Made by a program: the position numbers and the translations under genes
NCBI GenBank assembly: GCA_003024785.1
Contig: PUQB01000198.1
Span: 291,224 to 355,223, forward strand
DNA: 64,000 nt
Origin: Selaginella tamariscina
Taxonomy: Eukaryota; Streptophyta; Lycopodiopsida; Selaginellales; Selaginellaceae
Direction of reading: 5' to 3'
Part shown: in pieces, positions 1-64,000 of the stretch
How the letters are laid out: each line of letters opens with the position of its first letter
Numbering within the stretch: the first letter of the stretch is position 1
The notes under the pieces: model-generated
The model's database searches: none
Told to the model about the DNA's origin: nothing
The model's input: the letters and a program-made list of their open reading frames with translations, nothing else

Positions 1-27
1 GGAGAGAGAGAGAGAGAGAGAGCTCAC

Positions 28-280
28 CCATTAGCACTTTTGCAGAGGTACACACGCTGATCTTCTCGCCAAAAACATCAGTGAAATCTGAAATTTTATA
101 AATCTAATATGGACCTTATATTACGATATAAATTTTTTATGTAGAAAACATACCTGCACCAGTGATGTTTGCACCCTTGAAAGAGGTGTTTCCAGTGACG
201 AGGGCACCTTCTAAGTTCGCATTTGTAAAGTTTGCCTGAACAAAAAATAATCATGTAATGTAAGTATATCTGAAAATATG

Positions 281-321
<41 letters not shown>

Positions 322-1240
322 GGAGAGAGAGAACCTTATTTGCATCAGCCAAAGAAAAGTCAGCTCCACGAAGGTCTGCATCTGTGAAGTCTGCACCTGC
401 ACAGTATCGGTAAAATCTTTTAGTACAAGACGTGTATACAGAAGTTATGTACACACAACTCTGTGCGTGCGCGTGTGTGTGTTCATAAAACCTGTTAAAT
501 TTGCATCAAAGAAGCTAGCTCCAAACAATTTTGCACCTCTGAAGTTAGCTTGACGTAAAATGGACTAGAGAAGCTAAAGAATTTCAGTCACTCGATAAAC
601 ATCAAAGCATTAACACAAGAGTACATATACCTTGTGTTATGTATGGGTGTGTACCCCCCCCCCCCCCCCACACACACACACACATATGTATATATTGAGA
701 GAGAGAGAGAGAGAATTATATACATACAGTTTTGAAGTCTTGCTTTGTCAATGTTCGGCCGCTGAAGTCCTTTCCCGTGAGATCTTGGCCTCTAGTCACT
801 TCAGAGCCATATGGACCACCTCCCTTGCCAAAATGTACATATTAAACATTCAACACCAGAATAAAATAATCAACAGTTTATGTGTTTGCTTATACTATAC
901 AAAGACATACGTATACTGTGTAGTACAATATGTCAATACAATTTATGTTTAATTAAAGTTTGATTCACCTTAAACGCAAGAGCTGGGTCGGAGTAGAAGA
1001 GCAATGCTACAGAAATAACTGCAATACCTGCTTTGCTGACTTGTGCAGCTAATCCGTGACATTGTTCCCGTTTTTCTTCTTGAATCTGTACATATCCACT
1101 TAAAACGTTGTTTCTAATTACTTATGAATTCATACCTGTTGGACACTGAAATGTAGAGGTTTTCTAGCACCCACAAGTCTATTTGAGATAATTGCAGCAT
1201 GGAAATGTACAGGAAGAGAGCAGAAACACGAAGAAGACAT
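28..1240 (-). CDS. Thylakoid-lumen pentapeptide-repeat protein, TL20.3-like (3' end beyond window)
   Basis: Exons on the minus strand: 1136-1240, 969-1085, 728-823, 492-564, 335-396, 154-235 and 28-87. All have GT/AG borders and the phases agree throughout. The start is the ATG at 1240. Residues 1-74 read as a two-part chloroplast/thylakoid transit peptide: a Ser-rich start, then a hydrophobic stretch ending ALA-FK, so lumenal cleavage is likely near residue 72. Next comes a conserved GGGPYGSEVTRGQDL block, then pentapeptide A(D/N)LxX coils such as GADFTDADLRGADF and ANFTNANLEGA, which should fold as a right-handed quadrilateral beta-helix. The order of motifs matches my memory of plant TL20.3-type proteins. 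The last visible exon (28-87) ends at a good donor, so the C-terminal Cys-containing tail lies outside the window. Introns are short and carry AC/GT and GA microsatellites. The family's biochemical role is unknown. Confidence 0.88.
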
Positions 1241-1285
1241 TATCAAGACAGGATATCCCTACTTTGCAAACGGTGACAGCGTTGA

Positions 1286-1357
1286 GTCGTTGTAGTATAG
1301 TGGTGAGTATTTCCGCCTGTCACGCGGACGACCCGGGTTCGATCCCCGGCAACGGCG
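1286..1357 (+). tRNA. tRNA-Asp (GTC)
   Basis: This is a 72-nt cloverleaf. The acceptor stem pairs GTCGTTG with CAACGGC and leaves discriminator G. The anticodon stem is TCCGC/GCGGA with loop CTGTCAC, which holds anticodon GTC. The T arm is CCGGG-TTCGATC-CCCGG. There is no intron and no encoded CCA. It matches plant cytosolic tRNA-Asp and begins only 46 bp from the start codon of the divergent pentapeptide gene. Confidence 0.95.
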
Positions 1358-1364
1358 TAAACAA

Positions 1365-1369
1365 TTTTT
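1365..1369 (+). terminator. RNA polymerase III T5 terminator of tRNA-Asp
   Basis: A run of five T residues lies 8 bp after the tRNA 3' end, as expected for Pol III termination. Confidence 0.7.
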
Positions 1370-1431
1370 AGGGCTGAATTATTACATATTTTTGACCTAG
1401 AAATTATTTTCACACACATATCAGTTACTCT

Positions 1432-1625
1432 GTATATATGTGTCTAGAATGACGCTTGACACGAGCATATACATACACAGCATTTCAATTTGCATGCGTG
1501 CGACACGTGTGTGTACAGAAGTGTGTGTATATATACGAATACAAAGCCTGTATATATATGTCTAGAATGACGCTTGACACGAGATATACATACACATCAT
1601 TTCAATTTGCATGCGTGCGACACGT
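1432..1625. repeat. Direct repeat, about 77 bp, two copies
   Basis: Copies at about 1432-1508 and 1550-1625 share TCTAGAATGACGCTTGACAC and TTTCAATTTGCATGCGTGCG and differ by small indels. A GT-rich spacer separates them. They lie between the tRNA and the 3' end of the DUF1365 gene. Confidence 0.8.
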
Positions 1626-1726
1626 TCATGTTATGATAAATATTCCCTGATTCGAAATAAATAAATAGATAAGTTGTATACCTAAATGGAGACGAAGGAG
1701 AGAGAGAACCTTTGAGTTGAAACAGC

Positions 1727-3242
1727 TCAAAGCCACGGCCAACAAGGAGCTTCTCGCCAGGCAAAATACCTGTAGTGAAATGCATATATAGCTGCATGTG
1801 AACAAATATGCATATGTACACACTGCACACACACGCGCACACACACACATGAAATACCTGTTTGAGTCACAGACTTTTAAATCCCTGTCTCGTTTTTCAG
1901 CATTTTCACGGTATGCAGTTCCCTCGTATTTGGGATGTGATACGAATTGTACTCCTTTCATAGTCAACAATACCGCCTGTGCATAGTATATTCTATTACA
2001 CGTATAATAGTGTATACATACAATTTTCTGAATGTGCGCGCATGTGTGTGTGTGAGAGAGAGAGAGAAAGAGAGAGAGATCCTAAACGTCACACATAAAC
2101 ACATATACAGATATATATTAATATAATTACCTGCCAGTAAATCCAAAAGGCGACCTTGTGAGGCATTAACCAGAAATAAACCTCTGCATTACGTGCGAGT
2201 CTAACTCTTTTGGCTTTTAAAACTGCAGAAAAATAATTCCCTAGTTCTGGATGTTGCACATTAATCACTATTTGTAAATCTTCTCCAGGATTAGAGACTT
2301 TAATCCTCCAATTTCCTAGCATATCCTATCAAAAATTGAATTGTTACATTTAAAAATTAATGTTCATATATAGCTATAGATATTACCATGAAAGGACTGA
2401 CGTGAAGTGGTTTTGGAACAACATCCACCCCAGGCTCAAAAGTAAAAGTAACCCGTTCAGCCCATGGTGTGTTTGTCACCTACGTGAATGAAGTTAAGTT
2501 GTGTGTGTGTGCCCTCAGTTTATGAATTCACTATAACACCCATATGAGTAGCACACACACACACACACACACCTCCGCAATGCAGTTTACTAAGTGCTTA
2601 TCTGAACTGTAGCAATAGTAAACACTGAGTGGATTCTGTTCATATCCCACACTCGTTGGTATAGTGAGTAAAAAACTGCAATAAATGATATTAGTATTAA
2701 GATATATAAATAATGTATATATACGTGTGATACATACACCTTTTTGTGTAAATATAAGCCTGGTTAATACATAACTACATGTTTCGACACACACACAACA
2801 ATACCTGTGTATATGAATGTATAGTGAGACTATTTTACATATAGGCCCATTAATGTTTGAACCCACACACACACACACACACTATTTACACAGGCCCAAT
2901 GGTGTCTGCGATTGTCCTGGCCTGTGTAGCAGTCAGATGGTGAGAAGAAGCTTGACCTACGAACCAATCTGGTGCATTATCCAAATCAACAAGCGCATAC
3001 CTTACATCGTACTGGAACCTGTGCATTACTGGATGCGTACGTTGGTGGTAGACTGTTCCTTCGTAGATCTTCCAGTCCTCACATTTTTTGCTCTCTGTAT
3101 GAAGAAGTAATCGAATTGAATAGAACGCCGAGGAGACTACGCTTTTAACTAAATCCAGAAGCAAGCAGGTCAGCATCCAGATCGCGCTTGCGGAGTTCAT
3201 TTCAGATAAGAACCCTAAAACAGAGCCCCTGTCATTAAGCAT
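1727..3242 (-). CDS. DUF1365-family protein
   Basis: Six exons: 2890-3242, 2573-2675, 2387-2479, 2131-2325, 1858-1976 and 1727-1769 (TGA). They total 906 nt, 301 aa, with phases agreeing at every junction. A hydrophobic N-terminal segment (about residues 17-47) suggests a membrane anchor. Family hallmarks follow: YEGTVYHQRTHPVMHRFQY, YALVDLDNAPDW, the TIPTSVGYEQNPLSVYYCY block, PWAERVTFTF, KPLHVSPFM, and FWLMPHKVAFWIYWQ near the end. This is the plant version of DUF1365 (COG3496), whose bacterial members sit next to fatty-acid/cyclopropane-synthase-type genes; the biochemical function is unknown. A second in-frame ATG at 3200 (287 aa) starts right before the hydrophobic segment and has A at -3, so it may be the true start. 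The exon 2 donor lies inside a (GT)n run. Confidence 0.87.
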
Positions 3243-3360
3243 TTAAAGCAAAATAACAAGATGTGAGGTTTTAGGGTTCTTCCGAGCAGGCGGGAGCGGC
3301 GATTGGGGATTGGCGCATCAGTACGGGGCGCTAGGCGTGTTGCGCGGCTATACACGTAAG
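3200..3360. promoter_or_regulatory. Compact bidirectional promoter with inverted telo-box motifs
   Basis: The DUF1365 gene (start 3242 or 3200, minus) and the gene starting with a leader exon near 3280-3355 (plus) lie head to head. The motif AACCCTAAAA occurs near 3211 and again inverted as TTTTAGGGTT near 3269. It resembles the plant telo-box. The leader exon ends at the strong donor CAC|GTAAGT (gt at 3356). Transcription start sites are inferred. Confidence 0.5.
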
Positions 3361-3499
3361 TCTTTTGGCTACATTTTCCACTCTTTCCGGAAAATCAATT
3401 TTCGGCGGGCTTTCGAATGCATTTTAGCCTCTTTTGTTCATGTTTTCCGCTGCAAAATGCGGCTTTAGGAGTTTCTTGACGATTTTCCTTCAATCGCTA

Positions 3500-3990
3500 T
3501 AAAAATCCCTGTTTTCTGCATCACTGGAGCGAAAATCACGTTCTTTCGTCTCCAAAATCTGAGTTTTGATACATTTCGTGACCCTTTTCTCGTTTTCCTA
3601 AACATACAATCCTGCTATTGAATTTAAAAAATCACAGGACGTTTTTTCTCCTCCAAAATCTAAGCCTTTCCTGATCGTTTGCCCCTTTCCTTTGTGTTCT
3701 TCCCATTTTCCTGATGTTTTTCTTTTAAATATACAATCCTGCTATTGAATTTAAAGAATCACAGGAGTGAAAATCACGTTTTTTCTCCTCCAAATCTGAG
3801 TTTTGATATCCCTTCGTGATCGTTTCCCCTTTTCTCTGTGTCTTCCCGTTTTCCTGATGTTTTTCAATATACAATCCTGCTATGGAATTTTAAAAATCAC
3901 GTTTTTGCTCCTCCAAAATCTGAGTTTTGATATCCTTTTTGTGATCGTTCTTTGTGTTCTTCCCTTTTTCCCGATGTTTATCTTTTACCC
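3500..3990. repeat. Imperfect tandem repeats, about 110-130 bp, in a leader intron
   Basis: About four copies share blocks such as TCCTCCAAAATCTGAGTTTT, ATACAATCCTGCTATTGAAT, TTTTCCTGATGTTTTTC and AAATCACGTTTT. They fall in the proposed 5' UTR intron (3356-4489) of the downstream gene. The rest of that interval (3990-4489) is T-rich with a small GT/AC microsatellite pair and no recognised gene. Confidence 0.75.
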
Positions 3991-4489
3991 TTTTCTTTGT
4001 GCTTAAAGCTTGAGAATCTTGTTTATTCGACAATTTCCGAGGTATTTCTCATTCGTTTTTTGTACATGTATCGAGATAGCTGATTGATTACAAGGCAGAA
4101 AAGCCCTTCATTTTTGGCCTTCATTTCTTCAGTTTCTTGATGTCATGATACATATAATGCAGAATTTCATAGCAGGTGCTGCTGACGTTTGATAACCAGT
4201 TTGGTAACCTAAACTCGAGCCAGAAAAACGCTCCAAGGTAAATCGTACATGTAACAAGTTATATATGTGTGTGTGTGTGTGTATACAGTATTGCTATATC
4301 CAATATATAGATACCGATATGTATCTCCATTATCATTCATTTATTTTCTTTTTTCGTTTATAATGTATGTTTATCTGTATCTTTTGACGCACGCACGCAC
4401 ACACACACACATCTCCTTTTACATACATGTTTAGGGGCACCTGTCCGTTGAGAATTGCGCCCTCCAGAAATTCTTACCTTTCGTTACAG

Positions 4490-5709
4490 ATGGATTTGCT
4501 TGAAGACATGGTAGCAAGGAAGATGGAGGAGGACAAGGACAGGTTTCCAAGGAAAGTTTCTGGTGGCGAAGTGACACTCACGCCCTGCATAGGGTTTAAT
4601 GAAGTCGGTGACCGTAGGTTGTACCTCCAGGATCCTGGATCCGAAGTCTTTCTCCGGAGAACCCTGAGGGGCAACAGAGGCCCTGCAGAAGCTGCTGCAC
4701 ACTGCACCTTCAGGATGAAACGCGTGGAGTCTGGTATGTTTCTTCGTAGCGCCGGAGGTGGTAGTTGTGCCAGACGAGGCACTGCCGAGTTTCGCTGGAA
4801 GCAAAACGGAGACAGGTCTTGATGATCTCCCGGACTACAATGTCATCTTTCAGAAGCTAGGACACTGTGTGATCGTCGATGCCTTTCCAGCTACTAACGA
4901 GGTATTCCAAAGGTGTGAGGCTCCAAGAGCTTATCTTGATACCACTGCTTCGAGAGATCCATCAGCACCAGTGCGATTCTTAAAAGTAAAGAATGAAGGT
5001 AAGACCATGGGCAAGTGGCTTCCTCCTCCCTGCTTCAATCGAGTATGCCTCAAGGGAGTCTGGAGTGCTAGGAGTTGTGGGGTTCTCAATGTCCGACGAG
5101 TTCCTGGCAAATTGCAACTGGGCAAGAGACCGAGCACTGTCTCAAGAGGAGGAGCGGGTCCTTAAGGAGTACATGCCACTTGTGGAGGCGATACTCAGGA
5201 GGGAGCTGTGTTGTTATACTGACAAGGATGAGTTCGTTGGAATCGTGCTGAGAAAACTCAGTGGCTTGCTGCACAAGACGTTTGGGAAGTTCGTGACTGG
5301 GGAGCCAACTTGCAGCGTGGGAACGGTCCGTAAGATACTAGATGGCACGCGGATGGGCGTGAATTATTCCACACTAGAAGGCTCCCAGGGAGCACCCGTG
5401 TTCTGTCTAGATTTGCCTCGGGGAGTCTTTGTTGGAGTTGATATTGGGCCTGATGATTCCGAGGATTACAATGTGATGATCAGTACGGACAGTCCGGATT
5501 TTGTGAAGATGTATGTAAGAGATGTGCTACCTCGGTTACCGGATCCGTCCGTGTTATTTCAGAAAGACGAGGAGCGGCTGCGAGCTTTCCAGCACTATCT
5601 CAGGAAGCACTCAGGGTTTATAATGGACTCGAGGATGGAGGTTACTGAGGATGGTGCATGGGGTAGCGGGCAGAGTTCCTGGCTCAACTGGGCAGGAGTG
5701 ACGAACTAG
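4490..5709 (+). CDS. Uncharacterised plant protein, three coding exons; weak resemblance to a PA-clan peptidase fold
   Basis: The ATG at 4490 lies immediately after a strong acceptor (TTTCGTTACAG), so the 5' leader is spliced from about 3355. Coding exons are 4490-4733, 4816-4998 and 5072-5709. The introns are 82 bp (GTATGT...ACAG) and 73 bp (GTAAGA...CTAG; an acceptor at 5065 is also in phase). The product is 354 aa. The three pieces lie in three frames, and only these introns join them; phases agree. I do not recognise the family. The block GSQGAPVF...GVFVGVDIG at about residues 246-266 recalls the GxSGxP nucleophile region of trypsin-like peptidases, but the Ser position is Gln. If the likeness is real, the protein would be an inactive relative. 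The N-terminal part has an acidic/basic start (MDLLEDMVARKMEEDKDRF). No signal peptide or membrane span is visible. Confidence 0.65.
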
Positions 5710-6655
5710 TTATGCGGTACAAGTATATTCTCAATGTAGTTAATCAATTAATATCTTTTGACTATAGTTGTGTTAATATTATTTTTCTCGTATGTAAACA
5801 CCATAGACAATCCCTACCCTCCGCTTCCTGCAGATGCCCATGCTGGGTATTGCAGACAGCATTAGAAGCGTACATAATGTTTTTTAAGGTTGCCATTGCA
5901 CGACATCCCATTAAAAGATCCTAATCACTTCATTAAGCTTTTCATTTTGTGCTAATTACACGCTTAACCGGCATCGGGGTGAGAATATTCTGCGTGAATA
6001 TTTGTTCCCTGGATCCCAAGAAAAGAGAAATATAAGTTTATTATTGATATTTTGCATGGTTAATATTTGAATTTAACAAATATACACATATGTAAAGCTG
6101 GTAAAAAATGCTATGTAAAAATGTGTATATTTTCTGAGTTTAATTTTGTTAATTTAGTATTAATAAGTTAAATTCAAATATTTAACCAAAGCAAAACATC
6201 AATAAAAAATTTATTTTTCTTCGGGATCATCAGGGACTTCTTTCATGCTATTAAAAAAAAATTTAAACCGCAAGTATTCAAGCCCCATTAGTTAAATATT
6301 AAATATTTCAATATATTTAAATCGTGTACGGCTAATCCATCCAATTAAGATATCTTTTTAAAACAAATTGTAAGTTCTTAATTAAAATATCAGGTAGTGA
6401 AAATATATTTTATTTTTGAAACCGAAAAAAAAATTAAAAAATATGGCTGTTGTTTGTTAATTAAAATTAAAGTATACAATTGAAGAGCATATGCTTCAGA
6501 ATGTATTATTGACAGCAGGATATGCTAAAGAATTATGCTCATTTGGTTTGCCAGGTGAGGGACACGTGGATGTCGGCCGGTTTATGCAAAAGAGTTTTTG
6601 AATGGAGAGAGCCGTGTAGGCCGGCGCGCACGGCGACATTTTAGGGTTAGGGCTG
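5710..6655. other. AT-rich intergenic stretch
   Basis: The first 200 bp is probably the 3' UTR of the preceding gene. The rest is A/T-rich with no coding signal. It becomes GC-rich near 6600, just before the next gene's start, and includes TTAGGGTTAG at about 6641. Confidence 0.5.
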
Positions 6656-7322
6656 ATGGGGTCTTGCGATGATGACGCGGCAGGTCTGCGCGCAAATATG
6701 GAGCGCAAGCGCGTCCTTAATGCTCGCCAGACATCAATGCGGCAGAGGTAAGCAAATATACAAGAGGTCCAGTTGAATTTCGCATTGTTTTTTCCCCCCT
6801 TAAATTTCATTCCTCTTCACATTTTTGAGCAGCTATTACTGCCATTTGTATGCTAAGTATGCTCTGTGCTTCTCCATATGTATTTGCATTTATAAGAGCT
6901 TTGCGTGAGTATGTGTCTGTCTGTGTATATTCATGTGTACAAATGAGTCCTTACACATTGCTTATGCATGACTAATGAGCAATACCGATATATATATGTA
7001 CATATGTTGTACACGCTTCCACGCACACACACAAGCACACATAATGTTACCATGGAACATGCAGAAAGTTTCAAATGCTTGCGAAGCAGAAAGAAGAGGA
7101 GGAAAAGAGGCACGTTAAAGAAGTTCTAGAGTGTAGGAGAAACGAGCGTGCCCGACTGGCAGCATATTTGCACGCGAGTCCATTAAAAATCGACAGCAGA
7201 TTACAACACAGCAATCTGTAGCTCCAAACCCAAGCAAGCCTTGCATTGTTCAAAACCAGGTTTGGTTTTATATATCCATGCATAGTTGGATACGTGTGTG
7301 TATTTCTGAATGTCTTCTCTCG

Positions 7323-7360
<38 letters not shown>

Positions 7361-9382
7361 ACATATACATTGGTTCTATTACACGCACACGCATAATGAC
7401 AGATCCCTTGCAGGGCTTTGCAGTGCCGCTCAGGGAGAGCATGAAGTCATCAGGGGCTCCTGACAGTTCTTCCGAAGATTCCGCTCAGCAGATCATTCTC
7501 CGTATGGCCGCACAAATATCTTCGAGGCTGTCCTGTGACGACCTTACATGGGACCAACCACGGTACTAGGCACATGCATAATATGTGTATAATACGTGTG
7601 TATGTACGTTTCTAATGCAAGTTACAGTCGAGTAGGTTCATGTGATGAAGAGACAGATAGTATCAAGAACAGGTGTGCATCAGCGAAGAATTTAAGAGTC
7701 ACATTCGACCCGGCATCCGTTCGTTCAAAAGAAAATTTTTTTGAGCCGTCAGCCAACATTTGTCACCAATGGTCAACCTCCCGGACAAAAGTCAGGAGGA
7801 ACCATCTTTGGTCAATGACCAGAAGTGGTCGACCATCTCGCACCCGAGAAGGTCTTCGGTCAATGTTAGTCAACAGTGGTCAAGCATTGAGGATCATTTG
7901 GACTCGGATTTAACAAGGCCTCTATCTCCAACCGTCGTCCTTGACGGCCCAGATCCGGACTCGTCATCAAACAGCTCGTTTCTTGCACAGAACGTGGAAC
8001 CTTCTCCAGAGAGCAGGCATGTTTGTTTGCTTGTGAGCGGTGTGTGTGAGAGAGAGATTATATGAGACTACTATACAGTGGCAGTCCTTGTGTCATATGT
8101 TTGTGTGCGTATGCAGTTTTAGTGGTATCATGTATAAAGTGTTGTTCTATAGTGATAGTACTGCCATGATGATTATATTGATGGCGACACATGCACACAC
8201 AGATAAGTGGTTACTAATTATGCTACACAGCAGGAACCAGGAGGTATTTAATGTTGTTAGCGAAACATAAGAGTTCAATGGACGACATGAACGCCTTTCT
8301 GGAGGAGGCACTTAAGCTCCGTCTAGATAACGAGACTGCAACCAATCGCATGATTGCAGAACTCACGGGCCTTCAATCTCGTCTGGATGAATTGCATGCC
8401 ACAGATGAAGCAAACCACGAGTCTGCATACAGGTTCAGTTCATTCACACGTTTTGTTGTGTGTGTATGTGTGTGTAAGTGTGTTAAGTGTGAATATTTTC
8501 TACATATCTAAACTGGTGCATGTGAGATAAAAGCAAACATACACACTCCTTGCATGTGAATGCGTGTAGTTGGGTATGTAACACATGTTAATGCACACTT
8601 ACACGTACACTTACATACTCGGAACCATTTACTAAACTTTTGATCAGCAAGGTGGTGCAGACGGGATGATGAAGCCAGGGAGAGAAAGTTTACAGGTACA
8701 CAAAGTACAGCTCTTCACTAATTTAAAACTATATATGTATGTGTATGTATATGTATGTTTACAGGTCACAAGCGTGGGAAGTGTGTAATTGTGATAACAA
8801 GGATCAACAACAGGAAGACGAACAAGCACATATGCCAAGTGCATATTCTGAGTATCTGGTCGACACTACCTTGCCTAGTAAAGAGTCAACGATCAACACT
8901 GACTGGTCCGTGGTCAACATTGACGAGAATGGTCAACAGTGTTCCGGAAACTATGCATTGCTACATATGGAAGCGCGTCGGCTCAAACAGAAGGCTCGAA
9001 AAGCGGATTTAATTGCTCTTTCTAAAGAGGAGAGTAATGTGCTTGCTTCGATAGAAAAGCTCGACTGGAAGCTATCCTCTGCGATTGCCAGGTGTGTGTG
9101 TGTTGCGTGTGCGTGTGTGGGCATTGTTGACGTACGTGTTTTCTATCTACGTCTATATACTTTGCAAATAAAGTGATCTCCCACGCAATAGAGCATGAAG
9201 ACATACACGTGTATATGTCTTTACACATGCATATGTATATAATTCGTTATTTATATTTTATATCCATGGGTAGATGTCGAGACATGGGCCTGTCTGATGG
9301 TAATTACTCAGTACAATCTGCACCGACTGTTATGAGCCATGGACGTGGTAGTACAACTTCCCGTGTTAGTAATCACACGTGA
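6656..9382 (+). CDS. Multi-exon gene of unknown function, coiled-coil rich; exon model provisional, frames damaged
   Basis: Candidate exons: 6656-6747, 7065 to about 7221, 7403-7562, 7628 to about 8016, 8241-8432, 8661-8687, 8765-9091 and 9274-9382 (TGA). The N-terminus has two in-frame ATGs (6656 and 6698). Exon 2 encodes a very charged helix (KQKEEEEKRHVKEVLE) and exon 5 a heptad-like helix (NAFLEEALKLRLDNETATNR), so a coiled-coil protein is likely. Exons 4 and 7 share Trp-Ser motifs (QKWSTI, QQWSSI, TDWSVVN) encoded by repeated TGGTCAAC. Problems: an in-frame TAG at 7219 before the obvious donor; a frame change near the T7 run at about 7737-7743; a GC donor needed at about 8016; and a weak donor at 8688. 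These could be assembly indels or pseudogenisation. I do not recognise a family. Downstream spliced-looking segments (9383-10210) would be 3' UTR or missed exons. Confidence 0.42.
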
Positions 9383-10888
9383 ACTCTGGGCGAGCAGAGG
9401 TAAATCTTACTCATGCACTAAAGATGTACCTGTATGTACATGTGTAACATGTAATAGGTGTGTGCATGTGTGAATGTGTGTATATATTATGATCATACTG
9501 TTTGCTTACCCACTCATATATAATCGCGAATGCTTGTTAGTATAACTCATTTCAATAAGTTGTTCATGGTATAAATTTATATAATAAATTTTAAGTTACC
9601 CAAAGATGTATATTTCTTATTGTTTGAAGTGTTTTTTTTTTCAGACTTCCCAGTGCTTGAACCGACCAAAGAGGCGGCAAAATGTTGGTCTCACAAACAA
9701 ACACCATGAAAGATATTTTCTTCCAACGTGCAACAGGAGGTATTAATATATATAACTTATAGAATATTATGCATATACACATATATATAAGTGGGTCGTG
9801 AATCAGATAAACTTTAGGGACCTAGTTAACACACAAACAATCTGATATTGTGTTGTTTTTGACAGCCACCCGTCAAGGAGTGATAATTATTCACATATGG
9901 CAGATAGAACTCTGGAGAGATGCACTCCGATAAACAGCACAAAACAAGGTGTCATTGTCTTTCACCCAGATGCTTACTACATGCTGAATCCAGTTGCTAG
10001 TCCTTGAAGAGGTGAGTTCAAATCCCTCTCTCTCGTAAATGATATAGAGAGCACAACATATATGTGTCTGTCATACACACACATACAGATAGAATACGTG
10101 TGTCTGTTATACACTCGTTCAAACACAGACATAACATATGTCCAGTTGTTTAACACTTTGTGTTGCAGTCGAAGACAGGATAGATCAAAAAGTGGGGAAC
10201 AACAAGGTCTGTATATTTTTTAACTGGGGGGTGGGATTAAGTACCAGATGGTAAAATATAGGTGGAGGGGTAAAAAGGTGGCAAAAGTCAAGAAAGCCAA
10301 CACAGGTGGTTTTTGTACATGCCCGACTCTGGCCTAGCAACAAACGCATGCACTAGCTAACCCTGCTTCACCAACACACTAAACTAAAGAAAACGTTGAC
10401 AGCACCACCTTTTGACTTCCTTATGTGTGTATGGATATGCATATATGTCTGTATATATATGCGCACACTTGCTGCATGACAAAAGAGTACTAGTCTACCC
10501 AAGTCAACCCGTTGCCAACCCATATCGAGGCCTCAGATCTCAAAGTACACTTATCAAGCTTCTTGAGAGTCTTAAGTCTTCTACACGAGTCCTCAGGTAC
10601 CCATACGGTATGTGTGTGTATATATATCTGTGTGTGTGTTCTATACTCTCGCATGTACGTACACATTGTTATATATATAGTTAAATTGGCTAATACGCAT
10701 ACTATATGTGCTCCATCTTAAACTAGTTCAACGGCTTTGACAACATTAAGAATTCTATTACAAGTACATAGACAGCAACGACTAGAGTTTTATGTCAAAA
10801 GATAGAATTTAGTTAAACATTTGGATTGGTCGTATCAGAGAGGTCCAGGTGGTTATTTCTGCCCGATGAGCCGACTAAGTGTTCGAAA
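9383..10888. other. Possible spliced 3' UTR, then intergenic
   Basis: Exon-like segments flanked by good acceptors and donors occur near 9643-9740, 9866-10011 and 10169-10190, but none gives a convincing open frame. 10210-10888 is microsatellite-rich and shows no gene. Confidence 0.35.
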
Positions 10889-11698
10889 CTAATTATTCTG
10901 CCATGTCCCCTCTCCCAAGACAGTGGAAAACTCTTTATCTAGAGTGTCCAAGTCGGAGCTCGAGGTCGAGCGAATTACCAGGCTCTTCATCCCCACGATG
11001 AGCTTCATACCTGACAAGTCTGGGAATTGGTGCTCCTCAAAGTGCCCGTTCAGCATCTTCTTCTTCGTCAGCATCCTGCTGCCTGAGGAAGTGTCACTCC
11101 CGGAACTTGTGTGTGAGATTGAGGAGGAGTTCAGAGAGGAGGAATTCTGCTGGACATTTGGTAGAGACAGGGAAAGTTCAGGCCCGGAGAAGATTGCTCC
11201 AGGGAAATGCGGAAGCTGTGGTAGGGGTACAAAGCTGTTTTCCTGGACAGTGGGTCGTGCGGTGTAGGGGTAGACCCAGCAGAAGCCCAGAGCTGGAGGA
11301 GGTGCAGGAGGCGCAGGGTGGGCATCGGAGGTGTTGGTGTTGGAGGGGATGGTCGAGTCGGCTCGGACTGTAGACCTGATTGCGGAAGTGGGAGGCTTGG
11401 ACATGAGGCCGAGCTGATTTGCATATGCACGCTCTCTCCTGTGCACGTTCATGTGGCCTCCCAGTGCCTGTGCAGTTCGAAACTCCCGTGCACAGAAGCT
11501 GCACGAGTATGACCTCGGCGGCCACTGTCCGCTGCAGCTGGCTGCGTCCTCTGCAAATGCCCGGACTTCCCAGGAATCATCCTCTGGAGCTCCTCCCCGC
11601 GTGTTCCACTGTGCCCTTGGCTTCCATGCTGCCTGGTTGCTGCTCGAAGATATCCATGGTGCCGAGTTGTTGTTGTTGTTCCCTGCTGGATCTGCCAT
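10889..11698 (-). CDS. SUPERMAN-type single C2H2 zinc-finger protein
   Basis: A single-exon ORF of 269 aa with ATG at 11698. Residues 41-60 read [12 protein letters not shown]...WPPRSY, the lead-in typical of SUPERMAN/RABBIT EARS-like proteins. The finger is C66-X2-C69-X12-H82-X3-H86 with the plant-specific QALGGH core. Ser/Asn/Pro-rich sequence follows. An EAR-type LxLxL repression motif (L175-S-L-S-L179) lies in the middle of the protein; the familiar C-terminal DLxLRL tail is absent. Members are nuclear DNA-binding repressors of organ boundary and cell proliferation; which subgroup this is cannot be fixed from sequence alone. The N-terminus carries an Asn run. The gene has no intron, normal for the family. 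Confidence 0.9.
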
Positions 11699-11754
11699 TG
11701 AAGGTATGTATGTCTAAACTTTATAGTACTATTCACATTCGTAGAAGTATGAAA

Positions 11755-11930
11755 TTCTGGATAGTGGTAGGGAAGTGAGAAAAACCAAGGGAAGATAGGG
11801 TCTTGTAGGGGAGCTGTAGAGAGACAAAGAATACAGGGGAGTAATAAATAGATATATAAGGGGAAAAAGAATATAATAAGACAGGAAGAGGGGAAAGCAA
11901 GGGAGAGATGAATATATATACAATTTGCTG
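11755..11930 (-). promoter_or_regulatory. Pyrimidine-rich leader/promoter of the zinc-finger gene
   Basis: On the minus strand this is a long CT-rich stretch just upstream of the zinc-finger ATG. It includes a TATA-like CCTTATATATC near 11850, about 150 bp from the start codon. A CT-rich 5' UTR is common in plant genes. The assignment is inference. Confidence 0.35.
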
Positions 11931-13060
11931 GGTACCTACTAACATATTTGTTTAAGGAATTTGATATTGCAAGGGGGTAGGAGAAGGGCACGAGCGTGCA
12001 AAGCAGGCCTTGTTTGCGCAGACAGCATTGACAAGGTGACCACTTTCCAAAATTCTGGACGAATTTTACCCTTTTTTAAAGAAGCGCGGGAGACTGGATT
12101 TGAATATCGACCGTCCGATCCCGCCGTTGGATTTCATTTGGGACCTACTCATGCCGGCCTTGTCTCGTTGCGTTCTGTATTCCCAGCATGTTTTCTTGTA
12201 TAGCCCACTATTATGCTGCTTTTTTTTTCTTCTTGTCTTGTAATTGGTAGTGTTTTCTACTATTTAAGTTGTTTGTAGGTAATTTACGTTGTTTTTTGGT
12301 CACTATACTTGATTAAGATTCTTCTATTTGCCATTGTATGTGGGATATGGTTGGAATTCTTCAAATAGGGATATGTGGTCCCTTGTATATAGTGAGATTC
12401 TCGTTCCAATGCACAAAAATCTAGCTCCGAGATAAGTTCCAAAGTGGGCAATGGATACTTAGTCAGAGCTTGTTTCAACTTCTTGTATCTATTGCGACAT
12501 TAAAAATTAAGATATGGATTTGATTCTTGTGAGTTACAATTGAAATAAATTTAACATCAGTAATAATGAGTATATATATAAATCTGTTGTTTAAATTTCT
12601 GTATTATTATATATTATTATATTGTAGTCCATGTTTAGCATGTGTGTAATTTTAAATTGTTTTTATATACTATATTTTCAGATTTCAGACCGCTCTTTAT
12701 TACTAAAAATTGACTAGAGTTTGACTGGAACACTGGAATCGATTCAGTATTAAGAGTCTTAATATGGTGTTTAATTAAGCACTATTTGATTAATTAAGAA
12801 GTAATAGAATATTTACCTTTTGAACCTCGACATAATTAATTTTTCAGATTAGTTATGGGTGTGTGTGCGCGTGCGCGTGCATGTGTTCATTTTACACTCA
12901 CATTGTTTAGCTGAAAATAAAGACTTAATGCTAATGTGTACGGAAATTGTCATTTTCAAGTACGGCATAAATTTAGGTCTTGACTCTGTTCCAGGGTTCC
13001 AGGGTTAGGGTTCTTGGGTTTTCGCAGCTGCTCGAGTCAAGGCGCTAGATTCAAGGAGCT
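11931..13060. other. Intergenic region
   Basis: No coding signal was seen. The sequence is AT-rich after 12200, with a short alternating GT/GC run near 12858. The last 60 bp before 13061 is GC-richer and contains GGGTTAGGGTT near 13003. Confidence 0.45.
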
Positions 13061-15119
<2,059 letters not shown>

Positions 15120-15525
15120 GACAATACATATATGTAAAAGCACCATTGAATTATAGTGTTTAATGAAAACCAGTTAACGTACACGCAGACCACATGGTAT
15201 TTAACGTGTAACCGTATTGACGCGTATTATATTCATTACTGTACATGTACGCACGTACAATACGCCAGATGTACTTGTACACACCACCGCACACGCGATA
15301 CTATAATTATGCACATGTTGTATACATCAGCCTATGCTTAGATACTCAACTTGCAACTTATAATGTATAAGAGGCACTTAATTATTTAAATTATACCGAA
15401 GGTAAACGCTTCTAGAAGCCAGATCTGACGTGCCTGCTCGTGGCAAAACCTACACCACTGAATCCACGTCACGACTTTATATTGCTTCCGTATAAAAATC
15501 ACGGAACAGAGTAATGCACACACAC

Positions 15526-16395
15526 ATGGACTCTCTTCCAGAAGATGTGATAATATACAGCATTCTTCCAAAGATCTTGGACGCGAGAGCTTTGGCACAA
15601 TGTGCACTTGTTTCTAAGGACTTGTACAGATTCACATCCAGAGTACAGTCGCTCCATTTCGACTTCCCAGCGTGGTGCAATTCAATTCGCCAGCCAGAGG
15701 CAGAGCAGATAGTATCGGCCGTGATCTCGCGGTCTCCTCATCTCGGCTCGCTGGCAATCAGATACTCTCCTCAGTGTCCTTCTCTGGTTTGTCTCTCGGA
15801 GAGCACCCTTGAGAGCTGGATACGCTACCTGAGCTCCACAATTCGAGAGCTCAAGCTGAGTAACAAAGGATGTGCATTCTCCGACCTTGTAACCTGTCTC
15901 TCCAGATGTAGCAAGCTTGAGTCGCTCTCGCTTGAGTTCGGCTACTTCGACGGTATACCGCAGGAGGCGTCGCTCCGGTTCCTCCGTAAGTGCTTCTTCA
16001 GCAACATCATTTTCCACAGGGACGATATCGAGAGTTTCTGTTTGTGTTGCCCGGTGCTGGAGAAGCTCACTCTCGAGGACTGCTACTCCACGCAGAACCC
16101 GGTTATCACACTCAATAGCAACTCTGTGGTGGAGCTTGAGATTACTGACTCGAGGTTCAACCGGATGATGATCCGCATGAGCAATCTGCGGAGGCTCTCT
16201 GTGTCTGCTTCCCTTGCCAAGAGCGTGTGCCTTGAGGAGCATTCCCTTAGCGAGGTGAGAATCATTGGCAACGGTGGGAGAGCAGTCACGGTCGCAGTTC
16301 CTCGTGGTAATTTCGATCTCTCCAAGCTCGACTACCACAGTCGGTCTGGGAACGCGACGACGATCTCGCCACGTTTTGTGCCGAGGAACATGTGA
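15526..16395 (+). CDS. F-box protein with LRR/FBD-like C-terminal region
   Basis: Single exon, 289 aa from the ATG at 15526; an in-frame ATG at 15514 would add four residues. TATAAAAATC at 15491 lies so close that transcription would start near or after 15514, so 15526 (MDSLPEDV) is the better start and the leader would be very short. The first 45 residues form an F-box (DSLPEDVIIYSILPKIL...CALVSKDLYRF). Leucine-rich segments follow: IRELKLSNKGC, KLESLSLEFGYF, VLEKLTLEDC and LRRLSVSAS. This is the layout of plant F-box/LRR proteins that recruit substrates to SCF ubiquitin ligases; the target is unknown. The frame is intact, and base composition is more GC-rich than the flanks. Confidence 0.85.
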   Translation: MDSLPEDVIIYSILPKILDARALAQCALVSKDLYRFTSRVQSLHFDFPAWCNSIRQPEAEQIVSAVISRSPHLGSLAIRYSPQCPSLVCLSESTLESWIRYLSSTIRELKLSNKGCAFSDLVTCLSRCSKLESLSLEFGYFDGIPQEASLRFLRKCFFSNIIFHRDDIESFCLCCPVLEKLTLEDCYSTQNPVITLNSNSVVELEITDSRFNRMMIRMSNLRRLSVSASLAKSVCLEEHSLSEVRIIGNGGRAVTVAVPRGNFDLSKLDYHSRSGNATTISPRFVPRNM

Positions 16396-18465
16396 TTGGT
16401 TTCGTGAACTCCTCCCATTGGTTGCATTCTAGCACACGATAACATCGTGGGCTTCACACAATTTTCTCTAGGCAGTAATTTTGAATTTAAATCCTGTGAT
16501 GAATATTCAAATAATAGAGTCAAAGATTATAAATAAGATGTTGTCAAGTGAGAACTTAGAGAATCAAGTGGGAAAAGATCTCAATTGTATTAACCGTATA
16601 CTTAAATTTATTCGATCTTTATGGTTTTAACATATACGGTCTACATTTGACCATCATTGACCAGGCAGATGCAGAAGCTTGACTTCTATTGACCAAGGGG
16701 CCACTGAAGATTTTATATACACATTTGCCGTTAAATAAATTATTCATACAAAACTTATCAGTGTACACGAGAAACAATAAGCTTACCGTGTAACAACGTT
16801 AATATCTTTTTTAACATCTTATTTGATAAACAATGTACCATAACACAAAGTTCTTTAATATTTTTTAAATTACTATTTGATAAGTGAATAGTAGAGCTCA
16901 CTTTTATAATATTTATTCCCAACAAATATGCTAACTAGACTTATTATAAATTTATAACTTAAAATTTATAATTTAATCTTTAATGTCTTCAAACCCTAAT
17001 AAAAGACATGAATAACTATTGCATTCACCTTATAAGATATTATTTTCATTTAAAGGACTTTTCCTTTATTGAATTCTTTTTATTAACTCTTTTCAAAGTC
17101 GATATTATATTTGAAATTGAAATCATACATTAAATTTTTAATATATACATACTTTATAAGTGTGTGTTGTTACAACTGGTATGATATGTAAACATGTGTG
17201 CCTTGTCTTGCACTATACATTCACTGTCATATGTTTTATTTATGTTAGTAGCAAACCAACATCAAAATATTTAATTGTCTCTTCTTTAAACTACTAACCT
17301 CTTAAACAATAAATTAATAATTATTGACAAAGTTTTCATTTAAAAATCTTTAGATTTATAATAATGCCTCTCTAAATCATCAAAACAAATATTATATAAG
17401 CAAGTGTAAGACTTATAATTTCTTATTATTAACTAGTTATTGTGTTTCATTTTTAAATGATTAATTTTGAAATCTTTGTAACTTCCATTACAGTTTATCC
17501 CTATACAAATAAAACTCAACAAATAATTTAATTGATCCATAAAAACATTTTACCTTATGTATAAAGTTTTCCCATCTTAAAGTTCTTACATATCACATAA
17601 TCACAAATCAAGGTACTTATATTTTTAGGAACTTGAAATCATTCTTTTAACATTTTAAATAATATGAACATATTCTTTTAAACATTAACTAATCCATAAC
17701 AGTTTATATGTTCCTTCTACATTAACATATTGTAATTAAAACTACTCTCAACTGAGTTGTTTCAATTAGAGATTTTTAAGTACTATATAACATAATAATA
17801 ATAAATACATATAAACTAGTACATTTATGAAATTGTTATAGTGTTCAAAAAATTTCTAATTGAGACTACTCAAAGTCAGTTAAAAAATTTTGTAATGTAA
17901 CACCAATAATATTACATATTTTCTATAATTTGATGTTGTTATATGCCGGAAAATCTTTAATTGGGACTCAAGTAGTCCCAATTGAAGATGTTTGGGCATT
18001 GTAACAACATCATAAATGTACTAATGTATGTGTATTTATTATGTTATTATAATATTCAAAATTTTCAATTGAAACTTATGAAGCTCGAGTAATTTTAGTT
18101 GGATTAACATGTATTTTTCTTTTTAATAGAAAACACAATAATGAAAGATTTGTAGTATATACTTAAGATTTCGTCCTTATAATTGCTTTGTATATACACC
18201 TCTCCAAAGTCAAGCGTAACTTTTACTTTTGTCCATTGCCATGTGAGAGCATTTATAAGATATTTTATTTATAAATTAAAATAAAATACATTACATAAGA
18301 TATCATAAATGCACTTGCATTATAATAAATATAAAGAGATAACAAGTGTAAAGACTTTGTTCTCTCCTCAAAACTACCTCTCCTCTCTAACCGAATCCCA
18401 TACTCTGGCATCTCCTTACACGAATTGTCATAATCGTTATCTATTTGTTGTTATAAAATTCCTTC
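16396..18465. other. AT-rich intergenic DNA with a W-box cluster
   Basis: No coding signal. Four TTGAC cores (three TTGACC and one TTGACT) crowd into 16646-16694. A fold-back element is listed separately. Confidence 0.5.
17740..18100. repeat. Fold-back (inverted-repeat) element, MITE-like
   Basis: A perfect 10-bp stem, AATTGGGACT/AGTCCCAATT with loop CAAGT, lies at 17959-17983. Outside it TGATGTTGTTATATGCC pairs with GGCATTGTAACAACATCA. Further out, 17785-17860 is the near-complement of 17997-18055. The arms are nested and partly duplicated. No transposase or clear target duplication was found. Confidence 0.65.
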
Positions 18466-18469
18466 CTAC

Positions 18470-19081
18470 TGTTAAGAGCATAGTTAGACATTAGTAGAAT
18501 TTCTTGTTATTTCATGGGCAATATAATGGGAAAATATCAAAATAATATATATTGTGGAAACCGAGAGTGGGAAGGATATATCGGAGTACGAGTTACTAAC
18601 ACAATACCGCACGCAATACGGGTCATCACCGCAATACGATATCAGCAGAGTACGGCATTTATGGATAAGGATAAGAAGGAGTTACAGTAACTGAATGGAT
18701 AAGGCTAGGAGGTAGTTATGATAACTGCTAGTACGGGATCTAGAGCATGGGTATAAATAGACCAGATTAGGACTAAAAGGGCATCCCGAGTATATGTGTT
18801 ATTTTGTACCATGTACCGTGCACGGACATAATATAAGTTTCCTTTCTCTCTCAATACGTCTATCTCCTACTTATATTTCTGTGATGTAGTATACTGTTCT
18901 TATTTCCAGTACTGTGACGAGATCCATAATACTGCTACCTGCTATACACCTTGCCATCCTTACCCTTTTCCTGATTTTCTGATGTCTGATTACGTCTTTA
19001 TCTTAATCCGGTAGACCCTTAGTACGGGTTTATTGACGGCAATCCTATCGATGTACGGAGGGTAGGAAATTACGGGTTACA
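18470..19081 (+). repeat. Element A 5' LTR
   Basis: It begins TGTTAAGAGCATAG and ends GGGTTACA. A TATA box (TATAAATAG) lies at 18752, so transcription would start near 18782. The PBS-like TGGCGACCATGGAGGGA begins at 19084. Confidence 0.88.
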
Positions 19082-19446
19082 TATGGCGACCATGGAGGGA
19101 TGGTCGTGTTAGTAAGTGATTGATAATGTGTTTGTATAATGTAATAGGAGAGGTAGATTGATACTCAAAGGAGTTGTGACGAAAGGAAAAGATTGAGACT
19201 AGGCGAGAGTTTTGGATGTGATCAGTGCAGCTATGGCGGAAATGGAACAAAGTGAACCGAAGACCTCGTGAGAATGGACTTGTGGCGTATAGTAAGAGAA
19301 CGTGAGGAGCGGTATTTACGGTGATAAGCAGTAATAGAGACATGGAAGAGGATTGAAGAATGTGAGGAAATAGAGAAGAAAGGAACAAGTTGAAGCTCGA
19401 GGACAGGAGCAACAAACGACAAGTGCGGTGAAGTTACAGGAGAGAA

Positions 19447-20680
19447 GGATGAATCAGGGGAGTGACGATTACGAGTCCCGAATATCAACACGAGGAAACT
19501 GGGAACTATTGTCAGAGGAATTACGAGATGGGAACATTAACAATTACGGGGAAGGTTGTACCATCTACTTTTTCAGGTCTTGAGAATGAAGATACGAATC
19601 GGCATATTCAGCAGTTTAGAAGGCGTGTATAGCCAATGAAATCAAGGATGAAGATGAGAAATTACAATATTTCCATTTACGTTGAAGGGAGATGCTAGCG
19701 ATTGGTATTACGAAAATGCTAACACAATCGATAAGTACAGCGTACTACTTACAGTATTCAGGAATTATTATGTACGAAAGTATCGAAAGCGAGACCCGAG
19801 TGCAGTTGCAGAAATACGACAAGGACCTACTGAGGCAGTGGAGGATTACACTCGACGATTTCGGAGATTATATAACCTTGCGAGGTCGGAGATATCAGCG
19901 ATAAACTGGCAAAGAAATGGTATATGAATGGACTACGAGACAGTTTACTTCAAGTACGATTGATCAAACCGCCTGATTTAGTTGAAGCAATTAAAGAAGC
20001 AGAACAACTTGAAGTGTGATACCCCAAATATGTAGATGAGGATGAACGGGAAACAAGAAGGCAATATCGAAGGATAGCGAAATACGATCAAGAACTAAAA
20101 ATATTCTGTACAACATGCAAAAATGAAGGGCATAATGCTTCTGAATGTAAGATACCCAAGTGTCAGATGTGTGGAGGAATAGGTCATGAAGCGAGACAAT
20201 GTCGGAACATGGGACGTACTGACAATTTTCAACCACCACCTAGATGGAACAACAATCGGAATGCTAATTCATACGATTATCCACCACCACGGAATGCTAA
20301 TTCATACGACTATCCACAAAGATCGTATAATGGGGAACGCAGAAATGGAAATGGAAGGAGATTTCCCTGTGAATCCGGAGCATTCTACCGGCAAAGTAAT
20401 AATACGAGATACCACGCAGAGGACAACCTTTGTTACCAGCTCCGGCACAGTCAGGACCACCGTTATTACCACCAATACCACCTCCACCAGCATTACGGAG
20501 ACGAATCCGAATGTGACATGTTTTAGATGTGGAGAAAAAGGACATATTCTACTGAATGTAATCGACTTAACAATATTCGCTGTTACATGTGGGGAGTTGG
20601 GACATTATTCACCAGAATGTCCACAACGTGAATTTAACACCGGAACATCATCCACTGAACCAGACACGGAGAATTGAAGT
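19447..20680 (+). pseudogene. Element A gag remnant with four CCHC zinc knuckles
   Basis: Capsid-like sequence (GDASDWYYENANTI, then an RQGPTEAVEDYTRRFRRL block) is split over frames. A cluster of C-X2-C-X4-H-X4-C knuckles follows: CKNEGHNASEC near 20120, CGGIGHEARQC near 20172, CFRCGEKGH near 20518 and CGELGHYSPEC near 20588. Knuckle three has lost its last Cys spacing by frameshift. An Asn/Tyr/Pro-rich stretch separates the two knuckle pairs. Confidence 0.75.
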
Positions 20681-21129
20681 TCAACAAGAGATGACTTACC
20701 AGATGAGCATCAAGAACAAAATTACGAGTGTAAATGGGAGCAAGATGCAGAACTACCCTCAACTGAGACGTATGCGGTAACACGAGCCAAGCGAGTACGA
20801 ATGGAGCCAAGCAAAGAGGAACCAATACGCAAGAATTGGGAGAAAGAAAAGGCTACAGTACAACGAGTAACTGATCAAATTCAGAAAATGCAACAAGGGG
20901 AAAATCAAGACTCGATGACTAATGAAATGGGCACGCATTCACAGCAATCTACATCAACAGTACCACTTGGAGATCGTATTGTTGCTGTGATTCTGCAACA
21001 ACCTGTACAGTTAACTATAAGGAGTTACTGACATTAGCACCATTTTTACGAACACAGATAACAAATGCTTTGGACGTCAGTAATATTCAAGGCGATACAA
21101 GTCAGGTAGGAGTGAATACCACGGAAGTT

Positions 21130-23959
21130 CTTACAGACGAGAAGGACTGGGATGAGGAGGTGCCAATGATTACGGCTCGAATTGGTAAAAACAATATTCA
21201 GAATATACCTATTGATGGAGGTTCAGGAGTCAACATAATTGAAGAACAGATTTGCAAACAATTGGGACTTGGGCCTATTGAAAATGCGCCTTTTTGGTGA
21301 TGGCTGATCAGAGGAAAGTAAGACCCATTGGTATAATCAGATCTGTGTGTATGGAAATTGCAGGAATCAAGTTTAAGGTATCTTTAGTCGTATTAGTATC
21401 GAGCAGACTAGTAAACCATAACCCATGGTTAAGGGATGCAAAAGTACGACATAATTGGGAGCATGACGAAATGGTACTCTATAAGAGTGGACGAGAAGCG
21501 GTTGTTCGAACGCAGCAGAAGAAACCAATAGGACGACCGACCCGACCATTGCAAATGGAGGATTTTGACTGGCATTACGGCTTGAACAGGGAAGAAGAAA
21601 AACTCCTATTCGAAAGTAATCCAGACCTCATAGAGATAGCACAAGCGGATTTATACCAGATGACGCCGGAAGAAGAAAACATGGAGAAGACATAACTAGT
21701 GATCAACAACACCAACATATGAATACTCTTGGACTAACGGATAAGTTTAAACAACCTGTGCAGCAACAGTTACAATTCGAGACGAGAATGAACAAAGGAT
21801 ACGTACTCAACAAAAACTGGAAATTACTACGAATGAGAAGACTGAAGAAGTTGAAATCAAAACAAGTGAATATGGACCACGAAAAGTACGAATAGCAGTT
21901 GATCTCGAGCCGGAATACCGAAGACAATTGATAGCAGTACTACGTCAAAATGCAGATGTTTTTGCATGGAGCTACGAGGATCTTAAGGGAGTTCCACCTA
22001 CGATTTGTACTCATAAGATAGAACTATTACCACATGCAGTTCCGAGGAAACAGCAAGCATACGAATGAATCCAACATTTTTAGCGAAAGTGAGAAGAAGT
22101 GGACAAGTTATTACAGGCTGGATTCATATATCCAATTGAAAACCCGCAATGGTTATCACCAATAGTCGTAGTCCCAAAGAAGAATGGCAAATTACGTATC
22201 TGCGTCAATTATAAGAAGTTGAATGATGTAACGAAGCGGATACGTACCCAATACCATTCACCGAAGAATTGTTGGATACAGTAGCAGGACATGAAATGTA
22301 TTCTTTTCTGGACGGATTTTCAGGATACAACCAAGTTCAAGTAGATCCTGAGGATCAACCGAAAACGGCATTCATCAGTCCTTGGGGTACATATGCGTAT
22401 CGCGTTATGCCTTTTGGGCTATGTAATGCACCATTTACTTTTCAACGTTGGTTAGCGAAACATTCCGGGATTATTTGACCACATTTATGAAAGTTTTCTT
22501 GGATGATTTCAGTATTTATGGAGCACAAGATATGCACCTGGACTGTTTAACGAAGTGTTTCGGGAAATGCCGATTGAACAATATAGCTCTTAATCCGGAG
22601 AAGTGCGTGTTTTCCGTGAGATCAGGGATTTTGCTTGGGCACATTATATGCAAGGACGGAATAATGGTGGATCAAGATAAAATCAAAGTTACAAACAATG
22701 CAACCACCTAAAGACGTAAGTGGAGTACGACGGCTTTTAGGGAAGATGGGATATCATCGAAGGTTTATCAAAAATTATGCAGCAATAGCGAAGCCATTAA
22801 CTGCTTTGAGGAAAACGCAACCATTCAAATGGGATGCGGAATGCGAACAGAGTTTCAATACACTAAAGCAGGCATTAATGAAGGCTCCTATTTTAGCGAG
22901 TCCAAATTGGCAACAGGAGTTTCATGTACAAGTGGACGCATCGTCATACGCTATCGATGCATATTAACGCAAACCCAGGAGGATGGGAAAGATCGACCAT
23001 TATATTACGCAAGTCGACGGTTAGCACCTGCAGAAGAAAATTACACGACTACGGAAAAGGAAGCTCTCGGAATGGTTTATGCAGCAAAGAAATTTCGACA
23101 TTATTTGCTTGCAAACAAAGTCAAGTTCATTGTTGACCATCAAGCTTTGACACATTTGTAAGCAAGACTAAGCTAGAAGGAAGATTAGTACGCTGGTTTT
23201 TATTATTACAGGAGTTCGATTTTCAAATCATTCACAAACCAGGCAAATTACACCAACAAGCAGATTTCCTAAGTCGTATTACGAATGAAGAAGAAGGTGT
23301 TGGCGTGAATGATGAATACCAGATGCTAACTTATTCCAGGTACAACAGGAACAACCACCAAAGCATGGAAATTACGAAGGATATCTTCAAGATATTGAAT
23401 ATTTTTTAACTACTGGAACAGCACCGGTCAAGTACGCAACAACGCAGCAGCGCAAACAACTCGTATTACGATGTAAGCCATACTGCATGGTGTCAGGTAT
23501 ACTATATAAGAAAGGCAAAGATGAAGTGTTAAGGAGGTGTGTACCAATGGAGGAAGTGCAGACCGTATTACGGAAGCTCATTCAGGAGAACATGGTGGAC
23601 ATTTTGCAGGAACATTAACAGCACGAAAATATTACAGTCTGGATTATGGTGGCCCACATTATTCAAGGACGCTATCGACTATTGTCAAAAGTGTTTGAAG
23701 TGCAATGAACACCAACCAGCTCCACATCATCAAGTACAACCATTACATCCAACGAACCATTAGCTCCATTTATGAAATGGGGAATGGATTTTATGGGACC
23801 AATCATCCTAAAAGTAGCAAGCGGAATCAATATATATTGGTACTCACGGATTATGTTACTAAATGGGCAGAGGCTATCGCATTACGAGATTGTCGCGCAA
23901 TACGGGTAGCTAAGTTTATCTACGAGAATATCATAGTACAATTTGGCACTCCAATGGAA
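21130..23959 (+). pseudogene. Element A protease - RT - RNase H - integrase (5' part)
   Basis: The protease motif IPIDGGSGVNIIEEQ has D-G-G where active enzymes have D-T/S-G. RT shows WLSPIVVVPKKNGKLRICVN, FLDGFSGYNQVQVDPEDQ, VMPFGLCNAPFTFQR and FLDDFSIYG. RNase H has a VDASS start and RPLYYASRRLAPAEENY followed by TEKEAL. Integrase has an H..H/C..C zinc region near 23570-23710 and YILVLTDYVTKWAEAIALRD. Several frameshifts break the frame. The reading stops where B1 inserted, just before the second catalytic Asp (SDQG). Confidence 0.82.
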
Positions 23960-23964
23960 CTTAT

Positions 23965-24522
23965 TGTCACAACCGATGCAGGATACAGGTTTCCGGATAC
24001 AGGATGCAGGATTTTGGATACAGGATACGGGTTACAGGATATGCCTGCAGGATATTCCTACAGGATATACCTATAGGATATTCCTATAGGATATGCCTAG
24101 AGGATATATGCTACAGGATATGCCTAGAGGATAAGGGACACTATTCTTAGCTCATGACTAGATTAGACTCATGACTAGATTAGCTTGGAGTTGTGAGCAT
24201 AAAAGCTCCGACCTAATTGTTGTACAATCAGTTACTATCAACACCAGTCATTCTACGATTATTCTTGTTCCTTGTTCTTGTCTTGTTCTTGTCTTGCCTC
24301 CTTGCCTCCTGCTCTTATCTTGTTCCTGTCCCTCCTGGATCCTATCCGGTTCCTGTCTTGCTCCCGGATCCTATTCTGATCCTGTCCTGCTCCTGGATCC
24401 GTCCTGTTTCTGTTCCTGTTCCTGTTCCTAGTTCCTGTCCTACTCTCGGTCCTGCTCCTGAGTCAAGCCTTCCTGTTCTCGGAATCCTACTCGCTTCCTG
24501 GTTCCTGGATCGTGGCTTGACA
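23965..24522 (+). repeat. B1 5' LTR
   Basis: U3 holds an array of GGATATNCC-type repeats. A TATA-like CATAAAAG lies at 24198-24205. The predicted RNA start region ATCAGTTACTATCAA is at 24227-24241. A TCCTG-rich R/U5 follows. The LTR ends TTGACA. Confidence 0.9.
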
Positions 24523-24524
24523 GT

Positions 24525-24537
24525 TTGATAGTAACTG
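24525..24537 (+). promoter_or_regulatory. B1 self-complementary primer-binding site
   Basis: TTGATAGTAACTG starts 2 nt after the 5' LTR. It is the exact complement of CAGTTACTATCAA at 24229-24241 in the same LTR. No TGG-type tRNA site is present here. Confidence 0.7.
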
Positions 24538-24628
24538 CTTTCATAGCTCTTCGTTTCCCAGCTACCTTTTTTTTTTTTTCCTTGATTCTTTTTCCTTCGT
24601 TTTTCTCCTTTCTTTCTTTCATACGATC

Positions 24629-27600
24629 ATGGCTGATTTTGAGCACTTTCAACGCGAGCACCAAATGTTGCTTCATGAGCTGGCCACTTTGCGCCAAGTG
24701 GTCACGATCTTACAAGGCTCCACCATGCGGCACATGCAGCTGCTGATGCATCCCCAAGGCTGCTGCGCAGGCTCTCTCTCAGGCATCGGTGGTTCCTTCT
24801 TCATCAAACTTTTCTCCGGAGCCGAAGATCAGCATGCCAGAGAAGTTCAGTGGCAACCGTGCCGATTTCCAAGATTTCCTGAATCAGATCGGCTCTTGAT
24901 CCGCATGCAACCACGCCGCTACTCGACGAATGCACAAAGGTTGGCCTTTTGGCATCCTTACTAAGTGGATCTCCACGAGCTTGGGTTGCTCCCTTGCTGG
25001 AGCGTGACGACCCATTGATGGAAGACTTTGAAGGTTTCGTGGCTGCCTTTGAAGCCTGCTTTGGAGATCCTGATAAGTACCGTTCTGCATGCACAAAGTT
25101 ACGGAGGCTCACACAAGGATCCAGACCAGCTTCTGTTTATGCATCCGAATTCCAGCAATTGTGCACGAACATTCCATGGGACGAGACTGCATTGATCGAA
25201 CTTTCTGTTTTGGGCTGAGGGACGACGTGAAAGGACCTTCTCCTTACGTTACCGGATGCCCAAACGTTAGCAGAGATCATGCAACAGGCCGTTCGCTGCG
25301 ACAACCGTTTGTTCGAGCGCCGTCAGGAAAAATTCCGTCAGCAGTTCCTGCTAGCCAACCCTGTAGCCGTAGCACATGTTCCTGCGACACCTTCTGGAGC
25401 AGTTCCTATGGAGGTTAACAATTCCAAGCGTGGCCCACTTTCAACTGCTGAGAAGCAACATCGACGGGGTGAGAACTATGCTTGTATTGTGGTGCAGCAG
25501 GACACAAGGTGGGCGGAATGTCCTAATAAAGCCAGGAAGTTCAAGGCGCGTGAAGCGAAGCTGAAGTTCAGTCGAAAAACTTCAATGTCACTTCGTCTAG
25601 GAGCCGCGAAGTTGGATGTAGGTGCAGGCTCCATTGGTGCTACTCATACCATTCCATCACTCAGTTTCCTGTACACATTCGCCTCAATAATCGAGAGCTC
25701 AAGGAGTTTGCCATGTTAGACACTGGTGCAAATGCATGTTTCATGGATGACACCTTTGCAGCTCAGCATGGCATTCCGGTGTGAAGTTGAAGCATGCAAT
25801 TCCTGTAGAGGTGGCCGATGGTCGTTTGATTGCTTCTGGCGCAGTTACCCACGCTCACACCTCTCTCTTGCAATCATGGTGCATTCAACTGTTCGATTTC
25901 TTCAACCTGATCAAGACTCGGTCGACTCCCATCATTTTTGGCATGCCATGGTTCGTTGTTGCAATCTACAGATCGACTGGAGGTCTAGGACGCTCACGTT
26001 TTCCTCTCCAGCAGCCAGGATCAACCCTGTACCTTCCTGCGTGTAGGATACATCCTTGGTGTCTGAGGCAGTACAAGCTACAGGATTGACCGTGCCTGTT
26101 CCTGTACCAGTGTTGAAGACTCCTGCTCGACAGGATTCACCTCATGTCAGTTCCTCAGCACATCCGCAGGCTTTCTCCACTCCTGTAAGTTTGCGGTGTC
26201 CTGTACAGGGTTCTTCCAATCCTGTATCAGTGTCGAAGGTTCCTCCTCAACAGGATCCACCTCCTGTTGGTCCATCAGCAGATTCACAGGCTCTTCTCAC
26301 TCCTGTGCATCCACAGACTTCTGTACAGGATTCTTCCAATCCTGTACACTTGTCAATATCCACATCTATTTTTTCCAATTCTGCTTCTTTTCATTACTCT
26401 GTTTCTATTCCACCCCCCAAGATCCTTCCTCTTTTTCAATCACAGCTCCTTCCTGCTCCTCTCCAAGTTCTTACCACTACATGCATGAACTTACCACTGA
26501 TCCTGCTCCTTTCCACCTTTTTGCCTTTCAAGTCCCCTTCTCCTCCTTCTTCTCTACCATCCAAGTACCACGACTTTAAGGACGTTTTTGACAAGTACAA
26601 GGCTACAGTTCTTCCTGTTCACAGGTTCTACGACTGTTCTATTGATCTTGCAGAAGGAAAGACCCCACCGTTCGGACCGATTTACGCATTGTCACCCACA
26701 GAGTTGGAGGTTCTTCACCAGTACATCGAGGACAACTTGGCATCCGGCTTCATTCGTCACTCAAAGTCCCCTGCAGGAGCGCCAATCTTCTTTGTCAAGA
26801 AGAAGGATGGGAGCTTACGTTTGGTTGTGGACTACAGGGGTTTGAATCAAGCTACCATTCGGAATCGATACCCGTTGCCATTGATCCCGGAACTTCTCGA
26901 TCGGCTGCGAGGAGCAAAGGTGTTCACGAAGATCGACTTACGAGGGGCCTACAACCTTGTACGGATTCGTCCCGGCGATGAGTGGAAGACTGCCTTTCGT
27001 ACAAGGTATGGACACTTCGAGTACATGGTGATGCCTTTCGGCCTTACCAATGCCCCAGCCGTGTTCCAACATATGGTGAACGACATCTTTCGTGACTTCT
27101 TGGACCAGTTTGTGGTGATCTACCTTGACGACATTTTGATTTTCTCCAAGGACTAGGCGGCACATGACAAGCATGTACGGTTGGTTCTACAGCGGCTTCG
27201 TGAGCATGGCTTGTATGCGAAGTTGGAGAAGTGTTTTTTCGATAGGATTCTGTGGAGTTCTTGGGCTACATCATCTCTCCTGCTGGCGTTTCCATGGACA
27301 TGCACAAGGTGAAGACCATCGTGGAGTGGGAGAGGCCTAAGTCTGTACGAGATGTACAATGTTTCCTTGGCTTTGCAAACTTCTACAGGCGTTCATACAG
27401 GACTTCTCCAAGCGTGTACTTCCACTCACGGAACTCACCAAGCGCACAGAGGTTTTCTCTTGGTCCGACAAGGCGGAACATGCATTCACAACACTCAAGG
27501 ACACCTTCACGACAGCTCCGATTTAGCACATCCTGATCCTTCTCGTCCTTTCTTCGTTGAAGCAGATGCCTCGGATTTTTGTAGTAGGATCCGTCCTATC

Positions 27601-29501
27601 GCAAGTTGGAGAGGACAAGTTGCTTCATTCCTGTCGACGGAGATCAATTACGAGATTCATGACAAGGAACTCAAGGCCATTGTGGATTCGTTTGAGGAGT
27701 GGCGGCATTTCCTGGAAGGTGCTGCACATCCTGTACAAGTTCTTACGGATCACAAGAACCTGGAGTACTTTCGAACGGCTCGAGTTCTCAGTCGGCGACA
27801 GGCTAGGTGGGCGGAGTTCCTATCACGTTTTGACTTCGTCATCGTCTACAGGCCCGGTTTTTCGGAATGGCAAGGCGGACGCATTGTCTAGGCGCTCCTA
27901 CCTTGCACCAAGCCCGGGCGATCCTGCATTTGACTGTCAAAGGCAAGTGTTGTTGGGTCCTGATCGATTCCGGCTTGCGGCACTGCAGGTCCATCAGGCT
28001 CTAGCAAATTCAACTCTCCTACAAGACGTCCGTTCGCAGTTGGCTACAGACGACTTGGCAAAGAATGTGTTCTCACACATTCATCCTGACGTTGCAAGTT
28101 CCTCTTCCTCCAGTTCCCATCCAGACTACAACCTGTTCACCATACAGGATGGACTCCTGTACCGGGAAGGTCTCCTGTACGTTCCTGTTGGTGTTTGCAG
28201 GACTCGTGTGGTACAGGATTGTCATGATACTCCGGCTACAGGACATTTTGGTGTGGCCAAGACAGTTGAGTTGGTGACTCGCAACTATTGGTGGCCTGGG
28301 TTGCGAGGTTTTGTGGAGAGGTTTGTACGGAGTTGTGAACCTGCAACAGGTCGAAGATGCCTCGTCATGCACCTTCTGGTCTTCTTCGTCCTCTTCCTGT
28401 TCCTTCTACTCCTTGGAGATCCATTTTTATGGATTTCCTCACAGATCTTCCTCCTTCTCGTGGATTCGATGCAGTTCTTGTGGTGGTTGACCGTTTCACC
28501 AAGCAGGCTCATTTCGTACCCTGCAACAAGACAGCTACAGGTCAGACAACTACCGAGTTGGTGATCCGTGAAGTGTTCCGACATCATGGTCTTCCTGAGA
28601 GCATTGTTTCCGATCGAGGTCCACAATTCATGTCCAAGTTTTGGCGAGAGCTTCTTCGGAGTCTACAGGTTAAAGCGGATCTTTCTTCAGGATATCACCG
28701 CAAACTGATGGACAGTCAGAACGCACAATCCAGACCTTGGAGCAATATCTTTGTTGCTTCATCAATTACCAACAGGATAATTGGTTGGACCTTCTTCCTA
28801 TGGCGGAGTTTGCCTACAACAACTCCATTCACGCATCTACAAGCCAGACACCTTTCTTTGCTCTTACAGGCCACCATCCACGTTTTGACTTTGCTTCTCC
28901 TGCTTCTCCTTCTTCCGCTCCTGCAGTACAGGATCGTCTCAGCATCTTCGTCAGGTACAGGATGATCTCCAGGTTCATCTTCAGCAGGCACAGGAACGGT
29001 ACAAGCATCATGCTGATGCTCACCGTCAGCCGGCACCTGCATACAAGATTGGTGATCTTGTGTGGCTTCTTCGTCGACACATTTGCACCAACATGCCTTC
29101 TTCTAAGTTGGATTTTCAACGATTGGGCCCTTACAGGATCGTGGCGGAGGTAAATCATGTAGCTTTCCGACTCGAGTTACCATCCATGGTGAAACTTCAT
29201 CCTGTGTTTCACACCTCCTTGTTGGAGCCGTATCATCCTTCTCTCTCTTCCTGGTCGTGCTTCTTCTCCTCCCCCTCCTGTGGTCATTGCTGGTGAACCT
29301 GAGTACGAAGTTGCAGCCATCCTTGATTCTCGTCTTCATCGCCGCCAACTTCAATACTTGGTGGATTGGAAAGGTTATTTGCCTACCGATCGCACTTGGG
29401 AACCTGCATCCAACTTACTCCATGCTTCTTCCAAAGTTGCTGCCTTCCATCGGCATTATCCTGCTAAACCAGGTCCTAAGACTCGTGGAACTCGTCCTTA
29501 G
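24629..29501 (+). pseudogene. B1 gag-pol, several frameshifts and a nonsense codon
   Basis: Gag starts at the ATG at 24629 (MADFEHFQREHQML) and runs to about 25610 through several frame breaks. Protease DTGANACFMDD lies near 25720. A Pro/Ser/Val-rich linker (26100-26560) leads to RT ([45 protein letters not shown]). TAG at 27154-27156 replaces a Gln codon that B2 keeps. RNase H, integrase and a chromodomain ([19 protein letters not shown] form in another copy) follow to 29501, again with frame breaks. Confidence 0.85.
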
Positions 29502-29512
29502 GGAGGAGGTGC

Positions 29513-30072
29513 TGTCACAACCCGATGCAGGATACAGGTTTCCGGATACATGATACAGGATGCAGGATTTTGGATACAGGATACGGGTTACAGGATATGC
29601 CTGTAGGATATTCCTACAGGATATACCTATAGGATATTCCTATAGGATATGCCTAGAGGATATGCTATAGGATATGCCTAGAGGATAAGGGACACTATTC
29701 TTAGCTCATGACTAGATTAGACTCATGACTAGATTAGCTTGGAGTTGTGAGCATAAAAGCTCCGACCTAATTGTTGTACAATCAGTTACTATCAACACCA
29801 GTCATTCTACGATATTCTTGTTCCTTGTTCTTGTCTCTTGTTCTTGTCTTGCCTCCTTGCCTCTTGCCTTATCTTGTTCCTGTCCTCCTGGATCCTATCC
29901 GGTTCCTGTCTTGCTCCCGGATCCTATTCTGATCTGTCCTGCTCCTGGATCCGCCTGTTCCTGTTCCTGTTCCTTTCCTAGTTCCTATCCTGCTCTCGGT
30001 CCTGCTCCTGAGTCAAGCCTTCCTGTTCTCGGAATCCTACTCGCTTCCTGGTTCCTAGATCGTGGCTTGACA
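29513..30072 (+). repeat. B1 3' LTR
   Basis: It begins TGTCACAACCCGATGC and ends GGCTTGACA. It differs from the 5' LTR only by scattered substitutions and short indels, mainly in the TCCTG-rich tract. Confidence 0.9.
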
Positions 30073-30077
30073 CTTAT

Positions 30078-30880
30078 CAGTGATCAAGGAACTCATTTCG
30101 TCAACAACGTCATTAAAGTACTTTGCAACGAATATTTGGTAAAACATTACACCTCTACTGCGTATTATCCACAAGGAAACGAACAGGCAGAGGCTACTAA
30201 CAAAATACTGAAGACCGTACTAACCAAGATAGTAAACACTAATCGTAAAAACTGGGATGAAAAACTTCCATCAGCATTATGGGCATACTGTACTACGTAT
30301 AAAGTGACAACAAAGTTTACTCCATTTCAACTTACATACGGATTGGAAGCTATTATGCCTATAGAGTATTCATACCATCATTGCGGATGCCACTCGAATA
30401 CGGCATTGGGGAAGCAGAGCAAATTAAGCAACGACTACTACAACTCGAAAACTTGATGAAAAACGGCAACAAACAGTTTTTAATATACAAGCTATACAAA
30501 TGCGTATTAAGGCATGGCATGATCAATTACGACGAGTACAACAACGACCCTATTCCGAGTCGGAGACATGGTTTGGCATTATCAAGGGAATCTTTGACCG
30601 ATTGGTCATAAATTCAAGTCCAAATGGCATGGACCATATATAATTACCGACATACAAAATAACAACACTGTCACATTGATAGATGCTACAACACGGGTTA
30701 TACTTACGACGAATACGAATCACATACGGAAATATACAACTAAAAGCCAGAGGAAGATCTCGACAATGACCTGGAATACGAACGGCATATACGACGGACA
30801 CAGAAATATCTGTATTAATAGTAACACGGAATACGATCAAAACCGTAACTCGGAACAAGACAAGGAAAAAATATGTGGCT
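30078..30880 (+). pseudogene. Element A integrase, 3' part
   Basis: The reading resumes after B1 with LISDQGTHFVNNV, YYPQGNEQAEATNKI (catalytic Glu) and LTYGLEAIMP. A C-terminal GPY-type motif (KWHGPYIITDI) lies near 30630. Frame breaks occur at about 30385 and 30580. Sequence to about 31370 is open in places but unrecognised. Confidence 0.8.
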
Positions 30881-31379
30881 AAGCTGGAGAGTGGACGTCA
30901 GCAGAATCTTCTCAAAACAATCGACAGCATAACTCACACGAGTGAATGACAGAATCCAAGAAAGCGACAAGTCCGAGGAATGCAAAATCTAATGATGAGA
31001 TATTTCCTATCAAATCTATCGAAAACCAAGGAAATTACACACGTAACCAATCTGATTTTGACACATGGACAGCTGCACAGAAACTGACAGACCATAAATT
31101 CCCGGACTATAAGTTAAGGGTACTCGTCCGCTGCCAGCACTCATTAGGGTTTCAAAAGTCTTCCTTAGTTTCTTCCTCCCCATCTTCGAATTTTTCTTCT
31201 CTTTCTTCCTTTATTTCAAGGGCGCATATGGAATCCATGATGAGTATACAGATACCACAAGCACTTCGGCAACAGGGGTCAATGCGGAGTCCCAATCGGA
31301 GTCGGCGGTTTGAATTCCACTTGCGCCAGTGCTTTATCGGATTGTTCGTCCGGCACCAACACTGATTTGTTAACCGTGA

Positions 31380-31603
31380 TTTGTCTATTTATACCCGTGC
31401 TCTAGATCCCGTACTAGTAGTTAATCATAACTACCTCCTAGCCTTATCCATTCAGTTACTGTAACTCCTTATCCAAAATGCCGTACTCCGCTGATATCAA
31501 TATTGCGGTGATGACCCGTATTGCGGTATTGCGTTAGTAACTCGTACTCCAATATATCCTTCCCACTCTCAGTTTTCCACAATATATATTGTTTTTGATT
31601 TTT
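31380..31603 (-). repeat. Inverted fragment of the element A LTR
   Basis: It is the reverse complement of the LTR part that runs from the ATATATATTGTGGAAA block to the TATAAATAGAC box. It sits between integrase and the extra ORF. GCACCAACACT occurs on both sides, near 31351 and 31608. Confidence 0.85.
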
Positions 31604-31634
31604 TTAGCACCAACACTAACACATACATACACGA

Positions 31635-33093
31635 ATGGATCCAAAGAATGCAACTGGGCGTTATTTTGAAACATTCGTGCACAAACGATTGGATCAACAA
31701 GGTGAACACTTGGTCGACCAGGCGATCAAGGCATATCTCCCACAATATAAGGCTTTACAACTACAGGGTGGCGCATTTGCGTTTACAAGTAAGCTCATTC
31801 AGGATGTTTTTCAATTTCCAGAACCAAACATCTCTTATGATCCGATTCCTCAAGTCCTCACATATGTTCATCATTACACCGATAATATGGACAAGTTTCG
31901 GCAAAAGCAGAAGACGGCAAATGCGGCACCAACATCGATCCTTCGCGAACCGCACAAGGGATGTATTAAAGCTATTACAACTGCGTTTGCTTTCCGCAAG
32001 ACGCCAGCAGATTCAACAAGGAGATCGGGTATGTCTATCACCAATCTGAGCAGGGACAGAAACCGGATTGGGGGACTAGTCGTAGTAAGGCTACTATGGG
32101 AGTTGAACACATTGCACAACCCGAAAAGCAACGATAAGGAGACGACGGTATTTCCAGTGCTTCATCATATTCTCACAACTCTCAACATTACGTATGCAGA
32201 TTTAGCACCAACAGGTACACCGGTACTCACATCGAGGATAGGCTTTTGGTTAGGTCTAACGAATCAATATCCTGATAATGTGTTCGACGTCCGTAATTTG
32301 GATGCGCCACTACCAACTAAGACAAAGAAGCGACCACGTACGCAATCGAAGAAGCTAGAGGAGCCGCAGACAAAGGACCCCGAAATCATAATCCAGTTTC
32401 TAGACGAGGATGAAGGCGATGATCAAGTATTGCAACGGAGACCATTACCATGAGGAGACCAGCGGAGAATGCAAAATAAGCCTACAGCATCAACTTCTGT
32501 ACCACATACAACGGACGATGGCATAGTACTACCAGACCGCAATACGACCACAGGACCGACTTCCACACAACCCATGGAGTATGAGGATTCTGTGCCATTC
32601 AACAATACAGGTCCTCTAGTAGTTCCATCACCACCATCGGTGCAACATCAAAGTATGGCAGGTACATCTACTCATATAATACCACCCCAGGTAGAACCTC
32701 CAGCACAACATGTACGGGAGTCAACAGTACAACACTTAGGACAAGAACCGGATTCGGCAGAAACGACACTTGGACCATCTGCCAAGAACAACAACATTTA
32801 CAATAAAGAGCAGCACCCGCAACAGCCCTATTCACCGATACAACAGATGGGTCATCACGCTTCGGATCGACATGAGCGCGACATCTCGAGGAGTTCGAAG
32901 CGCACTCGTGACCAGACAGCTTCACTCGGACTCCCACCACAAGACCCCACAGGATACGACTGTTGAAGGTCAGCTCTCTCATCTTCGCAGTGTATTTGAT
33001 GGTATTACGCAGCAGATAGCACTTCAATGTGTAGAGGCTACTTTCAGTTAGCAGCTTCATGACCGTTGCAACACGCTCGACAAGCAGTACTTG
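31635..33093 (+). pseudogene. Element A extra ORF downstream of integrase (5' part), function unknown
   Basis: Same strand as gag-pol. From MDPKNATGRYFETFVHKRLD the frame is open for 272 codons. A single TGA (32451-32453, possibly from CGA) interrupts it, and the same frame then continues to 32966 with a Gln/Pro/Ser/Thr-rich stretch. After one frameshift it runs SHLRSVFDGITQQ...DKQYL to the B2 insertion point, and it resumes at 39457. The first 100 residues have a globular-looking segment (AFAFTSKLIQDVFQFPEP). A basic KTKKRPRTQSKK at about residue 235 could be a nuclear signal. I do not recognise the family. Extra ORFs in this position are known in Tat-like plant retrotransposons. Confidence 0.6.
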
Positions 33094-33728
33094 TGTCACG
33101 ACCCGATACAGAATACAGGATTCCGGATACAGGACATGGGTTGCAGGACTTTCCTACAGGATTCCGGATACAGGATATGGGTTGCAGGACTTTCCTACAG
33201 GATATTCCTACCAGGATTCCGGACACAGGATTCGGTTGCAGGATATTCCTACAGGATATGCCACAGGATATGCCTAGAGGATAAGGGACATGTGGACTCA
33301 TCTTAGCCTCTGCATGCATGCAATCACTTTTGCATGCATGCAACCACTTTTAGCACTCATGCCTAGATTAGCTCTTGGAGTTGTGAGCATAAAAGCTCCG
33401 ACCTAATTGTTGTACAATCAGTTACTATCAACACCAGTCTTACTACGATCAATCTCGTCTTGTCTTGTTCTTGTCTTGTTTCCTGTCCTGTTCCTGTCTC
33501 GCTCCTGTTCCTGTCCTGCTCCGGATCCTGTCCTGTTCCTGTCTTTTCCTGGATCTTGTCCTGCGCTTTCCTGTCTTGCTCCCGGATCCTATCCTGATCC
33601 TGTCTTGCTCCTAGATCCGTCCTGTTCCTATTCCTAGTTCCTGTCCTGCTCTCGGTCCTGTTCCTGAGTCAAGCCTTCCTGTCCTTGGAATCCTGTTCTC
33701 TTCCTGGTTCCTGGATCGTGGCTTGACA
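33094..33728 (+). repeat. B2 5' LTR
   Basis: TGTCACGACCCGATAC...GGCTTGACA. The TATA-like CATAAAAG lies near 33388. AGTTACTATCAA at 33420-33431 is the exact complement of TTGATAGTAACT at 33731-33742, just after the LTR. U3 also contains a duplicated TGCATGCATGCAA(T/C)CACTTTT. Confidence 0.92.
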
Positions 33729-33730
33729 GT

Positions 33731-33742
33731 TTGATAGTAACT
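33731..33742 (+). promoter_or_regulatory. B2 self-complementary primer-binding site
   Basis: TTGATAGTAACT starts 2 nt after the 5' LTR and pairs perfectly with LTR bases 33420-33431. Confidence 0.7.
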
Positions 33743-33819
33743 CTTCATAGTTCTCCGTTTTCCAGCTACCTTTTTCTTGATTCTTTTCCTTCATTTTCCT
33801 CCTTTTTCTTTCCTAGATC

Positions 33820-34799
33820 ATGGCTGATTTTGAGCGCTTTCAACGCGAGCACCAAATGTTCTTCTTCATGAGCTGGCCACTTTGCGCCAAGTGGTCACCG
33901 ACCTGCAAGGTTCCACCACTGCGGCACATGCAGCTGCTGATGCATCCTCCAAGGCTGCTGCGCAGGCTCTCTCCCAGGCATCGGTGGTTCCCTCTTCATC
34001 AAACTTTTCTTCGGAGCCGAAGGTTAGCATGCCAGAGAAGTTCAGTGGCAATCGTGCCGATTTCCAAGGTTTCCTGAATCAGATCCGGCTCTTGATCCGT
34101 ATGCAACCACGGCGCTACTCGACTGATGCTCAAAAGGTGGGTCTTTTGGCATCCTTACTAAGTGGATCTCCACGGGCTTGGGTTGCCCCCTTGCTGGAGC
34201 GTGACGATCCATTGATGGAAGACTTTGAAGGTTTCGTGGCTGCCTTTGAAGCCTGTTTTGGAGATCCTGATAAGTACCGTTCTGCATGCACGAAGTTACG
34301 GAAGCTCACTCAAGGATCCCGACCAGCTTCCGTCTATGCATCCGAATTTCAGCAACTTTGCACGAACATTCCATGGGACGAGACTGCATTGATCGAACAC
34401 TTCCGTTTTGGGTTGAGGGACGACGTGAAGGACCTTCTCCTTACGTTACCGGATGCCCAAACATTAGCGGAGATCATGCAACAAGCTGTTCGTTGCGACA
34501 ACCGTTTGTTCGAGCGTCGTCAGGAAAGATCCCGTCAGCAGTTCCTGCAAACCAATCCTGCAGCTGTGGTACATGTTCCTGCACCACCTTCTGGAGTAGT
34601 TCCTATGGAGGTTGAGAAATCCAAGCGTGGCTCTCTTTCCGCTGCTGAGAAGCAACGTCGTCGCAGTGAGAACCTGTGCTTGTATTGTGGTGGAGCAGGA
34701 CACAAGGTGGCAGATTGTCCTATTAAAGCCAGGAACTTCAAGACGCGTGAAGTTGAAGCTGAAGTTCAGTCGGAAAACTCCAATGTCCACTTCGTCTAG
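33820..34799 (+). pseudogene. B2 gag (one frame break near the start)
   Basis: The ATG at 33820 gives MADFERFQREHQM, then a 2-nt excess near 33860 compared with B1. The frame is open from about 33882 to TAG at 34799. Domains: a short coiled segment, an Ala-rich stretch, the capsid-like retrotransposon gag domain (MPEKFSGNRADFQGFLNQIR ... GSRPASVYASEFQQL ... FRFGLRDDVKDLL), and one zinc knuckle CLYCGGAGHKVADC. Pol begins in the -1 frame over the stop. Confidence 0.88.
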
Positions 34800-36897
34800 G
34801 AGCCGCGAAGTTGGACGTAGGTGCAGGCTCCATTGGTGCTGCTCATACCATCCCATCACTTAAGTTTCCTGTACACATTCATCTTAATAATCGAGAGCTC
34901 ATGGAGTTTGCCTTGTTAGACACTGGTGCAAATGCATGCTTCATGGATGACGTTTGCAACTCAACATGGCATTTCGGTGGTGAAGTTGAAGCGTGCAGTT
35001 CCTGTAGAGGTGGCCGATGGGCGTCTAATTGCTTCTGGTGCAGTTACCCATGCTACCGAACCTCTCTCCTGCAGGTATGGCACATTCAACTGTTCAATTT
35101 CCTTCAACTTGATCAAGACTCGGTCGACTCCCATCATTTTGGGCATGCCATGGTTCGTTGTTGCAAATCCGCAGATCGACTGGAGGTCTAGGACGCTCAC
35201 GTTTTCCTCTCCAACAGCTAGGATCAATCCTGTACCTTCCTGTGTGCAGGATACATCCTTAGTATCTGAGGCAGTACAAGCTACAGGATTGACCGTGCCT
35301 GTTCCTGTACCAGTGTTGAAGACTCCTCCTCGACAGGATTCACCTCATATCAGTTCCTCAGCACATCAGGCTCTCTCCACTCCTGTAAGTTTGCGGTGTC
35401 CTGTACAGGGTTCTTCCAATCCTGTATCAGTGTCGAAGGTTCCTCCTCAACAGGATCCACCTCCTGTTGATTCGTCAGCACATTCGCAGGCTTCTTCCAC
35501 TCTTGCGCAACCACGGACTCCTGTACAGGATTCTTCCAATCCTGTACACTCATCAACACCCACACAGGTTTTTTCCAATCCTGCTTCTTTCTGTTACCCT
35601 GCTTCTGTTCCATCCCCCAAGATCCTTCCTCTTTTTCAGTCACAGCTCCCTCCTTCTCCTCTCCGAGTTCTTACCACTACCATGCATGAACTCGCCACTG
35701 ATCCTGCTCCCTTCCACCTTTTTGCCTTTCAAGTAACTCCTACGTCCTCTTCTACCTTTCCTGTATCCGACTCCCTGTTTTTTCTCCTTCTCCTTCTCCT
35801 TCTCCTCCTTCTTCCTACCATCCAAGTACCACGACTTTAAGGACGTTTTTGACAAGCACAAGGCTGCAGTTCTTCCTGTTCACAGGTCCTACGACTGTCC
35901 TATTGATCTTGCGGAAGGAAAGACTCCACCATTCGGACCGATTTATGCATTGTCACCCACAGAGTTGGAGGTTCTTCGTCAGTACATCGAGGACAACTTG
36001 GCATCCGGCTTCATTCGTCACTCAAAGTCCCCTGCAGGAGCTCCTATCTTCTTTGTCAAGAAGAAGGATGGGAGTTTACGTTTGGTTGTGGACTACAGGG
36101 GTTTGAATCAAGTCACCATTCGGAATCGGTACCCGTTGCCATTGATCCCGGAACTTCTCGATCGGCTGCGAGGAGCAAAGGTGTTCACGAAGATCGACTT
36201 ACGAGGAGCCTACAACCTTGTACGGATTCGTCCCGGCGATGAGTGGAAGACTGCCTTTCGTACAAGGTATGGACATTTTGAGTACACGGTAATGCCTTTC
36301 GGCCTTACCAATGCCCCAGCTGTGTTCCAACACATGGTGAACGACATTTTCCGTGACTTCTTGGACCAGTTTGTGGTGATCTACCTCGACGACATCTTGA
36401 TTTTCTCCAAGGACCAGGCGGCACATGACAAGCATGTACGACTAGTTTTAGAGCGGCTTCGCGAGCATGGCCTGTACGCGAAGTTGGAGAAGTGTTTTTT
36501 CGATAGGGATTCGGTGGAGTTCTTGGGCTACATCGTCTCTCCTGCTGGCGTTTCCATGGACATGCACAAGGTGAAGACCATCGTGGAGTGGGAGAGGCCC
36601 AAGTCGGTACGAGATGTACAATGTTTCCTTGGCTTTGCAAACTTCTACAGGCGGTTCATACAGGACTTCTCCAAGCGTGTACTTCCACTCACAGAACTCA
36701 CCAAGCGCACAGGACTTTTCTCTTGGTCCGACAAGGCGGAACACGCGTTCACAACACTCAAGGACGTTTTCACGACAGCTCCGATTTTAGCACATCCTGA
36801 CCCTTCTCATCCTTTCTTCATTGAAGCAGATGCCTCGGATTTAGCAGTAGGATCCGTCTATCGCAAGTTGGAGAGGACAAGTTGCTTCATCCTGTAG
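34800..36897 (+). pseudogene. B2 protease, proline-rich linker and reverse transcriptase
   Basis: Protease: LLDTGANACFMDD, then a 2-nt loss near 34955, then GAVTHATEPL and ILGMPWF. A linker of about 200 residues, rich in Pro, Ser and Val, repeats PVQ(D/G)SSNPV. Another frame break lies in a CTT/CTC run near 35790. RT shows [54 protein letters not shown] and [13 protein letters not shown] 1-nt loss near 36858 shifts the frame in RNase H. The motifs resemble fungal/vertebrate-type chromoviruses more than the common plant CRM or Tekay types; this is my judgement from memory. Confidence 0.85.
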
Positions 36898-38789
36898 CTT
36901 TTCACTCTCGTAAGTTCCTGTCGGCGGAGATCAACTACGAGATTCATGACAAGGAACTCAAGGCCATTGTGGATTCGTTTGAGGAGTGGCGGCATTTCCT
37001 GGAAGGTGCTGCACATCCTGTACAAGTTCTTACGGATCACAAGAACCTGGAGTACTTTCAAACGGCTCGGGTCCTCAGTCGGCGACAGGCTAGGTGGGCA
37101 GAGTTCCTATCACGTTTTGACTTCGTCATCGTCTACAGGCCCGGCTTTCGGAATGGCAAGGCGGACGCATTGTCTAGGCGCTCTTACCTTGCACCAAGCC
37201 CGGGCGATCCTGCATTTGACTGTCAAAGGCAAGTGTTGTTGGGTCCTGATCGTTTCCGGCTTGCGGCACTGCAGGTTCATCAGGCTCCAGCAAATTCAAC
37301 ACTCCTACAGGACGTCCGTTCGCAGTTGGCTACAGACGACTTGGCAAAGAATGTGTTCTCACACATTCATCCTGACGTTGCAAGTTCCTCTTCCTCCAGT
37401 TCCCGTCCAGACTACAACCTGTTCACCATACAGGATGGACTCCTGTACCGGGAAGGTCTCCTGTACGTTCCTGTTGGTATTTCCAGGACTCGTGTGGTAC
37501 AGGATTGTCATGATACCCCGGCTACAGGACATTTTGGTGTGGCCAAGACAGTGGAGTTGGTGACTCGCAACTATTGGTGGCCTGGGTTGCGAGGTTTTGT
37601 GGAGAGGTTTGTACGGAGTTGTGACACTTGTAGCAGGTCGAAGATGCCTCATCATGCACCCTCTGGTCTTCTTCGTCCTCTTCCTGTTCCGTCTGCTCCT
37701 TGGAGATCCATTTCTATGGATTTCCTCACAGATCTTCCTCCTTCTCGTGGATTTGATGCAGTTCTTGTGGTGGTTGACCGTTTCACCAAGCAGGCTCATT
37801 TCCTACCCTGCAACAAGACAGCTACAGGTCAGACAACTGCCGAGTTGGTGATCCGCGAGGTGTTCCGACATCATGGTCTTCCTGAGAGCATTGTTTCCGA
37901 TCGAGGTCCACAATTCATGTCCAAGTTTTGGCGAGAGCTTCTTCGGAGTCTACAGGTCAAAGCGGATCTTTCTTCAGGATATCACCCACAAACCGATGGG
38001 CAGTCCGAACGCACAATTCAGACCTTAGAACAGTATCTTCGTTGCTTCATCAGTTACCAGCAGGACAACTGGTTGGACCTCCTTCCAATGGCGGAGTTTG
38101 CCTACAACAACTCCATCCACGCATCTACAGGACAGACACCTTTCTTTGCTCTTACAGGCCACCATCCACGTTTTGACTTTGCTCCTCCCGCTTCTCCTTC
38201 TTCCGCTCCTGCAGTACAGGATCGTCTTCAGCATCTTCGGCAGGTACAGGATGATCTCCAGGTTCATCTTCAACAGGCACAGGAACGATACAAGCATCAT
38301 GCTGATGCTCACCGTCAGCCGGCACCTGCATACAAGATTGGTGATCTCGTGTGGCTTCTTCGTCGACACATTCGCACCAACAGGCCTTCTTCTAAGTTGG
38401 ATTTTCAACGATTGGGCCCTTATAGGATCGTGGCGGAGGTAAATCCTGTAGCTTTCCGACTCGAGTTACCATCCACGGTGAAACTTCATCCTGTGTTTCA
38501 CACCTCTTTGTTGGAGCCGTATCATCCTTCTTCTCTTCCCGGTCGTGTTTCTTCTCCTCCCCCTCCTGTGGTCATTGACACTGAACCTGAGTACGAAGTT
38601 GCAGCCATCCTTGACTCTCGTCTTCATCGTCACCAACTCCAATACTTGGTGGATTGGAAAGGGTACCTGCCTACTGATCGCACTTGGGAACCTGCATCCA
38701 ACTTACTCCATGCTTCTTCCAAGGTTGCTGCCTTCCATCGGCATTATCCTGCTAAACCAGGTCCCAAGACTCGTGGAACTCGTCTTTAG
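36898..38789 (+). CDS. B2 RNase H (C-term) - integrase - chromodomain, intact frame
   Basis: The frame is open for more than 630 codons, from position 36882 to the stop at 38789. RNase H end: [20 protein letters not shown] and TDHKNLEYF. The integrase zinc finger reads H..H, then CDTCSRSK. Catalytic residues counted from 36882 are D280, D340 and E376, an exact D-59-D-35-E spacing (MDFL, SDRG, QSER). The GPY motif lies in [14 protein letters not shown] chromodomain closes the protein ([11 protein letters not shown] ... [20 protein letters not shown]), which in chromoviruses guides integration to heterochromatin. It is not translated alone: it is the 3' part of a frame-damaged gag-pol. Confidence 0.9.
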
Positions 38790-38800
38790 GGAGGAGGTGC

Positions 38801-39451
38801 TGTCACGACCCGATACAGAATACAGGATTCCGGATACAGGACATGGGTTGCAGGACTTTCCTACAGGATTCCGGATACAGGATATGGGTTGCAGGACTTT
38901 CCTACAGGATATTCCTACCAGGATTCCGGACACAGGATTCGGTTGCAGGATATTCCTACAGGATATGCCACAGGATATGCCTAGAGGATAAGGGACATGT
39001 GGACTCATCTTAGCCTCTGCATGCATGCAATCACTTTTGCATGCATGCAACCACTTTTAGCATCATGCCTAGATTAGCTCTTGGAGTTGTGAGCATAAAA
39101 GCTCCGACCTAATTGTTGTACAATCAGTTACTATCAACACCAGTCTTACTACGATCAATCTCGTCTTGTCTTGTTCTTGTCTTGTTTCCTGTCCTGTTCC
39201 TGTCCGTCCTGTCTTTCCTGTCTGCTCCTGATCCTGTCCTGCTCCGGATCCTGTCCTGTTCCTGTCTTTTCCTGGATCTTGTCCTGCGCTTTCCTGTCTT
39301 GCTCCCGGATCCTATCCTGATCCTGTCTTGCTCCTAGATCCGTCCTGTTCCTATTTCTAGTTCCTGTCCTGCTCTCGGTCCTGTTCCTGAGTCAAGCCTT
39401 CATGTCCTTGGAATCCTGTTCTCTTCCTGTTTCCTGGATCGTGGCTTGACA
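38801..39451 (+). repeat. B2 3' LTR
   Basis: It follows the polypurine tract AGGGAGGAGG, begins TGTCACGACCCGATAC, ends GCTTGACA, and matches the 5' LTR almost base for base. Confidence 0.92.
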
Positions 39452-39456
39452 ACTTG

Positions 39457-39735
39457 GAGCAGTCGAATATCATACGCCGGTTGTACGATCAAAACAAGGT
39501 ACTTATGGACACATTACACACATTAGTTGATCAAGTCCGTAGTATCCATGAGAAGATCAGTGAGTTCAATTCGGCAGCAACACCAACATTGGATGACACG
39601 AACGAAGTACGGAAGTTACGTGAAGAGAACCTCAAGTTGAAGAGCTTCATCGGTTCTATGTGCGAAATGCGGGCACATCATAAGGTTGCATCGGGGCGAT
39701 GCAACACTTCCAATTTGGGGATGTTAGGAGCATAG
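39457..39735 (+). pseudogene. Element A extra ORF, 3' part (coiled coil)
   Basis: The reading continues from the B2 junction: EQSNIIRRLYDQNKVLMDTL, HTLVDQVRSIHEKISEF, KLREENLKLKSFIGS. These are heptads typical of a coiled coil, so the extra protein probably oligomerises. The frame ends at TAG inside the start of the 3' LTR (39722). Confidence 0.6.
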
Positions 39736-40317
39736 TTAGACATTAGTAGAATTTCTTGTTATTTCATGGCTATAATGGGAAAAATATCAAAAACAATATA
39801 TATTGTGGAAAATGAAAGTGGGAAGGATATATCGGAGTACGAGTTACTAACGCAATACCGCAATATGGGTCATCACCGCAATATGATATCAGCGGAGTAC
39901 GGCATTTATGGATAAGGATAAGAAGGAGTTACAGTAACTGAATGGATAAGGCTAGGAGGCAATTATGAATAACTGCTAGTACGGATCTAGAGCACGGGTA
40001 TAAATAGACCAGATTAGGACTAGAAGGGCATCCCAAGTATACTGTCCATGTACCGTGCACGGACATAATATAAATTTCCTTTCTCTCTCAATACGTCTAT
40101 CTCCTACCTGTATTTCTGTGATGTAGTATACTGTTCTTATTTCCAGTACTGTGACAGGATCCATAGTACTGCTACTTGCTATACACCTTGCCATCCTTAC
40201 CCTTTTCCTGATTTTCTGATGTCTGATTACGTCTTTATCTTAATCCGTAGACCCTTAGTACGGGTTTATCGACGGCAATCTTATCGATGTACGGAGGGTA
40301 GAAATTACATGTTAACA
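39722..40317 (+). repeat. Element A 3' LTR
   Basis: TGTTAGGAGCATAG...GTTAACA. It is collinear with the 5' LTR, with many point differences and short indels, so element A is clearly older than B1 and B2. The polypurine TTTGGGGA directly precedes it. Confidence 0.88.
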
Positions 40318-40321
40318 CTAC

Positions 40322-40692
40322 AGTTAGAATCTTCTTATCAAAGAATTCTTTATGTCACACTTTCCTATTAACCCTTTCTACATGTTATTTCTCTAGATTA
40401 AGAAAGTTCCATGTATGCATTTTTCTACATGATATAATTTTTGTCCTTAATAGTAACATTGATTAGTTTACATAAATAAACCACAAGAATTACAGATTCA
40501 TAGTCTTATGTTTTCATAGAAATGGGTGATTAAAAAAAGATGTTGAACGAGAAAATCAAAGTAATACCACCTATGACTTCTATTTAAAAAAATTTTGATC
40601 CAGTATAAGCCATGTTCACAAAAGATTAACTTAAGCAAAATTTAACACCATATAGAATAGTGAGTTGTCCCTAGTGGTTGGATTGGACTTGT
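40322..40692. other. Unassigned flank of element A
   Basis: AT-rich, with no gene or repeat recognised. Confidence 0.4.
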
Positions 40693-41166
40693 CCTTGTCA
40701 AAAGCTAATGCTAAAAGACATACGTGTATTATTATATATGTAAGTACCTATATAATATGTAGAATGTTTTATATATGTGGGCACAGTTCAAATAGAATAC
40801 AATCAAATACAAAAAAGCATCACAGGTATTGGATAAATGTGTGTTGCATGCTAGCATATAAAAAATACATATATTATAACAAATATACACAAACATACAA
40901 GATATGAACACACATGCATGCAAACCTCACTAGGTGGGAAGATAATGAAATGGGAACCGAGCATTATTTATTATATTAATTTAGAATATGTATGCATACA
41001 TGTATATAGTTCATGGTGTACCTTGCTTAGCAAAGTTCATTGTCATAGTGTATGTAACCACGTTAGATTGGCATCCAACTCTGGTCATTTGATTCCACAT
41101 TTCAATAGCCTTCTCCATTTCACTACAATCACCGTTATAAAAACCTATATCTCTCTCTCGCGCGCG

Positions 41167-41200
<34 letters not shown>

Positions 41201-42857
41201 GAGAGAGAGGATATATGCCTCATGACAGATTAGTTTGTGTTAAATTTTATGTTGTGAAAATATATTGTATCCACATGTGCTCGTGACAAAAAATGAGAAT
41301 CAAACCCACTAGAAGGAACACTTAAAAGCACCATTGCAAAGAGGAGTGTGCAGGAACATGAAACAATCAAATGCTTACATTGTCATATTCAATCAATCTA
41401 TGTTGAGTTATATTTCAGTATTATGTATTATGCTAAGCCTCACAATGTTAGACTAAGTAGACTTGTTATAGAATATTCTATCCACAAGCATTCTCGTTGT
41501 GTTGCAACAAAAAGAAGTACGTAAAATGAAGAAGATGGAAGTACGTAAAATGAAGAAGACGGTGGAGGAGAAGGCTAAGCAATTAAATTTAAAAGGACCA
41601 AAATTTATTTAAAATGAAGAATATGGTGAAATCAAAATGTTTAACAATTCCAATAAAATTCATTAACAGCATAAGGATTACTTAGTATATGTTAAACGAA
41701 CTAAAATCACTTATTAATAATAACATATTGTGTTAAAAGATATTACTTTGAGTTCTCAAGTAGTATCAATTGGTATTACTCGAGCTCGAGAAGTATTATT
41801 TTACATTACTTGAGCTGAAGTGAAGATCATAATATTATCATCGTATTAAAAAACCAAACTAATACAACACAAACTTGAGTAGTATATCTCAATATAATTG
41901 TAATCTTCTTGCAAATTAAGAAGATGTGTGTACAACATATAACAAAACATGAGATTATATAAAATGAATTTTTAACATTATATATCTTCAATAATATATA
42001 AGTACGATTTCTTTTAAGATCTCAATTTGCATATCAATTGACAAATTCAACAAAGAAGAAATGTTTTGTGATGAAAATGTTAAGAAAAGTGGTAAATCTA
42101 ATGAGAAGAGTGCAATTTGGAGAACTTGGAGGAAACTGGGTTCATTTTGATTCTGTGCATAGTGTAAAGAATGGGGTGTTCATTTAAGGTTCGTATATTA
42201 TCATAGTTTAGACAAACATCTAAAATAAAATTGTATTCTTAGATTGAACCATAGTTACTTACAAATTAAAATTGAAGATGTTGTCACATAGTCACTATTC
42301 TAGACCATACTAAACAACATAGTTGAGAGAGCTTCATTTCACACAATTGTTCCAAGGATTTATGCTCATGCTATCATAGTTTCTACTTTCACTTTGCATA
42401 ACCTCTAACCTTACACTTATAACATGATGGAGAACAATTAGGGTGTAAACATAAAGTATTTACCTAAGTAAAATTTACTCTTAGCCCTAATAACCTAAAC
42501 CCAACCCCTCAGTTTGTAAGTGCATTCAAGAGACTCACTCACTATAAAACCTATCCCCTTTAGGGAAGTCTTAGATGTACCGATAGTTATGGCTTAGGGT
42601 TAGTCCTTAGTCCAAATGAATAACATTTGGCATGGAGATTATGTGCCAACCCACTTTCCTAATCCTTAAAAATAGGGGGTATTGACATTATAACTATAGT
42701 ATAGTGTAGCATTTTGAGTTAAAAATTAAAAGTGTTACACAACATTCCTTGGGACACCATTGAAATATCAATTCAATGTGTTTAAACACTAGTTCTATTG
42801 ACTCTTGTTACTTATTTTTATACATGGAATATTGTAACATGGGGTATGTCACAACTA
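40693..42857 (-). repeat. Inverted repeat 1, left arm (PPR fragment plus 5' flank)
   Basis: It is the reverse complement of about 58845-60857, with many substitutions and indels. Shared landmarks are the PPR exon, the intron with the GTGGGCACAGTTC block, the hairpin-like ACTCGAGCTCGAG region and the AACCCTAA-rich flank. It ends at CCTTGTCAAAAGC (40693), the same point where the second repeat pair begins in the right copy. Confidence 0.8.
41018..41186 (-). pseudogene. PPR gene fragment, single motif
   Basis: It encodes FYNGDCSEMEKAIEMWNQMT, then RVGCQSNVVTYTMTMN, the core of a P-class pentatricopeptide repeat. (GT/GC)n and GATA microsatellites lie just upstream. No further exon follows on this strand within this arm. 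Confidence 0.7.
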
Positions 42858-42894
42858 AGCATTAAGCTAACCCTTAACCTTAGATTTTGTTAAG

Positions 42895-45800
42895 TGTCAC
42901 GACCCAATACAGGATGCAGGATACAGGATACGGGTTACAAGATATGCCTATAAGATATACCTACATGATATGCATGCAAGATATTCCTACAGGATATACT
43001 TACAAAATATTCCTATAGGATATGCCTATAGGATATACTACAGATATGCCTAGAGGATAAGGGTCACTATTTTTAGCTCATGACCAGATTAGCTTGGAGT
43101 TGTGAGTATAAAAGCTCCGACTTAATTGTTATACAATCAGTTACTATCAACACTAGTCTTTTACGATCAATCTTGTTTTGTCTTGCTCCTTGCCTCCTGC
43201 TCGTCTTGTTCATGGTTCCTAATTCCTGTCCTGCTTTCTGAGTCAAGCTTTCTTATTCTCGAAATCCTGCTCATTTCCTTGTTCCTGGATCGTGGCTTGA
43301 TAGTTTGATAGTAACTGCTTTCATAGCTTTCCGATTTTCAGCTACTTTTTTCCTTGATTCTTCTCCTTCGTTTTCCTGCTTTTTTCTTTTATAATCATGG
43401 CCAATTTTAAGCAATTTCAACGAGCACCAAATATTGCTTCATGAGCTGGCCACTTTGCGTCAAGTGGTCACAGATCTGCAAGGTTCCACCAACGCGGCGC
43501 ATGCAGCTGCTGATGCATCCTTCCAAGGCTGTTGTGCAGCTCTTCTAAGCATCCGTGGTTTCCTCTCCATCGAACACTTCTTCAAAGCCGAAGATTAGCA
43601 TACCGAAAAGTTCAATGACAATCGTGCTGATTTTCAAGGGTTCCTGAATCAGATCAGGCTTTTGATCCGCATGCAACCATGCTGCTACTCGACTGATGCA
43701 CAAAAGGTTGGCCTTTTGCATCCCTACTAGTTGGATTTCCACAGGCTTGGGTTGCCCCTTTGCTGGAGCGTGACGACCCATTGATGGAAGACTTTGAAGG
43801 TTTCGTGGCTGCTTTGAAGCTTGCTTTGGAGATCCCGATAAGTACCATTCCGCATGCACGAAGTTACGAAAGCTCACACAAGGATCTCGACCAGTTTCCG
43901 TCTATACATCCAAATTTAGCAACTTTGCACAAACATTCCATGGGACAAGACTGCATTGATTGAACACTTCCGTTTTGGGTTGAGGGACGATGTGAAGGAT
44001 CTTCTCCTTATGTTACCGGATGCCCAAACATTAGCGGAGATCATGCAACAAGCTGTTCGTTGCGACAACCGTTTTTCGAGCGTTGTCAGGAAAGATCCCG
44101 TCAGCAGTTCCTGCAAACCAATCCTGCAGCTGTGGTACATACTCCTGCGACACCTTCTGGAGTAGTTCCTATGGAGGTTGAAAAATACAAGCGTGGTTCA
44201 CTTTCCGCTACTGAGAAGCAATATCGCTGCAGTGAGAATCTATGTTTATATTGTGGTGAAGCAGGACACAAGGCGGTGGAATGTCCTATTAAAGCCAGAA
44301 GTTCAAGATGCGTGAAGTTGAAGCTGAAGTTCATTCAAAAAACTTCAATGTTCACTTTGTTTAGAGCCACAAAGTTGGACATAGGTGCAGGCTCCATTGG
44401 TGCTGCTCATACCATTCCATCACTCAAGTTTCTGTACACATTCATCTCAATAATCGGGAACTCAAGGAGTTTGCCCTGTTAACACTGGTGCAAATGCATG
44501 TTTCATGAATAACACTTTTGCAACTCAACATGGCATTCCGGTGGTGAAGTTAAAGCGTGCAGTTCTTGTAGAGGTGGCCGATGGTCGTATGATTACTTCT
44601 GGCGTAGTTACCCATGCTACCAAACCTCTCTCTTGCAGTCATGGTGCATTCAACTGTTCGATTTTCTTCAACTTGATCAAGACTCATCGACTCCCATTTA
44701 TGCCATGGTTCGTTGTTGCAAATCCTCAAATGACTGGAGGTCTAGGACACTCACGTTTTCCTCTCCAACAACTAGGATCAATCCTGTACCTTCCTGTGCA
44801 GGATACATCCTTAGTGTCTGAGGCAGTACAAGCTACAAGATTGACGTGCCTGTTCCTATATCAGTGTTGAAGACTCCTCCTCGACAGGATTCACCTCATG
44901 TCAGTTCCTCAGCACATCCGCAGGCTCTCTCTACTCCTGTAAGTTTGGATTCCTGTATAGGGTTCTTCCAATCCTGTATCAGTGTCGAAGGTTCCTCCTT
45001 AACAAGATCCACCTCCTATTGGTTCGTCAGCACACTCACAGGCTCTCCTCACTCCTGTGCATCCACGGACTTCTGTATAGGATTCTTCCAATCCTGTACA
45101 CTTGTCAACATCCAACATGTTTCTCCCAATCTGCCTCTTTTCATTACTCTTCTTTGTTCCACCCCCCAAGATCCTTCCTCTTTTTCAATCACAGCTCCCT
45201 CCTTCTCCTCTCCGAGTTCTTATCACTACTATGCATGAACTTGCCACTGATCCTGTTCCTTTTCATCTTTTTGCCTTTTAAGTAACTCCTATCCTTTTAC
45301 CTTTTTTTGTATCTGACCCCTTGTTTTTCTATCTCCTTCTCCTGTTCCTTCTCTTCTCCTCCTCCTTCTTCCCTGTCATCCAAGTATCACTCCTTTCAAG
45401 ACGTTTTTGACAAGCACAAGGCTGCAGTTCTTCCTGTTCACAGGTTTTACGACTGTCCTATCAATCTTGTGGAAGGAAAGACTTCACCATTCAGACCGAT
45501 TTATGCACTGTCACCTACAGAATTGGAGGTTCTTTGTCAATACATCGAGGAAATTTAGCATCTGGCTTCATTTGTTATTCAAAGTCCCCTACAGGAGCAC
45601 CTATTTTCTTTGTCAAGAAGAAAGATGGGAGTTTACGTTTGGTTGTGGACTACAGAGGTTTGAATCAAATCACCATTTAGAACCGGTACCCGTTGCCATT
45701 GATCCCAAAACTTCTCGATCGGCTGCAAGGAGCAAAGGTGTTCACGAAGATCGGCATACTTAAAAGAAGGTAAGCAATATGTGAGCAAGGTGGGGCTTAA

Positions 45801-48761
45801 GCTTTTAGATTTAGATGAGTCTCTGGATGTTCGAGTACACGGTGATGCCTTTCGGACTTATTAATGCCCCATCCGTGTTCCAAAACATTTTCTGGATCAG
45901 TTTTGTGGTAATCTACCTCGATGACATTTTGATTTTCTTCAAGGACTAGGCGGCTCATGACAAACATGTACGACTAGTCTTACAAAGGCTTCGCGGAGCA
46001 TGGCCTGTATGCGAAGTTGGAAAAGTGTTTCTTTGACAGGGATATTGTGGAGTTTTAGGCTACATCGTCTCTGCTGCTGGCATTTCCATCATGGACATGC
46101 ATAAGGTGAAGACTATCGTGAGAGAGGGAGAGGCCCAAGTTTGTATGAGACGTACAATGTTTCCTTGGCTTTGCAAACTTCTACAGGCGTTTCATACAGG
46201 ACTTCTCCAAGCATGTACTTCCACTCACGGAACTCACCAAGCGCATAGGAGTGTTCTCTTGGTCCGACAAGGCGGAACATGCATTAACAACACTCAAGGA
46301 CGCCTTATGATAGCTCCGATTTTAGCACATCCTGATCCTTCTGTCCCTTTTTCATTGAAGCAGATGCCTCAGATTTTGCAGTAGGATCTATTCTATCACA
46401 AGTTGGAGAAGACAAGTTGCTTCATCCTGTAGCTTTTCACTCTCGTAAGTTCCTTTCGGCAGAGATCAATTACGAGATTCATGACAAGGAACTCAAGGCC
46501 ATTGTGGATTCGTTGAGGAGTGGCGGCATTTCCTGGAAGGTGCTGCGCATCTGTACAAGTTCTTACGGATCACAAGAACCTGGAGTATTTTCAAACGGCT
46601 CGAGTTCTCAGTCGGCGACAGGCTAGGTGGGCAGAGTTCCTATCACATTTTGATTTGTCATCATTTACAGGCCTAATTTTCGAAATGGCAAGGCGGATGC
46701 ATTGTCTAGGCGCTCTTACCTTGCACCGACCCGGGCGATCCTGCATATGACTGTCAAAAGCAAGTGTTGTTGGGTCCTGATCGACTTTGGCTTGCAGCAC
46801 TACAAGTTCATCAGCTCCAGCAAATTCCACACTCCTACAGGACATCCGTTTGCAGTTGGCTACAGACGACTTGGCAAGGAATGTGTTTTCACACATTAGT
46901 CCTGACATCGCAAGTTCCTCTTCCTCAGTTCCCGTATAGACTATAAGTTGTTTGCCATACAAGACAGACTCCTGTACCGAGAAGGTCTCCTATACGTTCC
47001 TGTTGGTGTTTGCAGGACTCGTGTGGTACAGATTGTCATGATACCCCGGCTACAAGACATTTTGGTGTGGCCAAGACAGTTGAGTTGGTGACTGCAACTA
47101 TTGGTGGCCTGGGTTGCGAGGTTTTGTGGACAAGTTTGTACGGAGTTGTGACACTTGTAATAGGTCAAGATGCCTCGTCATGCATCCTCTGGTCTTCTTC
47201 GTCCTCTTCCTGTTCCTTCTGCTCCTTGGAGATCCATTTTATGGATTTCCTCACAGATCTTCCTCCTTCTCGTGGATTTGATGCAGTTCTTGTGGTAGTT
47301 GACCGTTTCACCAAATAGGCTCATTTCTTACCATGTCACAAGACTGCTACAGGCCAGACAACCGTTGAGTTGGTGATCTGCGAAGTATTCGACACCATGG
47401 TCTTCCTGAGAGCATTGTTTCTGATCGAGGCCCACAATTCATGTCCAAGTTTTGGCGAGAACTTCTTCGGAGTCTACAGGTTAAAGCGGACCTTTCTTCA
47501 GATACCATCCACAAACTGATGGGCAGTCAGAACGCACGATTCAGACCTTGGAGCAATATCTTTGTTACTTCATCAGTTACCAACAGGACAATTGGTTGGA
47601 CCTTCTTCCAATGGCGGAGTTGTTTATAACAACTCCGTTCACGCATCTACAGGCCAGACACCTTTCTTTCTCTTACAGGCTACCATCCACATTTTGACTT
47701 TGCTCCTCCTGCTTCTCCTTCTTCCGCTCCTGCAGTACAGGATCGTCTTCAGCATCTTCGTCAGGTACATGAGGATCTCTGGTTCATCTTCAGCAGGCAC
47801 AGGAATGGTACAAGCGTCATGCTGATGCTCATCGTCAACCGGCACCTGCATACAAGATTGGTGATCTTGTGTGGCTTCTTCGTCGGCATATTCGCACCAA
47901 CAAGCCTTCTTCTAAGTTGGATTTTCAACGATTGGGCCCTTACAGGATTGTGGCTAAGGTCAATCCTGTAGCTTTCCGACTCGAGTTACCATCTACGGTG
48001 AAACTTCATCCTGTGTTTCACACCTCTTTGTTGGAGCCGTATCATCCTTCTTCTCTTCTTGGTCGTGCTTCTTCCTCCCCCTCCTGTGGTCATTGACGGT
48101 GAACCTGAGTACGAAGTTGCAGCCATCCTTGATTCTCGTCTTCACCGCCAACTTCAATACTTGGTGGATTGGAAAGGTTATTTGCTTATCGATCGCACTT
48201 GGGAACCTGCATCCAACTTACTCCATGCTTCTTCCAAAGTTGCTGCTTTCCATCGGCGTTATCCTGTTAAACCAGGTCCCAAGACTCGTGAACTGTCCTT
48301 AGGGAGGAGGTGCTGTCACGACCCGATACAGATGCAGGATACAGGATACGGGTTACAAGATATGCCTATAGGATATACCTACAGGATATGCCTGCAGGAT
48401 ATTCCTACAGGATATACCTATAGGATATTCCTATAGGATATGCTTATAGGATATACTACAGGATATGCTTAGAGGATAAGGGTCACTATTTTTAACTCAT
48501 GACCAGATTAGCTTGGAGTTGTGAGTATAAAAGCTCCGACGTAATTGTTGTACAATAGTTATTATCAACACCAGTCTTTTTACGATCAATCTTGTCTTGT
48601 TTTGTTCTTGTCTTGTCTTGTTCCTTGCCTCCTACTCTTGTCTTGTTCCTGGTTCCTAATTCTTGTCCTGCTCCATGTCCTGCTCCTTGTCCTGCTTCTG
48701 AGTCAAGCTTTCTTGTTCTTGGAATCCTGCTCACTTCTTTGTTCCTGGATCATGGCTAGAC
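42895..48761 (+). mobile_element. Element B3: older, degenerate chromovirus copy
   Basis: 5' LTR about 42895-43302, 3' LTR 48314 to about 48761 with a decayed end. No target duplication is recognisable. The internal order matches B1 and B2, including the self-complementary site after the 5' LTR (43305-43317 against 43138-43150). Gag, protease, RT, RNase H, integrase and chromodomain are all recognisable but carry many frameshifts and stops. A foreign-looking stretch replaces part of RT near 45750-45830. Confidence 0.85.
43397..48300 (+). pseudogene. B3 gag-pol remnant
   Basis: Gag starts at the ATG at 43397 and has zinc knuckle CLYCGEAGHKAVEC near 44250. Protease remnant lies near 44480, RT 45400-45960, RNase H near 46340-46650, integrase 46980-48050 and chromodomain 48100-48270. 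TAG occurs at the same Gln codon after ILIF as in B1 (near 45947). It holds AAAAAAC just before the gag stop. Confidence 0.8.
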
Positions 48762-49469
48762 TATAACACATAGTTGGGTGCAGCTTCATGTCCCAAACAA
48801 TTTAGTAGCCAATGCCTTTTCTATGGCCGCCTTAGCTACACCACACTAAGGATTGGTGCTCGAGCATATGCCCACTCATGAACGTGTATGTATGTTCTTG
48901 AGAGTGGGTATTAAGAGTTAGACCTTAGGGGTTTGTTGGATGGCATGAATTATCAAATTCAGTTTCTTATTCCATTTGACATGGGCTTTCATAGGAAAGC
49001 AAATCAAACAACCTATTTTCTCATATATGTGCTTACTTGGTGACACTCCAGGTGGCACCATGTGACAATGATATCAATGGTTAACTTTGCACAAGGGTCT
49101 CAAATAATTAACAATGTCGCTAGGGCAGTTGATGTTCAAATTCCTGAATGGAAAGTGAAAGTAACTTAATAATATTAAACATGACGGCATTTGACTTTGT
49201 CTTTGGAGTTTTATCATCGATTTGTATAAAGATGTACAATTGAGGGGATAAACGAATTGTACTTATTAGAGAAATGCCAAGAGCAATTACACTATGAATA
49301 CGCACCATAATGCAAAAGTGTTACAATCCGATGTATATGACAGTAGAACAAATGAAACATGCAATAAGAGTATTTTTTTTTGTGAAAATTCATGTTGGTA
49401 GACAAGTTCTTGAAGCAATTCACAAGTTACTGTAGTGAAAAAAGGATGTTTTTTAGAAGATCTTCCTCC

Positions 49470-50000
49470 TTAGTTGCCACCACAATGGAACATTGATCAT
49501 CGCATTGAAATCGTACCAAGGTCATCTTTCTTTGCACGTGCATTGTATCGACTAATCCCAAACGAGTTGGTGGAGATAAAGCGTCAACTTGTGAAGTTGA
49601 TAAGGAGAGGGCATATTCAACCAAGTTGATCTCCATATAAGGTACCAATTTTGTTCGTGTTCAAGAACGATGACACAATGAGGATGTGTAGATTATCGAG
49701 CTTTGAACAAGATTATTATAAAAAATAAGTACATGCTCCCATGAATTGACAATTTGTTTGATAGGTGCACAAAAGCTCAATATTTTATTCATATCGATTT
49801 GAGATTGAGTTACTATCAAATTCGGGTAGCAAATGAGGACACTGAAAAGACTGCATTTCAAACCCGTTATGGATCTTATGAGTTTTGGTCATGCCGTTCA
49901 AGTTATGTAAGGCTCTAATAACTTTTTACATAATGATGAATGATGTATTTAGAGACTTTCTTGATGAGTTCGTAGTGGTGTACAATGATGACATCTGAAA
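49470..50000 (+). pseudogene. Dead Ty3/gypsy reverse transcriptase, unrelated to B
   Basis: Broken frames read HRIEIVPRSSFFARALYRL, PILFVFKNDDTMRMC, YRALNKIIIKNKYMLP, RLSYYQIRVANEDTEKTAFQ, MMNDVFRDFLDEFVVVY and then N-DD, where active enzymes have YxDD. It diverges strongly from elements A and B. No LTRs were seen. 48762-49470 and 50000-51140 show no other feature. Confidence 0.75.
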
Positions 50001-51141
50001 AGTAGAAATTATAACACTTGCACATTGGAATGTAGAATTAGCTAGAGAATGAGAAGTCATGTGTTTTTCATTTCGAATGATTAAATGGTCCAACAAAAGT
50101 CGAGGCAGAACATTGTTTTTTAGGAATTTAAAAACATCATGCATTGGGAAAGAAGGTCAAGTTCCTTGAACTGAAAGTACCTAGGCTTGTGGTTGTCACG
50201 GTAGCATGCAAGAGCTTATAGAAGGAAAAAACTTTATACATAAGGTAAATAACAATTTCTAATTTAATTACAACATTCTTTAAGACTTATTAAATTTATG
50301 TAGGGAAAAATGTCATGGAAGCTGCTTAGATCTAAAAAACAAACTATGCAAAAATGAAACATAACAACTATTTGGTTGCAAGAGGTTATAAGTCCCACAA
50401 TATTTTTTATGGTGCTTGTTGTGATGATTACAAAGGCACTTCTACAAAACACTCGGTACTAGGATTTTCAAGATGACAAGTCAATGCCACAAGGACCAAC
50501 AATCATTGACTTGATGTCCAGCATATGTAGTACACTTCAAATAAGAGACAAGATATCATGGTTCTTACCTAATGGAATCACTTGCCTCAAGTACATCATG
50601 ATCACTTGGTTAAATAGCATAAAAGCCCTCTTTGTAACACTCCCCTTAACTATAAAAAAATAACATCTAATTAGAAGGATAATGCTATAACACTTGGTAG
50701 CGGAGGTGATTTGAATTTGATTCTTATTAAGGACAAACTTATGTAACTCATACACCAAGTGAGTGGGTTAATCCTCATCGAACAAAACCAATAAACGAGA
50801 TCTACCACAATGATGCTGTTTCTCATTACTTATGAGTAAGTCTTCTATGCTTTACATATCCCACATATTCCACAATCTTTACTCAGGTCGTGTTATATCT
50901 CATATATTTCACAATCTTTATCACTACTTCCCTTCTCTATCGGGTGGCACATCGATAGAAAAAAAGCACATGCCTATTTGGTGGCATAGCAATAGAGAAG
51001 CCCTACCCATTATCGTTGGTGTGATAAATCCCCTATGGATTCTAACTCCACTACTTCCTCTTCTTTATCAGGTGGCGCACATGAGGCCTTATCCACTATT
51101 GCCAGTGTAATAGATCTTGTTACCCAACGACATGGCTTGGT

Positions 51142-52571
51142 TTAGAGTTCGGTTTAACACCTCCTCACACATCCTGTTAAACAAAAGCAAAGTGGGCTTT
51201 AACTCTCCCTAATTACACATAAGAGCTGATTAATGAGGTGTAATTAACCACGTTGGGTTTAACCCCGTACTCGGACATCTTATCAAATACGTCCTTTGCC
51301 TCGTCAAGTTTCCCTTCACGCCCTAGTGACTGTATTCATATGGTGTACGTGTGTGCGTCTAGTTTGATACCGGACTTTATCATCTCCTTGTATATTTGCA
51401 TGGCTCTGTCGAACTCCCGGGTTTTTACTAGCATGTCTATTATCGTTGTACATGTCCTTGCATTTGGCCATACCTATTAATCATAAGTTAGTGTGTGTAT
51501 GAAGCGAGCGAGAGAGAGAGATGCAATAATACCTTGAGGTCCCTCATCCAGTAGAACATCCTCATAACCAGCAAGCGTGTAAATAAGCGAGTTCATGGTG
51601 AGAATCCCAACGTCCACGTCGGAATTCTGAAGCTTAATCAGCAGCTCATCCCCAAGTAGACTTATCATCTTCGTATATACGAAACTGTCGTGTTTGTAAC
51701 CGGTTGCTTCTCCACCCAGCAGAAAACTTAAGTACATCCTTTATACTAAAAAGAACAAAAATGATTAGAACAAACACACACACACACACACACTAAAACA
51801 ACGGAAGATATTACCCTCTTAGCACCTTCCAAGGATCCCATCGGAAGTTGGCAGACTCTAAAGCAGCCACAGTTTGAGGGAATTCAGCAATCAAAATGTG
51901 CGTGTGCGCCTGCGTCCGCGTGTCCGTGAGAGCGCATATGTTTCACTTTGTAACACAACGCATGAGTATTATATATCAAATACACACATTTCAGTGTGGA
52001 TTTCCTGTATGGTTTGATCTTTTGATGCAGTTGGATCTTTTATCGTGGTCCTTGATTCTTGTTCATTCTCTGCAATGAGCTTCTCCATGTCCTTGAGCAA
52101 CTCACTAACTTCTTCAACCTTGTTAGACTTCTTTAGTAAATCCAGCACTTCAAAATACATCTTGCTGTTCGGCTTTTGATTAGCCGCCTGCATGCCTTGA
52201 TAAAACTAAAAGTTGTTTAGGATATGTATACATATACTCCTGTATACTTATGTGACATGGAGAACAGAGAATACATATACATGTTTATGCATAAACGTGT
52301 CTGAGTGGTATACAATTTGTAAATATGTGCACACCACACGCACACACACCTACACACACCTTGAAAGGGCTTGTTTAGAAGCTCCAAGTCACCGGTAGCA
52401 GCTGCAGAGCTCATTAAAACTCGAAAAGTAGCTGCTGCTGGAGAAGCTTTTAAACTGTCTGGCTTCTCAAACACGAGTAGAGCAGCATCAAGATTTCCTA
52501 TAGATATCAGCACTGTATAAGTTCTCGCATCCTGCTGAAATCATGTCCTTGAACATCTCCCCGACTTTGTC
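51142..52571 (-). pseudogene. PPR gene, internal exons (inverted repeat 2, left arm)
   Basis: On the minus strand: GEMFKDMISAG and DARTYTVLISIGNLDAALLVFE, KASPAAATFRVLMSSAAA, then QAANQKPNSKMYFEVLDLLK with KLIAENEQESR, then MYLSFLLGGEATGYKHDSF with VYTKMISLLGDELLIKLQ, and finally KVFDKMSEYGVKPNVVN-type helices. They are P-class PPR repeats separated by introns. It aligns with 60850-62303 in reverse complement. The 5' exon and 3' end are missing and a frame break sits near 52530, so it is not functional. Confidence 0.75.
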
Positions 52572-52922
52572 ATATCTTCCCATCTTGTCTAGATGAAAAA
52601 GAAAGAATACAAAAGAAAAAAGAGCATCTCCACAAATCCATATTAAGGAAAAGTTGTTTATGTAGCACTTGAGATAGAGGAGATAGGTTTCTTTTGTGAG
52701 TAAATCTCCTCTACATCAAAGGACTATTGTCATAACTTTTACCACGATTATTTTTACTTTGGAGGTGGACTGTTATTATTTACCAAGTTGTAGTAGAAAA
52801 TATACTTACTTATGGAGTTGTGTATCTAATAATAATCTGGCTGGGTATTGTTATGTATATTTAAGAAATTTTAAATGAAAATAAAACTTACCTTCTAAAA
52901 AATTCTCCCCTTGTTATTCATG

Positions 52923-53161
52923 TCCTAATTAAATTCTTGGTTGGGTCCAATGAATTAGACATGTTGAATATAATTAAAAACACCCTAGGATTGACCTAGT
53001 CCTAGGGTTGTCTTAACCCCTAGGGGTAGGGTTTATTGATAGTCCTAATTAAATTCTTGGTTGGGTCCAATGAATTAACATGTCGAATATAATTAAAAAC
53101 ACCCATAGCATTGACTTAGTCCTAGGGTTGTCTTAACTCCTAGGGTAGGGTTTATTGATAG
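52923..53161. repeat. 120-bp direct tandem duplication
   Basis: Two copies (52923-53042 and 53043 to about 53161) begin TCCTAATTAAATTCTTGGTT and end GGGTTTATTGATAG. They differ by a few substitutions and 1-2 nt indels. Confidence 0.9.
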
Positions 53162-56060
53162 GTGGATGACCATGATGACATGCTCAAATGGGAAGAGATC
53201 TAGTCGAGAATCTCCTGCACACAAATGTCAAAAAGAAGAACATAAGTGTTACCCCTCCTCTTATGGTAATACTTGAGTAGCAAAGGACTAAATTAAAGTT
53301 AATAACAATTGACAAGCCCTAAAAAATACTATAGTCAAGAGTTGGATACTTTATGGGGGGCCATAGTTGCTTACATGAAGTCGTTCCAATTATTCATGAT
53401 GGATTGCGAGCCCATCCACGAGGATTTAATTGACAAGCTTGAGTGTGCAAGCACATACACTAAAGGGATTATTTTTTATTGTTTACTAACAACACCGATA
53501 ATTTCACAATCAACTTTGTTAAAAACGATAAATGCTACATGATTGGATATTATGTGATCCTAGAATTATTGTTAGGAACACACCAAATAACTTTAACCTT
53601 TTAAATGAGTGGCAAGGCATCTGCTTTCACTTGAATGGGCATGTAGTGTCTCTAGCACCACCAATCAAAGGGAACATCACAAGTTCGATTGCACCCAGTA
53701 TCTTAAACCTAATCAAGGGTCCCTGACTATTGTACACCAAAGGCTCGGTGCTGAAGAAGTGTTACATTCGAAAAACATGTGTGTTTGCCATTTATATAAA
53801 TAAGACAGTAGTTGATGACTTATAGACATGGATACAACAAAGAACTATCTAATTTAAGAGTATATGAGGATATATCTTTTTGAGAATGATGATAATTTAG
53901 ACTCTTAATGAACATTGTCTTTCAAAGATGAAGATGAAGTCAATAAAGAAGTCAATAAAGAAGATGTCACAGAGAATAAAAATGACAACCACAAAAACAT
54001 TGTCCTCCAAAGAATCATCATGAAGAAAAAGTAGCAATAACAAACATTCTCCCGAATGACAAAGACTATCTTTAAGCTAAATTGAATGTAACAAAGCAGA
54101 AGATAATTAAAAGAGAGTCAAATATAGTTGTAAATGAGTATAAAATAAGACAATTTTTACTGTGTATATTTTGTAGAAAATAAATTTTCAAGGGCTATAA
54201 TGTAGACTTTAATTCAACTTGTGTCACACTTTATCAAGGTAATAATATATTACCTTAATAATTTTAATGATAGCTCATTATAGAGACGACATAACAATGT
54301 AGAGTGAAGATTTTTATTAGCCACACAAGGTAAGATAAGGGTACGGTGAAAATTTGTTGTGTCACATAACAAGATGACAAAGTTCATGTAGGACTTCAAC
54401 ATCAACAACACTTAAAGACATTATTTAGGACTTCCTCAAATGCGGTTCTTTCTAGATGCATACTTAGAGTGATTTGCCATATACTCATGCTCTTATGCAG
54501 TTTATAAACCTTAATCTTCTTGGCTAAGTGAGGAAGAAATGAGATGAAAATGTAGATTATCATTTGGAGGGATTTATTGCGCCTTGACTTCCCCTAAAGA
54601 AAATAACAATTTCCTTGAGATCCAAGACTCTAAGAAGAAGACTAAGTTGATATTCAAGAGTAGCAATAATCTAGTGGTAATTTCAAATGAGGCCATGAAC
54701 GGTGGAAATGAACCAAATTAAACCTTTAACAACAATAATGTCAGAAGAAATTAAAGTAAGAAAGAAAAGAAACTCCATCTCAAACAAATACACTACCCAT
54801 GATAATTCTAGCAAGAAATGCTTAGAATACAAAAAGTAGTGAATGCCATGTGCGAGAAGAAGAGGAGCTTATGCCCAATGTTCAACTAGGTACACAAACT
54901 AGCATTGATGAGGTCATACTAACAAAGACAACAAAACTATTAACACGATGATTGCTGCCTTGCCACTTCAGTCATTAGACTAGGGATGAATTATCATTTA
55001 CATTTATTCCTAGCAATTTTTCAAGAGTAATGTACACATCACCAAATTCACAAGAAACTTTCCTTGTTGCAAGTTACTCATTACCACCTTGTTTTCCTTA
55101 ATCTTAATGGCATACTTTTCCACTAACGAAAACCTGAATAAAGACACATAAAGATTAAACAAGAGATCATGTGTGATCCTCTTGTGCTTTGGTTTGACAA
55201 ACTTAAAAGAATGAATGTGATTGTGGGCCTTTGGTCATACACAATGAGCCACAACATAGAAGTGTTCCTTTATAAGCTTTACATTCATAATGCAACAATG
55301 TACGTAGTGATTAACAAGGAATTCATTTGGGATTGCAAGGATGCATTTGCAAATCACTTTCAATTCTTGTCTAAGAACATTAAAGACAAATCGGTCTTCT
55401 TTAAAAACAGAATATTGCAAAGGTCAACCATTTACAAGATGCTCATAAAATAACCTTCAAATTTTATTGATTAATGATACTCCTCAAAAGGTAATGCTTA
55501 TTACAATGGCCATACATCCTACCACATTCAACTCATATGAAGAAATCGATAGAATAGATGCTTTAGTAAGTTACTTGAACATTTGCCTTTGTAAAAAAGA
55601 TTTGCATAGATTTTGTAGAAAAAATCCACTTCACTTGCTTTTCCTAAATGCTTTTTCATCTTGTGAGGCTGCATTTGCTTCACTCAAGAAAACAAACTAG
55701 CAGTTTACAATTTTGTTCACAATGAGTTAGAAAAGTAGGACAAGACACTTATAACGATAAAACAACATTTAAAGCAAAAGCTAAAATTATGAAAATAAGG
55801 GCTAACATATGGCAACATGTGGTTACTAAGTGGACATTTAAAATCAACACAATGTGCGAGCAATACTAATTCTTTTCAAAACAACCTTGAAAGTCTAACT
55901 CAAATGCCCAAATATGCATAAGATTTAAGGTTCTACTTTAAGTCTCATATAATGACTATCCGATAATCCGAGTAGACTTTAGGATCTTACCCTAAAAGAC
56001 CTAGACAAGATCATGCCCTAACGCCGCTAAGGAGACATGTCTTACAAATATCTTTGTGAC
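53162..56060. other. Decayed, probably transposon-derived sequence; not identified
   Basis: Short plus-strand open frames at 53309-53542, 53532-53726 and 55169-55453 look protein-like, for example KLKRMNVIVGLWSYTMSH and LHDWILCDPRIIVRNTPNN. They recall copia/gag-like text, but no catalytic motif is present and I cannot name a family. Confidence 0.3.
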
Positions 56061-56071
56061 AGAGCCAATGC

Positions 56072-56190
56072 ATTGTGACTTATCCCTTAAGAAATCACCC
56101 TCATCGGAAGTACAACCCCTTTAGGGTGACATTGTGACTTATCCCTTGAGAAATCACCTTCATCGGAAGTACAACCCCTTTTGGATGACA
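56072..56190. repeat. 59-bp direct tandem duplication
   Basis: Copies at 56072-56130 and 56131-56190 share ATTGTGACTTATCCCTT(A/G)AG and CATCGGAAGTACAACCCCTT. Confidence 0.9.
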
Positions 56191-56899
56191 TGGGGTACCC
56201 TAAACCATAATTAACCCTTAAGAGTTTGATAGCCAAGTCTTATCCTAGACTTAGGGCTAATACTTAATAAGGACATAAGTGTGCACCGCAAGTGTGCCTT
56301 TTAAGCACTCAAAACATTATACACATTCGTATACACTACGTATATCATGCATATAGAGAGCCACATCTCTCTCTCTTAGAATGACATAAGTGTTTTATTA
56401 AGTAAATTCCATAAGGTTAGGTTTGGACAACCCTACCTTGTAAATGCTTCACAAAAGGGCTTTTGCTAATAAGTTTAGGTTGTTTCAACTGTTGGATTCC
56501 AAGAAGAACACCCCATAATCAAGTGTGCCAATAACACACCCAGTTATGAGACTAACCTCTCGATGCACAAGGCTTAACACCTTGATGCAAGCACAAACAT
56601 GCATGCTTGCTAAAGCCTCAACTTTAAGCCCATGAGACAACCCCAAAGGGTGTGCCTCGGGTGTTATATTGTGTGTCATCTAGTATAGTCACATCTTCAT
56701 GTGACATTGTTTCCCAAGATGTGTGTTGTCTCACCATAGCCCCTCAAATTCATAAACGTGGTTCATAAATACCAACTCTAGAACCCCTTTGTGAATCCTT
56801 AAGAACTTGGTAAAGAGAACCTCCCATGCCCACAATTGAACAAGGATACTGGCTGACAGTGGTTTGACCACCATCAAACTTCGAACGAGCGACAGGATG

Positions 56900-57430
56900 G
56901 AGTGGCCAAGGGGAAGGTATAACATGTACGCGCTGACGATAACAACTGTCAGTTGGCACTTAACCCAAACGTATATTGATCAACTACCAAGGTACTCAGG
57001 AGATCACATGTGAGGGAGGCACATAAATGCTACATGTAGGACTTTGTCACAGGGCAGCAAACAATGGAATGTATCTAGGGTCTAGCACTAGCTGACCCAT
57101 TATATAAGCAGGAAGGCTTGTAGTGGGTCGGGGTCCTTCTAGTCCATCTTCTTCTTTGTATCTTAAGGGATGCAATATATATACATTTTTCTTCTACCAC
57201 CACCTCTTCCGTTTACTCTCCTCTTGCCCCGCTCCTAGTCCAACAATATACCAAAGGAAGAAAGTGGAAGCACTACACCTAGGAGAACTCCTCCTCACCT
57301 ATACACAGACCCTCGCGGCGTCCAGGTAGAGACCATCTCAGCACCTTCTAGTGCTCCCGAGGTAAGTCCAGCTGATTGACATGGACCCTTGGGACTTGAC
57401 GCTACCCATAGCGTCCTGGCGACCACTAAG
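56900..57430 (+). repeat. Possible solo or partial gypsy LTR with PBS remnant
   Basis: A TATA box (TATATAAGC at about 57101) is followed by a CT-rich leader. TGGCGACCACTAAG at 57417 has the same TGGCGACC start as the element A primer site. The left end is not defined. No internal gag or pol follows. Confidence 0.4.
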
Positions 57431-58844
57431 ACTTTATAACAACACTACATCTAGCTTGAGAAGTCCCCAAACCATATATGAATGTGCCTTACTTAATTAT
57501 AAGTGCTACTCTTAGTTTGACGTGGAGGAGAAAGCTAAAGACTTGCCTCAACCTCTAACCCTTGAACATCCAGTTTGACAAAACCTCCTAAGTATGGATT
57601 CGTCAGCGTTAAGGGTAGGCTACTCTAAGGTGAGACGTATCCTTATTGTTTAAAAGTTGAGGTAGCACAATAAAGGATTGTGCCTTAATGACACAAGCTT
57701 ATTGGTAAAAGAATAACAAGTTCAATTATGAATTAAAAAACTTTCATTACACATACACTACTTTATTTATGTGATGGGGCACCCCCCTCTTTTTTTATTT
57801 GTGTAAGTGGGCCTTTGTTAATAAGATGAGCTTAACTCATCTGAACTAATGAAAAACTTAATTGGGATGTCAAAATTAAGTGAGAGTAAATTTTAATTTT
57901 GCTTAAGTTTTTTACAAATATCTAATGACACTCGACTGAACCATCATTAAATACTCAAATGCACTAAGCAAGAGCATGTTTCTTATTATATTTAGGGCAT
58001 GTCAACATAGTACAATAGGTGATAATAATTAATTTTCAAAAGTAAAAAGTCAATTCATAATAAAAATTATGATAAAAATGATGACTCCCAAATGCATCTA
58101 AAACATTGTACAACATTTACTTTCAAGGTCGAGATTGATGATCACATGTTTATTTTTCGAACATATAACAATATTAAAAATATAAAGAGATTTTCTTTGT
58201 ATGCGAATTGGGCATATAAAATAAATGGAATTTGTGATAAAAAATTGTAAATTAAATATTAATTAAAGATATATTATTTAATACCATAGATATCTAGCCA
58301 GCAGGATTTTTAGTGAAATATTGTATATTAAGCCCACTTTCCACTAAGGCCTCCACCAATCAAGTTTTAACAAATTATTTATTTTACTAGCAATTTATTT
58401 TTTAGTTGGCTTATTTAAAATTCAATATTTACATGGCACCTACGTGGTTGCTATATGGCTTTTTCGTACAACCGGGCAATTTTGCCTAATTATAAGGTAT
58501 CATGCATAAAATAGTAACATGTGTATAATTTAACATGTGGATTATTAGGCTTTGTTTTTTTTCCCCTTAAATCATTAAAATGGATCCAACATTTATGGAT
58601 GTGCATGAGCCATGAAGACTTCTTCAGGGTTATAGATTGCAAGGTGCACGGCCTATGGCGATTGCTAGTCAATGTCTTATTATTAATGAATTCGATATGT
58701 AAATGCTCTCTTTTTAATTTTAATTACCTTTTTTATTAATTATATTCCATGACATCCAAAAAGAAGACATTAAGAAAAGATGTAATAAGCTTCCCAATGC
58801 TAAAGGAGGGTTCAACAAGGCAAAAAGGATCACATACCTCATGC
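57431..58844. other. AT-rich intergenic sequence
   Basis: No gene or mobile element was recognised. Confidence 0.4.
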
Positions 58845-60857
58845 TATATGATATTCCATATATAAAAATAAATAACAAGAGTTAATAGAACTAGTGTGTA
58901 AACACATTGAATTGATATTTCAATAGTGTCCCAAGGGATGTTGTGTAACACCTTTAATTTTTAACTCAAATATTATAGTTATAATGTTAATACCCTCTAT
59001 TTTTAAGGATTAGGCAAGTGGGTTGGCACATAATTTCCATGCCAAATGTTATTCACTTGCACTAAGGACTAACCCTAAGCCATAACTATCGGTACGTCTA
59101 AGATGAGATAGGTTTTATAGTGAGTGAGTACACTTATAAATTGAGGGGTTGGGTCTAGGTTATTAGGGCTAGAGTAAATTTTACTTAGGTAAATACTTTA
59201 TGTTTATTATACCCTAATTGTTCCCCAGTCGTGTTATAAGTGTAAGGTTAGAGGTTATGCAAAGTGAAAGTAGAAACTATGACAGTATAAACATAAATCT
59301 TTGGAACAAATGTGTGAAATGAAACTTCTCAACTATGTTGTTTAGTATGGTCTAGAATAGCGACTATGTGACAACATCTTCAATTTTAAATTTCAAGTAG
59401 CTATAGTCTCAAAAAGAATACAATTTTATTTTAGATGTTTGTTTAAACTATGATAATATACAAACCTTAGATAAACACCCCATTCTTTACACTATGCATG
59501 GAATCAAAATGAACCCAAGTTTCCTCCAAGTTTTCCAAATTGCACTCTTATCATTAGATTTACTGCTTTTCTTAACATTTTCATCACAAAACATTTCTTC
59601 TTTGTTGAATTTGTTAGTTGATATGCAAATCGAGATCTTAAAAGAAATTGTACTTTATATATTATTGAAGATATATAATGTTGAAAAATTCATTTTATAT
59701 AATCTCATGTTTTGTTAAATGTTGTACACACATCTTCTTAATTTGCAAGAAGATCACAATTATATTGAGATATACTACTCAAGTTTGTGTTGTATATTAA
59801 TTTGTGTTTTTTAATATGATGAATAGTATTATAATCTTCACTCACGAGCTCGAGTAATACCAATCGATACTACTTGAGAACTCAAAGTAGTATCTTTTAA
59901 CACAACTATGTTATTATTAATAAGTGGTTTTAGTTCGTCCAACATACTAAATAATCTTTATGTTGTTAATGAATTTTATTGGAATTGTTAAACATTTTGA
60001 TTTCACCATATTTTATTTTAAATAAATTTTGGTCCTTTTAATTTTAATTGGTTAGCCTTCTCCTCCACCATTTTACGTACTTCTATTTTTACTTTGCACA
60101 ACAAACCAGAATGCCTGTGGATAGAATATTTTATAACAAGTCTACTTAGCCTAACATCGTGAGGTTTAGCATAATACATAGTACTGAAATATAACTCAAC
60201 ACAGATTGATTGACTATGGCAATGTAAGCATTTGAGTATTTCATGTTCCCTGCACACTCCTCCTCTTTGCAATGGTGGTTTAAGCATTCCAATGGGTTTG
60301 ATTCTCATTTTTTGTCATGTGGATACAATATATTTTCACAACATAAAATTTAACACAAACTAATCTATCATGAGGCATATATCGTTGTACACACACATAT
60401 GTATGTATGTATGTATGTACATATGTATGTATATATGTGTGTGCCAGAGAGACAGGTTTTTACAACAGTGATTGTAGTGAAATGGAGAAGGCTATTAAAA
60501 TGTGCAATCAAATGACCAAAGTTGGATGCCAATCTAACGTGGTTACATACACTATAACAGTGAACTTGCTAAGCAAGGTACACCCATAAACTATATACAT
60601 GTATGCATACATATTCTAAATTAAATATAAATAATAATGGGTTCCCATAATTTATTATCTTTCCATCTCTCTCTCTCGTCCGCCGTGTACAAGCACGCAT
60701 GCAACACACATTTATCCAATAGCTGTGACGCTTTTTTGTACCTGATTGTATTCTATTTGAACTGTGCCCACATATATAGAACATTCTACATATTGTGCAG
60801 GTACTTACGTATATACATAATACACGTATGTCTTTTATGCATTAGCTTTTGACAAGG
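58845..60857 (+). repeat. Inverted repeat 1, right arm
   Basis: Partner of 40693-42857 in opposite orientation. It contains the PPR 5'-most exon (60456-60577) and its upstream flank. Confidence 0.8.
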
Positions 60858-61711
60858 CGGGGAGATGTTCAAGGACATGATTTCAGCAGGATGCGAACTT
60901 ATACAGTGCCGATATCTACAGGAAATCCTGATGCTGCTCTATTCGTGTTTGAGAAGCTAGACAGTTTAAAAGCTTCTCCAGCAGCAGCTACTTTTCGAGT
61001 TTTAATGAGCTCTGCAGCTGCTACGGTGACTTGGAGCTTCTAAACAAGCTCTTTCAAGGTGTGTGTGCGTGTGATGTGCACATATTTACAAATGTATACC
61101 ACTCAGACACGTTTATGCATAAACATGTATATGTATTCTCTGTTCTCCATGTCACATAAGTATACAGGCGTATATGTATACATATCCTAAACAACTTTTA
61201 GTTTTATAAGGCATGCAGGCGGCTAATCAAAAGCCGAACAGCAAGATGTATTTTGAAGTGCTGGATTTACTAAAGAAGTCTAACAAGGGTGAAGAAGTTA
61301 GTGAGTTGCTCAAGGACATGGAGAAGCTCATTGCAGAGAATGAACAAGAATCAAGGACCACGATAAAAGATCCAACTGCATCAAAAGATCAAAACATACA
61401 GGAAATCCACACTGAAATGTGTGTATTTGATTCATGCGTTGTGTTAACATATGCGCTCTCACGGACACACAGACGCAGACGCAGGCGCAGGCGCACACGC
61501 ACATTTTGATTGCTGAATTGTGTATGTTTAGCACACGAGGCTTCGCCACCGCTACAGGACGTGGAGGTTATGGAGGGGTTAGACAGGCCATTGGTTGATA
61601 TGAAAGCCTTTTCAACACTTATTTTACATTGGGGCCCTCAAACTGTGGCTGCTTTAGAGTCTGCCAACTTCCGATGGAGCTAAGAGGTAATATCTTCCGT
61701 TGTTTTAGTGC

Positions 61712-61746
<35 letters not shown>

Positions 61747-62789
61747 TGTTCTAATCATTTTTGTTCTTTTTAGTATAAAGGATGTAAATTCTGCACTTAA
61801 GTTTTTCTATGGGTGGAGAAGCAACCGGGTTACAAACACGACAGTTCGGTACATACGAAGATGATAAGTCTACTTGGGCAATCCCACCACTTTGCAGCCG
61901 TGGATGAGCTGCTATTAAGCAGAATTCCGACGTTCTCACCATGAACTCACGCTTGCCGTCGCTAACAAACCCCAGCTGGTTATGAGGATGTTCTACTGGA
62001 TGAGGGACCTCAAGGTATTATTGCATCTCTCTCTCTCTCTCTTCATACACACACTAACTTATGATTAATAGGTATGGCCAAATGCAAGGACATATACAAC
62101 GATAATAGACATGCTAGTAAAAACCGGGAGTTCGACGGAGCCATGCAAATATACAAGGGGAAACTTGACGAGGCAGAGGACGTATTTAATAAGATGTCCA
62201 AGTACAGGGTTAAACCCAACGTGGTTAATTACACCTCATTAATCAGCTCTTATGTGTAATTAGGGACAGGATGTGTGAGGAAGGTGTTAAACCGAATTCT
62301 ATAACTTACTCGATTATTTTCAAGGGGTTGAGACAGCGAATATGTTTCATGAGCTTGTTGAAGTTGAGAAGAAGATGGGTGGAATTGATTTCTGGAAAGG
62401 GTTAAATGTCAAATCTGGTATACACGATACTATTTTGAAGTGCTTGCTGAAAGGTAATAAGGGTATAAGTGCTATGGGGAAAAGTTGATGATTATACTGT
62501 ATAGGAGCTTTAAATGATACATACATCTCTTGTCCAGTGTACGTGCGTAACTCTCTATCTGTGCGCGCGGGTGTATTAGTTAATTCTGGGTATATGTAGT
62601 ATATAATGTATATACCCAAATATTACTACATTGTAATTGAAAGAAAGGAGAAATTTGTACACGAATATTGTACACATAAATCTTTGTTTAACATTAACAT
62701 GGTTAATATTATGTTCTGCTAGGGAGTAACATCTCCGTGGGAAAGGCAAAAGAATGCGGCTTTGCTGGAGCTTGAAAAATACATTTAGT
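60456..62789 (+). pseudogene. P-class PPR gene, 3' portion with final exons
   Basis: This is the contiguous copy. Exon 60456-60577 (FYNSDCSEMEKAIKMCNQMT...NVVTYTITVNLLSK) is followed by an intron, then by exons from about 60846. These cover GEMFKDM, TFRVLMSSAAA, QAANQKPNSKMYFEVLDLLK and KLDEAEDVFNKMSKYRVKPN. They continue with FHELVEVEKKMGGIDFW near 62350 and a terminal exon near 62725-62789 reading SPWERQKNAALLELEKYI and a stop. PPR proteins bind organelle RNA. A 1-nt loss near 60855 (relative to the left copy), frame breaks near 60890 and 61500-61690 and no visible 5' end indicate a pseudogene. Confidence 0.65.
60850..62303 (+). repeat. Inverted repeat 2, right arm
   Basis: Partner of 51142-52571. 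In this copy it is directly continuous with inverted repeat 1; in the left half of the window the two pieces lie in the opposite order. Confidence 0.8.
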
Positions 62790-63490
62790 TTGATTGACAT
62801 AAATTAAGTGTTCAAAGTTAAGTTCATCTTAACGATATTAGTATACCCTCCGTCTTCATTTATAGATGTTAGAAACCTCATTGTTCCTCTGTCATGTGAC
62901 ACACATAAACACGTGGCACTACAGAATACGGCAAGAGAATCCCCTGGAAAAAAAAATCTAATATATTCGAATCAATTAGAAACTAAGAGTATATTTTTTA
63001 CATATACTCTTTTGTTTTTGCATGTATATATTGTGCAAAGCAATATATGTATAGAGGTTGTCTTGTTGTACATTGTGATGAATCTGTGCATGAGAAATGT
63101 ACGTGTGAATAGAATGATGTGTATGAGAGAAAGTGCCTGAGTGTGTGTTTGTGAAGGAGAGAGACCATTTTTGTTAATAAAAGTTTTGTGTGCAGTGTAC
63201 GTGTGTGTACATGTTAATGAAGTTATATGTATTAAAGAGAAAGAAGTGTGTGAGAGAGGGAGATCACGCATGCATGTGTACTACAGTAATTATGTCTCTT
63301 AAGAAAAGTCTCGTGTAAGAAAAGATGAGCATGCTATGTGTTAATAAAAGTCCGCGTGTGGATTTAATCACAATAAAAAGTGTGCGGGTGTGCCTGTTTT
63401 TAATTATATATACATATTTAAGTGTAAGCTCATTCCAGTGATTAAAATTTATTTTTTTAATAAAAAAATCCGACGTGGAATCATATTTAA
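62790..63490. other. Intergenic, GT-rich
   Basis: GT/GA-rich short repeats, with no coding signal. Confidence 0.4.
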
Positions 63491-63494
63491 TGCA

Positions 63495-63633
63495 CATAGT
63501 GCCACGTCATCGGTGGACTTCCTAGAGTATAAAATGGTTAGATGAGTAGGTTTTTCTCACACGGCGGCCACTTAGGAATTTTGTCCCTGTTTTGTTTCTG
63601 TTCGATTGTGACTGTGGGAGTGCTTAATATTGG
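63495..63633 (+). promoter_or_regulatory. Candidate promoter and 5' leader exon of a gene beyond the window
   Basis: GCCACGTCAT (ACGT core) lies at 63501, TATAAAA at 63528-63534, and a GC-richer leader ends at donor TTGG|GTAAGC (gt at 63634). A very T-rich intron-like stretch follows to the window end. No coding exon is visible. Confidence 0.4.
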
Positions 63634-64000
63634 GTAAGCTCTATATTTATAAATTCTGATCAAGATTTATAATTTTCTGTTTTCTTTTCTATTTCTTTAT
63701 TTTTGGTGTGTTTTTATATAAATTGTGTTGAAATTTTACAGTTTTTGATTTTTCTTTTATTGTTTAATATCTTATTTTCTTTATTTATTTGATGTATTTT
63801 TATGTATTTTTATTAATTCTTTAATTTTCTTTTTTTCTATTTTGCTACTTTGATATATGTGTTTTAATGTAAATACATAAATTATATATAATTAAGCTCT
63901 CTATCTTTTCATAAATACCAGATGTTCTGTTATGATTTTTTTTAAATTTCTTTTGTAAATTCTATATTAATTTAGATTTTATATATTATTTTTAAATGTT

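Follow-up and report, generated by a model that had tools for sequence, protein, structure and literature searches.

A Tcn1-like chromovirus family in Selaginella tamariscina that appears to prime reverse transcription with the 5' end of its own RNA

The LTR retrotransposon that occupies positions 23965-30072 of the DNA analysed here (a 64-kb stretch of the Selaginella tamariscina genome, referred to in its entirety as the window) raises the question of how its reverse transcription is primed, and in particular whether, as was originally predicted, the first nucleotides of its own RNA might fold back onto a site just past the 5' LTR. The element (designated E1) is bounded by a 5-bp target duplication, CTTAT, at 23960-23964 and 30073-30077. 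The complementary 13-mers on which the prediction was built are present as described, with TTGATAGTAACTG at 24525-24537 forming the exact reverse complement of CAGTTACTATCAA at 24229-24241, and the dinucleotide GT accounts for the two-base gap that was said to separate the end of the 5' LTR (24522) from TTGATAGTAACTG. The features of E1 that bear on the question are the following:

23965-30072, forward strand: E1, an LTR chromovirus (5' LTR 23965-24522, 3' LTR 29513-30072)
24198-24205, forward strand: TATA-like box CATAAAAG, whose equivalent in the copy E3 is TATAAAAG
24230-24241, forward strand: putative self-primer and RNA 5' end AGTTACTATCAA, assigned from primer-binding site complementarity, box spacing, fold and matched variants
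24525-24536, forward strand: candidate primer-binding site (PBS) TTGATAGTAACT, which starts two bases (GT) past the LTR

As judged by eye, E1 sits inside another integrase-like coding sequence (23699-23964), which resumes past the 3' LTR (30073-30456).

Two further copies of the family, E2 and the older E3, lie downstream in the window:

33094-39451, forward strand: E2, the second copy (5' LTR 33094-33728, 3' LTR 38801-39451, 5-bp target duplication ACTTG)
33420-33431, forward strand: putative self-primer of E2
33731-33742, forward strand: candidate PBS of E2; base 13 (33743) is C and lies outside the predicted pairing
33882-34799, forward strand: gag ORF of E2, with capsid domains (Pfam Retrotrans_gag, DUF4939, Ty3_capsid)
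35950-36897, forward strand: reverse transcriptase ORF of E2 (Pfam RVT_1)
36882-38789, forward strand: RNase H, integrase and chromodomain ORF of E2 (Pfam RT_RNaseH, rve, SH3_Tf2-1, Chromo)
42895-48757, forward strand: E3, the older copy (5' LTR 42895-43302, 3' LTR from about 48314; 3' end approximate, decayed)
43139-43150, forward strand: putative self-primer of E3
43305-43316, forward strand: candidate PBS of E3

With 18 gap columns left out in each case, the paired LTRs are identical at 543 of 550 aligned bases in E1 and at 628 of 634 in E2, and because both elements also retain their target duplications, both look young. Across 13 bases, primer and PBS match at 12 positions in E2 and at all 13 in E3. 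Around and beyond E3, 16 inverted-repeat pairs at 40733-62269 (arms of 80-224 nt, 85-99% complementary) represent inverted copies of other repeats.

That the complementarity arose by chance within a CT-rich LTR, an explanation for which only the low complexity of the leader speaks, is extremely unlikely, and it is refuted both by shuffling and by the natural matched variants described below. When the LTRs were dinucleotide-shuffled, an equal or longer match at an offset of 0-5 appeared in 0 of 2000 trials for E1, 1 of 2000 for E2 and 0 of 2000 for E3, as well as in 0 of 2000 for each of four contigs from more distant families that are taken up further on. The 13-mer itself, with two mismatches or fewer, is found at 12 places in the 64-kb window, against a mean of 2.69 and a maximum of 6 in shuffles.

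A search for covariation between the two sides among other genomic copies had been proposed as a check on the pairing, and the host assembly (300.7 Mb in 1391 contigs) provided abundant material for it, with 4,950 occurrences of the 13-mer (8 for a reversed control) and 1,619 of the junction between LTR end and PBS (0 for its control). A sample chosen blind to the PBS was assembled by means of a gag-start pattern, from the first 61 of 100 places listed out of 2,332, minus one near a contig end. Exact 12-nt pairing between primer and PBS was found in 52 of these 60 copies: 49 have both standard 12-mers, and 3 combine the primer change T7A with the PBS change A6T. T7A occurs alone in a single copy (L076) and A6T alone in none; seven other one-sided changes affect the primer (2) or the PBS (5).

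Genome-wide, the variant PBS (A6T) is found at 64 junctions, and the variant primer (T7A) at 181 places. Three of the 64 junctions already belonged to the PBS-blind set and 40 more were examined, of which 34 have the matching primer base, either in an exact variant primer (32 copies) or accompanied by other changes (L183 and L190); the remainder have a standard primer (L172, L175 and L187) or an altered one (L180), and in two of the 40 (L168 and L173) the primer was not found. The proposed check thus came out in favour of the pairing, which covaries within the family (T7A with A6T, 34/40) and, as described below, between families. These subfamily counts are not independent, because the copies share descent, and the T7A/A6T subfamily probably represents one ancestral double change seen many times. 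Among older copies resembling E3 (39 of 40 listed, the window's own E3 being left out), both sides are standard in 17 and exact 12-nt pairing is retained in 19; two of those 19 pairs, L146 and L155, display matching changes, C-to-T and G-to-A, which may have arisen by separate deaminations.

The position of the putative primer relative to the TATA-like box agrees with the spacing of about 30 nt that was originally suggested: A24230 lies 32 nt past the start of the box in E1, and where both a box and an exact primer are present (79 of 99 copies), the corresponding distance is 32 nt in 67, 31 nt in 8 and 30 nt in 4. Base 13 of the PBS, counted only in copies with exact 12-mers on both sides (n=67), is G in 52, C in 14 and T in 1. 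The 13-nt pairing of the original prediction is therefore exact in E1 but informative over 12 nt, because base 13 varies (it is not G in E2 or in 15 of the 67 copies) and because A24230 falls 32 nt past the start of the box. A24230 is the probable first base of the RNA, with a primer of 12 nt; it is the TATA spacing that points to the partner of the PBS as the RNA 5' end.

A tRNA might nonetheless serve as the primer, pairing past the LTR through its 3' end or as an internal (half-) tRNA, while the self-complementarity is incidental; tRNA-Met is used by most plant chromoviruses, and half-tRNA primers are found in some plant Ty1/copia groups (PMC6317226). Against this, and in keeping with the earlier claim that no TGG-type site follows the LTR, all 78 genomic copies that combine a box and an exact primer with a recognisable LTR end lack TGG within the first 15 nt past the LTR, so that the TGG-type PBS of the tRNA-primed plant chromoviruses (CRM, Tekay, Reina and Galadriel) is found in none of them. 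Moreover, several families with different sequences each possess a site that matches their own predicted RNA start, and the window's one tRNA gene has no match to the site. That gene is a tRNA-Asp (GTC) at 1286-1357; searches of the 64-kb window found no other RNA gene. Priming by a tRNA is accordingly considered very improbable.

Computational folding of seven leaders, each begun at the predicted initial A, places the primer on the PBS in 7/7, with pairing probabilities of about 1.0 for the inner pairs and of about 0.5-0.9 for the outermost; taken over their full length, the leaders of E1, E2 and E3 show only a modest folding advantage over shuffles (z of -1.87, -1.49 and -1.48). RNA folds and duplex predictions also indicate a second, upstream helix, the strands of which in E1 are as follows:

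24246-24261, forward strand: 5' strand of the predicted second helix, AGTCATTCTACGATTA, which pairs with the LTR end
24507-24522, forward strand: 3' strand of the predicted second helix, GGATCGTGGCTTGACA, the 5' LTR end adjoining the PBS

Across the seven leaders, between 0 and 19 of 200 shuffles produced an equally good second helix, whereas a downstream flanking duplex, which would correspond to the third of the Tf1 'pretzel' structure discussed below, was indistinct from shuffles (13-61 of 200 as good). Among four leaders of the more distant families, the second helix displays two-sided changes at positions 5, 7, 8 and 9, the pair at position 9 of L004 being the one that is broken; the helix covaries less strongly than the primer does, because helix partners that are swapped between leaders still pair at 6-8 of 9 positions.

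These observations bear on a further alternative, in which the paired segments constitute a structural or regulatory leader hairpin (acting in packaging or translation) rather than a source of primer. Covariation alone demonstrates pairing and not priming, and the second helix covaries as well; yet the primer pair is placed exactly where a PBS is required, two bases past the LTR, its partner lies at the predicted RNA 5' end, an alternative PBS was not seen, and relatives in the same clade are called self-primed in the literature (PMC6317226, PMC10085805). A purely structural role is thus regarded as improbable, if somewhat less so than priming by tRNA.

Evidence from beyond the host genome was provided by contigs assigned to a MAG of an 'uncultured Trichormus', seven of which (L002-L008) encode relatives 53-60% identical across most of the query. 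This nominally cyanobacterial MAG contains many Tcn1-like retrotransposon contigs (L002-L008, L026, L028 and L055). Trichormus is presumably another name of Nostoc azollae. The latter inhabits the fern Azolla (PMC5901025), and the retrotransposon contigs are probably DNA of that fern host, binned by mistake. Their fern origin is called probable because the run number of the MAG does not appear in the passages of PMC5901025 at hand and because the synonymy of Trichormus is itself presumed.

A blind scan for inverted pairs at 22 loci found none at 14 (two of which had no sequence to scan) and some at 8; of the latter, L002, L004, L007 and L028 were used and L018 and L026 were left out, while the pairs in L013 and L015 were rejected as having no TATA or LTR context. 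In each of the four contigs used, the PBS begins two bases past TGACA and pairs exactly with the contig's own putative primer (over 12 nt in L002, and 11 nt in each of L004, L007 and L028), with three different primer sequences represented; TATAAAT lies 32-33 nt upstream of the primer, and either CACCAGTT or CACAAGTT follows it directly. When a Selaginella-like partner is exchanged for one from a MAG family, the pairing falls to 5-9 of 12, as compared to 10-11 when partners are exchanged among close variants. A count of 18 matches to GTGACAGNTTG in the MAG revealed an 11-nt upstream partner in 4 and none over 8 nt in 14; the contig numbers identify those four as L007, L003, L004 and L028, so that L003 represents one additional case. 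An exception, by eye, is L006, in which the primer in the 5' LTR and the PBS have only 7 matching bases.

In three of the MAG contigs (L004 at 52-94, L007 at 6-48 and L028 at 670-712), an inverted copy of the primer, of the form GTTCGCCTT...AAGGCGAAC (GTTCACCT...AGGTGAAC in L028), is situated downstream of the TATA box and upstream of the predicted RNA start and changes together with primer and PBS; no such copy between box and start was seen in the window elements. Elsewhere, 9 of 59 loci possess a repeat pair at both sides, and a 12-nt pair beside the repeat end was found in L041 only. That locus (101-145), a distant Ty3/gypsy element (32% identity) whose terminal repeats are 126 nt or longer, harbors the 12-nt self-complement ATTGATATTTTA one base past the repeat, and the partner of ATTGATATTTTA ends 20 nt before the repeat end. 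Among viral contigs, one protein query found no relatives, and an alignment search gave one weak locus.

Taken together, the covariation, the spacing between box and primer, the fold of the leader and the absence of a TGG-type site support the reading originally advanced, that the E1 family is a Tf1/Sushi-type (Tcn1-like) chromovirus priming itself with its own RNA 5' end, to which, as judged from sequence, a probability of roughly 0.9 is assigned. In the mechanism proposed, the RNA would start at A24230 and its first 12 nt (AGUUACUAUCAA) would fold back onto the PBS, assisted by the second helix, in which the LTR end pairs with the bases that directly follow the primer; RNase H would then cut after base 12, leaving a leader that begins at base 13 (CACCAGUC), and the freed 12-mer would prime minus-strand DNA. 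Subsequent copying of the primer into plus-strand DNA could allow a change at the RNA 5' end to enter the next PBS and would in this way account for the matched primer/PBS variants. A broader proposal, for which the odds seem about even, is that each round of replication rewrites the PBS from the RNA 5' end, letting primer and PBS drift together, free of the constraint imposed by a tRNA; the T7A/A6T subfamily and the differing primers of the probable fern families would be natural records of that drift, and the range of the clade would take in ferns, mosses and lycophytes.

As in the Tf1/Sushi group, the E2 integrase bears a C-terminal chromodomain (Pfam SH3_Tf2-1, Chromo), and a PBS complementary to the element's own predicted RNA start lies just past the LTR (in E1-E3, 52 of 60 sampled copies and four MAG contigs). 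As read by eye, the E2 chromodomain has a full aromatic cage (CHD_I; EYEV...DWKGY, with Y, W and Y), a trait that is not exclusive to the plant Tcn1 clade because Galadriel-like elements of Selaginella moellendorffii have one as well. The end of the E2 gag ORF, which has 129 scored genomic copies at 99-100%, is overlapped (34763-34799) by a -1 frame that stays open and has a DTGA protease motif downstream, and an X XXY YYZ slippery heptamer is absent from that overlap; outside fission yeast, members of the Tf1/Sushi group mostly produce Gag-Pol by -1 frameshift (PMC10085805).

Among the 120 protein matches listed of 5219, the majority come from metagenomes and are unnamed, and the five that bear an organism name are fungal (Absidia, Podosphaera and Trametes) or from frogs (Xenopus and Leptobrachium). 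In an integrase tree with a midpoint root, from the rows of which named references for Tf1, Tcn1 and tRNA-primed plant elements are absent, E2 groups with Trichormus MAG contigs (10 rows, 98/94), inside a 35-row group that holds all five named genera at 94/93, below the tool's starred level. Of the host genes in the window, an F-box ORF at 15496-16392 has two database matches, both from S. moellendorffii (53% identity across 76-77% of the query), and a database search with P0122 gave no homologue.

In its general kind, the system described here was already known, because Neumann et al. (2019) predicted self-priming for the majority of plant Tcn1-clade elements and, in the portion of that paper available, for no other plant chromovirus group (PMC6317226). 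The earlier suggestion that Tcn1-like relatives may share the mechanism is therefore correct and had already been published as a prediction, and the description of self-priming as unusual is appropriate among plant chromoviruses but not within the Tcn1 clade, where that same prediction makes it expected. The present analysis adds primer and PBS variants that match one another naturally within a plant family, an adjacent helix that covaries to some extent, and members that are probably from ferns; the literature on Tcn1 and ferns, and on S. tamariscina and LTR retrotransposons, gave in the partial texts available no account of the E1 family or of fern Tcn1 elements, which is weak evidence of absence. 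While earlier support for self-priming of plant Tcn1-like elements consisted of predictions from sequence matches (PMC6317226), the E1 family is very abundant and young, and its matched mutations constitute natural compensatory evidence, making it well suited to observing the mechanism in planta. The published plant range of the clade comprises moss and club-moss (PMC6317226), and the probable fern copies bear on the debate between vertical retention and transfer from fungi.

The plant Tcn1 clade resembles the E1 family in its aromatic-cage chromodomain, its Selaginella-like host and its predicted self-priming (PMC6317226). The study of SM-Tcn1 in S. moellendorffii, in contrast, detected no tRNA site and no self-priming, according to the part of it available (PMC2864245), whereas the E1 family has a clear 12-nt pair. 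Self-priming has been predicted also for plant elements of a different superfamily, the TAR-lineage Ty1/copia elements Houba and Osr-1 (PMC6317226), and proposed for Tj1 (PMC4600332). As here, it has been proposed for Tcn1 of Cryptococcus neoformans and for the vertebrate Sushi elements (PMC7175516, PMC10085805); the five named fungal and frog proteins are 46-51% identical to E2 over the aligned part, and their integrases group with that of E2 in the tree, from which the Cryptococcus Tcn1 is absent. The closest mechanistic comparison is with Tf1 of fission yeast, for which priming rests on experiments, whereas that of the E1 family is deduced from sequence. The Tf1 primer comprises 11 bases, released by a cut between bases 11 and 12 (PMC7175516), as compared to the 12 indicated here. 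In both, the first RNA bases pair (in E1, as predicted) with a PBS past the LTR and an extra duplex adjoins that site (PMC7175516, PMC10085805). The Tf1 'pretzel' RNA combines the primer:PBS pairing with two duplexes beside the PBS; the third duplex is not clearly supported in the E1 family, and the second helix resembles one of the flanking pair (PMC10085805).
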